A stretch of DNA of 64,000 bases from Bryobacterales bacterium. Its GTDB lineage: Bacteria > Acidobacteriota > Terriglobia > Bryobacterales > UBA6623. A model generated the notes under the pieces. That model saw only the letters and a program-made list of their open reading frames with translations, was not told where the DNA came from and did no database searches. Both the position numbers and the translations under genes were made by a program. Shown one piece after another: positions 1 through 64,000 of the stretch (position 1 is the stretch's first letter; the number at the start of each line of letters is the position of its first letter). Where the stretch lies: NCBI GenBank assembly GCA_026713545.1, contig JAPOOG010000129.1, forward strand, positions 124,001 through 188,000, written 5' to 3'.

Positions 1-220
1 TGCACAGGACCGAATCGGCTTGCTGTACGACTTGGCTCGAACGATCTCTTCCGGCGGTTTCGATATCGAGGTCGTTCTGATCGACACGCAGGGCCGCAAG
101 GCGATGGACGTGTTCTACGCAACTGGTCCCGATGGGAAGCTTGCGCCGATGGAAGGCGAACGTTTGCGTGACGAGATGCTGGCGGCGTGCGGAGTGCGTG
201 TATCCGAAAAAGCCGGTTAG
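1..220 (+). CDS. glnD: PII uridylyltransferase GlnD, C-terminal fragment
   Basis: This is the last 72 residues of a protein whose start lies before the window. The frame opens at base 2 and closes with TAG at 218-220. The segment reads as a C-terminal ACT domain: DRIGLLYDLARTIS, then a strand ending in AMDVFYATGP, which is the usual pattern of the last ACT repeat of GlnD, the bifunctional enzyme that uridylylates and deuridylylates the nitrogen regulator PII in response to glutamine. Only the glutamine-sensing end is visible, so the nucleotidyltransferase and HD domains cannot be checked. Another ACT-ending protein is possible but less likely, because the DVFYVT-like strand is typical of GlnD. 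Confidence 0.75.
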   Translation, partial: AQDRIGLLYDLARTISSGGFDIEVVLIDTQGRKAMDVFYATGPDGKLAPMEGERLRDEMLAACGVRVSEKAG

Positions 221-521
221 GCGCCAGTCAGGCCGCTGGCCGGTTGATTTGAGAATCCACTCATTGCCGCGCAGAGCCGCTCCATGTTCGGCACACTCTG
301 CTTGACGTTGCCGAGTTCCTGTTCCAGTACGAAGACATGATCCGTCCGGAGTTCGGAGAGTGCAGCCGGCAGATCGATGGAGTTCGACAAAAAACGAGTA
401 TGGCAAAGGGCTTACCGTGTATCGTGACCAGGATAGAGCCGCCTTTGTCGCAGTGGACCTGAGTTCAAGACACCCGACTTTGAACCTGCTTGCCGTAACA
501 CCATCTCTCCGCCAACAGGTC
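221..521. other. Gap with no supported gene
   Basis: No convincing gene is present. On the minus strand, around 235-355, a stretch reads like the end of a folded protein (containing HVFVLEQELGNV), but it has no start, no context and no family I recognise. It may be a decayed gene end. A 65-codon plus-strand frame at 360-557 overlaps the 3' end of clpB and is not supported. Confidence 0.4.
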
Positions 522-3158
522 CTAGGCCGCGACTGCTATCTTCTTTTTGAAGCTTAGGGCCGCTGTATCGCTGTCACGATCGACGATGACGACATCGTCC
601 TCGCCGAAATCACCGTTGAGGATGGCCAACGCCAACGGATCTTGGATGAGCCTCTGGATCGAGCGCTTCAGCGGACGAGCACCGAATCTCTCGTCATAGC
701 CGTCGGTGAGCAGCAGATCCTTGGCGGATTCGGTGACCTCGACGCGGATCTTCTTGTCTTCGAGAAGCTTCAGCAGATAACCGAGCTGCAGCTCGACGAT
801 TTTGCCCAGATGCTCTCTCGCCAGGCTGTTGAAGACGATGATGTCGTCAATGCGGTTGAGGAACTCCGGCCGGAAAGTCCGGCTCAGCTCAGCCATCAAC
901 CGGGTGCGGATCGCCTGATTCTGATCACGGCCGTCGTGTGTCAGCGAAAACCCGATCTTCGCCGTTTGCAAGTCGCTGGATCCGACGTTCGAAGTCATGA
1001 TGATGACGGTGTTGTTGAAGTTGACCGTGCGTCCTTTGCCGTCCGTAAGGCGGCCGTCGTCGAGCACCTGCAACAGGACGTTGAACACATCCGGGTGCGC
1101 CTTCTCGATCTCGTCGAGCAACACGACGGAGTACGGCTTTCGCCGAACGTGCTCGGTCAACTGCCCGCCCTCTTCGTAGCCGACATACCCCGGAGGCGCG
1201 CCGATCATACGCGAGACGGCGTGCTTTTCCATGTACTCGGACATGTCGACGCGGACCATTGCCTTCTCATCGTCGAACAGGAACTCGGCCAGCGCCCGCG
1301 CCAACTCGGTCTTGCCGACCCCCGTCGGCCCCAGGAAAACAAAAGTGCCGATGGGTTGGTTCGGATCGCTGAGGCCGGCCCGATTCCGCCGGATGGCGTT
1401 AGAAACAAGAGAGACCGCTTCGTCCTGGCCGATGACGCGATCGCGCAGGCGATCTTCCATGTGGACGAGCTTCTGAACCTCGCCCTCCAGCATGCGGGCG
1501 ACAGGGATGCCGGTCCACTTCGCGACGATCTTCGCAATGTCTTCCTCGTTGACTTCGCCGCGTAGCAGACTGCTGTCGGTCTGCTGCTGTTCGAGTTGTG
1601 CGGCGGCCTGCTCCATTTCTTTCTCGACGGCCGTCCTTTCGCCGTAGCGAATCTCGGCCGCGCGCTGGAGGTCGCCCTTGCGGCTGCTTTCCTCTTCTTC
1701 ATTGCGGAGAGTCTCGTGTTTTTCTTTCAGCACTTTGACGCGATCGATGAGCTGCTTCTCCGACTGCCATCGCTCACGAAGATTCATCCCTTGCGAGCGC
1801 AGATCCTCCAGTTCGCTTTCGATCGTGTGGAGACGTTCCTTCGAGGAACGGTCCGTCTCCTTCTGGAGCGCCTGCTTTTCGATCTCGAGTTGCATCACGC
1901 GGCGCTCGATTTGGTCGACCTCCACCGGAACGGAATCGATTTGCATGCGCAAGGCCGCTCCCGCTTCGTCAATGAGGTCGATGGCCTTGTCCGGTAGAAA
2001 GCGGTCGCTGATGTAGCGATGCGACAACGTCGCGGCGGCGATGATCGCCGGATCGGTGTATCGCACGCTGTGGTGGATCTCATACGTTTCCTTGAGGCCG
2101 CGCAGGATGGCGATCGCGTCCGCTACATCCGGCTCCTGCACCATCACGGTCTGAAAGCGCCGTTCGAGCGCGGCGTCCTTCTCGACGTACTTGCGGTGCT
2201 CGTTGAGAGTCGTCGCGCCGATGCAACGCAGCACGCCGCGCGCCAAGGCCGGCTTGAGCATGTTGGCGGCGTCGATCGAGCCCTCGGCGGCTCCGGCCCC
2301 GACAAGCGTATGCAGCTCATCGATGAAACAGATGATCCTGCCGTCGGACTCTTCAATCTCCTTGAGAACGGCCTTCAGGCGGTCCTCGACCTCGCCGCGG
2401 AACTTGGTTCCCGCGACCATCGCCGACAGGTCGAGCGAGACCAGCCTCTTATTCTTGAGCGTCTCGGGAACATCCCCCTTGATGATCCGCAGGGCCAGAC
2501 CTTCTACGATCGCGGTCTTGCCGACACCCGGCTCGCCGATGAGCACCGGGTTGTTCTTCGTCCTTCGGGAGAGGACTTGAATGACACGCCGAATCTCTTC
2601 ATCACGACCGATGACGGGGTCGAGCCTGCTTTGGCGGGCCGCCTCGGTCAAATCGACGGCATAGCGCTCGAGCGCCTGATACTTGGCCTCGGGGTTTTGG
2701 TCGGTGATGCGCTGCGTGCCGCGGATCGTGACCAAAGCCTGCAAGATCGGCTCATGCGCGGCGCCCATCTTGTTGAGCAACCGCCCTGCCGGATCGTGCT
2801 TCAGCGCGGACATCGCGAGAAGCAAGTGCTCGGTCGAGACGTACTCGTCCTTGAAACGCGCGGTTTCCTTATGCGCTTTCTGGAACACCTCGTTCAGCGG
2901 CGGGGCCAAATGGGAGCCGCCCTCCGCGCCGCTGACCTGCGGTATCTCTTCCAGCAGTCCGCGGGCTTCCTGTGCGACAGCAGCGGGCTGAATGCCGCAC
3001 TTCGACAGCACGGACTGCACGACGCCTTCTTCTTGCTCTACCAGCGTGATGAGCAGATGCGCCGGGTGAATTTGCTGCTGATTCGATGCAGCGGCGAGCT
3101 CCTGCGCCTGTTGCACGGCCTCCTGGGCCTTCTGCGTGAACTTGTCGAAGCGAATCAT
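522..3158 (-). CDS. clpB: ATP-dependent disaggregase ClpB
   Basis: This is a hexameric AAA+ chaperone that, with DnaK, pulls apart heat-denatured aggregates in the cytosol. Order of domains: Clp N-domain repeats (residues 1-150), first AAA+ module with Walker [14 protein letters not shown], the long coiled-coil middle domain typical of ClpB (about 410-530), and second AAA+ module with [15 protein letters not shown], then the C-terminal D2-small domain. The length (about 878 aa) is normal. I start at the ATG at 3158 ([11 protein letters not shown]) rather than 3164, because the AGAGGA sequence directly touches the upstream ATG but is spaced six bases from the second. It lies downstream of the hsp20 gene on the same strand, separated by about 160 bp containing a GC-rich inverted repeat (GGGCGGG/CCCGCCC), so the two probably form a heat-shock unit. 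Confidence 0.97.
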
Positions 3159-3320
3159 ATGCATTCCTCTGGGTTGCCATCGAAAGGAGCCCGCTGTGGG
3201 GAAGCAGGCCGGGAACGGGTCATGTCGTGCAGGTCACTGCGCCCTTGGCCGCGGTGGGTTCTTCGCGAGAAACCTGACGGGCGGGGCGCCGCCGGGACGA
3301 CCCGCCCGCTGGCATTCACA

Positions 3321-3758
3321 TCAACCGATCTTGACCACCTTCGCCTTCTTCGGTTTGGCCGCGATCTTCGGGATCTCCACCTTCAGCACCCCGTTGTCGT
3401 ACTTGGCCGCAATCTTGTCGGTTGCGGCGCTGTCCGGGAGCGTGAAGCTCCGCTCGAACGAGCCGTAGACCCGCTCGAGCCGATGGAAGTTCTCGTCTTC
3501 GCTCTCTTTCTCGAACTTCCGCTTGCCTGAGACGACAAGAACGTTGTCCTCGACTCTCACGGAAAGGTCTTTCTCGTCCACGCCCGGCAAGTCCGCCTTC
3601 ACGAGGATCTTGCCGTCGTCCTCGCTGATGTCCACGCTGGGGCTCCAAGCACCTTCGCGAGGACCGCTACGGATGGGGGCAAAAGCCGTGTCAAACCAGC
3701 GGTCGATGTCATCGAACCAGGGCGTCATACCGCGATGTGTGTGTTTGATCAGATTCAT
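3321..3758 (-). CDS. Small heat-shock protein, Hsp20/alpha-crystallin family
   Basis: This is an ATP-independent holdase that binds unfolding proteins in the cytoplasm. The 145-residue product has a short N-terminal arm (MNLIKHTHRGMTPWFDDIDRW), the alpha-crystallin domain (about residues 40-130, with VKADLPGVDEKDL and the NGVLKVEIPK strand), and a short basic tail. The start was set at 3758 because AAGGAGGTG stands six bases upstream; a longer frame from 3779 would include the ribosome-binding site. Expression is likely driven by the promoter at 3795-3823. No CIRCE element (the HrcA operator) is visible. With clpB immediately downstream on the same strand, it likely hands substrates to the ClpB/DnaK disaggregation system. 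Confidence 0.93.
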   Translation of the reverse strand: MNLIKHTHRGMTPWFDDIDRWFDTAFAPIRSGPREGAWSPSVDISEDDGKILVKADLPGVDEKDLSVRVEDNVLVVSGKRKFEKESEDENFHRLERVYGSFERSFTLPDSAATDKIAAKYDNGVLKVEIPKIAAKPKKAKVVKIG

Positions 3759-3794
3759 CAGGCACCTCCTTGGGATCAATGTAACTCTACATAA

Positions 3795-3823
3795 ATAATA
3801 AAATATAAGTCATATGTTGTCAA
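3795..3823 (-). promoter_or_regulatory. Sigma70-type promoter of hsp20-clpB
   Basis: On the minus strand a perfect TTGACA (3818-3823) is followed by exactly 17 bases and then TATTAT (3795-3800). It lies 37 bases upstream of the hsp20 start codon. The surrounding 120 bp are strikingly AT-rich compared with the rest of the window, as expected for a strong promoter region. No sigma32-type or CIRCE sequence is recognisable. Confidence 0.75.
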
Positions 3824-3892
3824 GTATGGATCAGGAAGTATATTTCGTTTGAAATCAGAGACATGGATAGATCTTAGTCGATTAGGCTAATA

Positions 3893-4190
3893 TTATCTTC
3901 TGTCATGACCGGGATGCGGCTGGCCCGCCGAGCCCAGGTGCACGAAGCGCAGCACGAAGAGTGCGGTCAAGTGGTAGGCCAGCCAACCGCTACGGCGGTA
4001 ATCGCCCCGCAGCAACTTCAGCACGGTAAAGGAGATGAAGCCGATCGCCATACCACTGGCGATGCTGTAGCTCAGAGGGATCGTGATGAGGGGCGAGGAG
4101 GGCGGGGGGCGCGATGGCGGCGTCGCTCCAGTCGATCTCGCGCACCGCCGACAGCATCAGCATGCCGAAGACGAGTTCGCTGTGCCCGTT
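3893..4190 (-). pseudogene. Remnant of an AzgA-like NCS2 purine permease
   Basis: Only the C-terminal end of a guanine/hypoxanthine permease remains. In one minus-strand frame I read LMLSAVREIDWSDAAIA (4110-4165), the usual segment before the penultimate helices of AzgA-type permeases. The next helices continue in a different frame as ITIPLSYSIASGMAIGF, followed by FISFTVLKLLRGDYRRSG and a normal hydrophobic end, stopping at TAA (3893-3895). The break lies near the CCCCCCGCCC run at about 4105-4115. The N-terminal two thirds are missing: the next upstream gene is the end of an unrelated serine hydrolase. This is a truncated, frameshifted fragment, not a working transporter. Confidence 0.7.
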
Positions 4191-4279
4191 CGTGCCTCGG
4201 GCTTCGAATTCGAAATACTGCTCAGTTCTTGGAATCAGACCCATGGGGGCGAGCAGGGAACCCTTTTGCCCGCCCTTAT

Positions 4280-5413
4280 TCAGGCATTCGCCGCGACCGC
4301 CTCGGACACCATGTCCGATACGGGGTTGATGAGCGTCTCTCGCGAGACACGCGCCGGGAGTGTCGTCAGCATGACGAAGGTCAGCCTGCTCCCTTGATCG
4401 GCCCAGAAAAGGGTCCCGGTTGCGCCGGAATGGCCGAACGTCCGGTCGGAGCAGCCTTTGCCGAACGAGCCGGGCGCGACGGCAAAGCCGATACCCCAAG
4501 CCGCGAGGTCTCCGTTCTGATTCGCGAGCATGGCGCGGGCCGTCTCGGGCTTCAATACGCGGTCGTCCGGATCGAGGAAATAATCGAGCAGCCTCGTCAG
4601 GTCGCTGCCGGTGGAATGGGCTCCTCCCCAGGGGGCCCCGAGGTCACGCCAGTAGAGGCTGTTCCAGTCCCAACTGCTGTTGTCTCCACCGCCGTAGAGA
4701 GCCGGGGCCTCCTCGACCTGAGACTGCGCCGTATCGGGGATCTTGAAGCCGCCCAATCCGAGTGCGCTGTGTTGCATGCCGAGCGGGGCGAACACGACTT
4801 CCTTGAGGAAATCGCGGAAGGGCTTGTTGGTGATGCGTTGCGCGACCTCGGACGCCAGCAGCAGCCCCATGCTCTGGTACTTCTGCTCGGCGCCCGGCTT
4901 GAACAGCAGCGGTGTCTTGATCGCACGCTCGACGAACTCTTCGAGCGGAGCATGACGCTTGCGCAGTTCGACATTCTCGGGGAGCTGATCGGGCAATCCG
5001 GAGGTGTGACAAAGAATGTCCTTGATGGTGATGTCCTTGCGGTCACCACCGGTGAACTCGGGGATGAACTTGTGCACCGGGTCCTCGAGGGTCAATTCGC
5101 CGCGGTCGGCGAGAACCATCATTGCGATGGCAGTCATGGGCTTGGTGATCGACGCCAAAAGAAAGATCGTGTCAGCGTCATCCTTGGCATCGCCAAAACC
5201 CCGCGCGAACCGTTCGCCATTGAGTCCCACGGTCAGGCTGGCCGCTCGGAGTTTACCGTCGTCCACCCATTTTTTTACGAATGCCGCCGCCTCATCGAGC
5301 TTCGCCGGATTGAGCGAGGCTGCTTCCGCCTCAGGCTCCCGCTCGGGAGCAGAACAGGCAGCGCTCAAGCCCAAGGCCCCTAGCGTCTGATAGAGAAAAA
5401 GGCGTCGTTGCAT
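4280..5413 (-). CDS. Beta-lactamase-fold serine hydrolase, predicted lipoprotein
   Basis: This is a 377-residue class C beta-lactamase/esterase-family protein (Pfam Beta-lactamase). It starts with a signal peptide ending in GALGLSAACS, a lipobox with the Cys near residue 20, so it is probably anchored in a membrane and faces the periplasm. The nucleophile motif S-x-x-K is present as LLASITKPMTA, the second-motif tyrosine occurs as KYQS, and an H-S-G triad motif (FGHSGATG) occurs late in place of KTG, as in esterase-type members. The substrate cannot be told from sequence: esterase, peptidase or transesterase activity are all known in the family. Its 3' end abuts the permease remnant. The glyA riboswitch region lies upstream in the opposite direction, so the two transcribe divergently. 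Confidence 0.88.
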   Translation of the reverse strand: MQRRLFLYQTLGALGLSAACSAPEREPEAEAASLNPAKLDEAAAFVKKWVDDGKLRAASLTVGLNGERFARGFGDAKDDADTIFLLASITKPMTAIAMMVLADRGELTLEDPVHKFIPEFTGGDRKDITIKDILCHTSGLPDQLPENVELRKRHAPLEEFVERAIKTPLLFKPGAEQKYQSMGLLLASEVAQRITNKPFRDFLKEVVFAPLGMQHSALGLGGFKIPDTAQSQVEEAPALYGGGDNSSWDWNSLYWRDLGAPWGGAHSTGSDLTRLLDYFLDPDDRVLKPETARAMLANQNGDLAAWGIGFAVAPGSFGKGCSDRTFGHSGATGTLFWADQGSRLTFVMLTTLPARVSRETLINPVSDMVSEAVAANA

Positions 5414-5560
5414 GGTGTGCGAACCCCCCCCGAAACGAATGAATCATAGCACGGGCCAATGACGTCTCCGCTGCGGCAGCCGAGCGGGTTGCCGGCTTTT
5501 CGTTCGCAGTTGCGCGCGCATGTTGCGCGGAGTATAACTGGGGATTACCTTGCAAACCGA

Positions 5561-5634
5561 GCCGCGCCACTGGCGAGTGGGAGTGAAACCGACCACGACG
5601 GAGCGCGGCGTGACACACAGCCGTTCGCCTGGGC
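5561..5634 (+). promoter_or_regulatory. ZTP riboswitch (pfl motif) of glyA
   Basis: The leader of glyA carries the hallmarks of the ZTP/ZMP-sensing pfl RNA. P1 pairs GCCGCGC (5561-5567) with GCGCGGC (5603-5609). The conserved CACTGGCG follows at 5568-5575. A GTGG/CCAC hairpin (5577-5580 with 5593-5596) comes next, then GGAGCGCGGC and, after a short linker, CCGTTCGCCTGGGC (5621-5634), close to the family's 3' CCGCCUGGGC. The gene downstream makes one-carbon folates, a classic partner of this riboswitch, since ZTP accumulates when 10-formyl-THF is short. The 3' motif also forms one arm of the terminator, which gives the expected on-switch. Established family knowledge is applied to pairings seen by eye; a covariance search was not run. 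Confidence 0.85.
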
Positions 5635-5662
5635 GCCGTCAATGGCGATCCCGGGCTTTTTT
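5627..5662 (+). terminator. Riboswitch-controlled intrinsic terminator
   Basis: GCCTGGG (5627-5633) pairs with CCCGGGC (5650-5656), and the inner CGCC (5634-5637) pairs with GGCG (5644-5647). Six T residues follow (5657-5662). The 5' arm overlaps the conserved 3' part of the ZTP aptamer, so ligand binding should block the hairpin and allow transcription of glyA, whose start codon lies 18 bases further on. Confidence 0.85.
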
Positions 5663-5679
5663 GTTGGAGAAGCAAACCC

Positions 5680-6939
5680 ATGACCACCCACCGCGACCTG
5701 CTCAAGCAGTCTGACCCAGAGACCTACAACGCCATGCTCGGCGAGGAGGCGCGTCAGAGGAGGGGGATCGAGCTGATTCCTTCAGAGAACTATACCTATC
5801 CGGAGGTGCTCGCCTGCCTCGGCTCGGTCTTCACCAACAAATACTCCGAAGGCTACCCCGGCCGCCGCTACTACGGCGGACAGCAATACACCGACATCAT
5901 CGAAAACATAGCCCGCCGGCGCGCCAAAGAGCTCTTCCGGGCGGAGCACGCCAATGTGCAGCCTCTATCGGGCTCGCCGATGAACCAAGCTGTCTACATG
6001 GCGTTCCTGAAGCCGGGCGACACCGTGTTGGGTATGGACCTCTCTCATGGCGGTCACCTGACGCACGGCGCTCCGGTCTCGCACATGGGCAAGATCTACA
6101 ACTTCATTCGCTACAAGACCTTCCCGGAGGAAGAGGGCCGTATCGACTTCGACGAGCTGCGCAAGACAGCGCTCGCAGCCAAGCCGAAGATCGTGCTCTG
6201 CGGCTACTCCTCCTATCCGCGCGACTACGACTACGTCAAGTTCAAAGAGATTGCCGATGAGGTCGATGCGCTCACCATGGCCGATGTCTCGCACATCGGC
6301 GGCCTCATCGCCGGCGGCGTAATGAGGAATCCCTGCGACGCCGGCTTCGACTTCGTTACCACGACCACGCACAAGAGCATGCGCGGCCCCCGCGGTGGCA
6401 TGATCGTCTGCAAGAAGAAATTTGCAAGAGACATCAACAAGTCGGTCTTTCCCGGCCTGCAGGGCGGGCCGCACATGAACCAGGTCGCGGGCGTCGCCGT
6501 CACCTTAGGGAAGGCGCAACAACCGGAATTCCGGGAGTACTGCCGGCAGGTCCTCACCAACGCCAAGGTGCTTGCCGAAACCCTGGTGGAGGCAGGGGCC
6601 GAGTTGATTACCGGCGGGACCGGGAATCACATGATGGTGATCGACGTCGTCTCGAGCTTCGGGATCGACGGCCGCGTGGCGGAAGAGACCCTTGACGCCG
6701 TCTCCATCACAACGAACAAGCAGATCATTCCCGACGATCCGAACCCTCCTCTCCGGCCGAGCGGCATCCGCCTCGGAACACCCGCTGCGACGACGCGGGG
6801 CATGCGGGAAGGTGAGATGCGCCGGTTGGCTGCCTGGATGGTCAAGGCGCTCGAGAACCATGGGGACGATGGCGCACTCAACTCGGTCCGCAACGAAGTC
6901 GAGGAGATGTGCACGCAGTTTCCGGTGCCAGGGATCTGA
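5680..6939 (+). CDS. glyA: Serine hydroxymethyltransferase
   Basis: This PLP enzyme interconverts serine and glycine and charges tetrahydrofolate with a one-carbon unit for purine, thymidylate and methionine synthesis. The 419-residue length is normal. Recognisable signatures are IELIPSENYTYPEV near the N-terminus, NKYSEGYPGRRYYGG, and the PLP lysine in TTTTHKSMRGPRGG. GGAGA (5666-5670) is well placed before the ATG. It is the only gene behind the ZTP riboswitch, so its expression should rise when formyl-folate is limiting. The C-terminus is complete and is followed five bases later by a family A repeat. Confidence 0.97.
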   Translation: MTTHRDLLKQSDPETYNAMLGEEARQRRGIELIPSENYTYPEVLACLGSVFTNKYSEGYPGRRYYGGQQYTDIIENIARRRAKELFRAEHANVQPLSGSPMNQAVYMAFLKPGDTVLGMDLSHGGHLTHGAPVSHMGKIYNFIRYKTFPEEEGRIDFDELRKTALAAKPKIVLCGYSSYPRDYDYVKFKEIADEVDALTMADVSHIGGLIAGGVMRNPCDAGFDFVTTTTHKSMRGPRGGMIVCKKKFARDINKSVFPGLQGGPHMNQVAGVAVTLGKAQQPEFREYCRQVLTNAKVLAETLVEAGAELITGGTGNHMMVIDVVSSFGIDGRVAEETLDAVSITTNKQIIPDDPNPPLRPSGIRLGTPAATTRGMREGEMRRLAAWMVKALENHGDDGALNSVRNEVEEMCTQFPVPGI

Positions 6940-6943
6940 GGGT

Positions 6944-7126
6944 TGGCCTGCATTTATCCTCACCTGGCGGTCGAAGCACGCGGTAAAAAGGCCGTGATTC
7001 GTGTTTCGTGACTCGTGATTCGTGAAAAACCGTAACGGCCTTGTTGCGCGCGCCAAGCGGCTCGCGCCTCCTCCTGACGGCCTTCTCACGGGCATCCTTC
7101 ACACCACGTCGTGAGAAATGCAGGTA
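6944..7126. repeat. Family A element, diverged copy
   Basis: It begins with GGCCTGCATTT just after the glyA stop and ends with GTGAGAAATGCAGGT, the family's inverted termini. The interior carries CGTGATTCGTGTTTCGTG-type short repeats and a segment matching the GCGCCAAGCGGCTCGCGCC core of other copies. It has no coding potential. Confidence 0.8.
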
Positions 7127-7150
7127 AGAAGCGGGTGGCCGCTGCGCCTC

Positions 7151-7885
7151 TTACACGCTGACCAGGTCGACGCCGGCGCCCTGTCCTTCATGGCCGATGA
7201 TCCGTTTGATGGAGCGCTGCAAGAGGAGGAAGATCTGGTCGGGCCGCTTTGTCGCGTCAATCCGCGTGAAGTCGTGGCGCTCGGCCATTTCGTCGAGTGC
7301 TTTGATGACGCGCTGCTGATACTTGATGAAGCTCTCGTAGCGGTCGCGTCCGATCGGAATGTCCATACCGCTTTCCCAATATTCAAAGGAGCCGCGGCCG
7401 ACCACGACACGGGCGACCAGATCATCGATTTCCGCACGAAGATAGTAGATCGCGTGGGGAACCAGCGCGATACCAGCGACCTGTTCGATCCACTTGCGGT
7501 CCTGTCGGCGGGCTATGGCGCGCGCCATGATCGAGAAGATATAGCGATCGGTGAGCACGACAAAGCCGGCGCGCAAGGCGGGGATGATTTCGTTCTCGAG
7601 ACGGTCGGCGAAGTCGGTCGTGTAAAAGAGCGTCATCGTGGTCGGGCCGAGGGTATGTCCTTCCTTGGCTTGCTGAATGCCCCTTTGGGTCAGGGCTGAG
7701 CGCGCCATGCCGGTATCGATGACGGCGTGACCCTGTTGCTCCAACCAGAACCGCAACTGGGCGATCTGGGTGGAGCGGCCTACGGAATCCGGCCCTTCGA
7801 TGACAATCAGCTTGCCCCGCAGCTCCGAGCAGTCGATGCCGGGAAGCGGCTCGTCATAGAACTGGAGCGGTGCCCTGGAAGCCAT
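7151..7885 (-). CDS. Thymidylate-kinase-like protein with altered P-loop
   Basis: This is the second of two tandem thymidylate-kinase (dTMP kinase fold) paralogues. From the ATG at 7885 (preceded by GGGAGAG) it is 244 residues long and overlaps the end of the first gene by 32 bp. Its P-loop reads EGPDSVGRST (residues 30-39): the Walker A lysine is replaced by Arg37. The nucleoside-binding DRY motif is kept (VLTDRYIFS). Loss of the Walker lysine usually lowers or abolishes phosphoryl transfer, so this copy may be regulatory, may form a heterodimer with its neighbour, or may use a different substrate. It is otherwise not decayed and keeps a clean reading frame, so it is under selection. Confidence 0.85.
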   Translation of the reverse strand: MASRAPLQFYDEPLPGIDCSELRGKLIVIEGPDSVGRSTQIAQLRFWLEQQGHAVIDTGMARSALTQRGIQQAKEGHTLGPTTMTLFYTTDFADRLENEIIPALRAGFVVLTDRYIFSIMARAIARRQDRKWIEQVAGIALVPHAIYYLRAEIDDLVARVVVGRGSFEYWESGMDIPIGRDRYESFIKYQQRVIKALDEMAERHDFTRIDATKRPDQIFLLLQRSIKRIIGHEGQGAGVDLVSV

Positions 7886-8585
7886 ACTCTCTCCCGACCG
7901 GCGCGCGAAGGACATCGTCCTTCAGGCTCTCGCCGATCTGCTTATGGACCACTTTGCGCATCTGTTGTTGCTGCTCTTCGATCGACCCTGTCGCGTCGAT
8001 CACGTGGAAACCGACTTCCTGCGCCATCGCTTCGTATTCGTCGAGGATGCGGCTTTGAAAAACGCGGAAGCTCTCTTCGACATCGCGGCTGAGACCGAGG
8101 TCCATGCCCGCTTCGTAGTACTTGAGAGCGGCTCGGCCACCCAGGATGCGATCCAGGGCGACATTGAGCGGCACTCGGAAATAGAACGCGATGCTCGGCC
8201 GCACCGCGAAACGATACAGGTTGCGAACCCAACGACGGCTTACGCCGCGGGCGACGTCACGGGCAAAAGCCGTGAAGGCGTAACGGTCCGCGCAGACCAC
8301 GGCGCCGGCCTTCAGCATCGGAACCAGGTAGCGCTCGGAACGGTCGGCGAAGTCGGTCGCGTGGATGAGGCTGAACGTTGTCGGAGTGAACATCTGCTTC
8401 TTCTTGCCCAGTTTGGTCGTGCCGCGCACCAGTTCCGATGAGTTCCACTCGCTGAATGCGACAGCGATCTCCTGGGAACGCAGCCACTGGCTGAGGAGAG
8501 CGAGCTGTGTAGACTTTCCGGAGCCGTCGATGCCCTCGACGATGATGAGCTTTCCTCGGTAGCGGTTAGGAAGGAACTGAGGCAT
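7854..8585 (-). CDS. Thymidylate kinase family protein
   Basis: The 243-residue protein has an intact P-loop, EGIDGSGKST (residues 17-26), and a DRY motif (VVCADRYAFTAFARD), as in dTMP kinases that make dTDP from dTMP. It is longer than typical Tmk (about 210 aa) and lacks an obvious standard LID signature, so true dTMP kinase activity is likely but not proven. It is upstream in a two-gene unit with the P-loop-altered paralogue. The ATG at 8585 is the first in the frame. If there is no other tmk in the genome, this would be the essential one. Confidence 0.85.
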   Translation of the reverse strand: MPQFLPNRYRGKLIIVEGIDGSGKSTQLALLSQWLRSQEIAVAFSEWNSSELVRGTTKLGKKKQMFTPTTFSLIHATDFADRSERYLVPMLKAGAVVCADRYAFTAFARDVARGVSRRWVRNLYRFAVRPSIAFYFRVPLNVALDRILGGRAALKYYEAGMDLGLSRDVEESFRVFQSRILDEYEAMAQEVGFHVIDATGSIEEQQQQMRKVVHKQIGESLKDDVLRAPVGREYGFQGTAPVL

Positions 8586-8790
8586 CGGCCATGAATATCA
8601 CAACGGGTAATATAACATGGAGTCGCTTCAGGTCCGACGCGAGCAGGTTCCGCAAACCAAGGGGGACAGGTGCTCCCATGTCTTGATTCTTGCGTCTTGC
8701 AGCGCCTCTTGCGGCGTCTTCTTGCGCATGCCTATGAAATCTCGAACAGCGTGCAATCGGTAACTTGAATCCGGGGCAGGGTGTTCTGAC

Positions 8791-9588
8791 TTGATCATCG
8801 ATTCCCATTGCCACCTCGATGATCGGGCTTTTGCGCCGGATCGGGACAAGGTGCTGGAGCGGGCTCGGGAAGCGGGTGTTGTCGCGGTGCTCTCCATCGG
8901 TACGGGGGACGGACCGCCTGACCTCGAAGCCGCGGTCCGCCTGGCCGACGAATACGAGCCGGTCTATGCAACGGTCGGCATTCATCCCCACGACGCGGCG
9001 AAGGCCGACGAAGCCGCTTTCGAGAATCTTCGACGGTTGATCGATCACCCGAAGGTGCTCGCGGTCGGCGAGGTCGGCTTGGACTTCCATTACGACAACT
9101 CGCCTCGCGAACGGCAACGGGAAGTCTTCGTCCGGCAGATCGAGATTGCCCTGACGGCCGGCAAGCCGATCGTGATCCATGAGCGGGATGCGTGGGAGGA
9201 TACGCTCACGCTGCTGGACGCATTCCTGGGTTCAGGCGAACAAGGTTGTCTCCTGCATTGCTTTGTCGGCAACGAGGAACAGGCCGTCCAGGCGGTCGAG
9301 CGTGGTTTCCATGTGGCGTACGGAGGAGTGCTTACCTTTCGTCGAGCGGACGACGTTCGGGCCGGTGCGGAACGGGTTCCGCTGGAACGGATTCTGGTGG
9401 AAACCGACGCCCCGTATCTGACGCCGGCGCCCTATCGAAAAGTCCGCCGCAACGAGCCGTGCTACGCAGTTCACACGGTCCGGCGTCTGGCCGAATTGAA
9501 AGGCCTACGTTACGAGCAGGTTGCGGCGCAAACCACGCGTAACTTTTGCGATCTCTTTGGTTTGCCTGCATCCGGCTTTGGAGTATAA
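8791..9588 (+). CDS. TatD family metal-dependent hydrolase
   Basis: This is a 265-residue TIM-barrel hydrolase of the TatD DNase family (cytosolic, divalent-metal dependent). All ligand positions are visible: SHCHLDD at the N-terminus, the Glu in AVGEVGLDFHYD, the His in IVIHERDAW, the His in LLHCFVGN and the Asp in LVETDAPYLTP. The frame has no ATG; an in-frame TAA lies ten codons upstream, so the TTG at 8791 (giving MIIDSHCH) is the only reasonable start. The polyprenyl synthase follows after about 30 bp on the same strand. Confidence 0.93.
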   Translation: MIIDSHCHLDDRAFAPDRDKVLERAREAGVVAVLSIGTGDGPPDLEAAVRLADEYEPVYATVGIHPHDAAKADEAAFENLRRLIDHPKVLAVGEVGLDFHYDNSPRERQREVFVRQIEIALTAGKPIVIHERDAWEDTLTLLDAFLGSGEQGCLLHCFVGNEEQAVQAVERGFHVAYGGVLTFRRADDVRAGAERVPLERILVETDAPYLTPAPYRKVRRNEPCYAVHTVRRLAELKGLRYEQVAAQTTRNFCDLFGLPASGFGV

Positions 9589-9617
9589 ACTTAGTCTCTC
9601 ACTTCTCCCCCCCGCGC

Positions 9618-10616
9618 ATGCCCACCATCAATACACCGTCGATATCCCGTCGAGAAGTGCAGAACCTTCTCGCCGCGGACCTGAAGCGAGTCGAAAAAGA
9701 GATCGGCACGGACACGATCTGCTCCGTCGACACCGTCACGGCAATCAGTCACCACCTCCAGAAGAGCGGCGGCAAGCGCCTGCGCCCAGCGCTGTTGCTG
9801 CTGTCGTCGGGCGCTTGCGGCTATCGGGGTGACGCGGCGATCCGGCTTGGCGCGGTCGTGGAGATCATCCACACGGCGACGCTGGTGCACGACGATGTCA
9901 TTGACAGGGCGGATACACGCCGCGGAAAGCCGTCGATCAACCTCTGCTGGGGTAATCAAACAAGCGTCCTGGCAGGAGACTGGCTGTACATGCAGGCCTT
10001 CAATCTGGCTCTGCGAGAGCGCAATTTCTACATCCTGGACCTGCTGATTGAATTGACGCAGATGATGGTCGAGGGCGAGTTGATGCAACTCGAATGGCTG
10101 GGCCGCCTGGAGGTCACCGAGGACGAGCACCTGTCACTCGTTCATCGCAAGACGGCCTATCTGTTCTCGGTCTGCGCCCGCTTGGGGGCGATTCTGGCCG
10201 GGGCGGACTCGCAACAGGAGCAGCGTCTCGGCGACTACGGCTGGAACCTCGGGATGGCCTTTCAGCTTGTTGATGACCTGCTCGATTTCACCGCCTCGGA
10301 GCACGTGCTGGGCAAGCCCGTGGGCAGCGACTTGCGAGAAGGCAAGGTGACCTTGCCGTTAATCCTCGCTCTCAAACAGTGCACTTCGCAGGAACGCGCC
10401 ATGGTGCAGCGCGTGATGGAAGACCGGGCCTATGAGCGGACACCGCTGGCTGCGGTTCTCGGCGTGCTCCACAAGTACGGGGCGATCGAACGGGTCCGGG
10501 CGCGCGCACTCGATTACATCGATACTTCGGTGGCGCAATTGACCACTCTGCCGGATTCGAATTACAAGCGCGCTCTCTACTCGGTGACCGAGTGGGTGGT
10601 CGATCGAGACAGCTGA
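9618..10616 (+). CDS. Polyprenyl diphosphate synthase (trans-isoprenyl type)
   Basis: This enzyme condenses isopentenyl diphosphate units onto an allylic primer to make the long side chain of a respiratory quinone or a carotenoid precursor. The 332-residue length fits the family. Both aspartate-rich motifs are present: LVHDDVIDRAD (first) and QLVDDLLDF (second), with the upstream GGKRLRPAL. The small residues before the first motif give no bulky chain-length stop, which is consistent with a long product, but chain length is inference. Start at ATG 9618; no clear ribosome-binding site, perhaps coupled to the tatD gene 30 bp upstream. A CYTH protein follows. Confidence 0.93.
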   Translation: MPTINTPSISRREVQNLLAADLKRVEKEIGTDTICSVDTVTAISHHLQKSGGKRLRPALLLLSSGACGYRGDAAIRLGAVVEIIHTATLVHDDVIDRADTRRGKPSINLCWGNQTSVLAGDWLYMQAFNLALRERNFYILDLLIELTQMMVEGELMQLEWLGRLEVTEDEHLSLVHRKTAYLFSVCARLGAILAGADSQQEQRLGDYGWNLGMAFQLVDDLLDFTASEHVLGKPVGSDLREGKVTLPLILALKQCTSQERAMVQRVMEDRAYERTPLAAVLGVLHKYGAIERVRARALDYIDTSVAQLTTLPDSNYKRALYSVTEWVVDRDS

Positions 10617-10701
10617 CCACTCGGAGCAGTCGGGCCGGTCGACGCGGCGTCTTGCTTGCAAGGACCGCTTGCCGATTGCAGACCGTCCCCCGGGATGTGT
10701 C

Positions 10702-11286
10702 ATGAGGGAGACCGAGGTCAAGCTGAGAATTGCCGGCGTCGAGCGCACCCGGGCCGCTCTGCGCCGCTTCGGATGGCGTGTATCTCGCAAACGTCACCAT
10801 GAGAGGAATGCGGTCTACGATCGGCGCGGCAACGTCTGGCTGACGACGGGCCGCCTGCTGCGGGTCCGCGAAGCCGGCAAGCGCTGCAAGCTCACCGTCA
10901 AGCTCCCCATCGAACACCAGGAAGACTACAAGATTCTCGAGGAGTTCGAGATCACGGCGGACGACCCGGTTCAACTCGCGCGAATCCTCGAGGCCCTCGA
11001 CTTCGAACCCGCCTGGCAGTATGAGAAGTTCCGCACGGAGTTTCGGAAGCCGAGGGAACGCGGCAAGATCCTGCTTGACGAAACACCGATCGGGGACTAC
11101 CTGGAGTTGGAGGGCGCGCCGCAATGGATCGACCGGACCGCTCAGCGCCTCGGCTTCTCGAAAGAGGATTACGTCGTCGACACCTATCGGAGCCTGTTTG
11201 TCGACTACCTCAACACAAAGGACAGCAAGCCGCGCGACATGCTGTTCGGAGAAAAGGGACTGCGTGGAAGGCCTGGGGTGGGGTAG
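10702..11286 (+). CDS. CYTH domain protein (class IV adenylate cyclase/triphosphatase fold)
   Basis: CYTH proteins form a triphosphate tunnel that binds a triphosphorylated substrate and metal. The signature E-x-E-x-K is at the very start (RETEVKLRI), followed by alternating acidic and basic strands (LLRVREAGKRCKLTVK, EFEITADD, YLELEGAP). The 194-residue length and the closing helix match bacterial CyaB-like or triphosphatase members; which activity it has cannot be told. A longer frame begins at 10669, but the ATG at 10702 puts the signature at the usual distance from the start. It follows the polyprenyl synthase by 85 bp on the same strand. Confidence 0.88.
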   Translation: MRETEVKLRIAGVERTRAALRRFGWRVSRKRHHERNAVYDRRGNVWLTTGRLLRVREAGKRCKLTVKLPIEHQEDYKILEEFEITADDPVQLARILEALDFEPAWQYEKFRTEFRKPRERGKILLDETPIGDYLELEGAPQWIDRTAQRLGFSKEDYVVDTYRSLFVDYLNTKDSKPRDMLFGEKGLRGRPGVG

Positions 11287-11560
11287 TGATCGTGCTGCGA
11301 ATTCATGCATCGAGGCCTGTTCGTCACGCTGCCCCCGCTCCTCTTCGACGGTCCGTCTGAAGCTTGAAAACGTCGCGACCGGTTAACTGGTTGCCGGCGG
11401 CCTGCATCCGGGCCGCTGCGGCGTAGGGCAGGGAAGCGGCTTTCGCAGCGGAGCGCAAAGGTCGAACCTCGTCAGGAGAGCGTTGTGGAAAGGGAACCCG
11501 ACTGATTCCGGAGCGGACGACCCCCGGCGTTCGAAGGGAAAAAGGTACCATTGACAGAGA

Positions 11561-11674
11561 ACCAGCCTGCCTTTCTCACCATTTGACGGGGGAAGAGCGC
11601 GACGAGACTGCCGTGATTCATGTCTCGCGGCCCGCGCGCACTTCGCCTCCCACGCGGCGAGAAATGCAGACCAG
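11561..11674. repeat. Family A element, shortened copy, in the 11287-11719 gap
   Basis: The gap between the CYTH gene and phoD has no gene. From 11561 it carries CAGCCTGCCTTTCTCACC and, at 11659-11674, GCGAGAAATGCAGACCAG, the two ends of family A, with about 80 bp of core between them. The first part of the gap (11287-11560) shows nothing I recognise. Confidence 0.65.
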
Positions 11675-11719
11675 GCACAGAGAACCGTTGGGACCCTCCT
11701 GCGGCACGTGCGGAGCAGA

Positions 11720-13300
11720 ATGATGAGCATTGGATTCCTCGACACGATTCATCGCAGGCGGCTTGATCGCCGGCGTTTCCTGATCGGCGGAGCGTCGCTG
11801 GCCGGCCTGCCGCTTGTGGGGCTTTCCGGATGCGGCGCGGGGGAGCCCCGGTTTTCGACGAACCCGTTCACGCTGGGGGTGGCCTCCGGCGATCCTGCTC
11901 CGGACGGCGTCGTGCTCTGGACGCGGTTGGCGCCCGATCCGCTGAACGGCGGCGGGCTGCCTCCCGATGTGTCATACGAGGTGGGTTGGCGGCTCGCCTC
12001 GGACTCGAACATGTTGCAGGAGGTCCAAAAGGGGACTGTAACGGCATCACCGGAGTGGGGGCACTCGGTGCACGTCGAGGTGCAGGGCCTGGAACCGGGG
12101 CGTCACTACTGGTACGAGTTTCGCGCCGGGTCGGAGGAAAGTCCCCGGGGCCGCACGCGGACAGCCGACGCGGCTCATGCCGGGCTCGATCACCTGCGAT
12201 TGGCATTTGCTTCGTGCCAGCACTACGAGAGCGGCTACTATACCGCCTACCGCCACATGGTTGCGGAAGACATCGACATCGTCTTTCACTTGGGGGACTA
12301 CATCTACGAAGGGCCGCCGGCGGAAGGGCAGCCGCGCCTGCACAACAGCCCCGAAATCATGACGTTGGAGGACTATCGCAACCGCTATGCGCTCTACAAG
12401 TCCGATCCCGACCTGCAAGCCGCGCACGCGGCCTTCCCGTGGAGCGTGACGTGGGACGATCACGAGCTTGACAACAACTATGCGTCCGACATCCCCGAAG
12501 AGAGAGGCCCGATGGAGCGCGAAGCCTTTCTGGCCCGCCGGTCAGCGGCCTATCAGGCCTACTACGAGAACATGCCGCTGCGGCGCTCGTCATTGCCCGC
12601 GGGCGTTGACATGCGTCTCTATCGGCGTCTGACCTACGGCGATCTTGCGCAATTCGATGTGCTCGACACCCGCCAATACCGGACCGATCAGCCCTGCGGC
12701 GACGGCACCAAACCCTTCTGCGAAGAGGTCTTCGATCCGGATGCCACGATGCTCGGCAGCGAACAGGAAAGCTGGCTGTTGAACGGCCTGCAGCAAACGC
12801 CGGCGCGTTGGAAGGTGATCCCGCAACAGGTGATGATGGCGCCGGTCGACCGCACTGCTGGTCCGGAGAAGAGATACAGCATGGACAAGTGGGCCGCCTA
12901 CCCGGCGGGATTGAGCCGCTTCCTTTCGTTCCTGAAAGAGTCCTCGATCGACAACACGGTCGTGCTCACCGGTGACATCCACAACCACTGGGTCTGTGAC
13001 CTGCCGGAGGACCTGAATGATCCCGGTTCCGCGCCGGTGGCGACCGAGTTTATCGGCACATCCCTCAGCTCCGGCGGCGACGGCTCGGATGTGCGGGAAG
13101 ACACGGAACAGATTCTGTCCGAGAACCCTTTCGTGAAGTTCTTCAACAATCAGCGCGGTTATGTAAGCTGCCTGCTCACGCCCGGGATGTTCAAGGCCGA
13201 CTACCGCGTGATGGATTTCGTAGAGAAGCCCGGGGGATCGATCTCCACCCGGGCCTCGTTTGTGGTCGAGAACGGAAAGCCCGGCGCCGAGAAAGCCTGA
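11720..13300 (+). CDS. phoD: Alkaline phosphatase D (PhoD-like), Tat-exported
   Basis: This is a secreted metallophosphoesterase that releases phosphate from phosphate esters outside the cytoplasm. The N-terminus has a twin-arginine signal (LDRRRFLIGGASLAG) followed by a Cys (LSGCG), so the mature protein may be a lipoprotein. The PhoD N-terminal beta domain precedes the catalytic domain, where HLGDYIYEG, WDDHELDNNY and LTGDIHNHW mark the metal and active-site positions. Length is about 526 aa, normal. I prefer ATG 11720 (or 11723) over the GTG at 11708 because GGAG at 11712-11715 would serve it. It is monocistronic between repeat-bearing gaps; no Pho box is obvious. Confidence 0.93.
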   Translation: MMSIGFLDTIHRRRLDRRRFLIGGASLAGLPLVGLSGCGAGEPRFSTNPFTLGVASGDPAPDGVVLWTRLAPDPLNGGGLPPDVSYEVGWRLASDSNMLQEVQKGTVTASPEWGHSVHVEVQGLEPGRHYWYEFRAGSEESPRGRTRTADAAHAGLDHLRLAFASCQHYESGYYTAYRHMVAEDIDIVFHLGDYIYEGPPAEGQPRLHNSPEIMTLEDYRNRYALYKSDPDLQAAHAAFPWSVTWDDHELDNNYASDIPEERGPMEREAFLARRSAAYQAYYENMPLRRSSLPAGVDMRLYRRLTYGDLAQFDVLDTRQYRTDQPCGDGTKPFCEEVFDPDATMLGSEQESWLLNGLQQTPARWKVIPQQVMMAPVDRTAGPEKRYSMDKWAAYPAGLSRFLSFLKESSIDNTVVLTGDIHNHWVCDLPEDLNDPGSAPVATEFIGTSLSSGGDGSDVREDTEQILSENPFVKFFNNQRGYVSCLLTPGMFKADYRVMDFVEKPGGSISTRASFVVENGKPGAEKA

Positions 13301-13367
13301 AGCTGTTCACGCCGCGTCCAGAGGCATGGGCGTGAGCCCGTCCTGGACTCGATGCAGCGGCAACTCG

Positions 13368-13616
13368 TCAGGCCGCGATGGATTTGACCTTCCGAGCGAC
13401 GGATTCCGACGCGTTTTCGGCCCAGTCGACGCCGCGGTTGACCGCGGCCCAGCTCTGTCCGCCAACCTGCTTGCCCTTCTCGGCAGCGAGCTTGAAGCTC
13501 TGTTCGCTCTTCTCCCGGATCACTTTCCGAGTCTCACTCCCCTTCCGGGGCGCATAGAGCACGGCGGCGGCCGCACCCAAGCCGCCGCCGATCGCAAACC
13601 AAGCGAATCGTTTCAT
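13368..13616 (-). CDS. YtxH-like small membrane protein
   Basis: This 82-residue protein begins with a hydrophobic segment rich in Gly and Ala (FAIGGGLGAAAAVLYAPRKG), the signature of the YtxH family (general-stress-associated small membrane proteins), followed by a charged amphipathic helix that stays in the cytoplasm. AGGAGGTAGAAG stands directly before the ATG. The molecular role of the family is unknown. It converges with phoD. Confidence 0.8.
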   Translation of the reverse strand: MKRFAWFAIGGGLGAAAAVLYAPRKGSETRKVIREKSEQSFKLAAEKGKQVGGQSWAAVNRGVDWAENASESVARKVKSIAA

Positions 13617-13666
13617 CTTCTACCTCCTCTCTATTCGGAAACGCTTCTCCTGCAGAGATAGACGTA

Positions 13667-13697
13667 GGAACGGCCCCTTCCTGTTCCGTTTTTTTTT
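13667..13697 (+). terminator. Probable intrinsic terminator
   Basis: GGAACGG (13667-13673) can pair with CCTGTTCC (13680-13687) and is followed by nine T residues (13689-13697). On this strand it would stop read-through from phoD. It sits upstream of the divergent YtxH gene start and beyond the ahcY 3' end, so its target is not certain. Confidence 0.45.
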
Positions 13698-13788
13698 GAG
13701 GCCCGCCGACGTGCTCTGGCGCACGGCCGCCTGTGAGGGCGATCTCGTGCCGGACGGGATGGGCCTACCCTGTCGCGGGCAGGGCTCG

Positions 13789-15078
<1,290 letters not shown>

Positions 15079-15090
15079 CTATTTTCCCTC

Positions 15091-15184
15091 GCTATTTTTT
15101 CGTTGGCCAGGTTCACGTTCGAGTCAAGTTCGAGCGGCGGTCCGTTGACCGGCTTGCCGGTCCGTGCGGAACCTCGCCAGTTGT
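15091..15184. repeat. Family D element, copy 1
   Basis: It is similar to the CTAG-flanked element at 26846-26940 (opposite orientation). Shared blocks include TTCGAGTCAAGTTC, GCGGCG, and the GGCTTG..GGTC..GCGGA..CCTCGC stretch. It lies 28 bp upstream of the ahcY start codon, so it may carry or disrupt the ahcY promoter region. Confidence 0.65.
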
Positions 15185-15213
15185 CGGGAACCGTTGGTTC
15201 GTCCGAGACAGTC

Positions 15214-15392
15214 TGACCTGCATTTCTCACCACCCGACGGTCGAAGCACGCGATACGACCGCCATGACTTCGTTGCGCTTGCTTGCCGTGCTCGACGTAC
15301 TGTCAAGTACGCCTGCGCGCACCAAGCGGCTCGCGCCTCGTCCTGACGGCCCTCTCACGCACTTCGCCTCGCCACGTGGTAAGAAATACAGT

Positions 15393-15395
<3 letters not shown>
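15214..15395. repeat. Family A element, short full-length copy
   Basis: About 180 bp, inverted relative to the copies at 35848 and 38654. It begins CCTGCATTTCTCACC and ends GTAAGAAATACAGTCTA. The last three bases (15393-15395) are the complement of the metK stop codon TAG, so metK ends exactly at the element boundary. Confidence 0.85.
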
Positions 15396-16541
<1,146 letters not shown>

Positions 16542-16906
16542 TCGTTAGTTCCTCCACAGGGGCATTCGTTCGCCCGGCGATGAGACGGCGGCCGGACGGC
16601 CCTTACAAATATGGGATTGCAGACAGGAAGGGGCGGCGAAACAATCCGCAAGCCAACCGTCAAGCTAGCAAATAGGGCCGGAAGCCGTCAAACCTGGCCG
16701 GATCGTGTCAACGCACTATAGAACGTTCCCCTTTCTCAGCATGGGTTCATTGTGCGTTTGCCGCAGCGGAAGCAGCCCGCAGTGCGACGGGAGCAGCGGA
16801 CAGCCTGCATGTCTCCCCACTGTCAATGGCAACCGAAAACTGCACACTTTTTGGAGAGACGTCGCTGGCGGCGCTTGAACACTTGCTCAGGCCCCCCCCA
16901 CCCCCC

Positions 16907-16946
16907 GGGAAATGCCGGGAAATGCCGGGAAATGGTGGGAAATGCC
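16907..16946. repeat. Four tandem GGGAAATGCC decamers
   Basis: GGGAAATGCC is repeated four times without spacers; the third unit ends in GT. The motif resembles the GAGAAATGCAGG terminus of family A and may derive from it. It is not a CRISPR: units are 10 bp and contiguous. Confidence 0.85.
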
Positions 16947-17049
16947 GTGCGAACGTGTGCCGGCAAGCCGTGACTTGTCGGCGGGTGCGACGGTCCGGGC
17001 GGAGGTTTCTGGTGCTGCGACCCTTGCGCACCCACGGCGAACCGAACGG

Positions 17050-17120
17050 CCGTAAAGTCCGTGCTTCGTGTCTCGTGACCCGCAGGCACTTCGCTTCCCC
17101 ACGTGGCGAGAAATGCAGGT
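17050..17120. repeat. Family A element, partial copy
   Basis: It contains the degenerate GTGCTTCGTGTCTCGTGAC stretch and then CACTTCGCTTCCCCACGTGG with the terminal GCGAGAAATGCAGGTC. The other end is not recognisable. Confidence 0.6.
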
Positions 17121-17318
17121 CAAGGCAGCTTGGGGCCGCCGGGCAGACCACAGCCGGCCCTGTCGGGGAGGGCCTTGACGGCCTGGCCGGGCTTGCCGGC
17201 GCTACGAAGGACAAACTTCGTCGGAGACGCCTGGGCGTGATATCACCTCCTTGATTTTTACTCTGTTTTTCCCACCGCGCGGTCAAGGATGCCCGCGGCG
17301 CAATGGGGGAGGCAGCCG

Positions 17319-17472
17319 CTAGCAGTCCGTGGTGAAAGTCCCGTGGAAGGCGCGGCGGGCTCCTGCGGTTGCTCGGTGAGCGCGCTGCTGCGTTACTGGA
17401 GCAGCCACACCTTACGCAATCGACCCCAAGGCGCGTAACGCCGCCCGCCTGACTTTCACCACGGGCTGCTAG
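17319..17472. repeat. Family B element, CTAG-flanked, intergenic copy
   Basis: The 154 bp unit is bounded by CTAG at 17319-17322 and 17469-17472. Its ends are inverted: CTAGCAGTCCGTGGTGAAAG and CTTTCACCACGGGCTGCTAG. The interior shares GCGGGCTCCTGCGG and GGCGCGTAACGCCGCCCGC with the larger copy inside pgi (41846-42113). There is no coding capacity, so it looks like a miniature inverted-repeat element with a CTAG target. Confidence 0.85.
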
Positions 17473-17526
17473 AGGCGAGCGCCGTGAAGTCGGAAAGTCG
17501 ATCTGGATGATTCCTGCCCCCCTTGT

Positions 17527-17578
17527 CCTCATGCTATGCCGGCTGGACCGGCAAAAAAAGACTGAAGGGCTTCAGTAC
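17527..17578 (-). repeat. Family E unit: terminator-like hairpin repeat
   Basis: On the minus strand it reads ACTGAAGCCCTTCAGT followed by seven T residues and, further on, AGCATGAGGACA. The same order (hairpin, T-run, AGCATGAGAACA) recurs on the plus strand at 57763-57820. Here no minus-strand gene lies upstream to be terminated, which argues for a dispersed repeat rather than a dedicated terminator. Confidence 0.6.
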
Positions 17579-17806
17579 CTCGATGCATTGGGCAACATTC
17601 TGCTTTGCTCACCATGAGAACGTCTCACATTGCAACGTCAAACCGCGGACCGGATCATGCTCCATACTCGCATCGAGGTTTGACCCCTCCCAGCCAATCC
17701 GATATTCTCAAAAGACAAGCGGGACTCAAGCTCTCGCCTGTAACGGGCGTTTCCGTTCCTGCCGACAACTCTTCGGCGCAGCCGCCTGACCCCGGATTCC
17801 GGTTCC

Positions 17807-18814
17807 ATGGACGTTTTTGCACTCACGCGGGCCTTCATCGACATCGAGTCGGTGACGGGAAACGAGCTGGCCATCGGCCAGTATTTCCACGACTACCTCA
17901 AGCCGCTTGCCGACAAGTACGGTGGCCAGGCCGAGCGCATCGAGGTCGAAAAGGACCGCTACAACGTTTATGCGCACTGGGGGCGGCCGGAGATCGTCTT
18001 CTCGACTCACCTCGATACCGTCCCGCCGTTCATCCCATCGAAGGAAGACGCTGAATTCGTATGGGGACGCGGCGCCTGCGACACCAAGGGCATCAGCGCC
18101 TCGATGATCAAGGCGTCGGAGGCGCTGCTTGAAGAAGGCGTCCGCGATTTCGCGATGCTGTTCGTCGTCGGCGAGGAGATCGACGGGATCGGAGCGCATT
18201 TCGCCAACGCGCATTCGCCCGGACCGAAGTACCTTATCAACGGCGAGCCGACCGGGAACAAGCTTGCTCTCGGCTCCAAAGGCAATCTGCGAATCGAGAT
18301 CGAAGCCAACGGCAAGATGGCTCATTCGGCGTACGCCGAACTCGGCGACTCGGCCATCAACAAGCTTCTCGACAACCTCGAAAGACTTCGGAGTCTGGAA
18401 CTCCCGGTCGATCCCGTGCTCGGCGACAGCACCTGCAGCATCGGGCTGATCTCCGGGGGGCGTGCGGCGAATGTCATTCCCGACCACGCCTCGGCGACAG
18501 CCGTTGTCCGTGTCGTCAGCGACATGGACGAGGCGATCGAGCAGATCGACGCCGTCTTCGATGCTCGGGTTACGGTCAGCTACCCCGTCCGCACGCCCGC
18601 GATCCGCATGAAGTCCGTGCCCGGTTTCGAGACGACCGTCGTCAAGTACACTACCGATATCCCCAAGCTGACCAATTGGGGCCAGCCGCTGCTGCTGGGG
18701 CCCGGTACGATTCACGTTGCGCACACCGCTGAAGAGCGGGTCCCCAAGAAGCAACTGGTCCAGGCCGTGGAACTTTTCCGCAACCTCGTCAAGCAACTCA
18801 AGACGGCAAACTAA
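17807..18814 (+). CDS. M20 family metallopeptidase/deacylase (DapE/ArgE-like)
   Basis: This zinc-dependent amidohydrolase has 335 residues. Metal and catalytic positions are visible: VFSTHLDTVPP (His, Asp), the bridging Asp in WGRGACDTKG, the catalytic Glu-Glu in VVGEEIDG, and the Glu of INGEPTGNK. A dimerisation domain (about 175-275) interrupts the catalytic domain. The family includes succinyl-diaminopimelate desuccinylase, acetylornithine deacetylase and acetyl-lysine deacetylase. Because asd, a lysine-pathway gene, follows 48 bp later on the same strand, a role in diaminopimelate/lysine synthesis is the best guess, but substrate is not proven. Confidence 0.88.
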   Translation: MDVFALTRAFIDIESVTGNELAIGQYFHDYLKPLADKYGGQAERIEVEKDRYNVYAHWGRPEIVFSTHLDTVPPFIPSKEDAEFVWGRGACDTKGISASMIKASEALLEEGVRDFAMLFVVGEEIDGIGAHFANAHSPGPKYLINGEPTGNKLALGSKGNLRIEIEANGKMAHSAYAELGDSAINKLLDNLERLRSLELPVDPVLGDSTCSIGLISGGRAANVIPDHASATAVVRVVSDMDEAIEQIDAVFDARVTVSYPVRTPAIRMKSVPGFETTVVKYTTDIPKLTNWGQPLLLGPGTIHVAHTAEERVPKKQLVQAVELFRNLVKQLKTAN

Positions 18815-18862
18815 ACCGCTGCATCAGCTCCCGGCCAGTATCGCCGGGGGGAGAAAACCGCT

Positions 18863-19915
18863 ATGGAACGAAGAGTCGAAGTCGGTGTTTTGGGCGCGAC
18901 CGGAATGGTTGGCCAACAGTTCATCCGTTTCCTCCAGGGCCACCCGTGGTTCGAAGTGACCTGGCTGGGAGCGAGCCGCCGCAGCGCCGGAAAGAAATAC
19001 ATCGAGGCGGCCAACTGGACGCTCGACGGCGGTGTGCCGGAGTCGATCGCCCGCCAGACGGTGCATGAAGCGAAGCCGACGAACGGCGCGCCCAAGCTGA
19101 TGTTCTCCGCGATGGACGCATCGGTCGCGGGCGAGATCGAGCAGGCCTTCGCGGGCGCCGGCCACTTCGTGGTTTCGAATTCGCGCAACCATCGCATGGA
19201 ACCCGACGTGCCGCTGCTCATCCCCGAAGTGAACGCCGAACACCTGGCGATCATCCCCGCGCAGCGCAAGAACCGTGGTTGGGACGGCGCTATCGTTACG
19301 AACCCGAACTGCTCCACGATCACCATGGCGCTGGGCCTGGCGCCGCTCAAGCCTTTCGGCATCAGGAAGATCCTCGGCGCGACCCTGCAGGCGATCTCCG
19401 GCGCCGGTTATCCGGGCATGCCTTCGATGGACATCGTCGGCAACGTCGTCCCCTTCATCAAGAACGAAGAAGAAAAGATGGAGAGCGAGACGCAGAAGAT
19501 CCTCGGCGACTACGCGGGTGGGAAGATCGCGCACCTGGCCGCCGCCGTGAGCGCGCACTGCCATCGGGTGGCGGTGGTGGACGGCCATACCGTGGCGGTA
19601 TCGGTCGAGCTGGACCGGCGGCCCGGGGTTGACGCATTGGCGGACGCGATCGCAAGCTACCGCGGCATTCCGCAGCAGAAGAACCTGCCCAGCGCGCCGC
19701 GGCAGCCCGTCCATGTGATGCCCGGCGACAACCGGCCGCAACCGCGCAAAGACGCGCTTCTCGAAGACGGCATGGCGGTATCGGTGGGACGCATCCGGGA
19801 GTGCCCGATTCTCGATTACAAGATGGTCATCCTGGGGCACAACACGATTCGCGGCGCGGCCGGAGCGGCCGTGCTGAACGCCGAGCTGCTGCTGGAGCAG
19901 GGTCTGCTCGACTGA
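18863..19915 (+). CDS. asd: Aspartate-semialdehyde dehydrogenase
   Basis: This enzyme reduces aspartyl phosphate to aspartate semialdehyde, the branch point to lysine/diaminopimelate, threonine and methionine. The 350-residue protein belongs to the archaeal/fungal-like branch: NADP fold VGVLGATGMVGQQF at the start, the catalytic Cys in VTNPNCST, and the catalytic His in AVSAHCHRVAV. A purine-rich GGGGGGAGAAAA precedes the ATG. It probably shares a transcript with the M20 deacylase. Confidence 0.95.
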   Translation: MERRVEVGVLGATGMVGQQFIRFLQGHPWFEVTWLGASRRSAGKKYIEAANWTLDGGVPESIARQTVHEAKPTNGAPKLMFSAMDASVAGEIEQAFAGAGHFVVSNSRNHRMEPDVPLLIPEVNAEHLAIIPAQRKNRGWDGAIVTNPNCSTITMALGLAPLKPFGIRKILGATLQAISGAGYPGMPSMDIVGNVVPFIKNEEEKMESETQKILGDYAGGKIAHLAAAVSAHCHRVAVVDGHTVAVSVELDRRPGVDALADAIASYRGIPQQKNLPSAPRQPVHVMPGDNRPQPRKDALLEDGMAVSVGRIRECPILDYKMVILGHNTIRGAAGAAVLNAELLLEQGLLD

Positions 19916-20015
19916 TCCCGGCCCGTCTCTGCGACAATAGAGCCGATCTCGTTCCGGAACCTGAGGCCCGGTGAGGTGACATGATGCGATTTCAACTCCG
20001 CTTTTTCGCGACGGC

Positions 20016-21527
20016 GTGCGCCGGTTGGTGTCTCGGGGGGCGGTCGGCCCGAAGCCAGCAACCCTCCTGCCGCAAATCCTTTCCGACCACATGGTCCTGC
20101 AGCGCGACGCGCCGATCCGAGTCTGGGGATGGGCGGACTCCGGAGAACGGGTCACGGTCTTGTTCGCGGGTCAGCGCGTGGTGACCGAAGCCGGCCCGGA
20201 AGGGGACTGGCAGGCCTTCCTGCATCCCATGCCCGCGGGCGGGCCGTACGAAATGACGGTCGCGGGGAGCAATCGCATCGTCCTGCGCGACATCCTGGTA
20301 GGCGAGGTCTGGATCGGGTCCGGTCAATCGAACATGGTCTGGCCCGTGAGCAGGTCGGACAACCCCGAGAAGGAAATCGACTCGGCGGATTATCCGCGCC
20401 TGCGCCTGTTCAAGGTGGAGCGCAAGGTCGCCGACGAACCGCTGCAGGACGTGGATGGTAACTGGCAGGCGGCGAAACCGGAGTCGGTCGCGGATTTTTC
20501 CGGGGTCGGGTATTTCTTCGGGCGCGAGTTGCACCGGGAAATGGGCGTGCCGTTCGGGATCGTTCAGACGGCGTGGGGCGGCACTCCGGCGCAGGCCTGG
20601 ACCAGCCGCGGCGCGCTGAAAGCGGACCCGTCGCTGCAGCCTGTCTACGATATCTGGGATGAGGTCCTCGCGGACTTTCCCGCCGCCCAGGAGAAGTATG
20701 AGCGAGCTTTGCAAGACTGGGAGCAAGCGGCGGCTCAGGCGAAAGCGGCGGGGCGGGAAGCGCCGCGGCGTCCGCGGGCTCCGCGCGGCCCGGGACACCC
20801 TCACAGCCCGTCCGGCCTGTACAACGCGATGATCGCTCCCCTGACTCCTTTCGCCATGCGGGGAGCCATCTGGTACCAGGGCGAGAACAACGCCAGCCGC
20901 TCGCAAGGCTATCTTTACCGCGACCTCTTCCCGGCCATGATCGAAGATTGGCGCCGCGCCTGGGGCCAGGGACCGTTCCCGTTCCTGTTCGTGCAGCTTG
21001 CGAACTTCCGGCGCGTCCCCGACAAGCATGAGTGGCCCGAACTGAGGGAAGCGCAGACGATGACTCTCGGCCTGAGGAATACCGGAATGGCGGTCACGGT
21101 CGACATCGGAGACTCCGAAGACATTCATCCGGCCAACAAGCAGGATGTCGGCCGCCGCCTTGCTCTCGCCGCCCGAGCGGTCGCCTACGGCCGCGAAGTC
21201 GTTCACTCCGGTCCCGGCTATCGGCAACTGACACGGGAAGGCAGCAATATCCGGCTCTGGTTCGACAGCGTCGGCGGCGGCCTGAAGGCGGCCGACGGCG
21301 GCAACCTGAACGGCTTCGTCATTGCCGGCCCGGACCGCGAGTTCCACGAAGCCGGAGCCTACATCGACGGCGACACGGTCGTCGTATGGAGCCCCAAGGT
21401 GAAAACGCCGGTCGCGGTGCGCTACGGCTGGCACGCCGATCCCCAAGCGACGCTCTTCAACCGCAGCGGCCTGCCCGCATCGCCGTTCCGAACCGACGAT
21501 TGGCGGGACGCCGTGATGCCGGAGTGA
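20016..21527 (+). CDS. Sialate O-acetylesterase, N-terminus probably frameshifted
   Basis: This SGNH-fold esterase removes O-acetyl groups from sialic acids (or related glycans). The catalytic blocks are clear: IGSGQSNMVWP (Ser), WYQGENNAS, and DSEDIHPANKQD (Asp, His). The mature part starts around LLPQILSDHMVLQRDAP. The frame given has only a GTG start at 20016 and no signal peptide. In another frame, ATG 19981 encodes MMRFQLRFFATACAGWCLGG, a good signal peptide. Adding one G to the G6 run at 20036-20041 would join the two. Either the assembly lost a base or the gene is phase-broken. With the sialidase at 34.2 kb it suggests sialoglycan use. Confidence 0.88.
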   Translation: MRRLVSRGAVGPKPATLLPQILSDHMVLQRDAPIRVWGWADSGERVTVLFAGQRVVTEAGPEGDWQAFLHPMPAGGPYEMTVAGSNRIVLRDILVGEVWIGSGQSNMVWPVSRSDNPEKEIDSADYPRLRLFKVERKVADEPLQDVDGNWQAAKPESVADFSGVGYFFGRELHREMGVPFGIVQTAWGGTPAQAWTSRGALKADPSLQPVYDIWDEVLADFPAAQEKYERALQDWEQAAAQAKAAGREAPRRPRAPRGPGHPHSPSGLYNAMIAPLTPFAMRGAIWYQGENNASRSQGYLYRDLFPAMIEDWRRAWGQGPFPFLFVQLANFRRVPDKHEWPELREAQTMTLGLRNTGMAVTVDIGDSEDIHPANKQDVGRRLALAARAVAYGREVVHSGPGYRQLTREGSNIRLWFDSVGGGLKAADGGNLNGFVIAGPDREFHEAGAYIDGDTVVVWSPKVKTPVAVRYGWHADPQATLFNRSGLPASPFRTDDWRDAVMPE

Positions 21528-21656
21528 TGCAGGGCCTGCGTTCCGTTTCGAGCGTCCGGCAGCGGCGGTTTACACCCTTTCCGCCGATCCATACAATGGG
21601 AGAAGCGGCCTCGGCCGCCATCCTTCCACCCGCGTCCAACGCGAGTTTTCCGGCAC

Positions 21657-21746
21657 GGAGAGATGGCCGAGTGGTTGAAGGCGCACGCTTGGAAAGCGTG
21701 TGTAGGGGAAACTCTACCGAGGGTTCGAATCCCTCTCTCTCCGCCA
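21657..21746 (+). tRNA. tRNA-Ser (GGA)
   Basis: The acceptor arm GGAGAGA (21657-21663) pairs with TCTCTCC (21736-21742); G73 and an encoded CCA (21744-21746) follow. The anticodon loop CTTGGAAAG gives GGA. A long variable arm, typical of class II tRNA-Ser, and the GGTTCGAATCC T-loop are present. It forms one side of the accessory island that ends near 23970. Confidence 0.97.
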
Positions 21747-21951
21747 GGACAACTATCTGAAATAATTAGAACACTACTTCTAAGGTCAAGTACCTGAGTT
21801 GTTCCACTGTATGTCCCACAAGTAGCTACAGGTAGGGGGACCCGTATGTTGCAGTCGCCGACCGTGCCTTATAGAATAGTTAATTGATGCACGAACTAGA
21901 ATATAGCTGCAAACAGCACTTGCCAGGAACAGTGCACGGTAGAAGAATCGG

Positions 21952-22812
21952 ATGAGTAAGCGATTGGGATTCTCGGTAAAGATCTTCATACCTTCTGGGG
22001 AGCCGGAAGGACCACGATTGGTCGAAAAGTCGAATTGGACTGGAAGCGGACTTGTTTTTCCACGTTCGCACTTCGCCCAAGTTCGAGACCGGGAGGAACT
22101 CCGTCGCCCTGGGGTGTATGTCCTCTTTGAATCTGGTGGAGCAGGGCAACTGCCTAAGGTCTACGTGGGCGAGGGAGATGTATTACTGCAACGGCTAGAC
22201 AGCCACGCGAAGAGCAAGGACTTTTGGACTCATGGAGTTGCTTTCACGAGCAAGGACCAGAATCTAAACAAGGCTCACGTCCGATATCTTGAAGCCCGGC
22301 TCGTGGAACTAGCTGACGCGGCAAAACGCTGCGTTCTGGACAACACGAATATCCCCCAGGAACCGCCGCTATCAGAAGCGGACAAGGCGGATGCGGAACT
22401 GTATCTGGCTGACATGTTGCTCTGTCTGCCGGTCATAGGGGTGAGTTTCTTCGAAAGGCCTCGTAAACTTACGGGCAAGAAGCAAGACCTGTTCTTAGTC
22501 GCCAAAGGAATTCAAGCTCGTGGTTTCGAAGAACCAGGTGGATTCGTCGTGCGGACAGGTTCCCAAGCAGTTAAGAACGAGGTTGCTTCGATTCACACCT
22601 ACCTCTCTGATCTTCGAAAGACGTTGCTGAATCAGGGCATTCTTGAGGACAAGGGTACTACATACCGACTAGCGCAAGACTATTTTTTCACTTCACCTTC
22701 CACCGCAGCTGGCACTTTACTTGGTATGGCGAGTAATGGGCGTACCTTATGGAAGAATGCAGATGGGCAATCTTTGAAAGAGATCCAGGAAGCGGGAGTA
22801 AACAAGAGTTAG
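21952..22812 (+). CDS. GIY-YIG nuclease-like protein with DUF4357 domain
   Basis: The 286-residue protein has a GIY-YIG-like N-terminal half: GVYVLFES (about residue 53), KVYVGEGDVLLQRL (about 68-82), and an acidic HVRYLEARLVELA helix. The C-terminal half (about 185-280: GGFVVRTGSQAVKNEVAS, then DYFFTSPSTAAGTLLG and NGRTLWKN) matches DUF4357, a domain often fused to nuclease or restriction-related proteins. Cellular role is unknown; DNA binding or cleavage is inferred from the family. Its base composition is visibly more AT-rich than neighbours, and it sits directly downstream of tRNA-Ser, both signs of horizontal transfer. Start at ATG 21952 with weak upstream signals. Confidence 0.8.
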   Translation: MSKRLGFSVKIFIPSGEPEGPRLVEKSNWTGSGLVFPRSHFAQVRDREELRRPGVYVLFESGGAGQLPKVYVGEGDVLLQRLDSHAKSKDFWTHGVAFTSKDQNLNKAHVRYLEARLVELADAAKRCVLDNTNIPQEPPLSEADKADAELYLADMLLCLPVIGVSFFERPRKLTGKKQDLFLVAKGIQARGFEEPGGFVVRTGSQAVKNEVASIHTYLSDLRKTLLNQGILEDKGTTYRLAQDYFFTSPSTAAGTLLGMASNGRTLWKNADGQSLKEIQEAGVNKS

Positions 22813-23092
22813 GAAGTGTCACTGAACCGTTGATCTGGGCTCCCCTCGCCTTCCATCTATTCAGCTTCGGATTTGGGTTGCACTCAGCTAAGTAGACTGC
22901 GATCTCGTCAGTGAGATGCAGGACATTTGCGTAACTACCTTCCCGCACGCAATCCCAGGTCAGCAGGGTCGTCTTCGATCATGGGGATCATCAGCTTGGT
23001 ACGCCTGCTCTTTGAAATTGCCTTGAACGCTGGGCGCTCGAACGACTGAACTTCAGAGACCCGCATGTGGTATCGATGCTCCTCTGCTCAGC

Positions 23093-23398
23093 CTAAGCCG
23101 CCGTTTTCCGGGGCTTGACGCGCTCGGTAATCTCGCGGCCCGCCTCGATCTCGGCCCGGCGGAGCTCGTAGGTCTTCTGCAGATTCAGCCAGACCTGCGG
23201 CGTTGTCCCGAAATAGCGCGCCAGGCGTAGCGCCGTGTTGGCCGTCACGCCCCGCTGACCGTTCAGGATCGCCGTGATACGGTTGACCGGCACATCCAGC
23301 GCCTTTGACAGCGCATTGGCCGACAGGCCGAGTGTTTCGAGTTCATCCCGCAATATTTCTCCCGGATGCACCGGCCTCATACCGATCCTCGCATTCAT
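23093..23398 (-). CDS. higA: HigA-type antitoxin (XRE family)
   Basis: The 101-residue protein is a HigA addiction-module antitoxin: VHPGEILRDELETLGLS, then a helix-turn-helix (ALSKALDVPVNRITAILNG) and the conserved FGTTPQVWLNLQ. It should bind and neutralise the HigB toxin and repress the operon by binding upstream DNA. AGGAGG stands seven bases before the ATG. It is the second gene of the unit, 12 bp after higB, which is the usual higBA order. A decayed copy of its C-terminus lies at 23758-23885. Confidence 0.93.
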   Translation of the reverse strand: MNARIGMRPVHPGEILRDELETLGLSANALSKALDVPVNRITAILNGQRGVTANTALRLARYFGTTPQVWLNLQKTYELRRAEIEAGREITERVKPRKTAA

Positions 23399-23410
23399 GA
23401 CTCAGCCTCC

Positions 23411-23689
23411 TCAGTGGTCATCCACGATCTCCACGTCGCACGGCCCGTCGTCTTCCCAACGAAAACAAATTCGCCATTGCGCGTTGATCCGCATGCTGTG
23501 CTGTCCGACCCGTCTGCCCCCCAGCGATTCCAGCCGGTTGCTCCGCAAGCCCGCAAGGTCCGTGAGAGATTCCGCGCTGTCCAGATAGGTGAGACGGCGA
23601 GCAGCCTGATCGGCGAACCCCTGGAACCCAGCGATGCGATGGCCCTCGAAGAAACGCCGGGTTCTACGGTCCTTGAAACTTCGGATCAT
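23411..23689 (-). CDS. higB: HigB-type toxin (RelE superfamily)
   Basis: This is a ribosome-dependent mRNA endonuclease toxin of the RelE fold. From ATG 23689 it has 92 residues: MIRSFKDRRTRRFFEG, the RRLTYLDSAESLTDLAG helix, and the C-terminal MRINAQWRICFRW strand with its catalytic-site basic residues. A longer frame to 23707 exists, but family members start at MI.SF. It precedes higA on the same strand. A promoter with a built-in inverted repeat lies directly upstream. Confidence 0.92.
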   Translation of the reverse strand: MIRSFKDRRTRRFFEGHRIAGFQGFADQAARRLTYLDSAESLTDLAGLRSNRLESLGGRRVGQHSMRINAQWRICFRWEDDGPCDVEIVDDH

Positions 23690-23706
23690 CCGGCGGCACC
23701 GTACCA

Positions 23707-23737
23707 ATTTTACGGCTTACGTAAATCATTATGACAA
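23707..23737 (-). promoter_or_regulatory. Putative higBA promoter and operator
   Basis: A perfect inverted repeat, TTTACG-N5-CGTAAA (23709-23725), overlaps a candidate -10 (TAAAAT, complement of 23707-23712). A TTGTCA -35 candidate (complement of 23732-23737) is 19 bases away. The site ends 18 bases from the higB start, a fitting place for HigA autoregulation. Confidence 0.5.
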
Positions 23738-23757
23738 CTCTGCGCGTAAACCGGTGC

Positions 23758-23885
23758 CGCCATCCTTTGCGTTGCTGCTTGCCGGGGCCTGGCGCGCTCG
23801 GCGATGCCGCGGCCCACATCGATCTCAACCCGGCGATGTTTGCCGGTCTTTGGCAGGTTCATCCAGGCCACAAAATTGCGCCATC
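23758..23885 (-). pseudogene. Decayed C-terminal fragment of a second HigA
   Basis: The minus-strand frame reads VAWMNLPKTGKHRRVEIDVG and then RGIAERARPRQAATQ, lining up with PQVWLNLQKTYELRRAEIEAG and REITERVKPRKTAA of the intact HigA 0.5 kb away. No helix-turn-helix part or start remains. It is a remnant of a duplicated or independently acquired HigA. Confidence 0.65.
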
Positions 23886-23924
23886 CATGGCCTTGGGGAC
23901 CGTCAGTGACTACAATGGCTCGGA

Positions 23925-23969
23925 ACGGTTGCGGAGGGGGATGCGAACCCGCGACCTTCCGGTTATGAG
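23925..23969 (-). other. 3' half of a tRNA-Met (CAT), fragment
   Basis: The minus strand reads a CTCATAA anticodon loop, CCGGAAGGTC, a T-arm with GGGTTCGCATCCC, and a plausible acceptor strand TCCGCAA. The 5' half (acceptor, D-arm) is absent: a methyltransferase gene occupies that place. 3' tRNA fragments typically mark the far end of an integrated element, so this may be an old attachment site. The methyltransferase start codon lies in this sequence. Confidence 0.6.
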
Positions 23970-24639
23970 CCACTCCGTCCGCAGTCATCTTCGCCTCGAG
24001 ATCGATGCCTACGACGAGACCATTCGACAGTTCATCCCGGGCTACGAGGAAGGACTGATCCGGGCGGCCCAGGAAGTCGCCGGCGTCCGCCCCTCTCTGG
24101 TGCTGGACCTCGGAGCGGGAACGGGGGCTCTGGCCGAGGCGATGCTGCAACACGAAGACGTTGGAGCGGTTGAAGCCATCGACGTGGATGCGGAGATGCT
24201 GGAGCGGGCGCGCATCCGGCTGAAGCGCTTCGGCGACCGCGCGCGTTTCCGCATGAGTTCCTTCGATGCTCCGCTGCCGGACTGTGACGCCGCGGCGGCT
24301 TCCCTGGCCCTGCACCACGTTCCCACGATGGAACGCAAGCGAGCCCTGTACGAGCGCATTTTCCGGGCGCTCCGCCCCGGCGGGGTGTTCGTGAACGCCG
24401 ACGTGACCATGAGCGCAGACCCGGCGGCGCGGAAGCAGTGCTACCGCATCTGGGCCGCCCACCTGGTTTCTCGCGGCATCGAGGAACGGCGCGCCTATGA
24501 GCACTTCGACGAGTGGGCCGCCGAAGACACCTACTTCCCGCTGGACGAAGAGCTCGCCGCCCTGCGCGAAGCCGGCTTTCACGCCGAATGCGTTTGGCGG
24601 GAGCGACCGAACACGCTCCTGGCAGGACGCAAGGAATAA
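23965..24639 (+). CDS. Class I SAM-dependent methyltransferase
   Basis: This is a 224-residue Rossmann-fold methyltransferase. Motif I is LVLDLGAGTGALAEAM, followed by AVEAIDVDAEML (motif II acid), an SSFDAPLPDCD segment and LALHHVPT, then RALRPGGVFVNAD. The N-terminal SHLRLEIDAYDETIRQFIPG matches small-molecule methyltransferases of unknown substrate. The start ATG 23965 fits homologous N-termini, but it lies inside a tRNA fragment, so the native leader was probably replaced. A longer frame reaches 23731 through the HigA remnant and is not credible. Confidence 0.82.
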   Translation: MSHSVRSHLRLEIDAYDETIRQFIPGYEEGLIRAAQEVAGVRPSLVLDLGAGTGALAEAMLQHEDVGAVEAIDVDAEMLERARIRLKRFGDRARFRMSSFDAPLPDCDAAAASLALHHVPTMERKRALYERIFRALRPGGVFVNADVTMSADPAARKQCYRIWAAHLVSRGIEERRAYEHFDEWAAEDTYFPLDEELAALREAGFHAECVWRERPNTLLAGRKE

Positions 24640-24683
24640 GGTTTCGGGGGGTGCGTGGAGGGGTGGCGGCACCCGGAATCATG

Positions 24684-24929
24684 ACCATAAGGCCGTGATT
24701 CGTGATTCGTGTCGTGTGAAAACCATTGGCGGGGGCTTGGTTCGATCCAGCAAGAAATCTCTGACGGCCGGTGACCCGTAAAGGTCGTGTTTCGTGTCTC
24801 ATGTTTCGTGATCCGAGGGCCAAAGTAGGCAATATGGCTAGTACGCCTGCGCGCTACAAGCGGCGCGCGCCTCGTGCTGACGGCCCTCTCCGGCACTTCG
24901 CCTCGCCACCTGGAGAGAAATGCAGGCTA
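24684..24929. repeat. Family A element, long variant
   Basis: It carries the degenerate GTGATTCGTGATTCGTGTCG stretch, the TCCAGCAAGAAATCTCTGAC segment (complement of the TTTCTTCTGGAGCGAACC block of other long copies), the GTACGCCTGCGCGC core, and the terminal GAGAGAAATGCAGGCTAA. The rest of the 24640-24976 gap has no gene. Confidence 0.75.
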
Positions 24930-24976
24930 ACACCGACAACTGGTCGAGACGGGTGCGCAACGCGACCCTCGCCGCG

Positions 24977-25531
24977 CTACCGCATGGTCGAGGGGTCGTC
25001 ATCGTAGCGGTACCGCTCATGGCAGCCTTCGCAGGCGTAATAGATACCTTCGCCGGAGTCGAAGACGGCGGCGGCGTCCTTGTTCCGGGCGGCCTCCAAG
25101 GCAACGGAGGCGGCATCGATCAGCGCCCGGGCTCTTTCCATCCAGTCTCCGGTGTCTTTGGCGCGGCCTTCGATCATGAGCAGGTTGCCCGCTTCGGTCA
25201 GGGTCAGGGCGCTTCGCTCGACGGCTTCCCACTCTTGATCGTTCCGCGGGTAGATCTCTTCCGTTCCTTCGTAGGTAATGATCGTCCCGACGGACTCCCA
25301 TACGATCTCGGCGTTGGGGTAGACGACATCGTGCATGAGCTGATGGACGGAGGCGACCGGCTTGAACGGGGGCAGGGAAGCGGCGGCGCCGCCGGCCAGG
25401 CCGTTTTGCTCGCCCCCCTGACAAGCGCCCAGCAGCACCAAGGCGGCGATGGCGATGGCGAAAGCAGATCTCCAGGAATGGGAATCTTCCCTCGAACCTA
25501 CTTGCCGCTTCTGCCGCCTCTGTTTGGTCAT
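24977..25531 (-). CDS. Cytochrome c-like lipoprotein
   Basis: A single haem-binding site, YYACEGCHERYRYDDDP, lies at the C-terminus, preceded by a helical domain containing ASVHQLMHDVVYPNAEIVWE. This order (helices, then CxxCH near the end) resembles cytochrome c'-type proteins. The N-terminus has a hydrophobic segment and lipobox (ALVLLGACQGG), so it is probably attached to a membrane on the periplasmic side. The frame is open to 25612; I favour the ATG at 25531 to shorten a charged leader, but the start is uncertain. It converges on a family A element and is divergent from the two DUF6644 membrane genes. Confidence 0.75.
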   Translation of the reverse strand: MTKQRRQKRQVGSREDSHSWRSAFAIAIAALVLLGACQGGEQNGLAGGAAASLPPFKPVASVHQLMHDVVYPNAEIVWESVGTIITYEGTEEIYPRNDQEWEAVERSALTLTEAGNLLMIEGRAKDTGDWMERARALIDAASVALEAARNKDAAAVFDSGEGIYYACEGCHERYRYDDDPSTMR

Positions 25532-25829
25532 CTCGTCAGCGGTTCTCGCTCGCGGCTTCGCGGGCTGTCTTCTAATTTGCTCGCGGAGCATCACGACGTT
25601 GGTCCGCAGCACCCGCGAAGAGACCCGACTGCGGTTCGTGCCGTTCCGGTTTCGTTTCGATTTCCTTCGGGATCGTACCAGAACCGCCTGAGGTGCGGGG
25701 CCGCCATGGCGGCCCCCTCAGCACGCTGGCGGCCACGGAGGCATTCTGATAGATTCTTCGACAGCTCTCCGGCTGCCGCTGGATGACGGCTTGGCTGAGA
25801 GTCTCCCCGGAGCGGGAGGGCGCCTTACG

Positions 25830-26327
25830 ATGGCTTTTCTTCCCTTCCTGGAGTGGCTGGAGAACACCTCCGGGAGCATTGCGATCCGGGAATCGATCCT
25901 GTTCTATCCGCTCGTCGAGACGACCCATGTACTGACACTGTGCCTGTTCCTGGGACTGACGGCCCTGTGGGACCTGCGCCTGCTGGGGCTGGCGATGCGG
26001 CGCGTACCGGTCTCGGAGGTCGGCGGACGTCTTTTGCCATGGGCCGTGGCGGGCTTCGCGCTGATGGTCGTCAGCGGAGGGCTGCTGTTCTATTCCGGTC
26101 CGTTGCGGGCGGCGCAAAACATCTTCTTTCAGGTGAAGATGGTGATGATCGTGCTGGCGTGCCTGAATGCGCTCGTCTTTCACAAGACGGTGTACCGCCG
26201 GGTGGAGGTCTGGGACCGCGAGGCGGTCATTCCGTTGCGGGCCAGGGCGGCGGGCTTTCTGTCGTTGGTGCTGTGGGCGGGCGTCGTCGTCGCCGGCCGG
26301 ATGCAGGCGTACAACTGGTTCGACTAG
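25830..26327 (+). CDS. Four-helix membrane protein, DUF6644-like (1)
   Basis: The 165-residue protein has about four membrane helices: VETTHVLTLCLFLGLTALWD, then WAVAGFALMVVSGGLLFY, VKMVMIVLACLNALVFH and FLSLVLWAGVVVAGRM. A His in the first helix and one after the third could bind haem or metal. It belongs to the group of small acidobacterial membrane proteins labelled DUF6644, with unknown role. The ATG at 25830 has GGAGGGC upstream. Its paralogue follows 12 bp later. Confidence 0.75.
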   Translation: MAFLPFLEWLENTSGSIAIRESILFYPLVETTHVLTLCLFLGLTALWDLRLLGLAMRRVPVSEVGGRLLPWAVAGFALMVVSGGLLFYSGPLRAAQNIFFQVKMVMIVLACLNALVFHKTVYRRVEVWDREAVIPLRARAAGFLSLVLWAGVVVAGRMQAYNWFD

Positions 26328-26339
26328 AGGGGCTGCGCG

Positions 26340-26816
26340 GTGTCGTTGTTGTCTTTCTTCGAGTGGTGTGAAGACACGGCGGTGGGTCACGCGATCCGCG
26401 ACTCGCTGTGGCTCTTCCCCGTCATCGAGTCGGTGCATCTGCTGGCCCTGGCCTTGATCGGCGGAGCCATTCTGGTGGTGGACCTGCGTCTGCTCGGCCT
26501 GGGATTGCGGTCGCAGCCTGTTGCGCGGTTGGCTCGGGAGGCCCAGCCGTGGCTGGTCGGAGGTCTTGTCGTGATGCTGTCCACCGGAGTGCTGTTGTTC
26601 CTGTCGGAGTCGATCAAGTGTTACTACAGTCCGCCGTTCTGGTACAAGATGACGTTCCTTCTGCTGGCGCTGCTGTTTACCGCCACGGTGCGCCGCAAGG
26701 TTGCCGCGGCCTCCGAGACGAGCCTAGGACCGGTCTGGGGCAAGCTCGTCGCCCTGGTCTCACTGGCGCTGTGGTTCGGCGTGGGGTTCTCGGGGCGTTG
26801 GATCGCGTTCTACTGA
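26340..26816 (+). CDS. Four-helix membrane protein, DUF6644-like (2)
   Basis: This is a 158-residue paralogue of the preceding gene, starting with GTG at 26340. Corresponding features are an FFEWCEDTAVGHAIRDS leader, IESVHLLALALIGGAILVVD, PWLVGGLVVMLSTGVLLF, WYKMTFLLLALLFTATV and a last helix ending GFSGRWIAFY. The first-helix His is conserved between the two. The pair probably forms a complex. The nearby cytochrome c-like lipoprotein and DUF6152 protein suggest an electron-transfer or metal-related membrane unit, but this is inference. Confidence 0.75.
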   Translation: MSLLSFFEWCEDTAVGHAIRDSLWLFPVIESVHLLALALIGGAILVVDLRLLGLGLRSQPVARLAREAQPWLVGGLVVMLSTGVLLFLSESIKCYYSPPFWYKMTFLLLALLFTATVRRKVAAASETSLGPVWGKLVALVSLALWFGVGFSGRWIAFY

Positions 26817-26845
26817 AACCGTATTCCGCGAGGTTGTTGGCAGGG

Positions 26846-26940
26846 CTAGCGAGGCTCCGCCTCCGACCAACAAGCAGGATAACTGATCGCCGCGAGAACT
26901 TGACTCGAATGTCAACCTTAGCCAGCGACAAGAAAACTAG
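26846..26940. repeat. Family D element, CTAG-flanked copy
   Basis: 95 bp bounded by CTAG at 26846-26849 and 26937-26940. The interior has GACCAACAAGCAGGATAACT and AACTTGACTCGAATGTCAAC. The right CTAG contains the stop codon of the DUF6152 gene (TAG, minus strand). It resembles copies at 15091-15184 and 47309-47350. Confidence 0.8.
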
Positions 26941-27365
26941 CGATTCGGCTCCCTGGGGTCGGATCCATCCCGCGGCGCGCCCGTGCCGGAGGAGCCCAGA
27001 AAGAGTTTTCGTCCGTCGGGAAACGTAAGATCCCTGCCGTTGGCCTTCATCGATCCGTCCTTCGCCTGATAACCATCGACGACGATCTCGGTGCCCGGCA
27101 GCAGTGATTTCCTGGTAAAGCCTCTGCGGAGCAAGGTATTCGGGGTGCCGCCTTCGATCATCCACTTTTCCACCCTGCCGTCGTCGCGTTTCACGTCGAT
27201 GTGGATCCAGGCGTGGGGATTGATCCACTCCATTTTCGAGACCGTGCCGTGCAGCTTGACGGGCTTGTTGGCGTCGAATTCCGCGGAAAAGGCATGATGC
27301 GCCCGCACCGGCGCGGCCGTCAGAAGCAGACCGAGTGCCGCCGCCAAGGCTGATTCCGTTCGCAT
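26937..27365 (-). CDS. DUF6152 family secreted protein
   Basis: The 142-residue protein has a signal peptide (MRTESALAAALGLLLTAAP) cleaved before AHHAFSAEFD, the usual start of mature DUF6152 proteins. It continues with an OB-like beta domain (VKLHGTVSKMEWINPHAWIH, GTPNTLLRRGF, LPGTEIVVDGYQAKDG, GRDLTFPDGRKLFLG). The function of the family is unknown; it is common in acidobacteria and other soil bacteria. GGGAGGT precedes the ATG at 27365. The stop TAG is part of the CTAG bounding a family D element. Confidence 0.85.
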   Translation of the reverse strand: MRTESALAAALGLLLTAAPVRAHHAFSAEFDANKPVKLHGTVSKMEWINPHAWIHIDVKRDDGRVEKWMIEGGTPNTLLRRGFTRKSLLPGTEIVVDGYQAKDGSMKANGRDLTFPDGRKLFLGSSGTGAPRDGSDPREPNR

Positions 27366-27619
27366 CGCACTTACCTCCCTCGGGTGAAGTGTAGCGTATT
27401 GCCCGATGGGTAGACGGGCCGCCTTCAGCCGGCGCCGGCCGTATCCCCCGATCGCATGCGGACGGCGCAGACGGCCGGCAAGGCAGGCGCTTTCGAACGA
27501 CGACAGGCTCAACGCATCATGCGCCGATGCGGCTCGACAGGCAACACGCCTCGAAATATACTGGTTTTGGATGCCGCCCCGAGAGGGTTCCGGAGGCGTT
27601 TGCGCACCCCGCTGAACCA

Positions 27620-30343
27620 GTGACCGATTCACCCAGGCGAAGACCGACCTCGGCGGGGCCGCTGTTGACGGCGTCGCTGCTGGCGCTGCTGTCTCCCTCC
27701 GTCGTTGCCGGTTCCGAGGCCGCCGACTTTTTCGAGAGCCGCATCCGTCCGCTGTTGGCGAAGAACTGTTTCGCCTGCCATACGGATACCCAAATGGGCG
27801 GCCTGCGGCTCGACGCCCGCCAGAACATCTTGCAGGGCGGCTCGCGCGGCCCCGCCATCAAGCCCGGCAGCCCGCGGGACAGCCTGCTGATCCAGGCGGT
27901 GACGCAATCCCATCCCGAGCTGAAGATGCCGCCCCGGGGCAAGCTCACGACCGAACAGATCGAGAATCTGCAGGCGTGGATTCGCGATGGGGCCGTGTGG
28001 CCTGAAGCGCAAGCGGCCATGGCGGAGCAGGAGCCCGAGCAGGAATACGTCATTCGGCCCGAGTATCGCGAGTTCTGGTCGTTTCAGCCGGTCCGGAAGC
28101 CCGAAACTCCAAGGCTGGACGTCGACTCCTGGAGCCGAACGGACGTGGACCGGTTCATTCTGGAGCAACTCGAGCAACAGGACCTGCGTCCCGGCAAGCG
28201 GGCATCGAGGCGCATGCTCATTCGGCGCGCCACGCTGGACCTGACCGGTCTGCCGCCAACGCCGAAGGAAGTGGACGACTTCGTCGCCGACTCGTCCCCG
28301 GACGCCTTCGCCAAGGTGGTCGATCGACTGCTCGAATCGCCTCACTACGGCGAACGCTGGGGACGGTACTGGCTCGATCTGGCCCGCTACGGTGCGGGCG
28401 TATCGTCGGCGAGTAGAGATTCGCCGTATCCCCATGCCTACCGCTACCGGGATTGGGTCATCGATGCGTTCAATCGCGACATGCCGTATGACCGCTTCGT
28501 CAAGGCGCAACTCGCCGCCGATCTGTTCCCCGAGGACGAGCGCGTGGACCTGTTGCCGGCGTTGGGCTTCCATGCCCTCAGCAACCATGACGTCGATCGG
28601 GTCGATGTGACGGGGAGGGTCTTCCTGGGGCTGACTCTTGGCTGCGCCCAATGCCACGATCACGAGTACGATCCGATTCCCACAAAGGATTTCTATTCCT
28701 TGCAGGGGGTCTTTTCCAGCTCCAGGAAGCATCAGTACCCACTGGCTTCCGACCAGGTTGTGCAGGCGTACAAGGACGCCAAGAAGCGGGCCGATGACAA
28801 GAAGATCGAGATCGACGAGTTTCTCAAGCGAGTCACCGATCAGTTGATCGACATTTTCATGACTCAGACGGCCGACTACATGACAGCCGCCTGGCGTGTG
28901 ATGGAGGGCGGGGAAGAAGCCGGCAGCGTGGCTCGGGAAACGTCGTTGGACGAGGAGATCCTTGCGAAATGGGTCGCCTACCTGAACGAGACGGACCGCG
29001 ATCACCCCTTTCTCGACGAGTGGGATCAGAACCGGCAGGGGGCCACTCCGGAGCGCGCCCGCGAGATGGCCGAACGATTCCAGGAGACGCTGCTGGCGGT
29101 CCACAAGGAAAAGCGCGAGATGGACGATGTCAATTACGTCCGCCTCGGCGGCGCCAAGGGCGCCCGGAATCAGGGCAATCGCACCAGGACCCCCGTCGAG
29201 TTCATCGATCCGATCAAGTACTACCTGTGGGAGGACGTGGCCATAGGGCCGCATTACCGGGCGGGTCTCCAACAACCGGGAGGGGTGTACTTCCTGGGGC
29301 CCGACGAGATCGAACGGATGCTGAGCCCGTCTTGGATCCGGTACCTCGATCGACAGGAAGCGGAGTTGAAAGCGCTCGAGGAGGCCGTCCCGCCGCTCTA
29401 CCCATACATCCACGGCTACCGCGATTCGGATGAGCCGAAAGATCTGCAGGTAGCGATCAGAGGAGACAAGAAAAACCTGGGCCCGGTGGCCCCGCGACGC
29501 TTTTTGCGCATCCTGAGTCGAGGTGAACCGAAGCCGTTCGCACAGGGGAGCGGCCGCTGGGAATTGGCCGCCGCCATTGCCTCACCCGACAACCCCCTGA
29601 CGGCGCGCGTGATGGTCAATCGCATCTGGCAGCATCACTTCGGCCGCGGCATCGTCACTTCCGCGAGCAACTTCGGGCGTCTCGGGGAGCGCCCGACCCA
29701 CCCGGAGCTGCTCGATTACCTGGCGGCGCGATTCGTCGAGAGCGGCTGGTCGGTGAAGAGCATCCACCGCGAGATGATGATGTCGGCCACGTATCAGCTC
29801 AGCTCGAGGATGATCGAGCGGAACTATGAGAAAGACGCGGAGAATCGTTACTACTGGCGTTTCAACATGCGAAAACGTCTCGACGCCGAAGCGCTGCGCG
29901 ATTCGATGCTGGCCGTTGCTGGAAACCTGGATCGTATGCAAGGGGGCCCGGGCAAACCGCTCGACGACGAGAACCATCGCCGCGCGGTCTATGGTCTGGT
30001 GAGCCGCACGCAACCGAACCGCATGCTGACCTTGTTCGATTTTCCCGACGCGAGGAACACCGCCTCCAAACGGAGCGTCACGATGGGCCCGCTGCAGCGC
30101 TTGTACTTTCTGAACAACAGCTTCGTCGTTCAACAGGCCGAGCAGCTCGCGGAACGGGTGGAAAAGGAAGCGGGCGCTGACCATGCGCGGCGAATTCGCC
30201 GCAGCTACGAGTTGCTGTATGCGAGGCCGGCGACGAACCAAGAGGTCAAGACCGGCCTGAAGTTCCTCAAGAGCGGGGACACGAGTTGGACACAATACGC
30301 GCAGATGCTTCTGGCGTCGAGCGAGTTCACGGCGGTGCGATAG
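27620..30343 (+). CDS. Secreted cytochrome c-DUF1549-DUF1553 protein
   Basis: This 907-residue protein has a signal peptide (SAGPLLTASLLALLSPSVVA), a planctomycete-type cytochrome c segment with NCFACHTD, then the DUF1549 domain (about residues 150-360, with RRATLDLTGLPPT and GLTLGCAQCHDHEYDPI, a second CxxCH), a variable middle, and DUF1553 (about 640-890, with LTARVMVNRIWQHHFGRG and YFLNNSFVVQQAEQLAER). Such proteins are secreted, abundant in Planctomycetes and Acidobacteria, and of unknown function, usually linked to polysaccharide or haem-dependent degradation. The GTG at 27620 puts the signal peptide close to the start. Its constant partner DUF1501 follows. Confidence 0.9.
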   Translation: MTDSPRRRPTSAGPLLTASLLALLSPSVVAGSEAADFFESRIRPLLAKNCFACHTDTQMGGLRLDARQNILQGGSRGPAIKPGSPRDSLLIQAVTQSHPELKMPPRGKLTTEQIENLQAWIRDGAVWPEAQAAMAEQEPEQEYVIRPEYREFWSFQPVRKPETPRLDVDSWSRTDVDRFILEQLEQQDLRPGKRASRRMLIRRATLDLTGLPPTPKEVDDFVADSSPDAFAKVVDRLLESPHYGERWGRYWLDLARYGAGVSSASRDSPYPHAYRYRDWVIDAFNRDMPYDRFVKAQLAADLFPEDERVDLLPALGFHALSNHDVDRVDVTGRVFLGLTLGCAQCHDHEYDPIPTKDFYSLQGVFSSSRKHQYPLASDQVVQAYKDAKKRADDKKIEIDEFLKRVTDQLIDIFMTQTADYMTAAWRVMEGGEEAGSVARETSLDEEILAKWVAYLNETDRDHPFLDEWDQNRQGATPERAREMAERFQETLLAVHKEKREMDDVNYVRLGGAKGARNQGNRTRTPVEFIDPIKYYLWEDVAIGPHYRAGLQQPGGVYFLGPDEIERMLSPSWIRYLDRQEAELKALEEAVPPLYPYIHGYRDSDEPKDLQVAIRGDKKNLGPVAPRRFLRILSRGEPKPFAQGSGRWELAAAIASPDNPLTARVMVNRIWQHHFGRGIVTSASNFGRLGERPTHPELLDYLAARFVESGWSVKSIHREMMMSATYQLSSRMIERNYEKDAENRYYWRFNMRKRLDAEALRDSMLAVAGNLDRMQGGPGKPLDDENHRRAVYGLVSRTQPNRMLTLFDFPDARNTASKRSVTMGPLQRLYFLNNSFVVQQAEQLAERVEKEAGADHARRIRRSYELLYARPATNQEVKTGLKFLKSGDTSWTQYAQMLLASSEFTAVR

Positions 30344-30402
30344 TGACCGAGGGTATCCAGGGGCCGTTGGATTTTCTAGAATAGGAGCGAACCGAGAGAA
30401 AA

Positions 30403-31779
30403 GTGACCCGCCGCGAAGCCATCAAACTCATGGGTGCCGGCTTCGGCGTCGTCGGCCTGGCGCAGGCGCTCCACGCCCGGGAAGGCAGCCTGCCGGCGCC
30501 CCGGGCTCCCCACTTTCCGGCCAAAGCGAAGCACGTCATCTTTCTGTATCTCAACGGCGGGCTGTCGCATGTCGATACGTTCGATCCGAAACCCGAGCTG
30601 GCCAGGATGGACGGCCAGCCGATGCCGGGGCCGAAGATCAAGACAGACAGCGCTACCGGCGGGTTGATGGCGTCTCCCTTCAAGTTCCGCAAGTATGGGC
30701 AAAGCGGCATCGAGGTCAGTGAGATCTTCCCCCATGTCGGCGGAGTGATCGACGAGTGCTGCGTCGTGCGTTCGATGTATTCGGAAAGCATCAATCACCT
30801 GTCTTCGATGCTGATGATGAACACGGGCCATGCCTTGACAGGGGTATCGCGACCGTCGCTCGGTTCCTGGATCACCTATGGGCTGGGCAGCGAGAATGCA
30901 AATCTTCCGGGGTACGTGGTGCTGTGTCCCGGACATCCGGTCGGGGGCGTGCGTTTGTGGTCGTCGTCGTTTCTGCCGACGTCCTATCAAGGCGTCCACA
31001 TCCGCAACGAGAAGGAAGACCCGAGCGAGTTCGTCCAGGACATCCGCAATCGCTGGGTGACCCGGCCGCAGCAGGAGAAGCAGCTCGAGTTGTTGTCGAA
31101 GCTCAACGATTCTTTCCTCGATCAGATCAATTACGAGCCCGAGATGGAAGCCGCGATCGAGTCGATGGAAGTCGCCTACCGAATGCAGACCGAGCTGCCC
31201 GGCGTTTTCGACATCGATAGTGAGCCCGAGACCGTCCGCCGCCGCTACGGCAAGAGTGATTTCGGGCGGGGCTGCCTGATGGCGCTGCGGCTCGTCGAGC
31301 AGGGCGTTCGCATCGTTCAGGTGTACTACGGTGACCGGCAACCGTGGGATAGCCACGACGACATGCTGGACCATCGTCTGCACGCGCGGTTTGCCGATGA
31401 GCCGATTGCCGCGTTGGTCGCTGACCTCAAGGCCCGGGGCTTGCTCGATGAGACGATCGTCATCCTCGGGACCGAGTTTGGACGCACGCCGATGATCCAG
31501 AACGCCGGTTCAGTAAGAACGGGCCGCGGACGCGACCACAACCCCCCCGGCTACAGCATTCTGCTTGCCGGGGGCGGTTTCAAAGGCGGCATGACGTACG
31601 GCGCCACCGATGAGTTCGGCTTCAAGGCGGTCGAGAAGCGGACAAACCCCCACGATCTCCACGCTACCGTGCTGCACTTGCTCGGGCTTGATCACACCAA
31701 GCTGACTTACCGATACAGCGGCCGCGACTTCCGGCTGACCGACGTATCCGGCAACATTCTCCACGAGCTCATCGCATAA
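30403..31779 (+). CDS. DUF1501 family secreted protein
   Basis: The 458-residue protein starts at GTG 30403 with a Tat-like leader (TRREAIKLMGAGFGVVGLAQ). It is a DUF1501 member with a sulfatase/alkaline-phosphatase-like fold: IFLYLNGGLSHVDTFDPKPE, then the LNHLSSMLMMNTGHALTG-type region and TEFGRTPMIQN with GRGRDHNPPGYSILLAGGG near the end. DUF1501 genes regularly follow DUF1549/1553 genes, as here (59 bp apart), so the two are probably co-transcribed and secreted. The substrate is not known. Confidence 0.9.
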   Translation: MTRREAIKLMGAGFGVVGLAQALHAREGSLPAPRAPHFPAKAKHVIFLYLNGGLSHVDTFDPKPELARMDGQPMPGPKIKTDSATGGLMASPFKFRKYGQSGIEVSEIFPHVGGVIDECCVVRSMYSESINHLSSMLMMNTGHALTGVSRPSLGSWITYGLGSENANLPGYVVLCPGHPVGGVRLWSSSFLPTSYQGVHIRNEKEDPSEFVQDIRNRWVTRPQQEKQLELLSKLNDSFLDQINYEPEMEAAIESMEVAYRMQTELPGVFDIDSEPETVRRRYGKSDFGRGCLMALRLVEQGVRIVQVYYGDRQPWDSHDDMLDHRLHARFADEPIAALVADLKARGLLDETIVILGTEFGRTPMIQNAGSVRTGRGRDHNPPGYSILLAGGGFKGGMTYGATDEFGFKAVEKRTNPHDLHATVLHLLGLDHTKLTYRYSGRDFRLTDVSGNILHELIA

Positions 31780-31890
31780 CCGCGCGATGACGCGCCGCAG
31801 CCGCCGGCGCCAAGCGTGCTCCTACGGTTGGTCTTTCAGAGGGTAACGACGGAGAGACCCGTCCCGGAGGGAGGAACAGGCGCTGTTGAG

Positions 31891-32898
31891 CTACCGCTGG
31901 GTTGATGGCTTCTTCGCGGCTTCCTCAGCGGCCTTCTCCTGAGCGCGAGCGCCCCGGAGGATGAGCCCGACCGCTTTATTGCCCTCGTGGCAGGCGTACT
32001 CGAACATCTGATAGTCCTGATTCCTGTTCAGAGGCATCGCCACCTTCCAGGGCCTGGTATACGCCTCCGGATCGTCGATGGTGACTTCGTAGCCGATGGT
32101 GTCCGCGTCGATGAGCGTGAAGCGCTCGACCACGTGCAAGGCCGCGCTGTTGAAGATGCCCTTGATGCGGGCTTTGTCGCTGAAATTGGCGGTATCGACG
32201 ACCAGCGTATCGCCCTCCCAACGTCCGCGCGAGTCGCCCATCCAGAGGCGAATCTTCGGGTCGACGTGCGGACCGCCGTCCAGCGGGATGATGCGGGTGT
32301 CGTGGATCATCTCATAGAGAATCACGACGTAGCCGGGAGTTTGCAGGATCTGATAGGCATTGTTGTAGGCGGTCGGGAACATCGAACCCGGCACGCCGCG
32401 CGTGATGCAGCGGTCCCACAAGTTCATGTACTCGTAGGAGTCGGTGACGCGCGCGCGGTTTTCGTCTCGCTGCGCTTTCGCCTCGGGCCTTACAGGGACC
32501 TTACCATCGGACGGGTCCACCACCAGGGACGTTTGCCGGGTCGAGACAACCCGGGTTCCGGAGTCCATCCAGAACTGGTTGTAAGCGCCAACGCTGCCCG
32601 CTGGGGATGAGCCATCGCCGGCAGCCCTCTGTTGCGCTGTCTTCTGTTCCAACCGAGCGGCTTCTTCCGCGGTAAGAACCGTTTTCCCCTGAAGCTCGTC
32701 GGGGCGTTCGAAGGGCGTAATGGTCTCGTTCGTCCAGATCCCCTGCAGATCGGGATGGTCCCACGAGGTACGCGGCGGAGTCCAGGCGGCGGGCGCCGCC
32801 GTCGCGGCCTGCCCCGCGACGGGCGCCGGCAGCAGCGACACGGCAGCGGCCACGGCCGCCGCAACGCTCACTGCCCAGACAAATCGATGGCCCATCAT
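31891..32898 (-). CDS. Secreted acidobacterial protein of unknown function (1)
   Basis: This is a 335-residue exported protein: signal peptide ending in LLPAPVAGQA, then WDHPDLQGIWTNETITPFE, WMGDSRGRWEGDTLVVDTAN, ALHVVERFTLIDADTIGYE and the repeated core motif YTRPWKVAMPL. Families with this DLQGIW...TRPW pattern are expanded in acidobacteria and have no known function; a beta-rich ligand-binding fold is my guess. Two ATGs (32898, 32895) are possible; GGGAGGTCA precedes both. The upstream paralogue's stop TGA overlaps this ATGATG, so the two are translationally coupled. Confidence 0.8.
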   Translation of the reverse strand: MMGHRFVWAVSVAAAVAAAVSLLPAPVAGQAATAAPAAWTPPRTSWDHPDLQGIWTNETITPFERPDELQGKTVLTAEEAARLEQKTAQQRAAGDGSSPAGSVGAYNQFWMDSGTRVVSTRQTSLVVDPSDGKVPVRPEAKAQRDENRARVTDSYEYMNLWDRCITRGVPGSMFPTAYNNAYQILQTPGYVVILYEMIHDTRIIPLDGGPHVDPKIRLWMGDSRGRWEGDTLVVDTANFSDKARIKGIFNSAALHVVERFTLIDADTIGYEVTIDDPEAYTRPWKVAMPLNRNQDYQMFEYACHEGNKAVGLILRGARAQEKAAEEAAKKPSTQR

Positions 32899-33737
32899 TG
32901 ACCTCCCTGCTCTTTGCCCGGCTGCTTGCGGAAGCGTCCGTACATCAACTCTTCGACGAACTCGACGCACTTGAATTCCAGGAGTTGAGCGTTCTCCTCG
33001 AGCCGGCGATAGAGGGGCATTTTGATCTTCCAGGGCCGCGTAAAGACTTTCGGGTCTTCGATGACGGCTTCATACAGCAGAGCGTCCGGGCTCATCGGGG
33101 TGTACCTTTCGACCACATGCAGGGCTTCGCTGTGGAAGTTTCCCGAACTGTCGAACCAGGTGTCAGGGACCTGGCTCGTGACGTCGACGACCAGCGTTTC
33201 CCCTTCCCAATGGCCCCGCGAGTGTCCCATCCAGGTGTCGATCGGACTCTCGAAATCCGGACGGTTCATGTAGATGACGCGGCTGGCGCTCGCAAACTCG
33301 TAGGCAATCAGGATGTGCTCCGCAGTCTGGACGATCTGAAACGGAAAGGGCAGGTACGTCGTGCGGGGCACACCGGGCAGATAACACTTGACCACCGGGT
33401 CAAGGGTCAACCAGTTCTCGAAGTTCTCTTTCTTTTTCTCCAGCGCCCACGGCTGATAAGGGATCTCGCCGCCCTCGACGATGCCGAGCCCCGCGGGGAT
33501 TGCGCCGACCGCACCCAACGCGACGATCGGTCCCGGCCGCGCCGCATGACCCTCGATATCCCAATGGGCCGTGCCCAGAGCCTGCCAAATGCCGTTGAGG
33601 TCGGGTCGGCCGTCCGTGGTGCGCGGGGCCTGATATTCCGGAGGTGAAGCAGAGGCGGAAGTCAGCGCCAGCAAGACGACGGCTGCCACTGCGCTTGCGG
33701 CAGCGGTCATGAAGGCCGCCCTCCAGCGATCGTGCAT
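32895..33737 (-). CDS. Secreted acidobacterial protein of unknown function (2)
   Basis: A 280-residue paralogue of the next gene: a signal peptide (AVVLLALTSASA), then RPDLNGIWQALGTAHWD, WMGHSRGHWEGETLVVDV, ALHVVERYTPMSPDALLYE and FTRPWKIKMPLYRR. It lacks the longer central segment of its paralogue. It is first in a two-gene unit and its stop overlaps the start of the second. Function is unknown; the pair may form a complex or share a substrate. Confidence 0.8.
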   Translation of the reverse strand: MHDRWRAAFMTAAASAVAAVVLLALTSASASPPEYQAPRTTDGRPDLNGIWQALGTAHWDIEGHAARPGPIVALGAVGAIPAGLGIVEGGEIPYQPWALEKKKENFENWLTLDPVVKCYLPGVPRTTYLPFPFQIVQTAEHILIAYEFASASRVIYMNRPDFESPIDTWMGHSRGHWEGETLVVDVTSQVPDTWFDSSGNFHSEALHVVERYTPMSPDALLYEAVIEDPKVFTRPWKIKMPLYRRLEENAQLLEFKCVEFVEELMYGRFRKQPGKEQGGQ

Positions 33738-33761
33738 CGAATCGATCTCCCTTCCCGATCG

Positions 33762-33856
33762 CTGACCTGAAACATCATCCCGATCAAGCGGCGTTGATAC
33801 CGGACCGCACGTTTCCCTCTTGTATGATCCGCACGGGCGCGGAGGAAAAACCAGCC
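33762..33856. repeat. Family C element, copy 1, in the 33738-34194 gap
   Basis: CTGACCTGAAACATC, CTTGTATGATCCGCAC and GCGGAGGAAAAACCAGCC occur in the same order as at 49913-50007. The arms GAAACATC and GTTTC bracket the first half. The rest of the gap holds no supported gene; a short minus-strand stretch (about 34000-34150, containing VNSHGELTAAVQRLGAASGG) looks protein-like but breaks frame. Confidence 0.7.
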
Positions 33857-34194
33857 GGCGGTTCGCCAGGAGCCCGCCATCACCCTCTCAATGAGCTGAC
33901 GTATGGGTATTTTAGCCAAGACTCGCTGTGTTGATCTTGGGCTGTCTCCGCTCGAGATGACTGGACCCTTTCGGCGTGGAAGGCAGCGGGGAAAGCGTGC
34001 CTTGACTCGCGAGTTCGGCGAGCGCATGATAGGCGCTGTCGGTAGCGGTCGGGCGCAAGGACGTCGAGACCACCTGAGGCTGCGCCCAGGCGTTGAACCG
34101 CGGCGGTCAGCTCTCCGTGGGAGTTGACAAAGCCGATAGAGGAATCAGTTGCACGATAGGGGTTCATCGACTCGGTGGAACAGGGGATGAAAGC

Positions 34195-35418
34195 ATGCAT
34201 CGACGTGAATTCCTTTCCGCGGTGACCACTGCCGGCGTGTTGGCGGGATGCTCGCCGACCGGCAGGACGCACCCTGAGGATTCTTCTTCAAATCCTCCCT
34301 CCACGCAATCACCCGGCGAGAAGAGGGGCGAGGAACTCTTCCGCCGGCAGGACCTCTTCATCAGCGGCATCGACGGCGTGAACATCTACCGGATTCCTTC
34401 CTTGATCGTCTCGTCGAAGGGCACGATCCTGGCGTTTTGCGAAGCGCGGGATGGTGACGACGGCGATCCGACGGACTTGGTCTTGAAGCGAAGCCGCTAC
34501 GATGACGGCCTCAGCGTTCCCCGCAGGCTGAATGGCTATGAGCGAATCTTCGGATACGGGATCAATTGGGAGCCCATGCAGCTTGTCCTCTCCGGAGAGG
34601 GCAAGGCCATCACGAATCCTTGCCCGCTAGTTGACCGCGATGACGGGACCATCGTGATGTGCTGCAGGCGCCTGCTCGGCAGCAGTCTGGCAGAGCATCT
34701 GAAGGCTCCCTGGAATGGACGGACCCTGGTGCTGAAGAGCACGGATAACGGAGTGACGTGGTCACGGCCGCTTGATATTACTCCGAGTGTCGGGGCGTTC
34801 ATACCCGGCCCGGGCGTGGGAATCCAACTGCAGAGCGGCCGATTGGTCATACCGGGCTATGACAACGACACTCGCGTCGGCCGGCGGGCTTCCCACGTGA
34901 TTTATAGCGACGACCGCGGCCGTACCTGGCGGGCCGGCGCCAAGGTGCAGAAGGAAACGAACGAGTCGCAGGTCGTGGAGTTGGTCGATGGGACCCTGAT
35001 GCTCAACATGCGCGGAGGCCGCTACCGAAACGTGGCGCTCAGCCGTGACGGCGGGCAGAGCTGGTACGAGGAGTTCGAGGATGAGACGCTGCCCGACCCG
35101 CGCTGTCAGGCCAGCCTCTTGCGTTATTCGACGGCGGCCGCGGGCGGGGAGAATCGCTTGCTGTTCGCCAACATCCCGAACTCGGGTCCGTTCGTTGACC
35201 GCAACGACCTGACGCTCAGGCTCAGCAACGACGAGGGGCAAAGCTGGCCCGTCTCGCGGAGAGTTCATGATGGGCCGACCGCCTATTCTTGCCTCAGTGT
35301 GCTGGCTGACGGCACGATCGGCCTTCTTTACGAGACCGGAGCTGTGCACCCCTATGAAAGGATCAAGTTCGTCCGGTTCAATCTCGAATGGCTGACTTCG
35401 GCTGGCACGAAATCCTGA
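34195..35418 (+). CDS. Exo-alpha-sialidase-like lipoprotein
   Basis: This six-bladed propeller glycoside hydrolase (sialidase/BNR family) of 407 residues has a leader ending in TTAGVLAGCS, a lipobox, so it is anchored and exported. The arginine motif appears as NIYRIPSLIVSSKGTILAF with the catalytic-region EARDGD. Four Asp-boxes are visible: STDNGVTW, SDDRGRTW, SRDGGQSW and SNDEGQSW. The Asp of EARDGDDGDPTD, the Tyr near YSCLSVLADG and the Glu/Arg positions suggest activity, though release of sialic acid is not shown. The ATG at 34195 was chosen because it directly starts the leader; a longer frame to 34093 has none. Confidence 0.87.
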   Translation: MHRREFLSAVTTAGVLAGCSPTGRTHPEDSSSNPPSTQSPGEKRGEELFRRQDLFISGIDGVNIYRIPSLIVSSKGTILAFCEARDGDDGDPTDLVLKRSRYDDGLSVPRRLNGYERIFGYGINWEPMQLVLSGEGKAITNPCPLVDRDDGTIVMCCRRLLGSSLAEHLKAPWNGRTLVLKSTDNGVTWSRPLDITPSVGAFIPGPGVGIQLQSGRLVIPGYDNDTRVGRRASHVIYSDDRGRTWRAGAKVQKETNESQVVELVDGTLMLNMRGGRYRNVALSRDGGQSWYEEFEDETLPDPRCQASLLRYSTAAAGGENRLLFANIPNSGPFVDRNDLTLRLSNDEGQSWPVSRRVHDGPTAYSCLSVLADGTIGLLYETGAVHPYERIKFVRFNLEWLTSAGTKS

Positions 35419-35628
35419 GCCCGGACATGTCGAGGTTCTTCCTCAGTTTGACTGCTTGCACCCTCCGACGTTCCGGCTTGTCTGCTCGAAGGTCGCGCTT
35501 CCGTATCTGAGGCGAGGTCTGCTCGGGTCGCATGTCAGGGCTCTTCAGGTCCCTCTTCCGGTCGGGTCCGGTTTCAGGCAAGGCGTCTCGACAGCCCGAG
35601 CAGCGCCCTGTTAGGATGAGCAGTCGTT

Positions 35629-35706
35629 AGGCTCGTAGCTCAGTCTGGTTAGAGCGCTACCTTGACACGGTAGAGGTCGGCGGTTCGAGTCCGCTCGAGC
35701 CTACCA
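35629..35706 (+). tRNA. tRNA-Val (GAC)
   Basis: AGGCTCG (35629-35635) pairs perfectly with CGAGCCT (35696-35702); discriminator A and encoded CCA (35704-35706) follow. The anticodon loop in CTACCTTGACACGGTAG gives GAC. The T-loop is GGTTCGAGTCC. Confidence 0.96.
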
Positions 35707-35847
35707 TTTCCCCTTCTGGCCATTACGCCGTCTCCCTGTTCCGCCGGTGCTCGGTTCGCCCCTGCCCCAACCGGGCCGGCGCGCCGGCGCATTGCTGCAG
35801 CGACGTTCCGGTCCACTCCACTATCGGGGCTCGGGACGGCTTCCGCC

Positions 35848-36028
35848 TAGCCTGTATTTCTCACCACGTGGCGAGGCGAAGTGGGTGAGAGGCCGTCAGG
35901 ACGAGGCGCGAGCTGCTTGGCGCGCGCAGGTGTACTTGACAGTACATCGAGCACGGCAAGCAAGCGCAACGAAGTCATGGCGGTCGTATCGTGTGCTTCG
36001 ACCGTCGGGTGGTGAGAAATGCAGGCTA
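35848..36028. repeat. Family A element, best short copy
   Basis: This 181 bp unit has both CTAG borders intact (CTAGCCTGTATTTCTCACC at the left, GGTGAGAAATGCAGGCTAG at the right), so the termini are near-perfect inverted repeats. Its right CTAG includes the stop codon of the CBS gene. Interior blocks: GCGAGGCGAAGTG, GCCGTCAGGACGAGGCGCG, GTACTTGACAGTACATCGAG and CGCAACGAAGTCATGGCGG. Confidence 0.9.
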
Positions 36029-36970
36029 GTGGATCGGCGGGTCCGTATGATCCAGCGAACTGAGGTACAGCAAAGGATTTTCTCGCTTGGGAGAATGCGC
36101 GATCAAGTCGTTGATGGCGTACAGCAGGTCCCGGCGGCTGATCTGGCCGGTGAGCTGGCCATCCTGAACGACCGGCACACGGCGCGCCGAGGTCTTTCTG
36201 AAAATCTGCGCGATCTGCAGCAGGTCGGTGTCTTCGCTCACCGTAGGCGCCGAGGTATCCATGTACGCCGCGACCTGCGTGCTCTCCGATGCGGGCGCTG
36301 AGGCGGCGCCCGTCATCCATTCTCGCCACGCCTCCAGGCGGGAGCGGGGACCGCTGGTGGCTTGCCCCGAGCGCAGCACGTCCCGGCGGCTGATCTGGCC
36401 GACCAGGGTTTCGCCACGCAATACAGGTAGCCTTCGGTATTGGGTATCCAGGAATTTCTGCGCCACATCGAGAAGCCCTACATCCTCGGTGATGATTCTT
36501 TTCCGGTCCGCATCGATGAACGAGCGGACGCGGCTCGTGGGCATTTGCTGGTAGGCGGCATCGAGCAAGACGGTCATGCTGGCATGTTCTGAGAAGACCC
36601 CGAGGAAGCGGCGGCTCCGATCGAGCACGGGCGCGCCGGAGATTCTCCGCTGGAGCAGAAGCGCGATCGCGTCGAACACATCGACATCGGGTGTCAGCGT
36701 CACCAGGTTCTTGGCCATGACGTCGCCGGCTTTCGGCAGATTGGCGGCACGGAGCGCGTCAGCGCCGGCAGCATGCCAAGCCGCCATCATCACGCTCAGG
36801 CAGGGCCGTTCCGAGAATACGGCGACGTAATGGCCCTTCTCGTCAATCACAGGTGCGCCCGTGAGGTTGTATTTCAGGAGGTTTGACACGGCCTCGAAGA
36901 CATCAGTTTCCGGCGTGACGGTCACGAGCTTTGTGACCATGATGTCCTTGGCGATCCGTACACGTTTCAA
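36026..36970 (-). CDS. Protein with four CBS domains
   Basis: The 314-residue protein consists of four consecutive CBS modules (about residues 8-65, 82-140, 145-205 and 235-295) without an enzyme or channel domain. Repeated signatures include VTVTPETDVFEAVSNLL, LVTLTPDVDVFDAIALLL, LLDVAQKFLDTQYRRLPVL and LLQIAQIFRKTSARRVPVV, each followed by GxxSxRD-type ends. CBS tandems bind adenosyl nucleotides and act as energy sensors for a partner, which is not identifiable here. The stop codon TAG lies within the CTAG at the end of a family A element. Confidence 0.88.
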   Translation of the reverse strand: MKRVRIAKDIMVTKLVTVTPETDVFEAVSNLLKYNLTGAPVIDEKGHYVAVFSERPCLSVMMAAWHAAGADALRAANLPKAGDVMAKNLVTLTPDVDVFDAIALLLQRRISGAPVLDRSRRFLGVFSEHASMTVLLDAAYQQMPTSRVRSFIDADRKRIITEDVGLLDVAQKFLDTQYRRLPVLRGETLVGQISRRDVLRSGQATSGPRSRLEAWREWMTGAASAPASESTQVAAYMDTSAPTVSEDTDLLQIAQIFRKTSARRVPVVQDGQLTGQISRRDLLYAINDLIAHSPKRENPLLYLSSLDHTDPPIH

Positions 36971-37162
36971 CTGGCACCTCCCCTTTCAAGATCCGGGCCC
37001 GCCGCCGAGGCCAAACCGAAGGATCCGGGCAAAGGAGCGTTCTGCTCAGGCCCACTGCAGAGAAACCATCTGGGATACGTTATCTGCCGCAACTGCCGCA
37101 AACGAGTGGGTGCTTCTCGCGCCTTGTCAACTCTGCAAGCTTCTCGACTCGCCTCCTCGAAT

Positions 37163-37252
37163 TGGCGGAGGAAGAGGGATTCGAACCCTCGAGCGGCTCA
37201 CACCGCTAACGGTTTTCAAGACCGCCGCCTTCGACCACTCGGCCATTCCTCC
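37163..37252 (-). tRNA. tRNA-Ser (TGA)
   Basis: On the minus strand GGAGGAA (37252-37246) pairs with TTCCTCC (37173-37167), followed by G and encoded CCA (37165-37163). The anticodon loop CTTGAAA gives TGA. The long variable arm (TAGCGGTGTGAGCCGCT) is typical of serine tRNA. The DNA between the CBS gene and this tRNA shows nothing else. Confidence 0.96.
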
Positions 37253-37467
37253 AAGGTAATTGTATCCGATAGTACGAAAGCGCCTTGCGTGGAATCGCTT
37301 GCGCTGCCCAGCGCCTTCACTTGCAGGTTAAGACCGCAGCATGTCGCGCCGGCCAGGACTTGGGCCTCTTCCCGGACAAGCTCGCCACCCAACGCGAATC
37401 CTGCCTGGAGATTCCCTTCCTGCGGGCTGTTGATTCTGTTCGCTGCGGGCAGTAGAATTATTCCGCC

Positions 37468-38547
37468 ATGAAGCACTTGACCCTTTTCTTCATCACGTTC
37501 CTTTTGATCGCTGCCGTTGCGCTCGGCCAATCCGAGACGAAACGGTACCTCTACCTGAGCACACCCGACGGGGCTCAGGAAGAGGGTCGGGCGGACGGCG
37601 CCGGGATTCTCATCTTCGATATCGACCACGGGCACAAGCTTGTCCGGCGGATCGATATCCCGATTTTCAGCGAGGGCCTTCGCGGTTTCACGGGCAACCT
37701 GAAGACCCACAGCGTCTACTACTCCACGACCAACCGGCGATTGGGGATGTTCGATCTCGAAACGGAGAAGATCGTTTGGGAGAACACCTACGACGGAGGC
37801 TGCGACCGCTCGTCGATCACGTTGGACGGCACGAAGGTCTACGCCCCGTCGGGATGGTGGTACGCGGGCGCCGATGCCGGTTTCCTGGTGGTCAACGGAG
37901 AGACCGGCGAACTGATCAAGCGGATTCACGTCGGCCCGCAAGCACACAACAGCATCGTGAGTCTCGATGGGAAGCGTGTGTATCTCGGCACGCGCACGAC
38001 GTTGTCGATCTTCGATACGGCGACCGACCAGATGATCCGGCAGATCAAGGACGTCGGTGAGCGCGGCATCTTCCCCTATACGATCAAGAGCAACCAGAAA
38101 ATCGGCTATGTCTGTCTTGGGAACCACGTGGGTTTCGACGTCGTCGATCTGGAGAAGGGCAAGGCCTTGCATCGGGTGTTCGCGGGAGACGAGAAGATTC
38201 CCCATCGGACGCATGGCGCCGGGCTCACTCCCGACGAGACCGAGCTGTGGATCAGCGACCAGCGCGGCAAGAAGCTGTTCATCTTCGATGCGACGAAGAT
38301 GCCGCCGGAGCCCAAGGGGCACGTCGAGCTGTCTCAGGGCGGCCACGGGTGGGTGGCCTTCAGCCTGGACGGCAAGTATGCCTGGTCCCACACGCCGGAT
38401 GTCTTCGACGTGAAGACGAAAAAGCTGGTGGCGACGCTTCGGGACGAGAACGGCAAGCCGGTCAGCGGATCGAAGTTCATCGAAGTTCACTTCCGTGACG
38501 GCAAGGTCGTCACCATGAGCAACGAATTCGGTCTGGGGCGGAAGTAA
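37468..38547 (+). CDS. Secreted beta-propeller protein (YncE/YVTN-like)
   Basis: The 359-residue protein has a signal peptide (LTLFFITFLLIAAVALG) and then repeated propeller blades with D-x-x-x-x-K/V pattern: GILIFDIDHGHKLVRRI, RLGMFDLETEKIVWE, GFLVVNGETGELIKRI, TLSIFDTATDQMIRQI, GFDVVDLEKGKALHRV, KLFIFDATKM and PDVFDVKTKKLVATL, about seven blades. Such YVTN/YncE-like propellers are exported and act as binding scaffolds or, in some cases, enzymes; no catalytic signature is visible. It stands alone between tRNA-Ser and a family A element. Confidence 0.83.
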   Translation: MKHLTLFFITFLLIAAVALGQSETKRYLYLSTPDGAQEEGRADGAGILIFDIDHGHKLVRRIDIPIFSEGLRGFTGNLKTHSVYYSTTNRRLGMFDLETEKIVWENTYDGGCDRSSITLDGTKVYAPSGWWYAGADAGFLVVNGETGELIKRIHVGPQAHNSIVSLDGKRVYLGTRTTLSIFDTATDQMIRQIKDVGERGIFPYTIKSNQKIGYVCLGNHVGFDVVDLEKGKALHRVFAGDEKIPHRTHGAGLTPDETELWISDQRGKKLFIFDATKMPPEPKGHVELSQGGHGWVAFSLDGKYAWSHTPDVFDVKTKKLVATLRDENGKPVSGSKFIEVHFRDGKVVTMSNEFGLGRK

Positions 38548-38653
38548 AGGCCTTCGGCAGACAGCGCCGGGTCGAGTTGCGCAGGTGTTCTGGCGGTGCT
38601 CTGCCTGTGCCGCGAAGTGTCATTGCCCTCTTGGTGGTTGATGTGGCGTGGCT

Positions 38654-38835
38654 TAGCCTGCTTTTCTCGCCACGTGGCGAGGCGAAGTGCGTGAGAGGGC
38701 CGTCAGGACGAGCCGCGAGCCGCTTGGCGCGCGCAGGCGTACTTGACGGTACGTCGAGTATGGCAAGCAAGCGCAACGAAGTCATGGCGGTCATATCGTG
38801 TGCTTCGACCGTCGGGTGGCGAGAAAGGCAGGCTA
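38654..38835. repeat. Family A element, short copy
   Basis: About 182 bp, same orientation as the copy at 35848, beginning TTAGCCTGCTTTTCTCGCC and ending GGCGAGAAAGGCAGGCTA. The whole 38548-38892 gap has no gene apart from this element and the ribosome-binding site of the following gene. Confidence 0.88.
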
Positions 38836-38892
38836 CGTCCGGGCCGCGCAAGACCCCTTCTGCTAAGCTGTCATAAGGAGGATCGAGCAACC

Positions 38893-39324
38893 GTGAGATA
38901 CCCCGAATATTTCCTTGAGCCGATGCGGGCTGAACTGTCGCGTCGCGGTGTGATCGAGACGCGGACCCCGGAGCAGGTCGACGAATTGTTGAGCGCCGAT
39001 GGCGGAACGGTATTGATGGTGGTGAACTCGGTGTGCGGTTGCGCTGCCGGGTCGGCCCGGCCGGGTGTTCTTCAGTCGCTCGAAAGCGATGTGAAGCCCG
39101 ACAAGGTGGCGACCGTCTTCGCCGGCGGCGACCTGGAAGCCGTCGCGCATGTGCGGCAGATTCTCTCCGACTACCCGCCCTCCTCGCCGTCCGTCGCTCT
39201 GTTCCGCAACGGCAAGCCAGTCTACATGCTGCACCGGCATCAGATCGAGGGGCGCGGCCCGTCGCAGATCGCGTCGGCGTTGCAGCAGGCCTACCAGCAA
39301 CACTGCGTCACGCAGGCGCAGTAG
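38893..39324 (+). CDS. Bacilliredoxin (BrxA/BrxB family)
   Basis: This is a 143-residue thioredoxin-fold protein of the YphP/YqiW (DUF1094) family, which removes bacillithiol from mixed disulfides in Firmicutes. The active-site C-G-C motif appears as NSVCGCAAGSARPG; DKVATVFAGGDLEAVAHVR and the ending SPSVALFRNGKPVYMLHRHQIEG follow the family closely. The start is GTG 38893, with AGGAGG eleven bases upstream. In acidobacteria the thiol partner may be bacillithiol or another low-molecular thiol; this is inference. It converges with zwf. Confidence 0.9.
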   Translation: MRYPEYFLEPMRAELSRRGVIETRTPEQVDELLSADGGTVLMVVNSVCGCAAGSARPGVLQSLESDVKPDKVATVFAGGDLEAVAHVRQILSDYPPSSPSVALFRNGKPVYMLHRHQIEGRGPSQIASALQQAYQQHCVTQAQ

Positions 39325-39330
39325 CCGGCT

Positions 39331-40890
39331 TCAAGGCCGGCGGTCGTCTCGGGCGCCGGATTCCGGGCCGCACCTGGTCCATTCATGGCCGTCGGCCTGA
39401 ATGAGGTCGTCCGCTTCTTTGGGGCCCCACGATCCGGCGGCGTAGTTGGGGAAATGCCGCGGGGGCAGCGCTTTCCAGACGTCGAGGATCGGCTCGACGA
39501 CTTCCCAGCCGGCTTCCACCATGTCGGCGCGCTGGAACAGCGTGGCGTCGCCGAGCATGCAGTCGTAGAGCAGGCGCTCGTAGCCGGTGCTCGACTTCGC
39601 GCCGAAGTAGTCGGCGTAGTGGAAGTCCATGTTGACTTCGCCCAGGCGGACGACCGGCCCGGGGATCTTCGCGCCGAAGCTGAGCGAGATGCCTTCGTTC
39701 GGCTGCAACCGCAACACGAGCCGGTTGCGGCCCAGCTTTTCGATGCCTGTCTGCCGGAAAAGGATGAAAGGCGCGCGGCGAAACTGAATGACGATCTCGG
39801 TTGCGCGCTTCGGCAAGCGCTTTCCCGTGCGTAGGTAGAACGGGACGTGCGCCCAGCGCCAATTGTCGACGAACAACTTGAGCGCGACGAAGGTTTCGGT
39901 CCTGGAATCCGCGGCGACAAGGGCCTCGTCGCGGTAGGCCGGCAGCACCTCTCCGTCGACTTTGCCCTCTCCGTATTGGCCGCGCACGGTGCGGCTGAGC
40001 ACATCTTCGGGGCGCATGGGTTGTATCGCCCGCAGGACCTTCGCCTGCTCGTCCCGGACGGCATCGGCCTCGAACGAGATGGGCGGCTCCATGGCGGTCA
40101 GGCTGAGCAACTGAAACATGTGGTTGGGCACCATGTCGCGCAGGGCGCCGGATTGCTCGAAGTAGCCGCCGCGCTGTTCGATGCCGACGGATTCCGACAC
40201 GGTGATCTGAATGTGGTCGATGTAGCGGCGGTTCCATACGGGTTCGAAGATGCCGTTGGAGAAACGGAAGACCAGGATGTTCTGGACCGTCTCCTTGCCC
40301 AGGTAGTGGTCGATACGGTAGATCTGTTCCTCGTCGAGCACGTTGCGGATGCCGCGGTTGAGGAGCCGCGCGGTTTGCAGGTCGTGGCCGAAGGGCTTCT
40401 CGACGATGACGCGCCGCCAGCGGTCCTCTTCCTGCTTGATCAGGCCCGCTCCGCCGAGGTGCTCGGTGACCGTGGCGAAGAACTTTGGAGCGGTCGCCAG
40501 GTAGTAGAAGTAGTTGCCGCGCGTCCCGTGGTTCCGGTCGACCTCGGCAAGCAGGTCACGCAGGCGCTCGTAGGTTCGGGGCTCGGTAAGGTCGGCCCGC
40601 AGGTAGTAGAGTCGCTTGACGAACTTCTCCCACAACCCGGCGTCGAGCGTGTTCGTCGAGAAGACCTTGATGTCGTCGGTCAGCTTCCGGCGGAACTGCT
40701 CGTGGCTCATATCGCGCCGCGCCAAACCGACGACCGCCAGCTCGTCGGCCAGGAGTCCTTCGGCCGCGAGGTTGTACAGGGCCGGAATCAGCTTGCGCTT
40801 GGTCAGATCGCCCGACGCCCCGAAGATCACCATCACGGCGGGCGGAGCCGGCTGGCCGGCCTGTCCCATGCCGCTAAGATCAGCCTTCAT
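39331..40890 (-). CDS. zwf: Glucose-6-phosphate 1-dehydrogenase
   Basis: The first enzyme of the oxidative pentose phosphate pathway, producing 6-phosphogluconolactone and NADPH. The 519-residue protein has the nucleotide-binding [19 protein letters not shown], the substrate/active-site motif [14 protein letters not shown] with its catalytic His, and the downstream EKPFGHDL. It lies 50 bp downstream of pgi on the same strand, forming a natural glucose-6-phosphate operon. An upstream 6-phosphogluconolactonase or gnd gene is not present here. Confidence 0.97.
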
Positions 40891-40940
40891 CTCCTTACCT
40901 CTATTCCGGCCCTCGAATCACGAAACACGGCTTTTCCGAA

Positions 40941-42962
40941 TCACGGCTTTAGCGCTTCGCGGACGGCGCCTTCGAGACGGCTCAGCGCGGTGGTGGCGTC
41001 CCCGCTGAGGTGGATGCGCAATGCCCTGCGGCCGCGCTCGGCCAAGACCTGAAAGTCACCGCTCGCCTGCGCCGCCTTCACGACGCCGAACGTGTATTTC
41101 CGGCCCGGTACATCGAGGTCGGCCGTATCGTCGCAGGTGATCTGCAGGAATACCCCGCTGTTCGGTCCGCCTTTGTAGGCTTGGCCCGTCGAGTGCAGAA
41201 AGCGCGGTCCGAAGCCGACGCAGGTGGCGACTTTTTTGCTGTCTCGCACCATGCGGCGGATGCCTTCGAGGATGCGCTCATGCTCCGGCTTCATTTCGAT
41301 GTAGCCGAGCAGGGCGAAATAGTCTCCCGCGTCGAGGCGTGCGAGGTGGGCCTTGATCAGGCTTGCCGGTGTCGCGCCGCCGCCGGCTTGGAGCGCGGCG
41401 GCGTTCGTGCCGTTGGCGAAGAAGGCCATGCCGTCGCCTTGCGCGAACGCCGTCTCGACCGGCAGCGTGCCGCTGGATTCGTATTGTTCGGTCAGCGCGC
41501 GGGTCACGATTTTGCTCGCCTCGACGTCAGGCTGATCGAAGGGGTTGATGCCGAGCACCGAACCGGCGACGGCGGTGGCGATTTCCCACAGGAAGAACTG
41601 CGCGCCCAGATCGTAGGAGTCGCGGAGATTCAGGCGTACAATCGGCCGTCCGGCCTTTTCGAGCTTGTCCATGGCCGCGTCCTGCTGAGCGTCGGTTTGA
41701 CCTTCGAGACTCAGGTAGGCGAACAGGCGGTCGTTGCCATAGTCCTCGGGCGAGCCGAGCGGTTCGCGGTCCACGGGGATGATTCCGCGGCCTTGCTTGC
41801 CGGTCGATTCCGCCAGGAGTTGTTCGAGCCAGGCGCCGAGGTCATCTAGCAGCCCGTGGTAAAAGTCCCGTGGTGCGCTCGGCGGGCTCCTGCGGTCGCT
41901 CGGCGCGGAGTGAGGAGGATGGCGATCCGGGTGATCTCCTCTGACGAACGACAAAGCCGACGAGCGCAAACGTCCGTCGCCCAAGGGGTCACGCGCCATT
42001 TCGGCTCGGCTGCGCGGAGCGCGCGGCGCCGCGTTCCTGGAACGGCCAGGCGTTACGTCATCGGCGCCGGGGCGCGTAACCCCGCCCGCGTGGCTTTTAC
42101 CACGGGCTGCTAGGCCGGGCGAGGCGATCAAGGTGAGCTTGTCGAGTCCCGCTTTCGCCGCCGCACCGAGAATCAGCCCCAGGACCAGACCGGGGTTCCG
42201 CTCCGCCGGCAGGCGGGGGGAACAGGCAATCGCCATCTCGCCGGCGCGGTCGAGAAGTCGTCTCACGTCGATGCCCATTGCTGCGGCGGGGATCATCCCG
42301 AAATGGGATAGCGCCGAGTAGCGTCCGCCGATACTCGGGTCGCCGTGGAAGATATGCCGGAAGCCGTCGCGGCGCGCGGCTTCCTCCAGTTTCGAACCCG
42401 GATCGGTCACGGCCGCGAAGTGGGCTCCGGCCTTGCCCTTGCCCAAAGTCTGTTCCAGCCGCTCGAAGAAATACTGCTTGAGGATGTTCGGCTCCAGGGT
42501 CGATCCTGATTTGCTCGAAACGATGAAGAGGGTTTTCGCCGGATCGAGTTTGTCTTCGAATGCCTTGACCTGCGCGGGGTCGGTCGAGTCGAGCACGTGC
42601 ATCCTCGGGTGGCCTTCCTGCTGTCCGAACGTTTCGGACAGCACTTCCGGGCAGAGGCTCGATCCGCCCATGCCGAGCAGCAGGACGTGAGTGAATCCCT
42701 CGTTGCGAACATCGGCGGCGAAGTCGGCAAAGAGGTCAAGGCGTGCAAGCTGACGTTCGGTGATGTCGAGCCAGCCGAGCCGCTTCGCTTCGTCCGACCC
42801 GCTCCATAACGTCGAGTCCCGCGCCCACAGCCGTCTCACCTTGTCGTTGACGCGCCAGTCTCGCAGGGCCCCGTCGAGCTCGGATTGCAGGTCTTTGCCC
42901 AGTGAGTGCCTCGGCTGGTGAATGTCGATCCCGGTCCTGGGCCGGCGGCGATGGCTGCTCAT
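40941..42962 (-). CDS. pgi: Glucose-6-phosphate isomerase interrupted in frame by a mobile element
   Basis: This SIS-fold isomerase (glucose-6-P to fructose-6-P) is closest to the isomerase half of transaldolase-PGI fusion proteins. The PGI signature is IGGRYSALSHFG (about residues 219-230), and the catalytic Glu region is EQLLAESTGKQGRG. The open frame is 673 residues, about 90 too long. Residues about 284-371 are translated from a family B element (41850-42113, exactly 264 bp) bounded by CTAG. Removing it joins LIASPGL directly to DDLGAWLEQ, the sequence expected for the family. The insertion is 15 residues before the catalytic Glu motif. GGAGG precedes the ATG. Whether the enlarged protein folds is not known. 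Confidence 0.93.
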   Translation of the reverse strand: MSSHRRRPRTGIDIHQPRHSLGKDLQSELDGALRDWRVNDKVRRLWARDSTLWSGSDEAKRLGWLDITERQLARLDLFADFAADVRNEGFTHVLLLGMGGSSLCPEVLSETFGQQEGHPRMHVLDSTDPAQVKAFEDKLDPAKTLFIVSSKSGSTLEPNILKQYFFERLEQTLGKGKAGAHFAAVTDPGSKLEEAARRDGFRHIFHGDPSIGGRYSALSHFGMIPAAAMGIDVRRLLDRAGEMAIACSPRLPAERNPGLVLGLILGAAAKAGLDKLTLIASPGLAARGKSHAGGVTRPGADDVTPGRSRNAAPRAPRSRAEMARDPLGDGRLRSSALSFVRGDHPDRHPPHSAPSDRRSPPSAPRDFYHGLLDDLGAWLEQLLAESTGKQGRGIIPVDREPLGSPEDYGNDRLFAYLSLEGQTDAQQDAAMDKLEKAGRPIVRLNLRDSYDLGAQFFLWEIATAVAGSVLGINPFDQPDVEASKIVTRALTEQYESSGTLPVETAFAQGDGMAFFANGTNAAALQAGGGATPASLIKAHLARLDAGDYFALLGYIEMKPEHERILEGIRRMVRDSKKVATCVGFGPRFLHSTGQAYKGGPNSGVFLQITCDDTADLDVPGRKYTFGVVKAAQASGDFQVLAERGRRALRIHLSGDATTALSRLEGAVREALKP
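41846..42113. mobile_element. Family B element inserted in pgi
   Basis: CTAG occurs at both borders (41846-41849 and 42110-42113). The termini are inverted repeats: CTAGCAGCCCGTGGTAAAAG and CTTTTACCACGGGCTGCTAG. Counting one CTAG as the duplicated target, the insertion is 264 bp, or 88 codons, and has no stop in the pgi frame. It shares terminal and internal blocks with the 154 bp intergenic copy at 17319-17472. No transposase is encoded, so it must have been moved by an enzyme elsewhere. Confidence 0.9.
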
Positions 42963-43334
42963 TCATTCCTCCGTCTCTTCAAGCAACACCGCTCGCCGTG
43001 CCGCGACACACGGGTCATTGCCTCCGACTCCCAACCGGCTGTTCACGTTTGCAATGATCTCGAAGTCCTTGTATCCATGTTTCTGCCGCTACTCGACGAA
43101 CACGTCGGATGCTCCCGTGGCGTCCCCATACAATCGCACGACCACTCCGTCTGACATGGGCTCCCAACTCATCGTACTGATAGCGAGCGGCTCGCGATCG
43201 CGACTCATGGCGCAGTCGCTCCCGATTTGCTTGCGGCAGGCGGTTGGCAACGGCTTTCGGGAGTCCTGCTTCACGTGGATGCTGCGGTCGAACAAGCCGT
43301 AACCCGAGCCGTTCACGCTTCCTGCTCCCGGCAT
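42963..43334 (-). pseudogene. Small ORF abutting pgi, broken by an amber codon
   Basis: A minus-strand frame from ATG 43334 runs 81 codons to TAG (43089-43091), then continues in the same frame for 41 codons (containing HGYKDFEIIANVNSRLGVGG) to a TGA that directly touches the pgi start codon. The arrangement is what one expects of a gene formerly upstream of pgi. I do not recognise the family; there is no resemblance to transaldolase, the usual neighbour of this PGI type. It could be an intact 81-aa gene, a pseudogene, or noise. Confidence 0.3.
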
Positions 43335-43365
43335 CCCATTTCATGATCTCGACGAAACACTACAA

Positions 43366-43654
43366 TGAACCTGTATTTCTCACCACGTGGCGAGGTGAAG
43401 TGAGTGAGAGGGCCGTCAGGACGAGGCGCGAGCCGGGCGGAGGAAAAAGGCGCGCGCAGGTGTACTTGCCAAATCGCCTCCTTCACTCCTCGGGTCACGA
43501 AACACCGCCTTTACGGTTCACCGGCCGTCAGATATTTCTTCTGGAGCGAACCAGTCCTCCGCCCATGGTTTTCACGAATCACGAGACACGAAACACGAAT
43601 CACGGCCTTTTTATCGTGTGCTGCGGCCGCGTCGGGTGGTGAGAAATGCAGGTT
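43366..43654. repeat. Family A element, long copy
   Basis: 289 bp with family A ends (CCTGTATTTCTCACCACG and GTGGTGAGAAATGCAGG). The centre differs from the short form: CGGGCGGAGGAAAAAGGC, then AAATCGCCTCCTTCACTCC, TTTCTTCTGGAGCGAACC and the CACGAATCACGAGACACG-type short repeats. The element ends seven bases before the start of the next gene and contributes its upstream region. Confidence 0.85.
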
Positions 43655-43660
43655 AACGCC

Positions 43661-44914
43661 ATGGTCCGTACGTCCGCCGTCTGCTCCGGGCTCCTTCTCC
43701 TGCTTGCCTGGTTGTTGCCGTGTGCCGGCCGCGCTGAGGATTGGCCCCAACTCCTCGGGCCGCGGCGAGACGGCACGTACCAGGGCGGGGATCTGGCCGC
43801 CGCTTGGCCCGAAGAAGGCCCGCGCATGGTTTGGCGAAAGGAGATCGGCTACGGATTCAGCAATCCGGTCGTTGCCAACGGCCGGCTGATCCTGTTCCAT
43901 CGCGTCGGTAACGAAGAGCTCGTCGAGGCTCTTGATCCCGAGACGGGCGACACGATCTGGACCTTTCGCTACGCCACGACCTATCGCGATGGTTTCGGAT
44001 TCGATCCCGGTCCCCGTGCGAGCCCCGTTGTCGCCGGCAGTCAGATCTACACATTCAGTCCTCAGGGGATCCTGCACTGTATCCGGTTCAACGACGGAAA
44101 GAAGGTTTGGCGCCGCGATACGCACCAGGAGTTTGGAGCCGACAAGGGCTTCTTCGGAGCGGCATCGACGCCCGTGGTCGAAGGGGCGCGGCTATTGCTG
44201 AATGTGGGCGGTGGTGACGGCGCGGGTATCGTCGCTTTCGACAAAGATACCGGCCGCACGCTTTGGCAGGCCTCCGACGATGAGGCGAGCTACTCTTCCC
44301 CCGTGGTCGCGGACATTGCCGGGGAGCGGCTGGCGGTTTTCTTTACGCGGGAAGGGTTGCAAGCAGTCGTCCCGAACAACGGTGAGATTCGCCACTCCTT
44401 GCGGTGGCGGGCCCGTAGCCACGCTTCCGTCAACGCCGCCATCCCGCTCGTGATCGGGAATCGCGTCTTTCTGTCTTCGAGTTACCGGACCGGCGCCACA
44501 TTGCTCGACCTCGGCGGCGGCCAGTTGAAACAGCTCTGGTCTTCCGACGACGCCCTGTCGAATCACTATGCAACGAATGTCCACAGAGACGGCTACCTCT
44601 ACGGATTTCACGGCCGGCAGGAGTATGGTCAGGTTTTCCGCTCCATCGAACTCGCGACCGGCAACCTGCAGTGGGAGCAGCGAGGCTTTCGTGCCGGCAC
44701 GGTGACTCTTGCGGGTGACCGGCTTTTGATCCTTGTCGAGAACGGGGAGCTTGTTGTTGCCGAGGCTTCGCCGGAAGGTTTCCGGAGTCTTGCCCGTCGA
44801 AAAGTGCTCGACGGCACGGTCCGCGCCTACCCCGCGCTCGCTCAAGGCCGACTCTACGCGCGCAACGAGTCCCGCCTGGTGTGTGTCGACTTGCGCGAGC
44901 CCGCCTCGCGCTGA
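43661..44914 (+). CDS. Secreted PQQ-type beta-propeller protein (1)
   Basis: The 417-residue protein has a signal peptide (SGLLLLLAWLLPCAGRA) and begins its mature part with EDWPQLLGPRRDGTY, the standard opening of PQQ-like/BamB-like eight-bladed propellers. Blades carry AxDxxTGxxxW motifs (EALDPETGDTIWTF, VAFDKDTGRTLWQA, IELATGNLQWE). No calcium or PQQ-binding residues typical of true quinoprotein dehydrogenases are obvious. Start at ATG 43661; an in-frame ATG at 43646 lies inside the family A terminus and is less likely. A similar protein lies at 50402-51616. Confidence 0.85.
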   Translation: MVRTSAVCSGLLLLLAWLLPCAGRAEDWPQLLGPRRDGTYQGGDLAAAWPEEGPRMVWRKEIGYGFSNPVVANGRLILFHRVGNEELVEALDPETGDTIWTFRYATTYRDGFGFDPGPRASPVVAGSQIYTFSPQGILHCIRFNDGKKVWRRDTHQEFGADKGFFGAASTPVVEGARLLLNVGGGDGAGIVAFDKDTGRTLWQASDDEASYSSPVVADIAGERLAVFFTREGLQAVVPNNGEIRHSLRWRARSHASVNAAIPLVIGNRVFLSSSYRTGATLLDLGGGQLKQLWSSDDALSNHYATNVHRDGYLYGFHGRQEYGQVFRSIELATGNLQWEQRGFRAGTVTLAGDRLLILVENGELVVAEASPEGFRSLARRKVLDGTVRAYPALAQGRLYARNESRLVCVDLREPASR

Positions 44915-45114
44915 ACGTCGCTTGCCGGTTTGCGTAACTGTTTAGTGCGGCCGTGTGAACGCTTGTCCGGACGGGGCTCGGAAAACACGTTCGGTTTCCC
45001 AAAAACAAGAGTCTCGTTGCGCGCGTGAACCATGGGCCGTACACTTGGGACCGGTATGCGCGAGAATCAGTGTTGCGATTTCGAAACCCCGCCTGAATAG
45101 CGGCGCCCACGCTC

Positions 45115-45699
45115 ATGGAACTGCTCGAACTCGACCGATACGTAGCCATAGGCATCGACGCCACCATCTATCTTTTTTTGGCTGTCACGGCGACGCTGCT
45201 TTTCCTCGTTCGCATGGGGTTGCAGTTTTTCTTCGGCGATGTCGATACGGACCTCGACGGCGCTGTCGAGGTCCACATGGATAGCACCGGCGCTTTCGAA
45301 CTCTTCTCGCTGCTGTCGGTCCTGGCCTTTTTCATGGGCGTGGGTTGGATGGGCCTCGCCTGCCGGGTCAATTGGGGGCTCGGCTCGGCCGTCTCGGCGG
45401 TCTCGGCCACTGCTTTCGGCCTTTCCTTGATGGGCCTGTCGGCGGGCCTGATGTACGCCGTCCGGCAGATGACGCACGAGGGCCGCTATGACGTGAAGAC
45501 GGCCATCGGACAAACCGCCAAGGTCTATCTCACGATCCCCGCCAGGGGACGAGGCCAGGGACAGGTCGAAGTTAAGGTTTCTGGCCGTCACAAAGTGATG
45601 CCCGCCATAAGCACGAACGAAGAGATCCCGGCTTTTTCGCGAGTGACGATCGTAGACGTCGTCGGCGATGAGACATATGTAGTGAAGCCTGTAGGCTGA
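45115..45699 (+). CDS. NfeD/YuaF-like membrane protein
   Basis: This 194-residue protein has an N-terminal helix (IYLFLAVTATLLFLVRMGL), two more membrane helices (FELFSLLSVLAFFMGVGWM and SAVSATAFGLSLMGLSAGL), and a C-terminal OB-like beta domain ending ISTNEEIPAFSRVTIVDVVG. This is the plan of YuaF/NfeD-like partners of flotillins. The flotillin gene follows 26 bp later, so the two form the classic membrane microdomain pair. The start ATG lies at 45115; a ribosome-binding site is weak. Confidence 0.85.
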   Translation: MELLELDRYVAIGIDATIYLFLAVTATLLFLVRMGLQFFFGDVDTDLDGAVEVHMDSTGAFELFSLLSVLAFFMGVGWMGLACRVNWGLGSAVSAVSATAFGLSLMGLSAGLMYAVRQMTHEGRYDVKTAIGQTAKVYLTIPARGRGQGQVEVKVSGRHKVMPAISTNEEIPAFSRVTIVDVVGDETYVVKPVG

Positions 45700-45725
45700 G
45701 GATTTATTAAGAGAACGGAGCAAAA

Positions 45726-47312
45726 ATGACACCCTTGTTCGCGCAGTTGTTCGAGTTCGGCATCATCCTTCCGGTCATCGTTGTGGCCGTGTTCATAGGC
45801 GTGCTGATGTTCGTCGTGAGCCAGTACAAACGGTGCCCCTCGAACCGGATTCTGGTCGTCTACGGCAAAGTCGGCGCGAACCAGGCCGCGAAGTGCGTGC
45901 ATGGCGGCGGTATTTTTGTTGTTCCGCTCTTCCAGGACTTCCAGTACCTGTCGCTGGAACCGATGACGATCGATATCGAGCTGACCGGCGCGCTGTCGAA
46001 AAAGAACATCCGTGTCAACGTTCCCTCCACGTTCACGATCGGCGTCTCGACCAGCCCGACGATCATGAACAACGCCGCCGAGCGATTGTTGGGGTTGGGG
46101 GAGCGGGAAATCTCCGCGCAGGCGAGCGACATCATCCTCGGCCAGATGAGGCTGGTGATCGCGACGCTTTCGATTGAGGAAATCAACCAGGACCGCGAGA
46201 AGTTCCTCGACCTCGTCAACAAGTTCTGCGCCGGTGAGTTGCTGAAAGTCGGACTCGAAGTGATCAACGTCAACATCCGCGACATCATGGACGAGTCGGG
46301 CTACATTGACGCCATCGGCAAGAAGGCCGCCGCCGAAGCGATTCAGAAAGCCAAGGTCGAGGTCGCCGAGCAGGTCAAGGAAGGCGCTATCGGTGAGGCC
46401 ACCGCCAACCGCGCGAAGGAAGTCGAAGTCGCCAATCAGGAAGCGGCGTCGACGATCGGCCGCAAAGACGCCGAACGCGAGCAGCGCGTTCGCACGGCCA
46501 AGCTCGAGGCCGAGGGTGTCTCCGGCGAGGCCGAGGCGATGCGCGAACAGGAGATCGTCAGCGCCGAACAGAAGGCGCTCTCGACGGAGGGCAAGAAGCA
46601 GGCCGAATCGAATCAGCGTGTTAAGGTGGCGACCCTCGAAGCCGAGGCCGTGCAGGGCGAGAACGAATCGCAAGCGAACATCGCTACCTACAACGCCACG
46701 CTGGCGGAGCGCCGCGCCGAGGCGCGCCGGCGCGGCGAGGTCGCCACGGCCGAAGCCGTCCGCGACGTTTTGATCGCGGAGAAGGAACAGGAGCTCGCGC
46801 GCCTGCAGAAAGAGCAGATCGTCCAGCAGCAGATCGAGCGGGAGAAGATCGAGATCGAGGCGGAAGCCGAAGCGGAACGCATCCGGTGCGTCGCCAAGGG
46901 CGAAGCCGACGCGGTGCTGGCCAAGTACAACGCCGAGGCGGAAGGTGTCCAACGTGTTCTCGAAGCGAAAGCCCAGGGTTACGAGAACCTGCTTCGCACC
47001 TGTGAGCAACGGCCTGACCTTGCCCCCACTCTGCTCGTCATCGAGAAGCTGCCCGACCTGGTCGCCGAGCAGGTCAAGGCCGTCCAGAACCTCAAGATCG
47101 ACAAGGTGACCGTGTGGGATTCCGGCGCGGCCGGCGACGGCGACGCCAACGGCGCGACCGCCGGCTTTCTCCGTGGACTGATCGGCTCGCTTCCGCCTGT
47201 CCACGAGTTGGCGAAGCAGGCGGGCATCGATCTGCCCAGCGTATTGGGAACTCTGAACGAGGGCCGGGAAGAGTCATCCGCCAACACCCGTAAACAGGAA
47301 GACGAAGGCTAG
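45726..47312 (+). CDS. Flotillin (SPFH/band 7 family)
   Basis: This is a 528-residue membrane scaffold protein of functional lipid microdomains. It has one N-terminal hydrophobic segment (ILPVIVVAVFIGVLMFVV), an SPFH domain (about 35-200: ILVVYGKVGANQAAKCVHGG, IRVNVPSTFTIGVST), then a long coiled coil (about 200-430) of the EA-rich type typical of flotillins (GEATANRAKEVEVANQEA, GEAEAMREQEIVSAEQ), and a C-terminal domain. Length and plan match FloT/YuaG. GAACGGAGC precedes the ATG. The TAG stop codon is part of the CTAG at the edge of a family D element. Confidence 0.93.
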   Translation: MTPLFAQLFEFGIILPVIVVAVFIGVLMFVVSQYKRCPSNRILVVYGKVGANQAAKCVHGGGIFVVPLFQDFQYLSLEPMTIDIELTGALSKKNIRVNVPSTFTIGVSTSPTIMNNAAERLLGLGEREISAQASDIILGQMRLVIATLSIEEINQDREKFLDLVNKFCAGELLKVGLEVINVNIRDIMDESGYIDAIGKKAAAEAIQKAKVEVAEQVKEGAIGEATANRAKEVEVANQEAASTIGRKDAEREQRVRTAKLEAEGVSGEAEAMREQEIVSAEQKALSTEGKKQAESNQRVKVATLEAEAVQGENESQANIATYNATLAERRAEARRRGEVATAEAVRDVLIAEKEQELARLQKEQIVQQQIEREKIEIEAEAEAERIRCVAKGEADAVLAKYNAEAEGVQRVLEAKAQGYENLLRTCEQRPDLAPTLLVIEKLPDLVAEQVKAVQNLKIDKVTVWDSGAAGDGDANGATAGFLRGLIGSLPPVHELAKQAGIDLPSVLGTLNEGREESSANTRKQEDEG

Positions 47313-47350
47313 CGAGGAAGTCCTCAGACCGACAAGCAGGACAACGGGTT
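47309..47350. repeat. Family D element, partial copy
   Basis: It starts with CTAGCGAGG at the flotillin stop codon and continues GACCGACAAGCAGGACAAC, matching the left half of the 26846-26940 copy. The right end is not recognisable. Nothing else is seen in the gap to 47493. Confidence 0.6.
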
Positions 47351-47493
47351 GGGGATCAAGGTCTTCGCCGGCAACGCCGTAGGCATGCTCGGCGCGCTGG
47401 TTTCTTCGAGGCCCCTTTCCTGAACTTGCTCGGTTGCGGTGCCGCCTCGCCGCTCTGCGCCGAGTCGCTCCTTACGCGGTGAGATACTGAATC

Positions 47494-49917
47494 TTGAACC
47501 CCGGAATATTCCGCTTGAAGCACCGCTGCGTCCGCCCGCGGCCAAGCATCACGCTGCGGCGCCTGCTGACAGCGGTATGCTGCGCGGTCGCGCTTCCGTC
47601 AGGCGCGTTGAGTCAGGACACGGTCGGCGCCGGTTCGATCCGAGGTATTGTCGTTCGCAGCGACGGCGCTCCGGTGGAATCGCTGCAGGTCTGCGTTCAG
47701 GGCTCCAGGCAGTGCGCTGAGAGCGGCTCGGACGGACGGTTTGCCGGTCTCGACGCCCGGCCCGGCCTCGTCCGGCTGGAGGTCGGACTCGACCGAGGTC
47801 CGCAAATGCTCGCAGGGGCCGTGGAAGTTCGCGCCGGCCAGACCACCGAGGTCCGGTTGGAGTTGCCTGAAATCGGGGCGGTCGAAAGTTCTGTGACGGT
47901 GAGCGCCTCGGAAATCCTGGCCCCGGACGAGGTCGTCAATTCGGGTGTCCTGATCCGCAACCTGGAGATCGCCAAGAGCGCGGGTACGCTGCAAGACGTC
48001 TCGCGGTATGTGTCAACCCTGCCCGGCGTCGTGACGGGGTCGGCCGGTTTCAGGAACGACATCATCGTGCGCGGTGGCAGCCCGCTCGAAAACTTGTTCG
48101 TGGTCGACAACATCGAGATCCCGAACATCAACTCCTTCGCCAACCTCGCTTCCGCCGGAGGGACGGTCAGCTTGCTCGATGTGCAGTTGATCGACGATGT
48201 CACGTTCCTGACGGGAGGTTACCCGGCGCCCTACACCAACCGCCTTTCCAGTGTGATGCAGATTGCCCAGCGCGAAGGGAGCCGGGATGGGTTCCGCGCC
48301 AAGGCGACCGTGGCCTATGCCGGAGCCGGGGCGGTTCTGGAAGGTCCTTGGGCGAAGGGCCGGGGATCATGGGTCGTCTCGGCCCGCCGCAGCTTCCTGG
48401 ACTTCTTCACCGATGATCTGGGGGCCGGCGGCGTCCCCGTGTACTACTCCTTCACGGGAAAGGTCGTGCGGGACTTCGGCCCCCGCGACCGGATCTGGGT
48501 CACGAGCATCACCGGCCTCGATGAAATCCGCCTCGGGCTGACCGAACGGACCGACCCGGATGAAGCGCTGGGCGCGTTCGACATCCGTTACAGCGGCCGC
48601 CGCAATGCCACCGGCGTGAATTGGCAGCGCATTTTCGGGGCGCGCGGCGTGGGCCTGCTCGGACTCACCTATTCGACCGCCGGCGTCGATTCGACCGTCA
48701 ATGACCTGCTCGGCAATGCGCCATTCATCCCCGGCATGCCTGTCGGCGAGGCGCTCGCGGCCGGGACGCTGACGTTCCGCCAAGACTCCACCGAATCTGA
48801 AACCGCGGTCAAGTACGATCTGACCCTCCACGCAGGCCGCAAGGGCGAGTACCGGCTCGGGGGCAACTCGAAGCACTCGGTCAACAACTACCTCACGCTC
48901 TCCCCGCTGGGCTACGACGGTCCGTTCGCCACCGTCCCCGACACCAACCCGATTGACCTGCGGGAGCGCTTCAACGCAACCCGGAACAGTGCCTATCTGC
49001 AAGGGACGACCGAGGTGCTGAGACGCGTGCGCCTGACGGCAGGCGGGAGGTTCGACCGGTACGCCCACTTCGGCGTTTCCCGGACCCGATTCAGCCCTCG
49101 GGCCGGCATCTCGATCGCGGTGTCGGATGACCTGTCTTGGAACACGAGTTGGGGAATCTACCACCAGATGCCGCTGTACCTGTTCCTCGCCGCGTTCGCC
49201 GAGAACCGCGCGCTCATCCCGGCTCGCTCGGACCATTGGGTCAGCGGCTTGGCATGGACGCCGGCCCGCAACACCCGGGTGACGCTGGAGGCGTACTCCA
49301 AGCGCTATAAGGACTACTCGGTTGCCACGCAGTTCCCGGCGCTCTCTTTTGCCAATGTCGGCGACACATTCGACGTGCGCGACATCCTGTACCCGATGAC
49401 GAGTGCCGGACGGGGTCAGGCGCGGGGTGTCGAACTCTTCATCGAGAAGAAGTCCGGCGGGAAATGGTTCGGACAGGCGAATCTCGCCTATTCGCGAGCC
49501 CGTCATGCCGGGCTCGATGGAGTCCTCCGGCCCGGCGCATTCGACAGGCCTTGGGTGATGAACGCCGTAGGGGGGCGCCGTATGGGTGGCAAATGGGAAC
49601 TCGGTATCCGGGCGGCCTACCTGACGGGAAGACCTTACACGCCGTTCGATATGGAACTGTCGACCGCGCAGCGCAGGGGCGTCTTCGAACTTGAGAGCGT
49701 GAACACGATGCGGCTGGTCGATTACTTCGCCTTGGACGTGCGCATCGACCGGACCTTCACCGTCCGGGACAAGCTTGTGGTCCTGTACCTTGGTGTCCAA
49801 AATGTGACGGGGCGCGAGAATCCCACGACATTGCTCTGGAACCGGGTCACCAACGCTCCCGAATTTCCCGGCGGCCTCGGCCGGTTCCCGCTGATCGGTC
49901 TGGAATGGACCCTCTGA
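47494..49917 (+). CDS. TonB-dependent receptor with N-terminal carboxypeptidase-like domain
   Basis: This is an outer-membrane beta-barrel importer of 807 residues, energised by TonB. After a signal region (LRRLLTAVCCAVALPSGALS) comes a carboxypeptidase-regulatory-like domain (about 45-125), a plug domain (TLPGVVTGSAGFRNDIIVRG, LENLFVVDNIEIPNINSF), and the barrel, ending with the usual outer-membrane signature (FPLIGLEWTL; aromatic residue near the end). The start is TTG 47494; an internal start closer to the signal is possible. The ligand cannot be inferred. The stop TGA overlaps the beginning of a family C element. Confidence 0.9.
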   Translation: MNPGIFRLKHRCVRPRPSITLRRLLTAVCCAVALPSGALSQDTVGAGSIRGIVVRSDGAPVESLQVCVQGSRQCAESGSDGRFAGLDARPGLVRLEVGLDRGPQMLAGAVEVRAGQTTEVRLELPEIGAVESSVTVSASEILAPDEVVNSGVLIRNLEIAKSAGTLQDVSRYVSTLPGVVTGSAGFRNDIIVRGGSPLENLFVVDNIEIPNINSFANLASAGGTVSLLDVQLIDDVTFLTGGYPAPYTNRLSSVMQIAQREGSRDGFRAKATVAYAGAGAVLEGPWAKGRGSWVVSARRSFLDFFTDDLGAGGVPVYYSFTGKVVRDFGPRDRIWVTSITGLDEIRLGLTERTDPDEALGAFDIRYSGRRNATGVNWQRIFGARGVGLLGLTYSTAGVDSTVNDLLGNAPFIPGMPVGEALAAGTLTFRQDSTESETAVKYDLTLHAGRKGEYRLGGNSKHSVNNYLTLSPLGYDGPFATVPDTNPIDLRERFNATRNSAYLQGTTEVLRRVRLTAGGRFDRYAHFGVSRTRFSPRAGISIAVSDDLSWNTSWGIYHQMPLYLFLAAFAENRALIPARSDHWVSGLAWTPARNTRVTLEAYSKRYKDYSVATQFPALSFANVGDTFDVRDILYPMTSAGRGQARGVELFIEKKSGGKWFGQANLAYSRARHAGLDGVLRPGAFDRPWVMNAVGGRRMGGKWELGIRAAYLTGRPYTPFDMELSTAQRRGVFELESVNTMRLVDYFALDVRIDRTFTVRDKLVVLYLGVQNVTGRENPTTLLWNRVTNAPEFPGGLGRFPLIGLEWTL

Positions 49918-50007
49918 CCTGAAACATCCCGTTTATCAAACCGGGTTGACACCCATCCGGATGTTTCTTGCTTGAATGATCCGCACACGAGCGGAGGAAA
50001 AACTAGC
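49913..50007. repeat. Family C element, copy 2
   Basis: CTGACCTGAAACATC at the left and GGATGTTTCTTGC further on form an inverted repeat. CTTGAATGATCCGCAC and GCGGAGGAAAAACTAGCC follow, as at 33762-33856. Its right end runs into the CTAG of the next family A element, so the two are nested or abutting. The gap 49918-50401 contains only these repeats. Confidence 0.7.
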
Positions 50008-50328
50008 CTGCCTTTCTCGCCACACGGCGAGGCGAAGTGCGTGAGAGGGGCGTCAGGACGAGGCGCGCGCCGCTTGGCGCGCGCAAGCGTATAGTTGCCA
50101 AATCACCTCCTTCACCCCTCGGGTCACGAAATACGGCCTTTAAGGGTCATCGGCCGTCAGACATTTCTTCTGGAGCGAACCAGTCCTCCACCCATGGTTT
50201 TCACGAATCACGAGACACGAAACACGAATCACGGCCTGCAAGGTTTTTCACTAACAACTAACAACTATCCACTATCCACGGCCTTTTGATCGCATGCTTC
50301 GGCCGTCGGGTGGTGAGAAATGCAGGTT
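50004..50328. repeat. Family A element, long copy
   Basis: 325 bp beginning TAGCCTGCCTTTCTCGCC and ending GGTGGTGAGAAATGCAGG. It matches the 43366 copy through the centre (TTTCTTCTGGAGCGAACC, CACGAATCACGAGACACG) and includes an extra AACTATCCACTATCCACGG stretch. Confidence 0.85.
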
Positions 50329-50401
50329 GGCAGATGAACCGCGACAGAGTTCCATCAAAAGAGCCGCGTCGTGGGAGAGCCGCGAGACCGCCCCGACACA
50401 C

Positions 50402-51616
50402 CTATTCCGACGAAATATCGTAGGCGTACAGCGTGTCCTGCTCCCGAAGATACAGCCGTCCGTTGGCGACAACCGGGAGGGCCCATGTGGGATACCGGCC
50501 GCGCGGAATCGAGAACCGGGAGCGTTCGCGATAACCTTCCGGCGTGGCCTCGGCAAGCCCCACGACTCCATCCTCGCTCAGCAGGTAGAGCAGCCCGTCG
50601 GCCGCGATCACTTGCCCCTTGCCGACGGCGCGGTCTTTCCAGGCCGCCTCGCCGGTTTCGAAGTTCATGCACGTAAGAATGCGGCTGGAGTACCCGTAGA
50701 GGTGATCGCCGACGAGCACCGGGGTGTTGTAGTGGTTCCGCATCTCGCGGGTGAAGTAGATCTCCTTGGCGTCGACGCCCGAACCATTTGCGGCCAGCTC
50801 CAGCAGCCCTCCGCCCGTGCCGTAGTCGCTGGAAACGAAGACCAGGTCGCCGCGGGCGATCGGAGTCGCCACGTTGGCCGTACGGTTTGATACGCGGCGA
50901 TAGCGCCAGAGTTGATTGCCGTTGTCCGCGCGGACGCCCACCGCCGCCTCGCCCGTGAGCAACACGTACTGCCGAATCCCCCCGGCTTCGATCACGATGG
51001 CTGAGGAATATCCGGCCTCGTCGTCCAGCGACTTCCAGATCACGTTCCCGTTGCTCTTGTCGATCGCGACGATGGAGGCTCCGCCGCCGCCGGGATTCAC
51101 GACCAATCGGCGGCCGTCGACCAGCGGCGACTCGCTGATGCCCCAGTTGATGTTACGGGCGTTGAACCTCCGCAAGAGATTCGTCGCCCAAAGCCGCTTG
51201 CCGGTGGCCGCTTCCAGAGCGATCAGGCTGCCGTTCGAGCCGAGGGCGTAGACCGTCTCGCCGTCGATCGTCGGCGTGCCGCGCGGGCCGCCCCCGCGGC
51301 GGTCGAGATAGGCGTCGCCGTTGGGGGTTCGCCAAAGCAGCCGGCCTGTCGCCTCGTCGAGGGCAACGACCGACTGCCCGCCGCGAGACTGCCCTTGCGT
51401 GATGATCCGGCCGCCCGACACGGCGACCGATGCGAAGCCCTCGCCGAGTCCTGTCGCCTTCCAGGCCAGCGGCGGCCCGCCTTCCGGCCACTGTTGCAAC
51501 AGCCCCGCTTCTTTCGAGATGCCGTCCCGCTCGACCCCGCGCCACTGGGGCCAATCGGCCGCGATGGCGAGAGACGAGGCCGCCAGCAGGCAAATGGCAA
51601 GCCTTTTCACCGACAT
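50402..51616 (-). CDS. Secreted PQQ-type beta-propeller protein (2)
   Basis: A 404-residue paralogue of the 43.7 kb gene: signal peptide (LAICLLAASSLAIA), ADWPQWRGVERDGISKE opening, and propeller blades with VALDEATGRLLWRTP, IALEAATGKRLWATN, VAIDKSNGNVIWKS, MNFETGEAAWKD and a final LYLREQDTLYAYD. Exported to the periplasm. In acidobacteria and planctomycetes such proteins are numerous and mostly of unknown role; dehydrogenase activity is not indicated. It is flanked on both sides by long family A elements. Confidence 0.87.
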   Translation of the reverse strand: MSVKRLAICLLAASSLAIAADWPQWRGVERDGISKEAGLLQQWPEGGPPLAWKATGLGEGFASVAVSGGRIITQGQSRGGQSVVALDEATGRLLWRTPNGDAYLDRRGGGPRGTPTIDGETVYALGSNGSLIALEAATGKRLWATNLLRRFNARNINWGISESPLVDGRRLVVNPGGGGASIVAIDKSNGNVIWKSLDDEAGYSSAIVIEAGGIRQYVLLTGEAAVGVRADNGNQLWRYRRVSNRTANVATPIARGDLVFVSSDYGTGGGLLELAANGSGVDAKEIYFTREMRNHYNTPVLVGDHLYGYSSRILTCMNFETGEAAWKDRAVGKGQVIAADGLLYLLSEDGVVGLAEATPEGYRERSRFSIPRGRYPTWALPVVANGRLYLREQDTLYAYDISSE

Positions 51617-51717
51617 GGCCGCAGTATATCAATGGCCTCTGTCGGAACCGCCTTGGGCGGAAGGAAATCGTCGAGAATGAACGCTCCGGAAAGAGCGGAA
51701 CGATAGCCTTCCTGCTT

Positions 51718-52040
51718 TAGCCTGCAGGTCTCGCCACGCGGCGAGGCGAAGTGCGTGAGAGGGCCGTCAGGGCGAGGCGCGAGCCGGGCGAAGGAAAAAG
51801 GCGCGAGCCGGGCGGAGGAAAAAGGCGCAAGCCGGGCGGAGGAAAAAGACGCGCGCAGGAGTACTTGCCAAATCGCCTCCTTCCTCGGGTCACGAAACAC
51901 GGCCTTTCCGGTTCACCGGCCGTCAGGCATTTCTTCTGGAGTGAACCAGGCCCACTCCCATGGTTTTCACGAATCACGAGACACGAATCACGGCCTTTTA
52001 TCGCGTGCTTCGACCGTCGCGTGGTGAGAAATGCAGGCTG
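51718..52040. repeat. Family A element, long copy
   Basis: 323 bp, beginning TTAGCCTGCAGGTCTCGCC and ending GTGGTGAGAAATGCAGGC. Inside, a GCGCGAGCCGGGCGGAGG-type unit with AAAAAGGC is repeated about three times (51778-51850), an internal tandem expansion not seen in other copies. It marks the left border of the low-GC module. Confidence 0.85.
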
Positions 52041-52082
52041 GATTTACGGTGCCAAATCGGGGGCGTTCTTCCCGCCTGTCGG

Positions 52083-52185
52083 AGACCGCAGGCTGTCAGA
52101 GGCGGCGAAGCGCCTTGGAGTATCAACCGAGAAGGCCACGATGCGGGCCATCGACGCAGGTCTGCCTCACCTCGAACCCCAATAA
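52083..52185 (+). pseudogene. Possible helix-turn-helix protein fragment
   Basis: The frame reads RRLSEAAKRLGVSTEKATMR and then AIDAGLPHLEPQ before TAA. This resembles the DNA-binding part of excisionase or MerR-like small proteins (xLSEAAxxLGVSxxTVxR). No start codon or ribosome-binding site belongs to it, and family A sequence runs into it. It may be debris of the element that carried the adjacent module. Confidence 0.35.
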
Positions 52186-52281
52186 GCCTGGCTCTTCCGC
52201 AGCTATCTCTGTCGTTCCTTCCATCGCAGAAAGGATCGTATCCGTGATGCTCAGCTATCATGAGACTCGGTCCTGGGAATC

Positions 52282-52303
52282 GACTGACGGAGTTCCGTCA
52301 GTC
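52282..52303. promoter_or_regulatory. Perfect 22-nt inverted repeat upstream of the PRTase-SLOG pair
   Basis: GACTGACGGA (52282-52291) and TCCGTCAGTC (52294-52303) are perfectly complementary with two bases between. It lies 119 bp before the PRTase start and has no T-run, so it could be an operator or an RNA hairpin rather than a terminator. Confidence 0.5.
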
Positions 52304-52421
52304 TGCGATAAACTTTGCACTAGGTCTGGACCCGGGATGCCCTATCAACGCTCGGACTACCCAAACGCAAATTCTGGCTCTGGACTGAAGATATAGGCGG
52401 AAATCTAACAGAAGAGATCAT

Positions 52422-53015
52422 ATGGTGGAGTTCTCTCCCAGAAAGATTCGTGGATGCTGGAAGGCTGGCTATGCGCTGGATTGGCACATTCGCTCCAGCG
52501 AGTTCATAGGGTATAACGAGTTTGGGTATGAACAGTACAAGACTGTGCGGTCGCCTGTTGGGGAACTACTATTTCAGCTAAAGTACAGAGATAAGCTGAA
52601 CGTCGTGGATGAGTTGGTAGCTGCGGCAAAGTCATTCGTCCGCGAATGGGATCCGGCTGTCGAGGTCATCATTCCGGTTCCACCGAGCAACGCGGACCGG
52701 CAAGTCCAGCCAGTTCGGCTTGTTGGGGAGCGATTATCATCACAGTTGGGCTTGGAGTGGGCACCCGTTTCGGTCGTAAAGACCAAATCGACGCCCCAGT
52801 TGAAGGATGTTACCGACTTCGAAGAGAAAAAGGAGCTTCTCGACGGAGCCTTTGAAGTTAAGACGGGTGGTTTGGAAGGTAAGGCTGTTCTTCTGTTTGA
52901 TGATCTGTTTCAGTCCGGGGCAACGATGAACGCTGTGGCTGATGTTCTCAAGCAAGAGAGTCATGTCGATGCGATTTTCGCACTTGCGTTGACGCGAACT
53001 AGTTCAGCAAGATGA
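52422..53015 (+). CDS. ComF-like phosphoribosyltransferase family protein
   Basis: The 197-residue protein has the PRTase type I core: PVGELLFQLKYRDK and a VEVIIPVPPSNADRQVQPV hood-like segment as in ComF proteins, and the PRPP loop LLFDDLFQSGATMNAVADVL at about residues 159-178. The ComF zinc-finger cysteines are missing. Its stop overlaps the next gene's start by four bases (ATGA), so the two are coupled. GC content is clearly lower than in surrounding genes. The reaction is unknown; transfer of a base to or from phosphoribosyl-PP, or nucleotide-based signalling with the SLOG partner, is inference. Confidence 0.83.
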   Translation: MVEFSPRKIRGCWKAGYALDWHIRSSEFIGYNEFGYEQYKTVRSPVGELLFQLKYRDKLNVVDELVAAAKSFVREWDPAVEVIIPVPPSNADRQVQPVRLVGERLSSQLGLEWAPVSVVKTKSTPQLKDVTDFEEKKELLDGAFEVKTGGLEGKAVLLFDDLFQSGATMNAVADVLKQESHVDAIFALALTRTSSAR

Positions 53016-53590
53016 AAGTCTTCATTGGAGGGTCCAGGCACGTCTCTCGCTTGAATTCTGAGATTCGACAACGCTTGGACCGGATCATCCTGAAGGGATT
53101 TGAGGTCCTCGTCGGTGACGCCAATGGCGCCGACAAGGCCGTTCAGCGTTATTTCAAGGATCGAGGATATTCCAACGTCCACGTCTTTTGCATGTCTGGC
53201 CGCTGCCGGAACAACCTGGGTAATTGGCCGGCCGAGGAAGTTCCAGCACCTAAGGGCATGACCGGTAGAAACCTCTATGCGATCAAAGACCGTGTTATGA
53301 CGGAACGGTCTTCAATAGGTTTCATGCTTTGGGACGGAGAAAGTGCGGGCACATTGGCCAACGTGTTGCGCCTCCTCGACCAAAAAAAGACTGTTGTTGT
53401 GTACCATTCAAAATCGCGCGAATCCTTGACTCTTGAGAACTCTCAAGATCTTGATAAATTGCTTGCCCGCAGCACTCCTGAGGTAAGACGACAGGTCGCT
53501 CTTCAGAGTAGTGCTAACGAGAAGGAAGCTATTCGGAACACCAACATAGAAATGTTCGACATTCCCAAGCAGCCCTCCTCAGGTGCATAA
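53012..53590 (+). CDS. SLOG-domain protein (YspA/YpsA-related)
   Basis: This 192-residue protein has a Rossmann-like SLOG fold in its first 140 residues: MKVFIGGSRHVSRL (nucleotide-binding GGSR), EVLVGDANGADKAVQRYF (the conserved GDANGAD), NVHVFCMSGRCRNNLGNW and GFMLWDGESAGTLANVLRLL. The remaining 50 residues are a charged helical tail. SLOG proteins bind or process nucleotides and are linked in the literature to nucleotide-based conflict systems. It is coupled to the PRTase by a four-base overlap. Both genes are low in GC and flanked by repeat and recombinase debris, suggesting acquisition by transfer. Confidence 0.82.
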   Translation: MKVFIGGSRHVSRLNSEIRQRLDRIILKGFEVLVGDANGADKAVQRYFKDRGYSNVHVFCMSGRCRNNLGNWPAEEVPAPKGMTGRNLYAIKDRVMTERSSIGFMLWDGESAGTLANVLRLLDQKKTVVVYHSKSRESLTLENSQDLDKLLARSTPEVRRQVALQSSANEKEAIRNTNIEMFDIPKQPSSGA

Positions 53591-53617
53591 GGTAAGAGAA
53601 CTAGCAGAAAGCGAATC

Positions 53618-53643
53618 GTTGCGGAAAGGATGCTTTCTGCAAC
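53618..53643. terminator. Strong hairpin after the SLOG gene
   Basis: GTTGCGGAAAG (53618-53628) pairs with CTTTCTGCAAC (53633-53643) over 11 pairs with one G-T, loop GATG. No T-run follows, so it may be a weak or Rho-assisted terminator or a structural site. It lies 27 bp after the SLOG stop codon. Confidence 0.4.
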
Positions 53644-53749
53644 ATTGCACCCGCTCCCCGATCTTCACCCTGTAGACCCCCTTTTTACGCAGCAAAAAAC
53701 GCGGCGTTGATTCAATCGTCATTGAAAGATGCGGGCAGGGTAACTGCTC

Positions 53750-53857
53750 GTGAAAATTGGTTACGCCCGAGTATCCACCGTCGACCAGGACCCGGTGCTG
53801 CAAATTACCTCTCTCATTACTTTGTCGAGGAGATCGCAGCGCTACTCGATGCCATAG
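53750..53857 (+). pseudogene. N-terminal remnant of a serine recombinase
   Basis: From GTG 53750 the frame reads MKIGYARVSTVDQDPVLQ, the unmistakable opening of resolvase/invertase-type serine recombinases, including the catalytic Ser in YARVST. After about 18 residues the similarity stops, and the frame ends at TAG (53855-53857), overlapping the 3' end of kdsC. Only the first tenth of the gene remains. Confidence 0.8.
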
Positions 53858-54402
53858 AGCGCGAGAATCTCGGACCAGCGATTCTGCGCTTTGAGCAGCA
53901 ACTCCATCACGTCGCGCACGCAGCCGGATCCACCGGGAGACGGCGTGACGTAGTGCGCGGCGGCAAGCGTCTCCGTTCGTGAGTTCGACGGCGCGGCCGC
54001 CAGCCCCACTCTGCGCATGATCGGGACGTCGGTGATGTCGTCTCCGATATAGGCCACTTCCGCCGCCGGTAAACCCGAGTCCGCGAGAATCTCCTCCAGC
54101 AGAGGCAGCTTGCGAGTGTCGCCCTGATAGAGGTAGCGCATTTTTGCGCTGCGTGCCCGCTCTTCGACCGCCGGGGATGTGCGGCCGCTGATGATTCCCG
54201 TAGCGATGCCTGTCCGGTGAGCCCATTGCAGGGCGATGCCGTCCTGCGAATCGAACGTCTTCGTCTCGAACAAGCCGCCGTCGGGCGCCGGAAGAAAATA
54301 GATATGGCCGTTGCTCAGAACCCCGTCGCAATCCATCAGCAGGAGCTTGATGCGTGCCGCTCGTTCCAGCAGCTCGGGCGAATACTCGGATGTCTGGCTC
54401 AT
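53842..54402 (-). CDS. kdsC: KdsC-type HAD phosphatase (KDO-8-phosphate phosphatase)
   Basis: This small C0-type HAD phosphatase of 186 residues has motif I LLMDCDGVLSNGHIYF, motif II TGIISGRTSPAV, the lysine in YLYQGDTRKL, and motif III AYIGDDITDVPIM. This is the layout of KdsC, which makes free KDO for lipopolysaccharide. Family members ending in HYVTPSPGGSGCVRDVMELLL are typical of KdsC, including the tail that inserts in the neighbour's active site. Related N-acylneuraminate-9-phosphatase/CMP-Kdn HADs cannot be excluded, interesting given the sialidase. Start ATG 54402. The Nramp-like gene lies 29 bp upstream on the same strand. Confidence 0.87.
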   Translation of the reverse strand: MSQTSEYSPELLERAARIKLLLMDCDGVLSNGHIYFLPAPDGGLFETKTFDSQDGIALQWAHRTGIATGIISGRTSPAVEERARSAKMRYLYQGDTRKLPLLEEILADSGLPAAEVAYIGDDITDVPIMRRVGLAAAPSNSRTETLAAAHYVTPSPGGSGCVRDVMELLLKAQNRWSEILALYGIE

Positions 54403-54431
54403 GGGTTCTTCTGAGTGTAGCCGAGCGCGTC

Positions 54432-55679
54432 TCAGCGGGCGAAGCGCTCGATGATGCCGGCGATTCCCACATACGCGAAGAACACGAAACCCAGCATCAG
54501 GATCGCGTTGTGGCTCCAATGATTCAGAAAACCCGAGCCGACCCAACCCCGCCGGTTGTTCAAGATCAGGAGCGTGAGCGCCAACAATGGCAGGAAAAAC
54601 GCGGCCACGACACCGAACGCCAGTTGGATCGACCGCACCGGCGTGAGCAGAAAGACCAGTGGGACCGTCGCGATGAACGCCAGGTAGGCGCGATACCCGC
54701 TGGTCTTGCGGAGATCATGCTCTCGGTGGATGCCGGGCTTCATCCCGCTGCGCAGGCTCTTGAAGTCCGCGAACAAGTACGGGAGGCTTTGCCAGACCCC
54801 CAGCAGGCTGGAGAACACCGCTCCCCAGAACCCGATAAGGAAGGCGGTGCGGCCCCAATCGCCGACCACCCGCGCCAGTTCGTCCGCCATCTCGATCGCC
54901 AGCGTCGCGCCCTGGTTCGACACGTCGATGCGCGAGCCGATGATGATCACCGCCATGCCGAACAGCGCCGTCATCACGTAGCCGACGGCCAGATCGATGC
55001 GGCAGATGCGAACGTTCTCGCGGCCGCGGCGCCCCTGCTCGCGAATCCAGTAGCCGTAGGACATCATCGTCACCGTCCCGCCGACGCCGCCCATCACGCC
55101 CAACAGCCATGCCGATCCGGTTGCCGGAACCGATGGCATGAAGCCGCGCGCGATCGCCGCCCAGTCCGGCCCCATCAGCAACACCGTCAGTACGACCGTC
55201 ACGAACATCACCCCGATGCAGGCTGACATCAGCAGTTCGAACAGCCGGAAACTCCCGTAACGCACTAGCGCATAGCCGGCGAATGAGTGCATGACTCCCC
55301 AGATGATCTTCGTTCGATCCGGATCGTCGCTTAATGGGATGAAGGCGCTCGCGGCCACCCCGCAGGCGCTCGCCAGCGCCCCTCCGACGGGCAGCGTGAA
55401 CAGGATGAGATAGGCCAGAAAGACCCACTGAATCCAACTGCCCAGATTCCAGACCCACCCTTCCAGCAAGGTCGAGTCGGTTGCGAGTTGCCAGCGGGCC
55501 AGGCCTTCGTTGAGCGTCCACTTGAGAACGGCTCCCGCCAACACCGCCCAGAGGACCGCCAGGCCCACCTCCGAACCCGCCAGCGTCGCCGTCAGCAGGT
55601 CTCCCGCCCCTACCCCCGTCGCCGCCACCAGAATCCCCGGGGCGATGATCGTGAAGACGGAAGGAGAGTGTCGTGCCAT
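54432..55679 (-). CDS. Nramp-family transporter lacking the canonical metal motifs
   Basis: This is a LeuT-fold inner-membrane protein of 415 residues with about eleven helices. Overall pattern and helices (GAGDLLTATLAGSEVGLAV, FLIGFWGAVFSSLLGVWQ) fit the Nramp superfamily. The first-helix D-P-G-N motif is replaced by G-A-G-D and the sixth-helix M-P-H by MMSYGYW, so it lacks the usual Mn/Fe-binding set. Nramp-related magnesium transporters and aluminium carriers show similar losses, so substrate is open. The ATG at 55679 has GGAG-rich sequence nearby. It is divergent from the NCS2 permease. Confidence 0.85.
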   Translation of the reverse strand: MARHSPSVFTIIAPGILVAATGVGAGDLLTATLAGSEVGLAVLWAVLAGAVLKWTLNEGLARWQLATDSTLLEGWVWNLGSWIQWVFLAYLILFTLPVGGALASACGVAASAFIPLSDDPDRTKIIWGVMHSFAGYALVRYGSFRLFELLMSACIGVMFVTVVLTVLLMGPDWAAIARGFMPSVPATGSAWLLGVMGGVGGTVTMMSYGYWIREQGRRGRENVRICRIDLAVGYVMTALFGMAVIIIGSRIDVSNQGATLAIEMADELARVVGDWGRTAFLIGFWGAVFSSLLGVWQSLPYLFADFKSLRSGMKPGIHREHDLRKTSGYRAYLAFIATVPLVFLLTPVRSIQLAFGVVAAFFLPLLALTLLILNNRRGWVGSGFLNHWSHNAILMLGFVFFAYVGIAGIIERFAR

Positions 55680-55887
55680 CAGCCATCAAGACACTACAGC
55701 CCGCAGGGGACCGCTGTCCACTCCTTGCATGGGTGGCCCGCCATGTCCGGCGGAAAGGCGGCGTGAAACCGGCCAGGGCGTATCGAGCGCCCGTTGCTAC
55801 AATCCGGTGGGAAGTTCTGCCGGCGCCCCAGCCTGCGCGTCGGTCGAGACCTGCGCCGCGAAATTCGCATCCATTTCACCGGACGGC

Positions 55888-57654
55888 ATGACTGACGCCC
55901 ATTCGAGCGGCCCTGGAGTCCTCCGCTACCAGGCCGATGAACGGCCGCCGGCGGCGCTTGCCCTCGGTCTCGGCCTTCAGATCGCCGTTCTCAGTGTCGC
56001 CGCCGTCATATTGATCCCGACGGTCGTGATGCGGACCGCCGGCGTGTCCGAGGCCTATCTGTCATGGGCGGTTTTTGCCTCGGTCGCGGTCTGCGGAGTG
56101 GCAACGATGCTGCAAGCAATCCGGGCCGGCCGGATCGGCACGGGTCACATGATCGTCATGGGTACTTCCGGGGCATTCATCGCTCTCTGCATCTCGGCGG
56201 TCGAAGAGGGCGGCCCGGCGCTGCTCGCCACTCTGGTCGTCATCTCGTCGCTCGTGCCGTTCCTGCTGTCCTCGCGGCTTTCGTTGTTCCAGCGGGTTCT
56301 GACGCCGACGGTCTCCGGAACGGTGATCATGCTGATACCCGTCACCGTGATCCCCGCTGTTTTGGGGCTGATGTCGGCGGTGCCTGCCGGAAGCTCGGAG
56401 TTCGCGGCGCCGCTGAGTTCCCTGGCGGTGGTGCTCTTTATCGTCGGCATCGCGCGGAAGGCGTCGGGAGCGCTGCGTCTCTGGGCGCCGGTGATCGGTG
56501 TCGTCGCCGGCTCGGTGGTGGCTGCTTTCTTCGGTCTCTTCGAGTTGGACCCCGTCGCTGGGGCTTCGTGGATCGGCATGCCGGCCAATGAGTGGCCGGG
56601 CTTCTCCCTCGACTTCGGTCCGGCTTTCTGGGCTCTTCTCCCGGCCTTCCTGCTCGTGGCCATGATCGCCACCATACGAACCGTTACCAGCGCCGTCGCC
56701 GTGCAGCGCGTCTCCTGGCGCCGGCCGCGGGCGGTGGACTTCCGGGCGGTGCAGGGAGCGATGAACGTGAATGCCTTGGTCAACTTGTTGTCGGGTCTCG
56801 CGGGAACGGTGCCGAACTCGGCCCTGACGATAGGCGTATCGGTGACTAGGCTCACCGGCGTGGGCGCCCGCGGCGTTGGGTTCGCGGCCGGCGCAGTGTT
56901 CGTCGCGCTGGCGTTCCTTCCGAAAGCGCTCGCCCTCGTCCTGGCGATACCGGACCCGGTGCTCGGGGCCTATCTTGCCGTAATGATGGTGATGCTCTTC
57001 TTGGTCGGCTTGAAGATCTCTTCACAGGACGGGATCGACTTGCGCAAGGGCCTGATCGTCGGCATCGGGTTCTGGATCGGGGTCGGCTTCCAGGCCGGCC
57101 TGATCTTTCCCGAGCAGGTCTCGGCCTTCGCGGGCGGTCTGTTTCGGAATGCGGTGACGGCAGGCGGCCTCGCGGTCATCCTGATGACCCTGTTCGTGGA
57201 GTTGACGAAACCCCGCCGCGACCGGATCGAGGCGGAGTTCGATCTCTCGGTCCTGCCGAGGATCCGGGAGTTTCTCGGCGTGTTCGCGATCCGCAACGGC
57301 TGGGACACGGCCATGGCGGACCGGCTTGACGCCGCCGGTGAGGAAACGCTGGTGACGCTCATCCGGCAAAACGAGGGTCATCAGGAACGCCGCAAGAGGC
57401 GCTTGAGCCTGGTCGCATACAAGGAAGGCGATGGGGCCGTTCTCGAATTCGTCGCGGCATACGGAGAGGACAACATCCAGGATCAACTCTCGATGCTCGG
57501 TGATCAGGCTGATGCCGCGCTTGCCGAACGGGAAGTATCACTGCGGCTGTTGCGGCACTTCGCTTCCTCCGTTCGCCACCGGCAATATCACGGGAAGGAT
57601 ATCGTCACCGTCCATGTGAAAGCAGCGGAGCCGGCTCGCGGCCCGAAGAGGTGA
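55888..57654 (+). CDS. NCS2-family permease with C-terminal HATPase-like extension
   Basis: The 588-residue protein starts at ATG 55888 (longer frame to 55510 overlaps the divergent gene). Residues about 25-430 form a 12-14 helix nucleobase-cation symporter-2 (xanthine/uracil permease-like) domain, with GTSGAFIALCISAVEEGGPA, SLVPFLLSSRLSLFQRVLTP, FSGLAG-like SGLAGTVPNSALTIGV in the conserved helix-10 region. The last 150 residues are soluble: FAIRNGWDTAMADRLDAAGE, LVTLI and EVSLRLLRHFASSVRHRQYH resemble an RsbW/anti-sigma-type GHKL ATPase fold without the glycine boxes. The fusion suggests a regulatory or sensing role. Substrate unknown. The stop codon lies within family A-like sequence. Confidence 0.83.
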   Translation: MTDAHSSGPGVLRYQADERPPAALALGLGLQIAVLSVAAVILIPTVVMRTAGVSEAYLSWAVFASVAVCGVATMLQAIRAGRIGTGHMIVMGTSGAFIALCISAVEEGGPALLATLVVISSLVPFLLSSRLSLFQRVLTPTVSGTVIMLIPVTVIPAVLGLMSAVPAGSSEFAAPLSSLAVVLFIVGIARKASGALRLWAPVIGVVAGSVVAAFFGLFELDPVAGASWIGMPANEWPGFSLDFGPAFWALLPAFLLVAMIATIRTVTSAVAVQRVSWRRPRAVDFRAVQGAMNVNALVNLLSGLAGTVPNSALTIGVSVTRLTGVGARGVGFAAGAVFVALAFLPKALALVLAIPDPVLGAYLAVMMVMLFLVGLKISSQDGIDLRKGLIVGIGFWIGVGFQAGLIFPEQVSAFAGGLFRNAVTAGGLAVILMTLFVELTKPRRDRIEAEFDLSVLPRIREFLGVFAIRNGWDTAMADRLDAAGEETLVTLIRQNEGHQERRKRRLSLVAYKEGDGAVLEFVAAYGEDNIQDQLSMLGDQADAALAEREVSLRLLRHFASSVRHRQYHGKDIVTVHVKAAEPARGPKR

Positions 57655-57990
57655 GAGGGCCGTCAGGACAAGGCGCGAGCCGGGCGGAGGAAAAAGGCGA
57701 GCGCAGTCGTACTTGCCGAATCGCCTCCTTCGCCCCTTGGGTGACGAAACGATGCCTTTGGGTACTGAAGCCCTTCAGTCTTTTTTTTGCTGCCCCCGCC
57801 TGCTTAGCATGAGAACAGAGAGGCGGAGATCATCAAGTTTGACTTCCCGTCCTCGCAGGGCTTGCTGTGGCGGCTGCCGCCCCCCGAGCCGGCAACACGG
57901 CCTGTAAGGTTTTCCACGAATCACGAGACACGAAACACGAAACACGGCTTTTATGCTTTTCACGAGACACGGGCTTTTGAAGCCCGATCT
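57652..57990. repeat. Family A-derived sequence with an embedded family E unit
   Basis: It starts inside family A (GTGAGAGGGCCGTCAGGAC, with the NCS2 stop codon being its TGA), continues through CGGGCGGAGGAAAAAGGC and AATCGCCTCCTTCGCCCC, is interrupted at 57763-57820 by a family E unit, and resumes with CACGAATCACGAGACACG. The termini are missing. No gene is supported in 57655-58028. Confidence 0.7.
57764..57788 (+). terminator. Intrinsic terminator after the NCS2 gene (family E hairpin)
   Basis: ACTGAA (57764-57769) pairs with TTCAGT (57774-57779) around GCCC, and eight T residues follow (57781-57788). It is correctly oriented to stop transcripts of the NCS2 gene ending at 57654. The same hairpin-T unit occurs at 17527-17578. 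Confidence 0.6.
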
Positions 57991-58028
57991 GGAAGGGCTC
58001 GAAGAACAAGGGAGAACAAGGGAGAAAA

Positions 58029-58180
58029 ATGATGTCACAGTCCAGCAGCATCGATCGTCTTCCGAGTGACGTCCGCGAGGCCCTCCACGGCTGGTTGCGC
58101 GAGCTCGCCATCACGCAGACCGAGGCGATGGAGCGGACCAACGCCCTGCTCGACGAGTTGGCAGCGCAGCAGCCGGTGGG
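58029..58180 (+). pseudogene. N-terminal remnant of a Mu gp27-like (DUF3486) protein
   Basis: The frame starts MMSQSSSIDRLPSDVREALHG and continues WLRELAITQTEAMERTNALL, closely resembling the start of DUF3486 proteins (phage Mu gp27: RSSIDxLPxxVRxxLxxxL). After about 45 residues the frame runs into repeat-like sequence with tandem ATTCCCCACA units and loses all similarity. GGGAGAAAA stands before the start. A fragment of a Mu-like prophage. Confidence 0.55.
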
Positions 58181-58398
58181 AAAACGTGTGGAAAGAGGTT
58201 TTTCTGAATCCCGAGACAGGAATTACGACTTTTTCCGAATCCCGACTCGGTTCAAGACCCGGAATTCCCCACAATTCCCCACAATTCGTCGGAATGATTC
58301 GGATATGCCCCTACTGCGAATCAAGCGCTCCCGCGCACTGCGGCAACCGGGACATCGACTTCATGGATGTATCGCGTCCCCGCGTAACCTTCCCTGGC

Positions 58399-58475
58399 CT
58401 GCAGGTCTCGCCAAGTGGCGAGGTGAAGGGCGAACGGGTCACGAAACGCGAGTCACGAGACACGGCTTCCCTACC
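58399..58475. repeat. Family A element, fragment
   Basis: GGCCTGCAGGTCTCGCCAAG and GGCGAGGTGAAGGGCG followed by GGGTCACGAAACGCGAGTCAC match the left end of long family A copies. The rest of 58181-58905 holds short tandem repeats and no gene; TTGACA at 58698-58703 could be a -35 for the PKS, but no good -10 follows. Confidence 0.6.
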
Positions 58476-58905
58476 CACGATTTCCCGGCATTTCCCGCTA
58501 TTCTTCGGATACCCTACCTCCCCCCGGAGCCGGTGTCCGCGAGCCGTTCGCCGATAACGCTCGGCCTCACGGCGAGCACCGTTCGCCGCAGCTCCCGCCG
58601 CCCTCCGGGCGGCTTCCGACGCGGCGAACGCCGAAGGAGCCCATGCTTAGGAAGCTGACGTTGTATATTGCACGGACAGGAAATGTTCTCTGTTGCGTTG
58701 ACATTTTGGGTCAGACAAGCCGGATGGATCGGATGATACGGTGTTGCTTCCTTGTTCCGCACGCGCGAGAGGGTATCGGCAGTGGTAGGCGATCTACTTC
58801 GCAGGTTGCACGATCGAACGGAAGTCCGGCGGCGGCCGGTGCTCTCGGTGATGTTTGTTACGGGATGACGAGAACTTGCCGTTCTGCTATTTGAGGGACA
58901 TCTCG

Positions 58906-61900
58906 ATGACGGAGTCGAACAGGTCTTGCGATTCTTCCGGGGATCCGCTTGCCCGATCTGAGGTTCGGAAACCGGAAGTCTCCGGATCTGGTCCACCGAT
59001 AGCGATCGTTGGCATGGCCTGCCGGTTCCCCGGCGCGTCGAGCATTTCGGACTTCTGGCGCCTGCTCGAAGAAGGCCGGAATGCGGTGACGGAGGGCGTT
59101 CCGGGTTCGGGAATCGGGCGCATGGACGAGCTGTTCCCCGATGCTCGGATTCCCAGCGAGGCCTGTCGTTTCTGCGGCTATGTCGATGGGATCGAGCAGT
59201 TCGATGCTGGCTTCTTCAGAATTTCTCCGGTCGAGGCCCAGTTGCTGGACCCGCAGCAGCGGATGATGCTCGAGACCAGTTGGCAGGCTCTCGAGGATGC
59301 GGGGATCGATCCGGATCGGCTGAAGGGCAGCCGCACCGGGGTGTACACCGGGATCAGCAACGACGAATACCGGATGCTGGTGGTGGAGTCAAGCAACCCC
59401 GCCGAGGCGGCCTCATGCCTCTACGCACTGAGCGGCACCAACCTGAACGGTACCAGCGGACGGGTCTCTTTCGTGCTGGGCCTCATGGGGCCCGCGAAGG
59501 CTGTGGACGCCGCCTGCGCGTCGTCCATGGTGTCGGTGCACGACGCGGTGGCGGACCTGCAGCAGGGCAAGGCGGATCTGGCCATTGCGGGCGGTGTGCA
59601 GGCCATCCTGAACAGTCGCATTTTCGAGCTCCGCGCGGATGCCATGATGCTGTCTCCGGACGGACAGTGCAAGACGTTCGATGCCTCCGCGAACGGCTAT
59701 GTGCGGGGCGAGGGCTGCGGAGTCGTAATCCTGAAGCGGCTGAGCGAGGCCGAGGCGGATGGCGATCGGATCTGGGGCGTGATCCGGGGTTCGGCTGTGA
59801 ATCACGGCGGGGCCAGCATCGGACTGACCGTACCGCACACCCCTGCGTTGGAACAGGTGATCGAAACGGCGCTCTCGCAGGCCGGCGTCCCTGCTTCGGA
59901 TGTGGATTACCTGGAGGCGCACGGGACTGGCACGGCGGTAGGCGACCCCATCGAGATCGAAGCGGTTGCCGCTGTCTACGGCAGGGGACGCGAACCCGGC
60001 CGCCCTCTCTTGGTCGGTTCCGTCAAGACCAACGTCGGCCACCTGGAGTCGGCTGCCGGCATCGCCGGCCTGATCAAGGCTGTGCTGGTGATGCAACGCG
60101 GAGTGATTCCGAAGCACCTGCATTTCCAGGTCCCCAACCCTGGCCTCGATTGGGACAGCATGCCTTTGCGGGTGACTTCCTCCATGATGGACTTGCCGCG
60201 GAGTGACGGACGCCCGCGGCTGGCGGGAGTGAACTCCTTCGGGATTTCCGGGACGAACGCTCACATAGTGGTGCAAGAATACAGCGCCCCGGATGGGGTG
60301 CCCTACGGACAGCGGCAGCTTGTCGGCTCGGCCCAGGCGGTGAAGCTTTCTCTGCCGGAGGCCCTGGCGGATCTGCCGCTGCCGGAGCAAGGGATCCAGC
60401 GGCGCGGGACCCGTTTGCTGCCGCTGTCCGGCAAATCGGAGACTGCGCTCCACCAACTGGCGCAGCGTTATCTCTCATGGCTGGACGAGCATGCGGAGGA
60501 TCTTGCTTCCCAAAACGCCGCTGAGCCGTTGCTCTCGGATATGGCGTGGACGGCGGGCGTGGGGAGGAGCCATTTTGATCACCGCGCGGGCGTGCTGTTT
60601 CGGGACTCCGGGTCGCTGCGGGAGGGCCTGAAGGCGCTCGAGGGGGTGCAGGGACAGGGTCCGGGGCCTCGATTGGCGGCGAAGGTGGCGTTCGCTTATA
60701 CCGGGCAGGGAAGCCAATGGTCCGGCATGGGAAAGGAGCTCTACGAACGTGAGCCGGTGGCGCGGGCGGTCCTCGACCGCTGTGAGGAGGTGTTTCGGGC
60801 CGAAAGGGACGCCTCGTTGCTCGACGTGATGTTCGGGTCCGGCGAAGGCGATCTGAGCGATACGGCGTGGGAGCAGCCGGCTCTATACGCGCTCGAATGC
60901 GCGCTCACGGCGCTCTGGTCGAGTGCGGGGGTTCGCCCCGTCGTGGTGCTGGGGCACAGCGTCGGGGAACTGGCGGCGGCGCAGGCGGCAGGCGTGTTCA
61001 GCCTCGAGGATGGTATGCGCTTTGCCGCGGCGCGAGGCGCTCTGCTGTCGGAAACCGAACCCGGCGCCATGGCGGCGGTTTTTGCCCCTCCGGCAAGAGT
61101 GGCGTCTGCGGTGGAGGCGCTGAACGAGTCATCTGCAGGTGTCGGGTTGAGCGTCTCGGCGGACAACGGCGCCCATCAGGTGGTGAGTGGCCCGGTTGCG
61201 GAAATCGAAACCATCTTGAAGCGTTTCGATTCGGAAGGAGTCCGGGTAAGACGGCTGAACACGGCCAAGGCGTTCCATAGCGCCCTGGTGGAGCCGGCTT
61301 TGGGCCGTCTGGAAGCTTCCATGGATGGGGTGGCGATCGAGCCTCCCTCCCTCACCGTGGTCAGCAACCTGACCGGACGCGCGGTGGAGCCTGGCCAGGT
61401 GCTGGACGGATCCTATTGGAGGCGGCATGCCCGCGAGGCCGTGGCGTTCGCCGGCGGTGTCCGGTCATTGGCGGAACTCGGAGTGGACTTGGTGGTCGAG
61501 ATAGGCCCGCGGCCGGTGCTGGCTGCCATGACGGTCTCGGCTTGGCCGGACTCGGCGCGGACACCGGCGCCGGCGGTGCTGTCGAGCCTGCGCCCGCCTT
61601 CCGGCAACTCATCAGCTTCCGCGGATGGCGCCGATTTCGTGCAGGCGGTCGCGGAAGCGTACCAGGCGGGGCTGCCGATTCGTTTTGAGGGGCTCTTCGC
61701 GGGGGAGGAGCGGCGTCGCATCTCGTTGCCGAGCTATCCGTTCCAACGCGAACGCCACTGGCTCGAGACGAAGAAACAACGGCGCCCGAGCGCCGGTCAC
61801 CCCTTGCTGGGCATCCGGCACGAATCCGCCAGCGGCGAGATCGCCTTCGAGACGGAAGTCTTCCAGTCGGATCCGGAGTGGTTGAGCGACCACCGGGTGT

Positions 61901-64000
61901 TCGGCCGGGTCATAGCTCCTGGCGCGCTCTACGGAGCTATGGCCGCTGCAGCGTCCCTTGCCGAAGGGAGCGGGGGATCGCTGGTTGTGGAGGATATGCA
62001 ACTGCACAACGCGCTGATCTTCCCGGAGGAGGACTCCGAGGACGGCACGGATGAAGAGGGCCGTAAGGTGCAGGTGCTGCTTGATTCTTCCGAGCAGGCG
62101 AATTCGCGTCGTGTCCGGATATTCAGCAAGGGCGGTGAAGAGGGATGGACGGTGCACGTGGAAGGCCATGTGTCGTCAGGCGCCCCGATTCCGGAAGCCG
62201 GTGGGCGCGTCGATCTGGAAAGTATCAAGGCTCCCCTGTCGCCGCTGGACGTGGCCGCCTACTACCGCGCCAGGGCCGGTACGGGGATCAGTCTCGGCCC
62301 GTGCTTCCGCACGCTCGGGAGGGTCTGGTCCCGGCCGGGCGAGGCGTTGGGCGAGATAGTTTTTCCTGAAGCTCTCGGCCGCAACGGACTGGACGTTCAT
62401 CCGCTCCTCCTGGACGGTTGCTTCCAGGTGGTGGCCGCGGCACGCAATCCAGGCGGGGTCGAAGAGGGAATCACCTACCTGCCGTTTGGCTGGGAGCGTC
62501 TGTGGCTGGCGGATCGGCTCCCGGATCGCTTGCTCTGCCACGTGCGCATGAGTGAGGTTTCCCGGGGGACGGAAGAGGAAACGGGCGAGCGGCCGGAAGT
62601 CCTGAACGGAGAACTGCGCATCTACGATCCCGACGGAGTTCTGCTGGGCGGGTTGAGCGGATACACCGTGAAGAGAGCAACGCCGGCGGCGCTGCTCTCG
62701 GCAGTCGAAGGGGTGAAGGACCTGCTGTATGAGGTTGTGTGGCGCGAAAGGGCTCTCACGCCGGGAATGCTGTCCGCGGATTTCCTCCCGTCTCCGGCAA
62801 CGGTTGCAACCCGCTCGGGGTTGCTCTCTGAATATCTGGACGAGGAAGGTGTCGCGCCCCAAGACAGAAGCGCGCTGCTGACCGACCTGGAGCTTTGGTC
62901 GCGCTCCTGTGCGCTTCAGACCTTGGAGAAGCTGGGGTGGGAGCGCGAGGTGGGCGCGACCGTTGATTCCGAGGACTTGCGGCGGCGCTTGAATGTCGTC
63001 GATGAGCATAAGCGCTTGTTCCGCCGGATGCTAGAGATGCTGGCCAAGTCCGGGGTGTTGGAGGAAGTGGACGGTGGCTTTGTGGTGAGGATCGGCCCCG
63101 GGGATCCCTTGCCGGATGAAATGCCGCGTGATACCGAGGAATTTTCGACTCGAATGGCCGAGCTGTATCCCCATGGCTTGACCGAGATCGGGCTGTTTCG
63201 ACGGTCTGGCGCCGCCTTGGCCGATGTGCTTCAAGGGCGAGCGGCCCCGCTGACGATCCTGTTCAGCAGTGGCGACCCGACCCCCGCCGATCTGTATCGC
63301 AAAGCACCCGTGGCTCGTGCGGCGAACCGGCTGCTGAGAGAAACGGTTCAAGCGCTTGTCGCGGGGTTGCCCGGCGACCGGCGCCTCAGGGTGATCGAAG
63401 TCGGAGCCGGTACGGGGTCGGCGACCGCTGCCATCCTTCCGGAACTCCCGGACGGACGGTTCGACTACATGTACACCGATATCTCGGCGGGCTTCTTTGC
63501 GGAAGCGGAAGAGCGTTTCGGAGGCGAAGAAGCGTCGATCGAATACCGCATGCTGGATATCGAAAAGGATCCGGTGGAGCAGGGATTCGACTTCCACGGT
63601 TATGACCTGCTGATAGCCTCCAATGTCTTGCACGCCACGCGGTATCTGCAGGAGACGCTCGCGCACTGCCGGCAGCTCCTCGCACCGTCGGGACAGTTGG
63701 TCGCGCTCGAGAACCTCAGGGGCATGGGTTGGATGGACCTGACTTTTGGGCAGTTGGACGGCTGGTGGCGGTTCGCCGATGCCTACCGTCCGCACCATGC
63801 CCTGGTGAGCCCCGCTGTGTGGCGTCGCGTGCTCGCGGACATGGGTTTCGGAGAAGTGGAAGTCCTGGGCTTGGAAGAGTCCGACTCGACCGGGTTGCCG
63901 GATAAGGGTGTGATCGTGGCGCAGGGTCCGTCTGAGGTGACGGAGCGTCCGGGAGTCTGGGTTCTGGCGGCGGATCGTGCCGGCAAGGCCGAGGAACTGG
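58906..64000 (+). CDS. Type I polyketide synthase, partial (KS-AT-DH-cMT...)
   Basis: A single open frame runs from ATG 58906 (GAGGGA upstream) to the window end: 1,698 residues, no stop. Domains: ketosynthase (about 30-455) with active-site Cys204 in DAACASS, His339 in EAHGTGT and His379 in KTNVGHLES; acyltransferase (about 596-880) with Ser685 in GHSVGE; dehydratase (about 965-1240) with His996 in DHRVFGRVIAP and Asp1170 in HPLLLDGC; C-methyltransferase (about 1340-1640) with VIEVGAGTGS. This order predicts ER, KR and ACP further on. Such single-module reducing, methylating PKSs make methyl-branched fatty-acid-like chains; the small sponge-symbiont Sup-type PKSs have the same plan. No other biosynthetic gene is visible upstream. 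Confidence 0.95.
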   Translation, partial: MTESNRSCDSSGDPLARSEVRKPEVSGSGPPIAIVGMACRFPGASSISDFWRLLEEGRNAVTEGVPGSGIGRMDELFPDARIPSEACRFCGYVDGIEQFDAGFFRISPVEAQLLDPQQRMMLETSWQALEDAGIDPDRLKGSRTGVYTGISNDEYRMLVVESSNPAEAASCLYALSGTNLNGTSGRVSFVLGLMGPAKAVDAACASSMVSVHDAVADLQQGKADLAIAGGVQAILNSRIFELRADAMMLSPDGQCKTFDASANGYVRGEGCGVVILKRLSEAEADGDRIWGVIRGSAVNHGGASIGLTVPHTPALEQVIETALSQAGVPASDVDYLEAHGTGTAVGDPIEIEAVAAVYGRGREPGRPLLVGSVKTNVGHLESAAGIAGLIKAVLVMQRGVIPKHLHFQVPNPGLDWDSMPLRVTSSMMDLPRSDGRPRLAGVNSFGISGTNAHIVVQEYSAPDGVPYGQRQLVGSAQAVKLSLPEALADLPLPEQGIQRRGTRLLPLSGKSETALHQLAQRYLSWLDEHAEDLASQNAAEPLLSDMAWTAGVGRSHFDHRAGVLFRDSGSLREGLKALEGVQGQGPGPRLAAKVAFAYTGQGSQWSGMGKELYEREPVARAVLDRCEEVFRAERDASLLDVMFGSGEGDLSDTAWEQPALYALECALTALWSSAGVRPVVVLGHSVGELAAAQAAGVFSLEDGMRFAAARGALLSETEPGAMAAVFAPPARVASAVEALNESSAGVGLSVSADNGAHQVVSGPVAEIETILKRFDSEGVRVRRLNTAKAFHSALVEPALGRLEASMDGVAIEPPSLTVVSNLTGRAVEPGQVLDGSYWRRHAREAVAFAGGVRSLAELGVDLVVEIGPRPVLAAMTVSAWPDSARTPAPAVLSSLRPPSGNSSASADGADFVQAVAEAYQAGLPIRFEGLFAGEERRRISLPSYPFQRERHWLETKKQRRPSAGHPLLGIRHESASGEIAFETEVFQSDPEWLSDHRVFGRVIAPGALYGAMAAAASLAEGSGGSLVVEDMQLHNALIFPEEDSEDGTDEEGRKVQVLLDSSEQANSRRVRIFSKGGEEGWTVHVEGHVSSGAPIPEAGGRVDLESIKAPLSPLDVAAYYRARAGTGISLGPCFRTLGRVWSRPGEALGEIVFPEALGRNGLDVHPLLLDGCFQVVAAARNPGGVEEGITYLPFGWERLWLADRLPDRLLCHVRMSEVSRGTEEETGERPEVLNGELRIYDPDGVLLGGLSGYTVKRATPAALLSAVEGVKDLLYEVVWRERALTPGMLSADFLPSPATVATRSGLLSEYLDEEGVAPQDRSALLTDLELWSRSCALQTLEKLGWEREVGATVDSEDLRRRLNVVDEHKRLFRRMLEMLAKSGVLEEVDGGFVVRIGPGDPLPDEMPRDTEEFSTRMAELYPHGLTEIGLFRRSGAALADVLQGRAAPLTILFSSGDPTPADLYRKAPVARAANRLLRETVQALVAGLPGDRRLRVIEVGAGTGSATAAILPELPDGRFDYMYTDISAGFFAEAEERFGGEEASIEYRMLDIEKDPVEQGFDFHGYDLLIASNVLHATRYLQETLAHCRQLLAPSGQLVALENLRGMGWMDLTFGQLDGWWRFADAYRPHHALVSPAVWRRVLADMGFGEVEVLGLEESDSTGLPDKGVIVAQGPSEVTERPGVWVLAADRAGKAEEL

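Follow-up and report, generated by a model that had tools for sequence, protein, structure and literature searches.

A probable IS1182-type MITE inserted in frame in the phosphoglucose isomerase gene of a Bryobacterales bacterium, with further in-frame copies in other genes

The window, by which we mean the whole 64,000-nucleotide stretch of the Bryobacterales contig analysed here, carries on its reverse strand a phosphoglucose isomerase gene (pgi) interrupted by a miniature inverted-repeat element (MITE). The features to which we refer are as follows.

40941 to 42962, minus strand: pgi, phosphoglucose isomerase of the TAL-PGI type, PGI part only, 673 amino acids with the insert (NF007080, PF00342)
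41846 to 42113, no strand: MITE insertion in full, with the CTAG target copy at either end; member of a multi-copy family, the exact site being empty in the sister species
41850 to 42109, minus strand: core of the MITE, 260 bp (the commonest core length), reading CAGCCCGTGGTAAAAGCC...GACTTTTACCACGGGCTG in pgi sense
41846 to 41849, no strand: target-site duplication, copy CTAG
42110 to 42113, no strand: target-site duplication, copy CTAG; the site is CTAA in the sister pgi and CTCT in G002
41846 to 41873, plus strand: terminal inverted repeat including CTAG, 28 nt
42086 to 42113, minus strand: terminal inverted repeat including CTAG, 28 nt
41850 to 42113, minus strand: pgi codons 284-371, the 88 inserted residues LAARGKSHAGG...PRDFYHGL
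41796 to 41810, minus strand: conserved ESTGK motif, E385 to K389, invariant in 20 sequences
39331 to 40890, minus strand: ORF adjoining pgi, used as evolutionary control gene; 94.8% identity to the sister copy, dN/dS 0.14
17319 to 17472, plus strand: second MITE copy, internally deleted, with a core of 146 bp, or 154 bp when the CTAG at each end is counted

The interruption at 41846-42113 is a 268-bp stretch with CTAG at each end and 28-nt inverted termini that are 89% complementary, much as a sequence-only reading of this DNA had described it. The 260-bp core (CAGCCCGTGGTAAAAGTC...GACTTTTACCACGGGCTG) together with one copy of the 4-bp target duplication (YTAR, here CTAG) adds 264 bp, or 88 codons, which begin on a codon boundary, and the frame of all 673 codons stays open through the element. 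Excision of the 264 bp in silico leaves one CTAG and restores LTLIASPGL-DDLGAWLEQLLAESTGK, so that the net length, the seamless removal and the absence of a stop claimed in that reading all hold. Its placement of the element 15 residues before the catalytic motif was close, the invariant glutamate E385 of the ESTGK motif in fact lying 13 residues past the insert. We take this residue to be equivalent to the catalytic Glu357 of animal PGI, an alignment to 2q8n covering the motif, and, by sequence recognition, the adjoining ORF at 39331-40890 to be zwf. Over the whole window CTAG occurs 30 times where base composition would give 220, a deficit of about sevenfold, and the copy at 17319-17472 sits within a 261-residue open frame of doubtful reality.

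Comparison with relatives shows that the segment was inserted. The pgi gene of the sister species (genome G001, probably Bryobacterales bacterium RHO3_bin_12) lacks the element and presents an exact empty site, reading CTAA and collinear across the junction; when the 264 bp are removed from the window gene, 600 out of 600 positions align with the sister gene without a gap, at 93% identity. At the same site G002, a third member of the genus, reads CTCT. None of 19 other PGIs carries the inserted segment, which speaks against a homologous segment widespread in the family. Together with the family of copies described below, the empty site puts the observation far outside what chance would give and supports the earlier proposal that selfish DNA has inserted in frame in pgi. 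It is hardly conceivable that a repeat copy was joined into pgi in silico: such an artefact might be feared for a repeated sequence in a draft assembly of 170 contigs, but the pgi copy differs from every other, the closest in the genome being only 91% identical, and it has matching CTAG flanks, faces a collinear empty site and lies in the interior of a 199,790-bp contig. The misassembly that the earlier reading had named as a possible refutation is thus unlikely.

That reading had treated the element as single, whereas it is one copy of a multi-copy family with recurrent in-frame fusions, and a single-copy selfish element is ruled out. BLAST finds 51 matches in the window's own genome (G000; 5.6 Mb in 170 contigs and 99% complete), 42 in that of the sister species and none in G002. 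Among the loci fetched, 67 copies are full-length, 34 of them in G000 and 33 in G001; because copies were fetched region by region, these counts are lower bounds. The commonest core length, 260 bp, is that of 28 out of the 67, and this form may be a deletion product of a longer one that measures 338-353 bp and carries additional bases at its centre (L099, L097, L103 and others). The pgi copy differs from the consensus of the family by 6.9%, hence its insertion need not be new. The family has the properties of a MITE: it is short, multi-copy and without a transposase gene, it has terminal inverted repeats and a target duplication (28-nt repeats, flank statistics and empty sites), and it has ends and duplication length in common with an autonomous insertion sequence. 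A pattern scan of GTDB contigs found the element ends in several phyla and the MITE core in the sister genome only. The 88-residue frame that it encodes had no match in Pfam, no known RNA family scored above threshold and no plasmid source was found.

The flanks of the copies point to a characteristic mode of insertion. Both 4-bp flanks are identical in 15 out of 65 copies, as against 4.5 expected from shuffling of partners (0 out of 1000 shuffles reached 15), and they agree at no fewer than three out of four bases in 34. In 38 out of the 65 copies one flank or both match YTAR, a word that begins at only 0.13% of window positions. The duplicated words include CTAG, CTAA, TTAA, TATA, CTAT and CCAG, and this variety indicates a true 4-bp duplication rather than a part of the element ends. 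An IS630-like TA duplication is ruled out, as the duplications span 4 bp (TATA, TTAA, CTAT and TTAG among identical pairs).

A candidate for the source of transposition was found in the family relative G009, whose complete 1,482-bp insertion sequence, TTAG-CAGCCTGTGGCAAAAGTC...CCACAGGCTG-TTAG, matches the MITE in both ends and target. G009 holds three identical copies of the transposase, a protein of 447 residues with DUF772 and DDE_Tnp_1 domains whose best NCBIfam model is IS1182 (NF033551) at 201 bits, below the cut-off of 270; a transposase of G004 reaches 401 bits. In G014 and G017 the ends CTAGCAGCCCGTGGTAAAAGTC, with 22 bases identical, lead straight into a start of the form MAMGTRKPGQIPMFLAPDQLPQA, after which the contig ends. 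Neither an active autonomous copy in the same genome nor an intact transposase with matching ends in G000 or G001 was found, fragments only being present, which for the draft assembly of G000 is not decisive. One such fragment in G000 (contig C70) starts with CTAG-CAGTCTGTGTCTAAAA, that is, with different ends, and is cut by the contig end. Given the matching ends and target in G009 and the mere fragments in G000 and G001, the MITE is best read as moved in trans, at present or in the past, by an IS1182-like transposase. Near dozens of contig ends in G002 the sequence CAGCCTGTGGTGGAAGTC recurs, which suggests that a different high-copy insertion sequence with related ends breaks that assembly.

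The insertion in pgi is not the only one to preserve a reading frame. Open frames spanning the element were listed for each copy, ten of them were tested with Pfam, and eight proved to be real genes, six in G000 and two in G001:

L071: VWA protein
L073: thioredoxin reductase-like protein, with the element at the TrxB N-terminus
L083: sulfatase
L086: FGE-type sulfatase-modifying factor
L089: SMP-30/gluconolactonase-type protein
L090: methyltransferase
L107, in G001: 3-keto-disaccharide hydrolase
L108, in G001: TPR protein

With pgi, nine conserved protein genes across two genomes thus carry the element in frame, a lifestyle like that of the Rickettsia palindromic elements (RPEs). For all eight of the other carriers an element-free orthologue exists in the other genome of the pair, with the junctions visible at the DNA level. 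In seven out of the eight the element splits a hydrophobic N-terminus (e.g. MRFL, element, LASALIFGLLIPSALIAQ; or MKTL, element, LALTLLAASC), and pgi is the only carrier with the element inside a mature globular protein. Signal peptides were called by hydropathy and by eye; since in 34% of 242 genes at the same loci the N-terminal hydropathy peaks at 2.0 or more, seven out of eight would arise by chance with a probability of about 0.003. Residues added to a signal peptide should be removed with the leader. The same element frame is used in eight out of the nine carriers, pgi included, L086 using the other frame free of TAG, and in every one of the nine the core plus four bases is divisible by three.

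Several other loci resemble these carriers at first sight. Long frames across L070 and L109 had no family match and were judged antisense, and L182 and L125 were rejected as fusions, their genes beginning past the element; by sequence recognition we take the gene at L182 to be leuD and that downstream of L125 to be glyQ. The L182 copy (around 3051-3324, G001 contig C46) lies between genes, at the upstream stop and directly before the ATG of the leuD-like gene. At L197 (G001 contig C133), the sister fge, the insertion point carries CCACGGGCTGCTA, apparently what a deletion left of an element end.

A second recurrent position is the end of genes. A codon-usage score trained on these loci picked out, as heuristic gene calls, genes whose frame enters the element; in 14 out of 17 cases (an antisense frame over pgi excluded) the frame ends exactly at a TAG or TGA within the duplication. 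The chance for an end to fall there is one in three, so that 14 out of 17 has a binomial probability of about 5e-5. Two of these, L070 and L094, may be truncated genes, as the score marks the far flank too as coding. Because YTAR contains TAG and TAA, insertion at a stop codon rebuilds the stop, and this is the simplest reading of the gene-end copies. At L123 (around 3051-3309, G001 contig C72) a 530-codon frame crosses into the element at CTGG and stops about 19 residues further on, so that element sequence appears to form a C-terminal tail.

Does the element's coding capacity matter to its hosts, or to the element itself? Relative to the consensus, in-frame copies have 46 synonymous and 126 non-synonymous changes, and 39 other copies have 309 and 618, plus 16 to stops; the comparison of 46:126 with 309:634 (stops included) gives P = 0.13, with a trend to more replacement in the in-frame copies, and hence no sign of selection on the inserted amino acids. 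That the 88-residue peptide has acquired a function, whether in PGI or in the family, we regard as very improbable. The use of one reading frame in eight out of nine carriers and the Arg-rich composition of the segment would fit such a use, but the ratio of synonymous to non-synonymous changes is alike in both classes of copies, and the segment has no Pfam match and is predicted to be disordered. Stop-creating changes are absent from seven in-frame copies, where 2.9 were expected (Poisson P about 0.06), a count on which it bears that the carriers were partly picked for their open frames. Moreover, at least one of the two usable frames is free of stops in 65% of shuffles that keep ends and dinucleotides, so the open frame needs no special cause; such a frame is likely by chance, and its maintenance by selection on the peptide is not supported. 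A related idea is that target and length have fitted the family to a low-harm existence: the TAG and TAA of YTAR would rebuild stops, and the 264-bp step and stop-free frame would suit signal peptides, whose added residues would leave with the leader. If selection on the element has kept both its length and its open frame, it would be a mobile element adapted to translation, and pgi would be the extreme case, a sole glycolytic enzyme with an internal element; this idea seems to us doubtful.

The element RNA might also be skipped or excised as a hairpin, leaving a protein of normal size, for which the byp elements of yeast mitochondria are the model. By this analogy, the strong predicted fold of the element RNA (-148 kcal/mol, z = -6.3) and the direct repeat that flanks it would be in its favor. 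A skipped element, however, needs neither frame nor freedom from stops, while core plus four bases is divisible by three in all nine carriers and the seven carriers compared have no stop-creating change vs 16 in the 39 other copies (P about 0.06), though open frames had partly guided the choice of carriers. We consider skipping extremely improbable, and read-through of the insert as part of the protein remains the reading that we prefer.

The next question is whether the interrupted pgi is alive. Its product scores 836 bits against NF007080 (bifunctional transaldolase/PGI), over a cut-off of 712, in two stretches, the best of which begins at residue 372, directly past the inserted segment, and Pfam PGI (PF00342) matches residues 90-244; the gene thus matches the TAL-PGI type on either side of the insert, with its motif kept. 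No other gene of the genome, which is 99% complete, matches PF00342, and the search revealed no second PGI of this family that would make it redundant; the family relatives searched have one match each. Of the changes since the split of the two species, polarised by G002, 18 non-synonymous and 11 synonymous fall on the window branch vs 20 and 18 on the sister branch, with 51 codons ambiguous, and these similar numbers indicate no special relaxation of the window pgi. dN/dS between the two species is 0.31 for pgi vs 0.14 for the neighbouring presumed zwf. The window PGI departs from otherwise invariant columns at two places, as do several relatives.

These data bear on the suggestion that the strain has lost PGI while keeping the frame, the insertion being a recent knockout and pgi a pseudogene before decay, open by luck. 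So GC-rich an element is likely to have a stop-free frame, as the shuffles show; the insert lies 13 residues from the invariant ESTGK glutamate; pgi has a higher dN/dS than zwf; and a recent insertion in a gene about to be lost would look identical. Against this, the gene is the only one of the PGI family in a nearly complete genome, it has no frameshift, stop or excess of amino-acid changes on the window branch, and the 6.9% divergence of its element from consensus means that the insertion need not be new. From these sequence comparisons we judge a knockout unlikely.

Structure prediction is consistent with a PGI fold that accommodates the insert. AlphaFold2, given an alignment of 20 sequences, produced a model with a mean pLDDT of 81.8, mostly above 90 outside the insert and below 50 for residues 287-371, the insert itself being at about 30; this disorder is partly a default, because the alignment held no homologue of the insert. 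In the model the insert exits the chain between a helix at 282-285, which follows a strand at 275-280, and a helix at 374-387. Among the Foldseek matches listed for the model, all are PGIs. The single-chain model supports the view that the predicted PGI fold tolerates a disordered loop, which does not thereby prove activity. The isomerase most likely keeps its fold and its activity, though it may work less well.

Thus, we suggest that a DDE transposase would move a non-autonomous IS1182-type MITE in trans, with insertion at YTAR and duplication of four bases. As 260 bp of core and 4 bp make 264 bp, insertion of the element at CTA-G, in the phase of a Leu codon, would preserve the host frame, and one frame of the element offers no stop. 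In pgi it has landed in a turn between a beta strand and the helix leading to the ESTGK glutamate, where it would be read through as an 88-residue disordered loop rich in Arg, Pro and Ser. The remaining copies would survive at sites of low harm: between genes, at gene ends, where a stop is supplied or restored, and in signal peptides. The identity of the element, its empty site, the open frame, the family of copies and the fusions in frame are established from sequence; we consider it likely that a transposase of this kind moved the element, that it is translated as a loop and that the enzyme carrying it works.

The outcome has precedents. Fusion of MITEs to genes in frame is no rarity and is commonest in Rickettsia; RPEs there insert into metabolic genes, nearly half of them in frame (PMC10969869), and a guanylate kinase that contains an RPE is both translated and active, its affinity being altered (PMC2229807). 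Like RPEs, the present elements are non-autonomous, have inverted repeats and a translatable frame, and lie in frame within unrelated genes including metabolic enzymes. RPEs, however, are about 150 bp, whereas the present MITE is 260 bp, has an IS1182-type relative and a 4-bp YTAR duplication, occurs in Acidobacteriota and has most of its in-frame copies in signal peptides; we liken the two by behaviour, not by sequence, and do not claim the element as an RPE. The analogy drawn in the sequence-only reading is apt for the outcome, the element being no orphan, and its expectation of a new case in another phylum is sustained, though not as a new phenomenon, in-frame MITE fusions being known in Rickettsia and enterobacteria. 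The enterobacterial RU-1 and RU-2 elements (ERIC, YAPL) are likewise MITEs with open frames fused to genes, but they are 127 and 168 bp long and occur in other organisms, and in YPO1552 the element supplies part of a signal peptide, whereas the present MITE splits an existing one. In Coxiella, QMITE1 and QMITE2 reach about 50 copies per genome, some adding stops or C-terminal extensions to genes that function and a few being in frame (PMC5896051); their duplications differ, being 2-3 or 7-11 nt and variable in sequence, and their in-frame cases within genes are in hypothetical proteins.

As for the IS1182 connection, this heterogeneous family includes members that target palindromes, and its member IS1272 replaces inverted repeats without duplication (PMC5678879), whereas the related insertion sequence found here makes a 4-bp YTAR duplication. 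That relative has a DDE_Tnp_1/DUF772 transposase and inverted repeats beginning CAGCCYGTGG; the MITE differs in having no transposase. A literature search, with most subscription journals outside its scope, found no acidobacterial in-frame MITEs and no account that describes the signal-peptide and stop-codon-duplication habits together. The element thus appears to be a new family, in a new phylum, for a known outcome, and its signal-peptide and stop-codon niches appear to be new.

The few bacterial mobile elements known within proteins are hereby joined by a lineage with empty sites in a sister species. Because the empty and filled pgi differ by one 264-bp step, comparison of the pair would directly probe how large a foreign insert a sole central enzyme tolerates. 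Furthermore, the recurrence of the element in signal peptides and at stop codons suggests that simple rules govern the placement of mobile DNA in gene-dense genomes.

Follow-up and report, generated by a model that had tools for sequence, protein, structure and literature searches.

PsyrT/ShosT-type systems are described as toxin-antitoxin and phage-defence modules (PMC4670107, PMC9122126). For RqlHI, the phosphoribosyltransferase (PRTase) domain is reported to be required for toxicity and RqlI to be the antagonist; in the same report, the PRTase domain of RqlH on its own is described as non-toxic in E. coli (PMC4670107). A pair consisting of a DprA-like protein and a PRTase is reported to guard E. 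coli against the phages T7 and lambda (PMC9122126). A review presents ShosT as a PRTase plus pyrophosphatase that disturbs purine metabolism, ShosA as a DNA-binding protein, and T7 Gp0.7 as a trigger (PMC12593503). As to what is sensed by the DprA-like antitoxins of ShosTA and RqlHI, these accounts offer no more than a hypothesis.

We analysed a two-gene locus in a 64,000-nucleotide stretch of Bryobacterales DNA (the window), for which a preliminary description had proposed a coupled ComF-like PRTase and SLOG protein on transferred DNA (Table 1). What it had read from the letters holds: the two genes overlap by ATGA, the dispersed repeat and the truncated serine recombinase lie beside them, and GC is lower than in the surroundings (0.514 over 52422-53590 vs 0.626 in the remaining window, with 2 of 315 same-length windows equal or lower). 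The perfect inverted repeat upstream is real but is no hallmark of the family. Arms of at least 9 bases occur in 2 of 64 related upstream regions vs 0.55 in shuffles, and the window has five other listed inverted repeats with arms of at least 10 bases, two of those overlapping; lacking enrichment upstream of related pairs, the repeat was rejected as a family operator.

Table 1. Features of the PRTase-SLOG locus, in window positions.
Feature	Position	Strand	Basis or remark
P0001, stand-alone type I PRTase, 197 aa, presumed toxin	52422-53015	+	PADLOC, Pfam, structure model
PRPP-binding loop LLFDDLFQSGAT, catalytic DD intact	52890-52925	+	D160, D161 and G166 invariant in 41 aligned members
ATGA, stop/start overlap of P0001 and P0002	53012-53015	+	Read in the sequence
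P0002, SLOG-fold protein, 192 aa, presumed antitoxin	53012-53590	+	Structure model, PDB matches, HTH-fused plasmid homologues
SLOG loop GDANGAD, residues 35-41	53114-53134	+	G35, D36, A37, G39 and D41 invariant in 62 aligned members
Tail NIEMF at the motif site of relatives, Q replaced by N	53543-53557	+	Window copy fails Qxx(L/M/I/F)(L/F/I/M)
Perfect inverted repeat GACTGACGGA-GT-TCCGTCAGTC, 10-base arms, 2-base spacer	52282-52303	none	118 bases 5' of the pair
Copy of a dispersed genus repeat ("family A" of the preliminary description)	~51706-52046	none	Matches in own genome and congeners
Serine-recombinase element, remnant: its upstream DNA plus, from 53750, the first recombinase codons	53614-53816	+	85% / 83% identity to intact copies (G000:C3 / G001:C188)

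The first gene encodes the PRTase domain alone, with no helicase or HAD domain. Its closest PADLOC match is the PRTase domain of PsyrT (2.8e-22), and ShosT (3.5e-9) and DpdF (2e-4) are also matched; Pfam PF00156 is hit at 3.4e-5, under its cut-off. NCBIfam comF (TIGR00201) is hit at 8.4e-11 with 42.2 bits vs a curated cut-off of 233.55, which leaves P0001 outside that family. The structure model (pLDDT 95) matches H. pylori ComF at 8.6e-7, and the PDB matches include ComF 7p0h and ShosT 8zvd, 8zvb and 8zvc, with 8zvd having the highest query TM-score (0.59) among the matches listed. Across the order, PRTase matches form two groups, the window family reaching about 1e-21 and a second set running from 6e-20 upward in longer frames (mostly 270-330 codons), which we took for the ordinary ComF-like gene; the window genome carries both. 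These matches make P0001 a free-standing protein related to the toxic domain found in PsyrT/RqlH and ShosT. The preliminary description had called the system functionally uncharacterised; this goes too far, as PsyrT and ShosT are characterised relatives. It had also seen no nuclease or TIR effector in the pair; a further effector gene is indeed absent, but the PRTase is probably the effector itself, because it matches PsyrT and ShosT (PADLOC; ShosT structures), which belong to toxin-antitoxin and phage-defence modules. The reported harmlessness of the lone RqlH PRTase domain counts against a toxic role, since P0001 is only that domain.

The second protein, P0002, has no family match above cut-offs in Pfam, NCBIfam or PADLOC (YAcAr reaches 12.7 of 28.2 bits), and a PDB sequence search with the SLOG profile gave no credible match. 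Its model (pLDDT 92.9) matches DprA, ShosA 8zva, the ThsA SLOG domain and YpsA in the PDB, with E-values of 3.2e-5 for H. pylori DprA, 2.6e-4 for E. coli ShosA and 5.7e-4 for ThsA SLOG; structural comparison gave Z 13.1 for YpsA and Z 11.5 for ShosA (rmsd 3.6, 147 residues aligned). The model thus places P0002 in the SLOG superfamily, with a predicted Rossmann-like fold and the GxAxGxD loop. Among 62 relatives of P0002, 29 have weak Pfam DprA matches (best 8.9e-5), and PADLOC gives weak matches to ShosA in 17 and to PsyrA in 5; the family profile aligned weakly to the ShosA alignment (hhalign, E 0.057). Given that E-value and the absence of a PADLOC match for P0002 itself, we rejected its assignment to ShosA or PsyrA by sequence.

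Conserved pairing was the check set by the preliminary description, which would have been undone by a lack of association in other genomes; the association is strong in both directions. A GTDB genome scan with the SLOG protein found 216 relatives, of which 80 were retained; 6 were cut at a contig end, leaving 74 usable loci. The gene directly upstream is an intact PRTase in 57 of these and a broken one in 12, and 5 have none. In a viral collection, the PRTase lies directly upstream of SLOG at 12 of 12 loci (L104-L115) and was not found at three others (L116-L118, 28% identity). The 4-base gene overlap recurs in 50 of 69 intact related pairs, viral-collection loci included. In the reverse direction, all 39 intact PRTases examined have a SLOG or DprA-like gene downstream (hand tally: the window, L120-L128, L211-L214, L216-L219, L240-L254, and the plasmid loci L007, L008 and L130-L133). 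Two PRTase fragments without SLOG nearby (L223, L228) are both broken. Four of the 39 PRTases, all from one Acidobacteriota genus, have a DprA-like protein in place of the short SLOG protein, so that members of a single PRTase family are paired with either of two SLOG types; the DprA-like partner that was scanned (L125) matches PsyrA at 2.8e-50 and ShosA at 3.2e-36. The coupled PRTase-SLOG pair of the preliminary description is borne out, and so is its mobility.

The family is patchy and often plasmid-borne. SLOG was found in 12 of 100 relatives and in 11 of 396 genomes, and the PRTase in 11 of 297 genomes of the phylum. In PLSDB, relatives of P0002 occur in 98 records and relatives of P0001 in 78, and on annotated plasmids of Xanthomonas, Agrobacterium, Klebsiella, Listeria, Sagittula, Pantoea, Roseomonas, Acinetobacter and others the PRTase gene is followed directly by the SLOG gene. 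Phage records gave no matches to P0002 or a Klebsiella relative and only 8 weak ones to P0001; in the viral collection, P0002 alone gave none and the family alignment gave 15 loci. Mesorhizobium and Shinella plasmids carry SLOG orphans without a PRTase, which counts against a toxin-antitoxin pair. On three rhizobial plasmids (L006, L168, L170), SLOG occurs without a PRTase and without a clamp-type tail, near a DUF2493 gene that is itself possibly SLOG. On a Sinorhizobium plasmid (L133), the pair adjoins nucleotidyltransferase, HNH endonuclease and SIR2-family genes, a neighbourhood that may be a defence cluster.

Several of these homologues carry signs of an antitoxin. An HI1420-type antitoxin domain (TIGR02684/PF21716) is fused to SLOG on Xanthomonas and Agrobacterium plasmids (L003, L004), with TIGR02684 scoring 3.1e-26 and 1e-23; other SLOG proteins carry a PF13744 HTH (4.6e-19 and 1.8e-19), and at L171 PF13744 is a separate gene after SLOG. 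With our own two-sequence HMM, the TIGR02684-type HTH was present in 20 of 80 genome loci and absent in 60. P0002 has no C-terminal TIGR02684/PF21716 HTH, and tblastn of the downstream DNA found no remnant of one; on these grounds, and with 60 of 80 loci lacking the HTH, we rejected the window SLOG as a truncated form of an HTH-fused ancestor. Of the 74 usable loci, 12 combine a broken PRTase with an intact SLOG, and an intact PRTase lacks a partner in 0 of 39, the pattern to be expected of a toxin decaying beside its antitoxin. Since frameshifts in draft genomes may stem from assembly, the decay counts are upper bounds, and a Fisher comparison (0/39 vs 16/73, p 0.001) is indicative only, because the two sets share loci.

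These observations bear on whether the pair instead has a harmless housekeeping or salvage role, with a PRTase and a SLOG protein that binds nucleotides and that together, for instance, make or hydrolyse a nucleotide. The intact active-site motif of the PRTase would suit such a pair, as would the LOG phosphoribohydrolases and PpnN among SLOG-fold relatives. Ordinary ComF-like proteins, however, score apart from the window-family PRTase, and the patchy distribution, the plasmid location, the antitoxin HTH fusions and the broken PRTases beside intact SLOGs led us to reject a salvage enzyme pair, which we consider very improbable. Nothing in the present evidence points to the making of a modified nucleotide, which the preliminary description had suggested as a possibility.

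A further feature of the SLOG proteins lies in their tails. Bacterial sliding-clamp (DnaN) motifs are known in a pentameric and a hexameric form. Tails of SLOG relatives end in sequences such as QMSLL, QIKLF, QSSLF, QRSLF, QASLL, QPSFF and QLNLF, or in hexamers such as QPQLPL and QSQLEF; a review gives the bacterial motif as the C-terminal pentapeptide QL(S/D)LF (PMC9690074). Tails were scored for a pattern written as Q..[LMIF][LFIM] or Q..[LMI].[LF], and it matched 39 of 63 non-redundant SLOG tails vs 6.8 in shuffles (maximum 15 in 2000 shuffles). Because the pattern had been written after looking at the first tails, we ran a held-out test on tails fetched later, where 9 of 12 matched vs 1.15 in shuffles (maximum 5 in 5000 shuffles). 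The pattern occurs in 1 of 56 PRTase tails, in 20 of 412 other long frames and in none of the ordinary DprA tails of 29 relatives. The glutamine is strongly preferred (48 of 75 vs 7.7 by chance); when each other amino acid was substituted for it in the pattern, only D was clearly above chance, and far less so (15 vs 5.1). In HTH-fused SLOG proteins, the motif sits in the linker. A plasmid SLOG protein of Planktothrix (L174, 3874-4371) ends in QLNLFD, a near-perfect clamp motif, and no PRTase was found nearby.

The same motif recurs in the DprA-like lineage. All four DprA-like PRTase partners, from four genomes of one Acidobacteriota genus, carry it (QGRLF, QLSLF, QKRLF, QKKLF), as do 14 of 15 ShosA-type viral-collection loci (about 9 of 10 groups after merging near copies by eye). 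The solved E. coli ShosA (9vzo) has the sequence of the P2 4C9 protein starting at residue 22 and finishes with QQLSLLGDE, which holds the motif QLSLL, and one ShosA-type protein (L272) has a pair of clamp-type motifs, QLTLL and QLSLL, within its final 20 residues. The motif is absent from Pseudomonas Pf-phage ShosA and phiOH2 DprA and from all 17 more distant DprA-like phage proteins. Because it occurs in the SLOG family, in the DprA-like partners and in ShosA and is absent from ordinary DprA, we propose that the SLOG antitoxin would be tethered to the replication clamp via this predicted tail motif. The clamp-type SLOG tail, common to ShosA, is what is new here: among open-licence papers we found it nowhere in print, nor any link of ShosA or RqlI to the clamp.

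Antitoxins often bind their toxins by a flexible C-terminal segment, so the tail motif could also be the peptide with which the antitoxin binds the PRTase, its likeness to a clamp motif being coincidental. Where the PRTase is intact, 28 of 45 tails have the motif, which fits such a role, but 17 do without it; where no intact PRTase was found, 11 of 18 keep it, about the same share. Both known forms of the clamp motif occur, the preference for Q is strict, and ShosA-type proteins of unlike sequence end in a textbook QLSLL; we regard a PRTase-binding peptide as unlikely, and clamp tethering remains our reading of the tail.

Present at the level of the family, the clamp motif is not matched in the window protein, which is one of the weaker tail examples; several Acidobacteriota members with an intact PRTase lack the motif as well. 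These gaps, the other motif-free tails beside intact PRTases, the similar frequency of the motif where no intact PRTase was found and its absence from some DprA-like phage proteins weigh against our reading of the pair. With N in place of Q, the window pair may be independent of the clamp or on its way to decay. A search with 51617-53840 (2,224 bases) gave 97 matches in the window's own genome, while two congeners gave 96 and 22; most matches are to the dispersed repeat. This repeat is about 330 bases long, gene fragments often adjoin its copies, and it seems to be a major source of rearrangement in the genus. Only a stub of the recombinase is left at 53750-53816, whereas other copies of its element keep an intact 207-codon frame, both in the window's genome (L208, 5277-5897) and in a congener (L209, 6104-6724); each of these frames is followed by a frame that looks, by eye, like a tyrosine recombinase, possibly making up a two-recombinase mobile element. 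Serine recombinases, under the annotation "recombinase family", are also encoded near the pair on several plasmids. In the congener G001, the corresponding interval is without the pair and the end of the repeat directly abuts the position of 53759, which may reflect an insertion in the window genome or a repeat-mediated deletion in G001. That congener has SLOG elsewhere and its PRTase in two pieces, HMM 1-118 on C22 and 118-193 on C161, each adjoining repeat copies and possibly parts of one split gene; the SLOG gene is absent from another congener, G002.

The degenerate motif, the repeat and truncated recombinase that flank the pair, and the fragmented PRTase of the congener raise the question of whether the window copy is itself a non-functional relic. 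Both of its frames are open, however, the PRPP and SLOG loops are kept and so is the overlap, and we think it unlikely that the copy is dead.

Taken together, the pair is probably a small toxin-antitoxin module akin to PsyrTA, RqlHI and ShosTA whose antitoxin tail would be clamp-tethered in most of the family, a reading in which we infer toxicity, neutralisation, clamp binding and trigger. The conserved pairing and gene order, the intact catalytic motif, the kinship with toxic PRTases, the HTH fusions and the broken PRTases beside intact SLOGs all argue for a toxin-antitoxin module, as do the sporadic distribution and the plasmid location. The free-standing ComF-like PRTase would use PRPP and harm the cell if unrestrained, probably by disturbing nucleotide pools or DNA metabolism, and the translationally coupled SLOG-fold protein would act as the antitoxin that restrains it. 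In most of the family, the flexible antitoxin tail with its clamp motif would probably tether the pair to DnaN at replication forks or let it monitor DnaN there; once replication has been taken over or the element has been lost, the toxin would be set free. Assuming the logic reported for ShosTA with this clamp step added, the clamp-held antitoxin would be placed at forks and be sensitive to takeover of the replisome.

The trigger could also be of another kind. In an active anti-phage system, the SLOG protein might sense a phage-made nucleotide, and not DNA or the clamp, and then free the PRTase. Nucleotide binding by SLOG domains is known from Thoeris ThsA, to which P0002 is structurally close, and the protection of E. 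coli against T7 and lambda reported for a DprA-PRTase pair (PMC9122126) would fit an anti-phage role. Yet the annotation of the 12 plasmid neighbourhoods examined that have an annotated PRTase names neither a TIR gene nor another gene for making a signal, the nucleotidyltransferase and SIR2-family genes at L133 notwithstanding, and the conserved tail would be left unexplained; nucleotide sensing thus strikes us as a doubtful account. Returning to the clamp-tethered module, we tentatively suggest from the shared tails that the compact SLOG form and ShosTA may both be replication-fork guards, with an antitoxin that docks on DnaN by a C-terminal motif in two SLOG lineages and a toxin that would stay silent with a normal replisome and be released upon phage takeover or dismantling of replication, or upon plasmid loss. 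As a toxin-antitoxin module, the pair would show a phage-defence family in its smallest form, spread over many phyla and plasmids, and the conserved clamp motif would give a direct and cheap handle on what DprA-like antitoxins sense.

Compared with the described systems, the pair shares with PsyrTA, RqlHI and ShosTA a PsyrT/ShosT-type PRTase and a partner of SLOG/DprA-like fold, and it lacks their accessory helicase or HAD domain and a partner that is DprA-like by sequence. ShosTA, from E. coli and P2-like phages, likewise combines a PRTase toxin with a SLOG-fold antitoxin, both folds match, and ShosA ends in a clamp-type QLSLL just as most window-family SLOG tails carry the motif. ShosT, however, is longer by a HAD domain, with 424 aa in P2 4C9, and the DprA-like ShosA is about 330-350 aa and encoded first, whereas the order in the window is PRTase then SLOG. 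PsyrTA/RqlHI has the PRTase domain closest to P0001 in PADLOC and the same gene order, PRTase first and antitoxin second, but its toxin is reported to be fused to a RecQ-like helicase (PMC4670107) and its DprA-like antitoxin has a further domain. ComFC/GntX proteins share the PRTase fold with P0001, which stays at 42 bits vs the cut-off of 233.55 in a genome with a separate ComF-like gene. YspA/YpsA-type and DprA SLOG proteins share the fold and the GxAxGxD loop with the P0002 family and differ from it in the tail motif and the PRTase coupling, and P0002 stays below the Pfam cut-offs. SocB and RipA are reported as toxins of toxin-antitoxin systems linked to DnaN (PMC9690074, PMC12795458); as described there, it is the toxin that acts on the clamp, whereas in the window family the antitoxin bears the motif. 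The pair is most likely a new compact form of a known kind of toxin-antitoxin module, and not a wholly unknown system.
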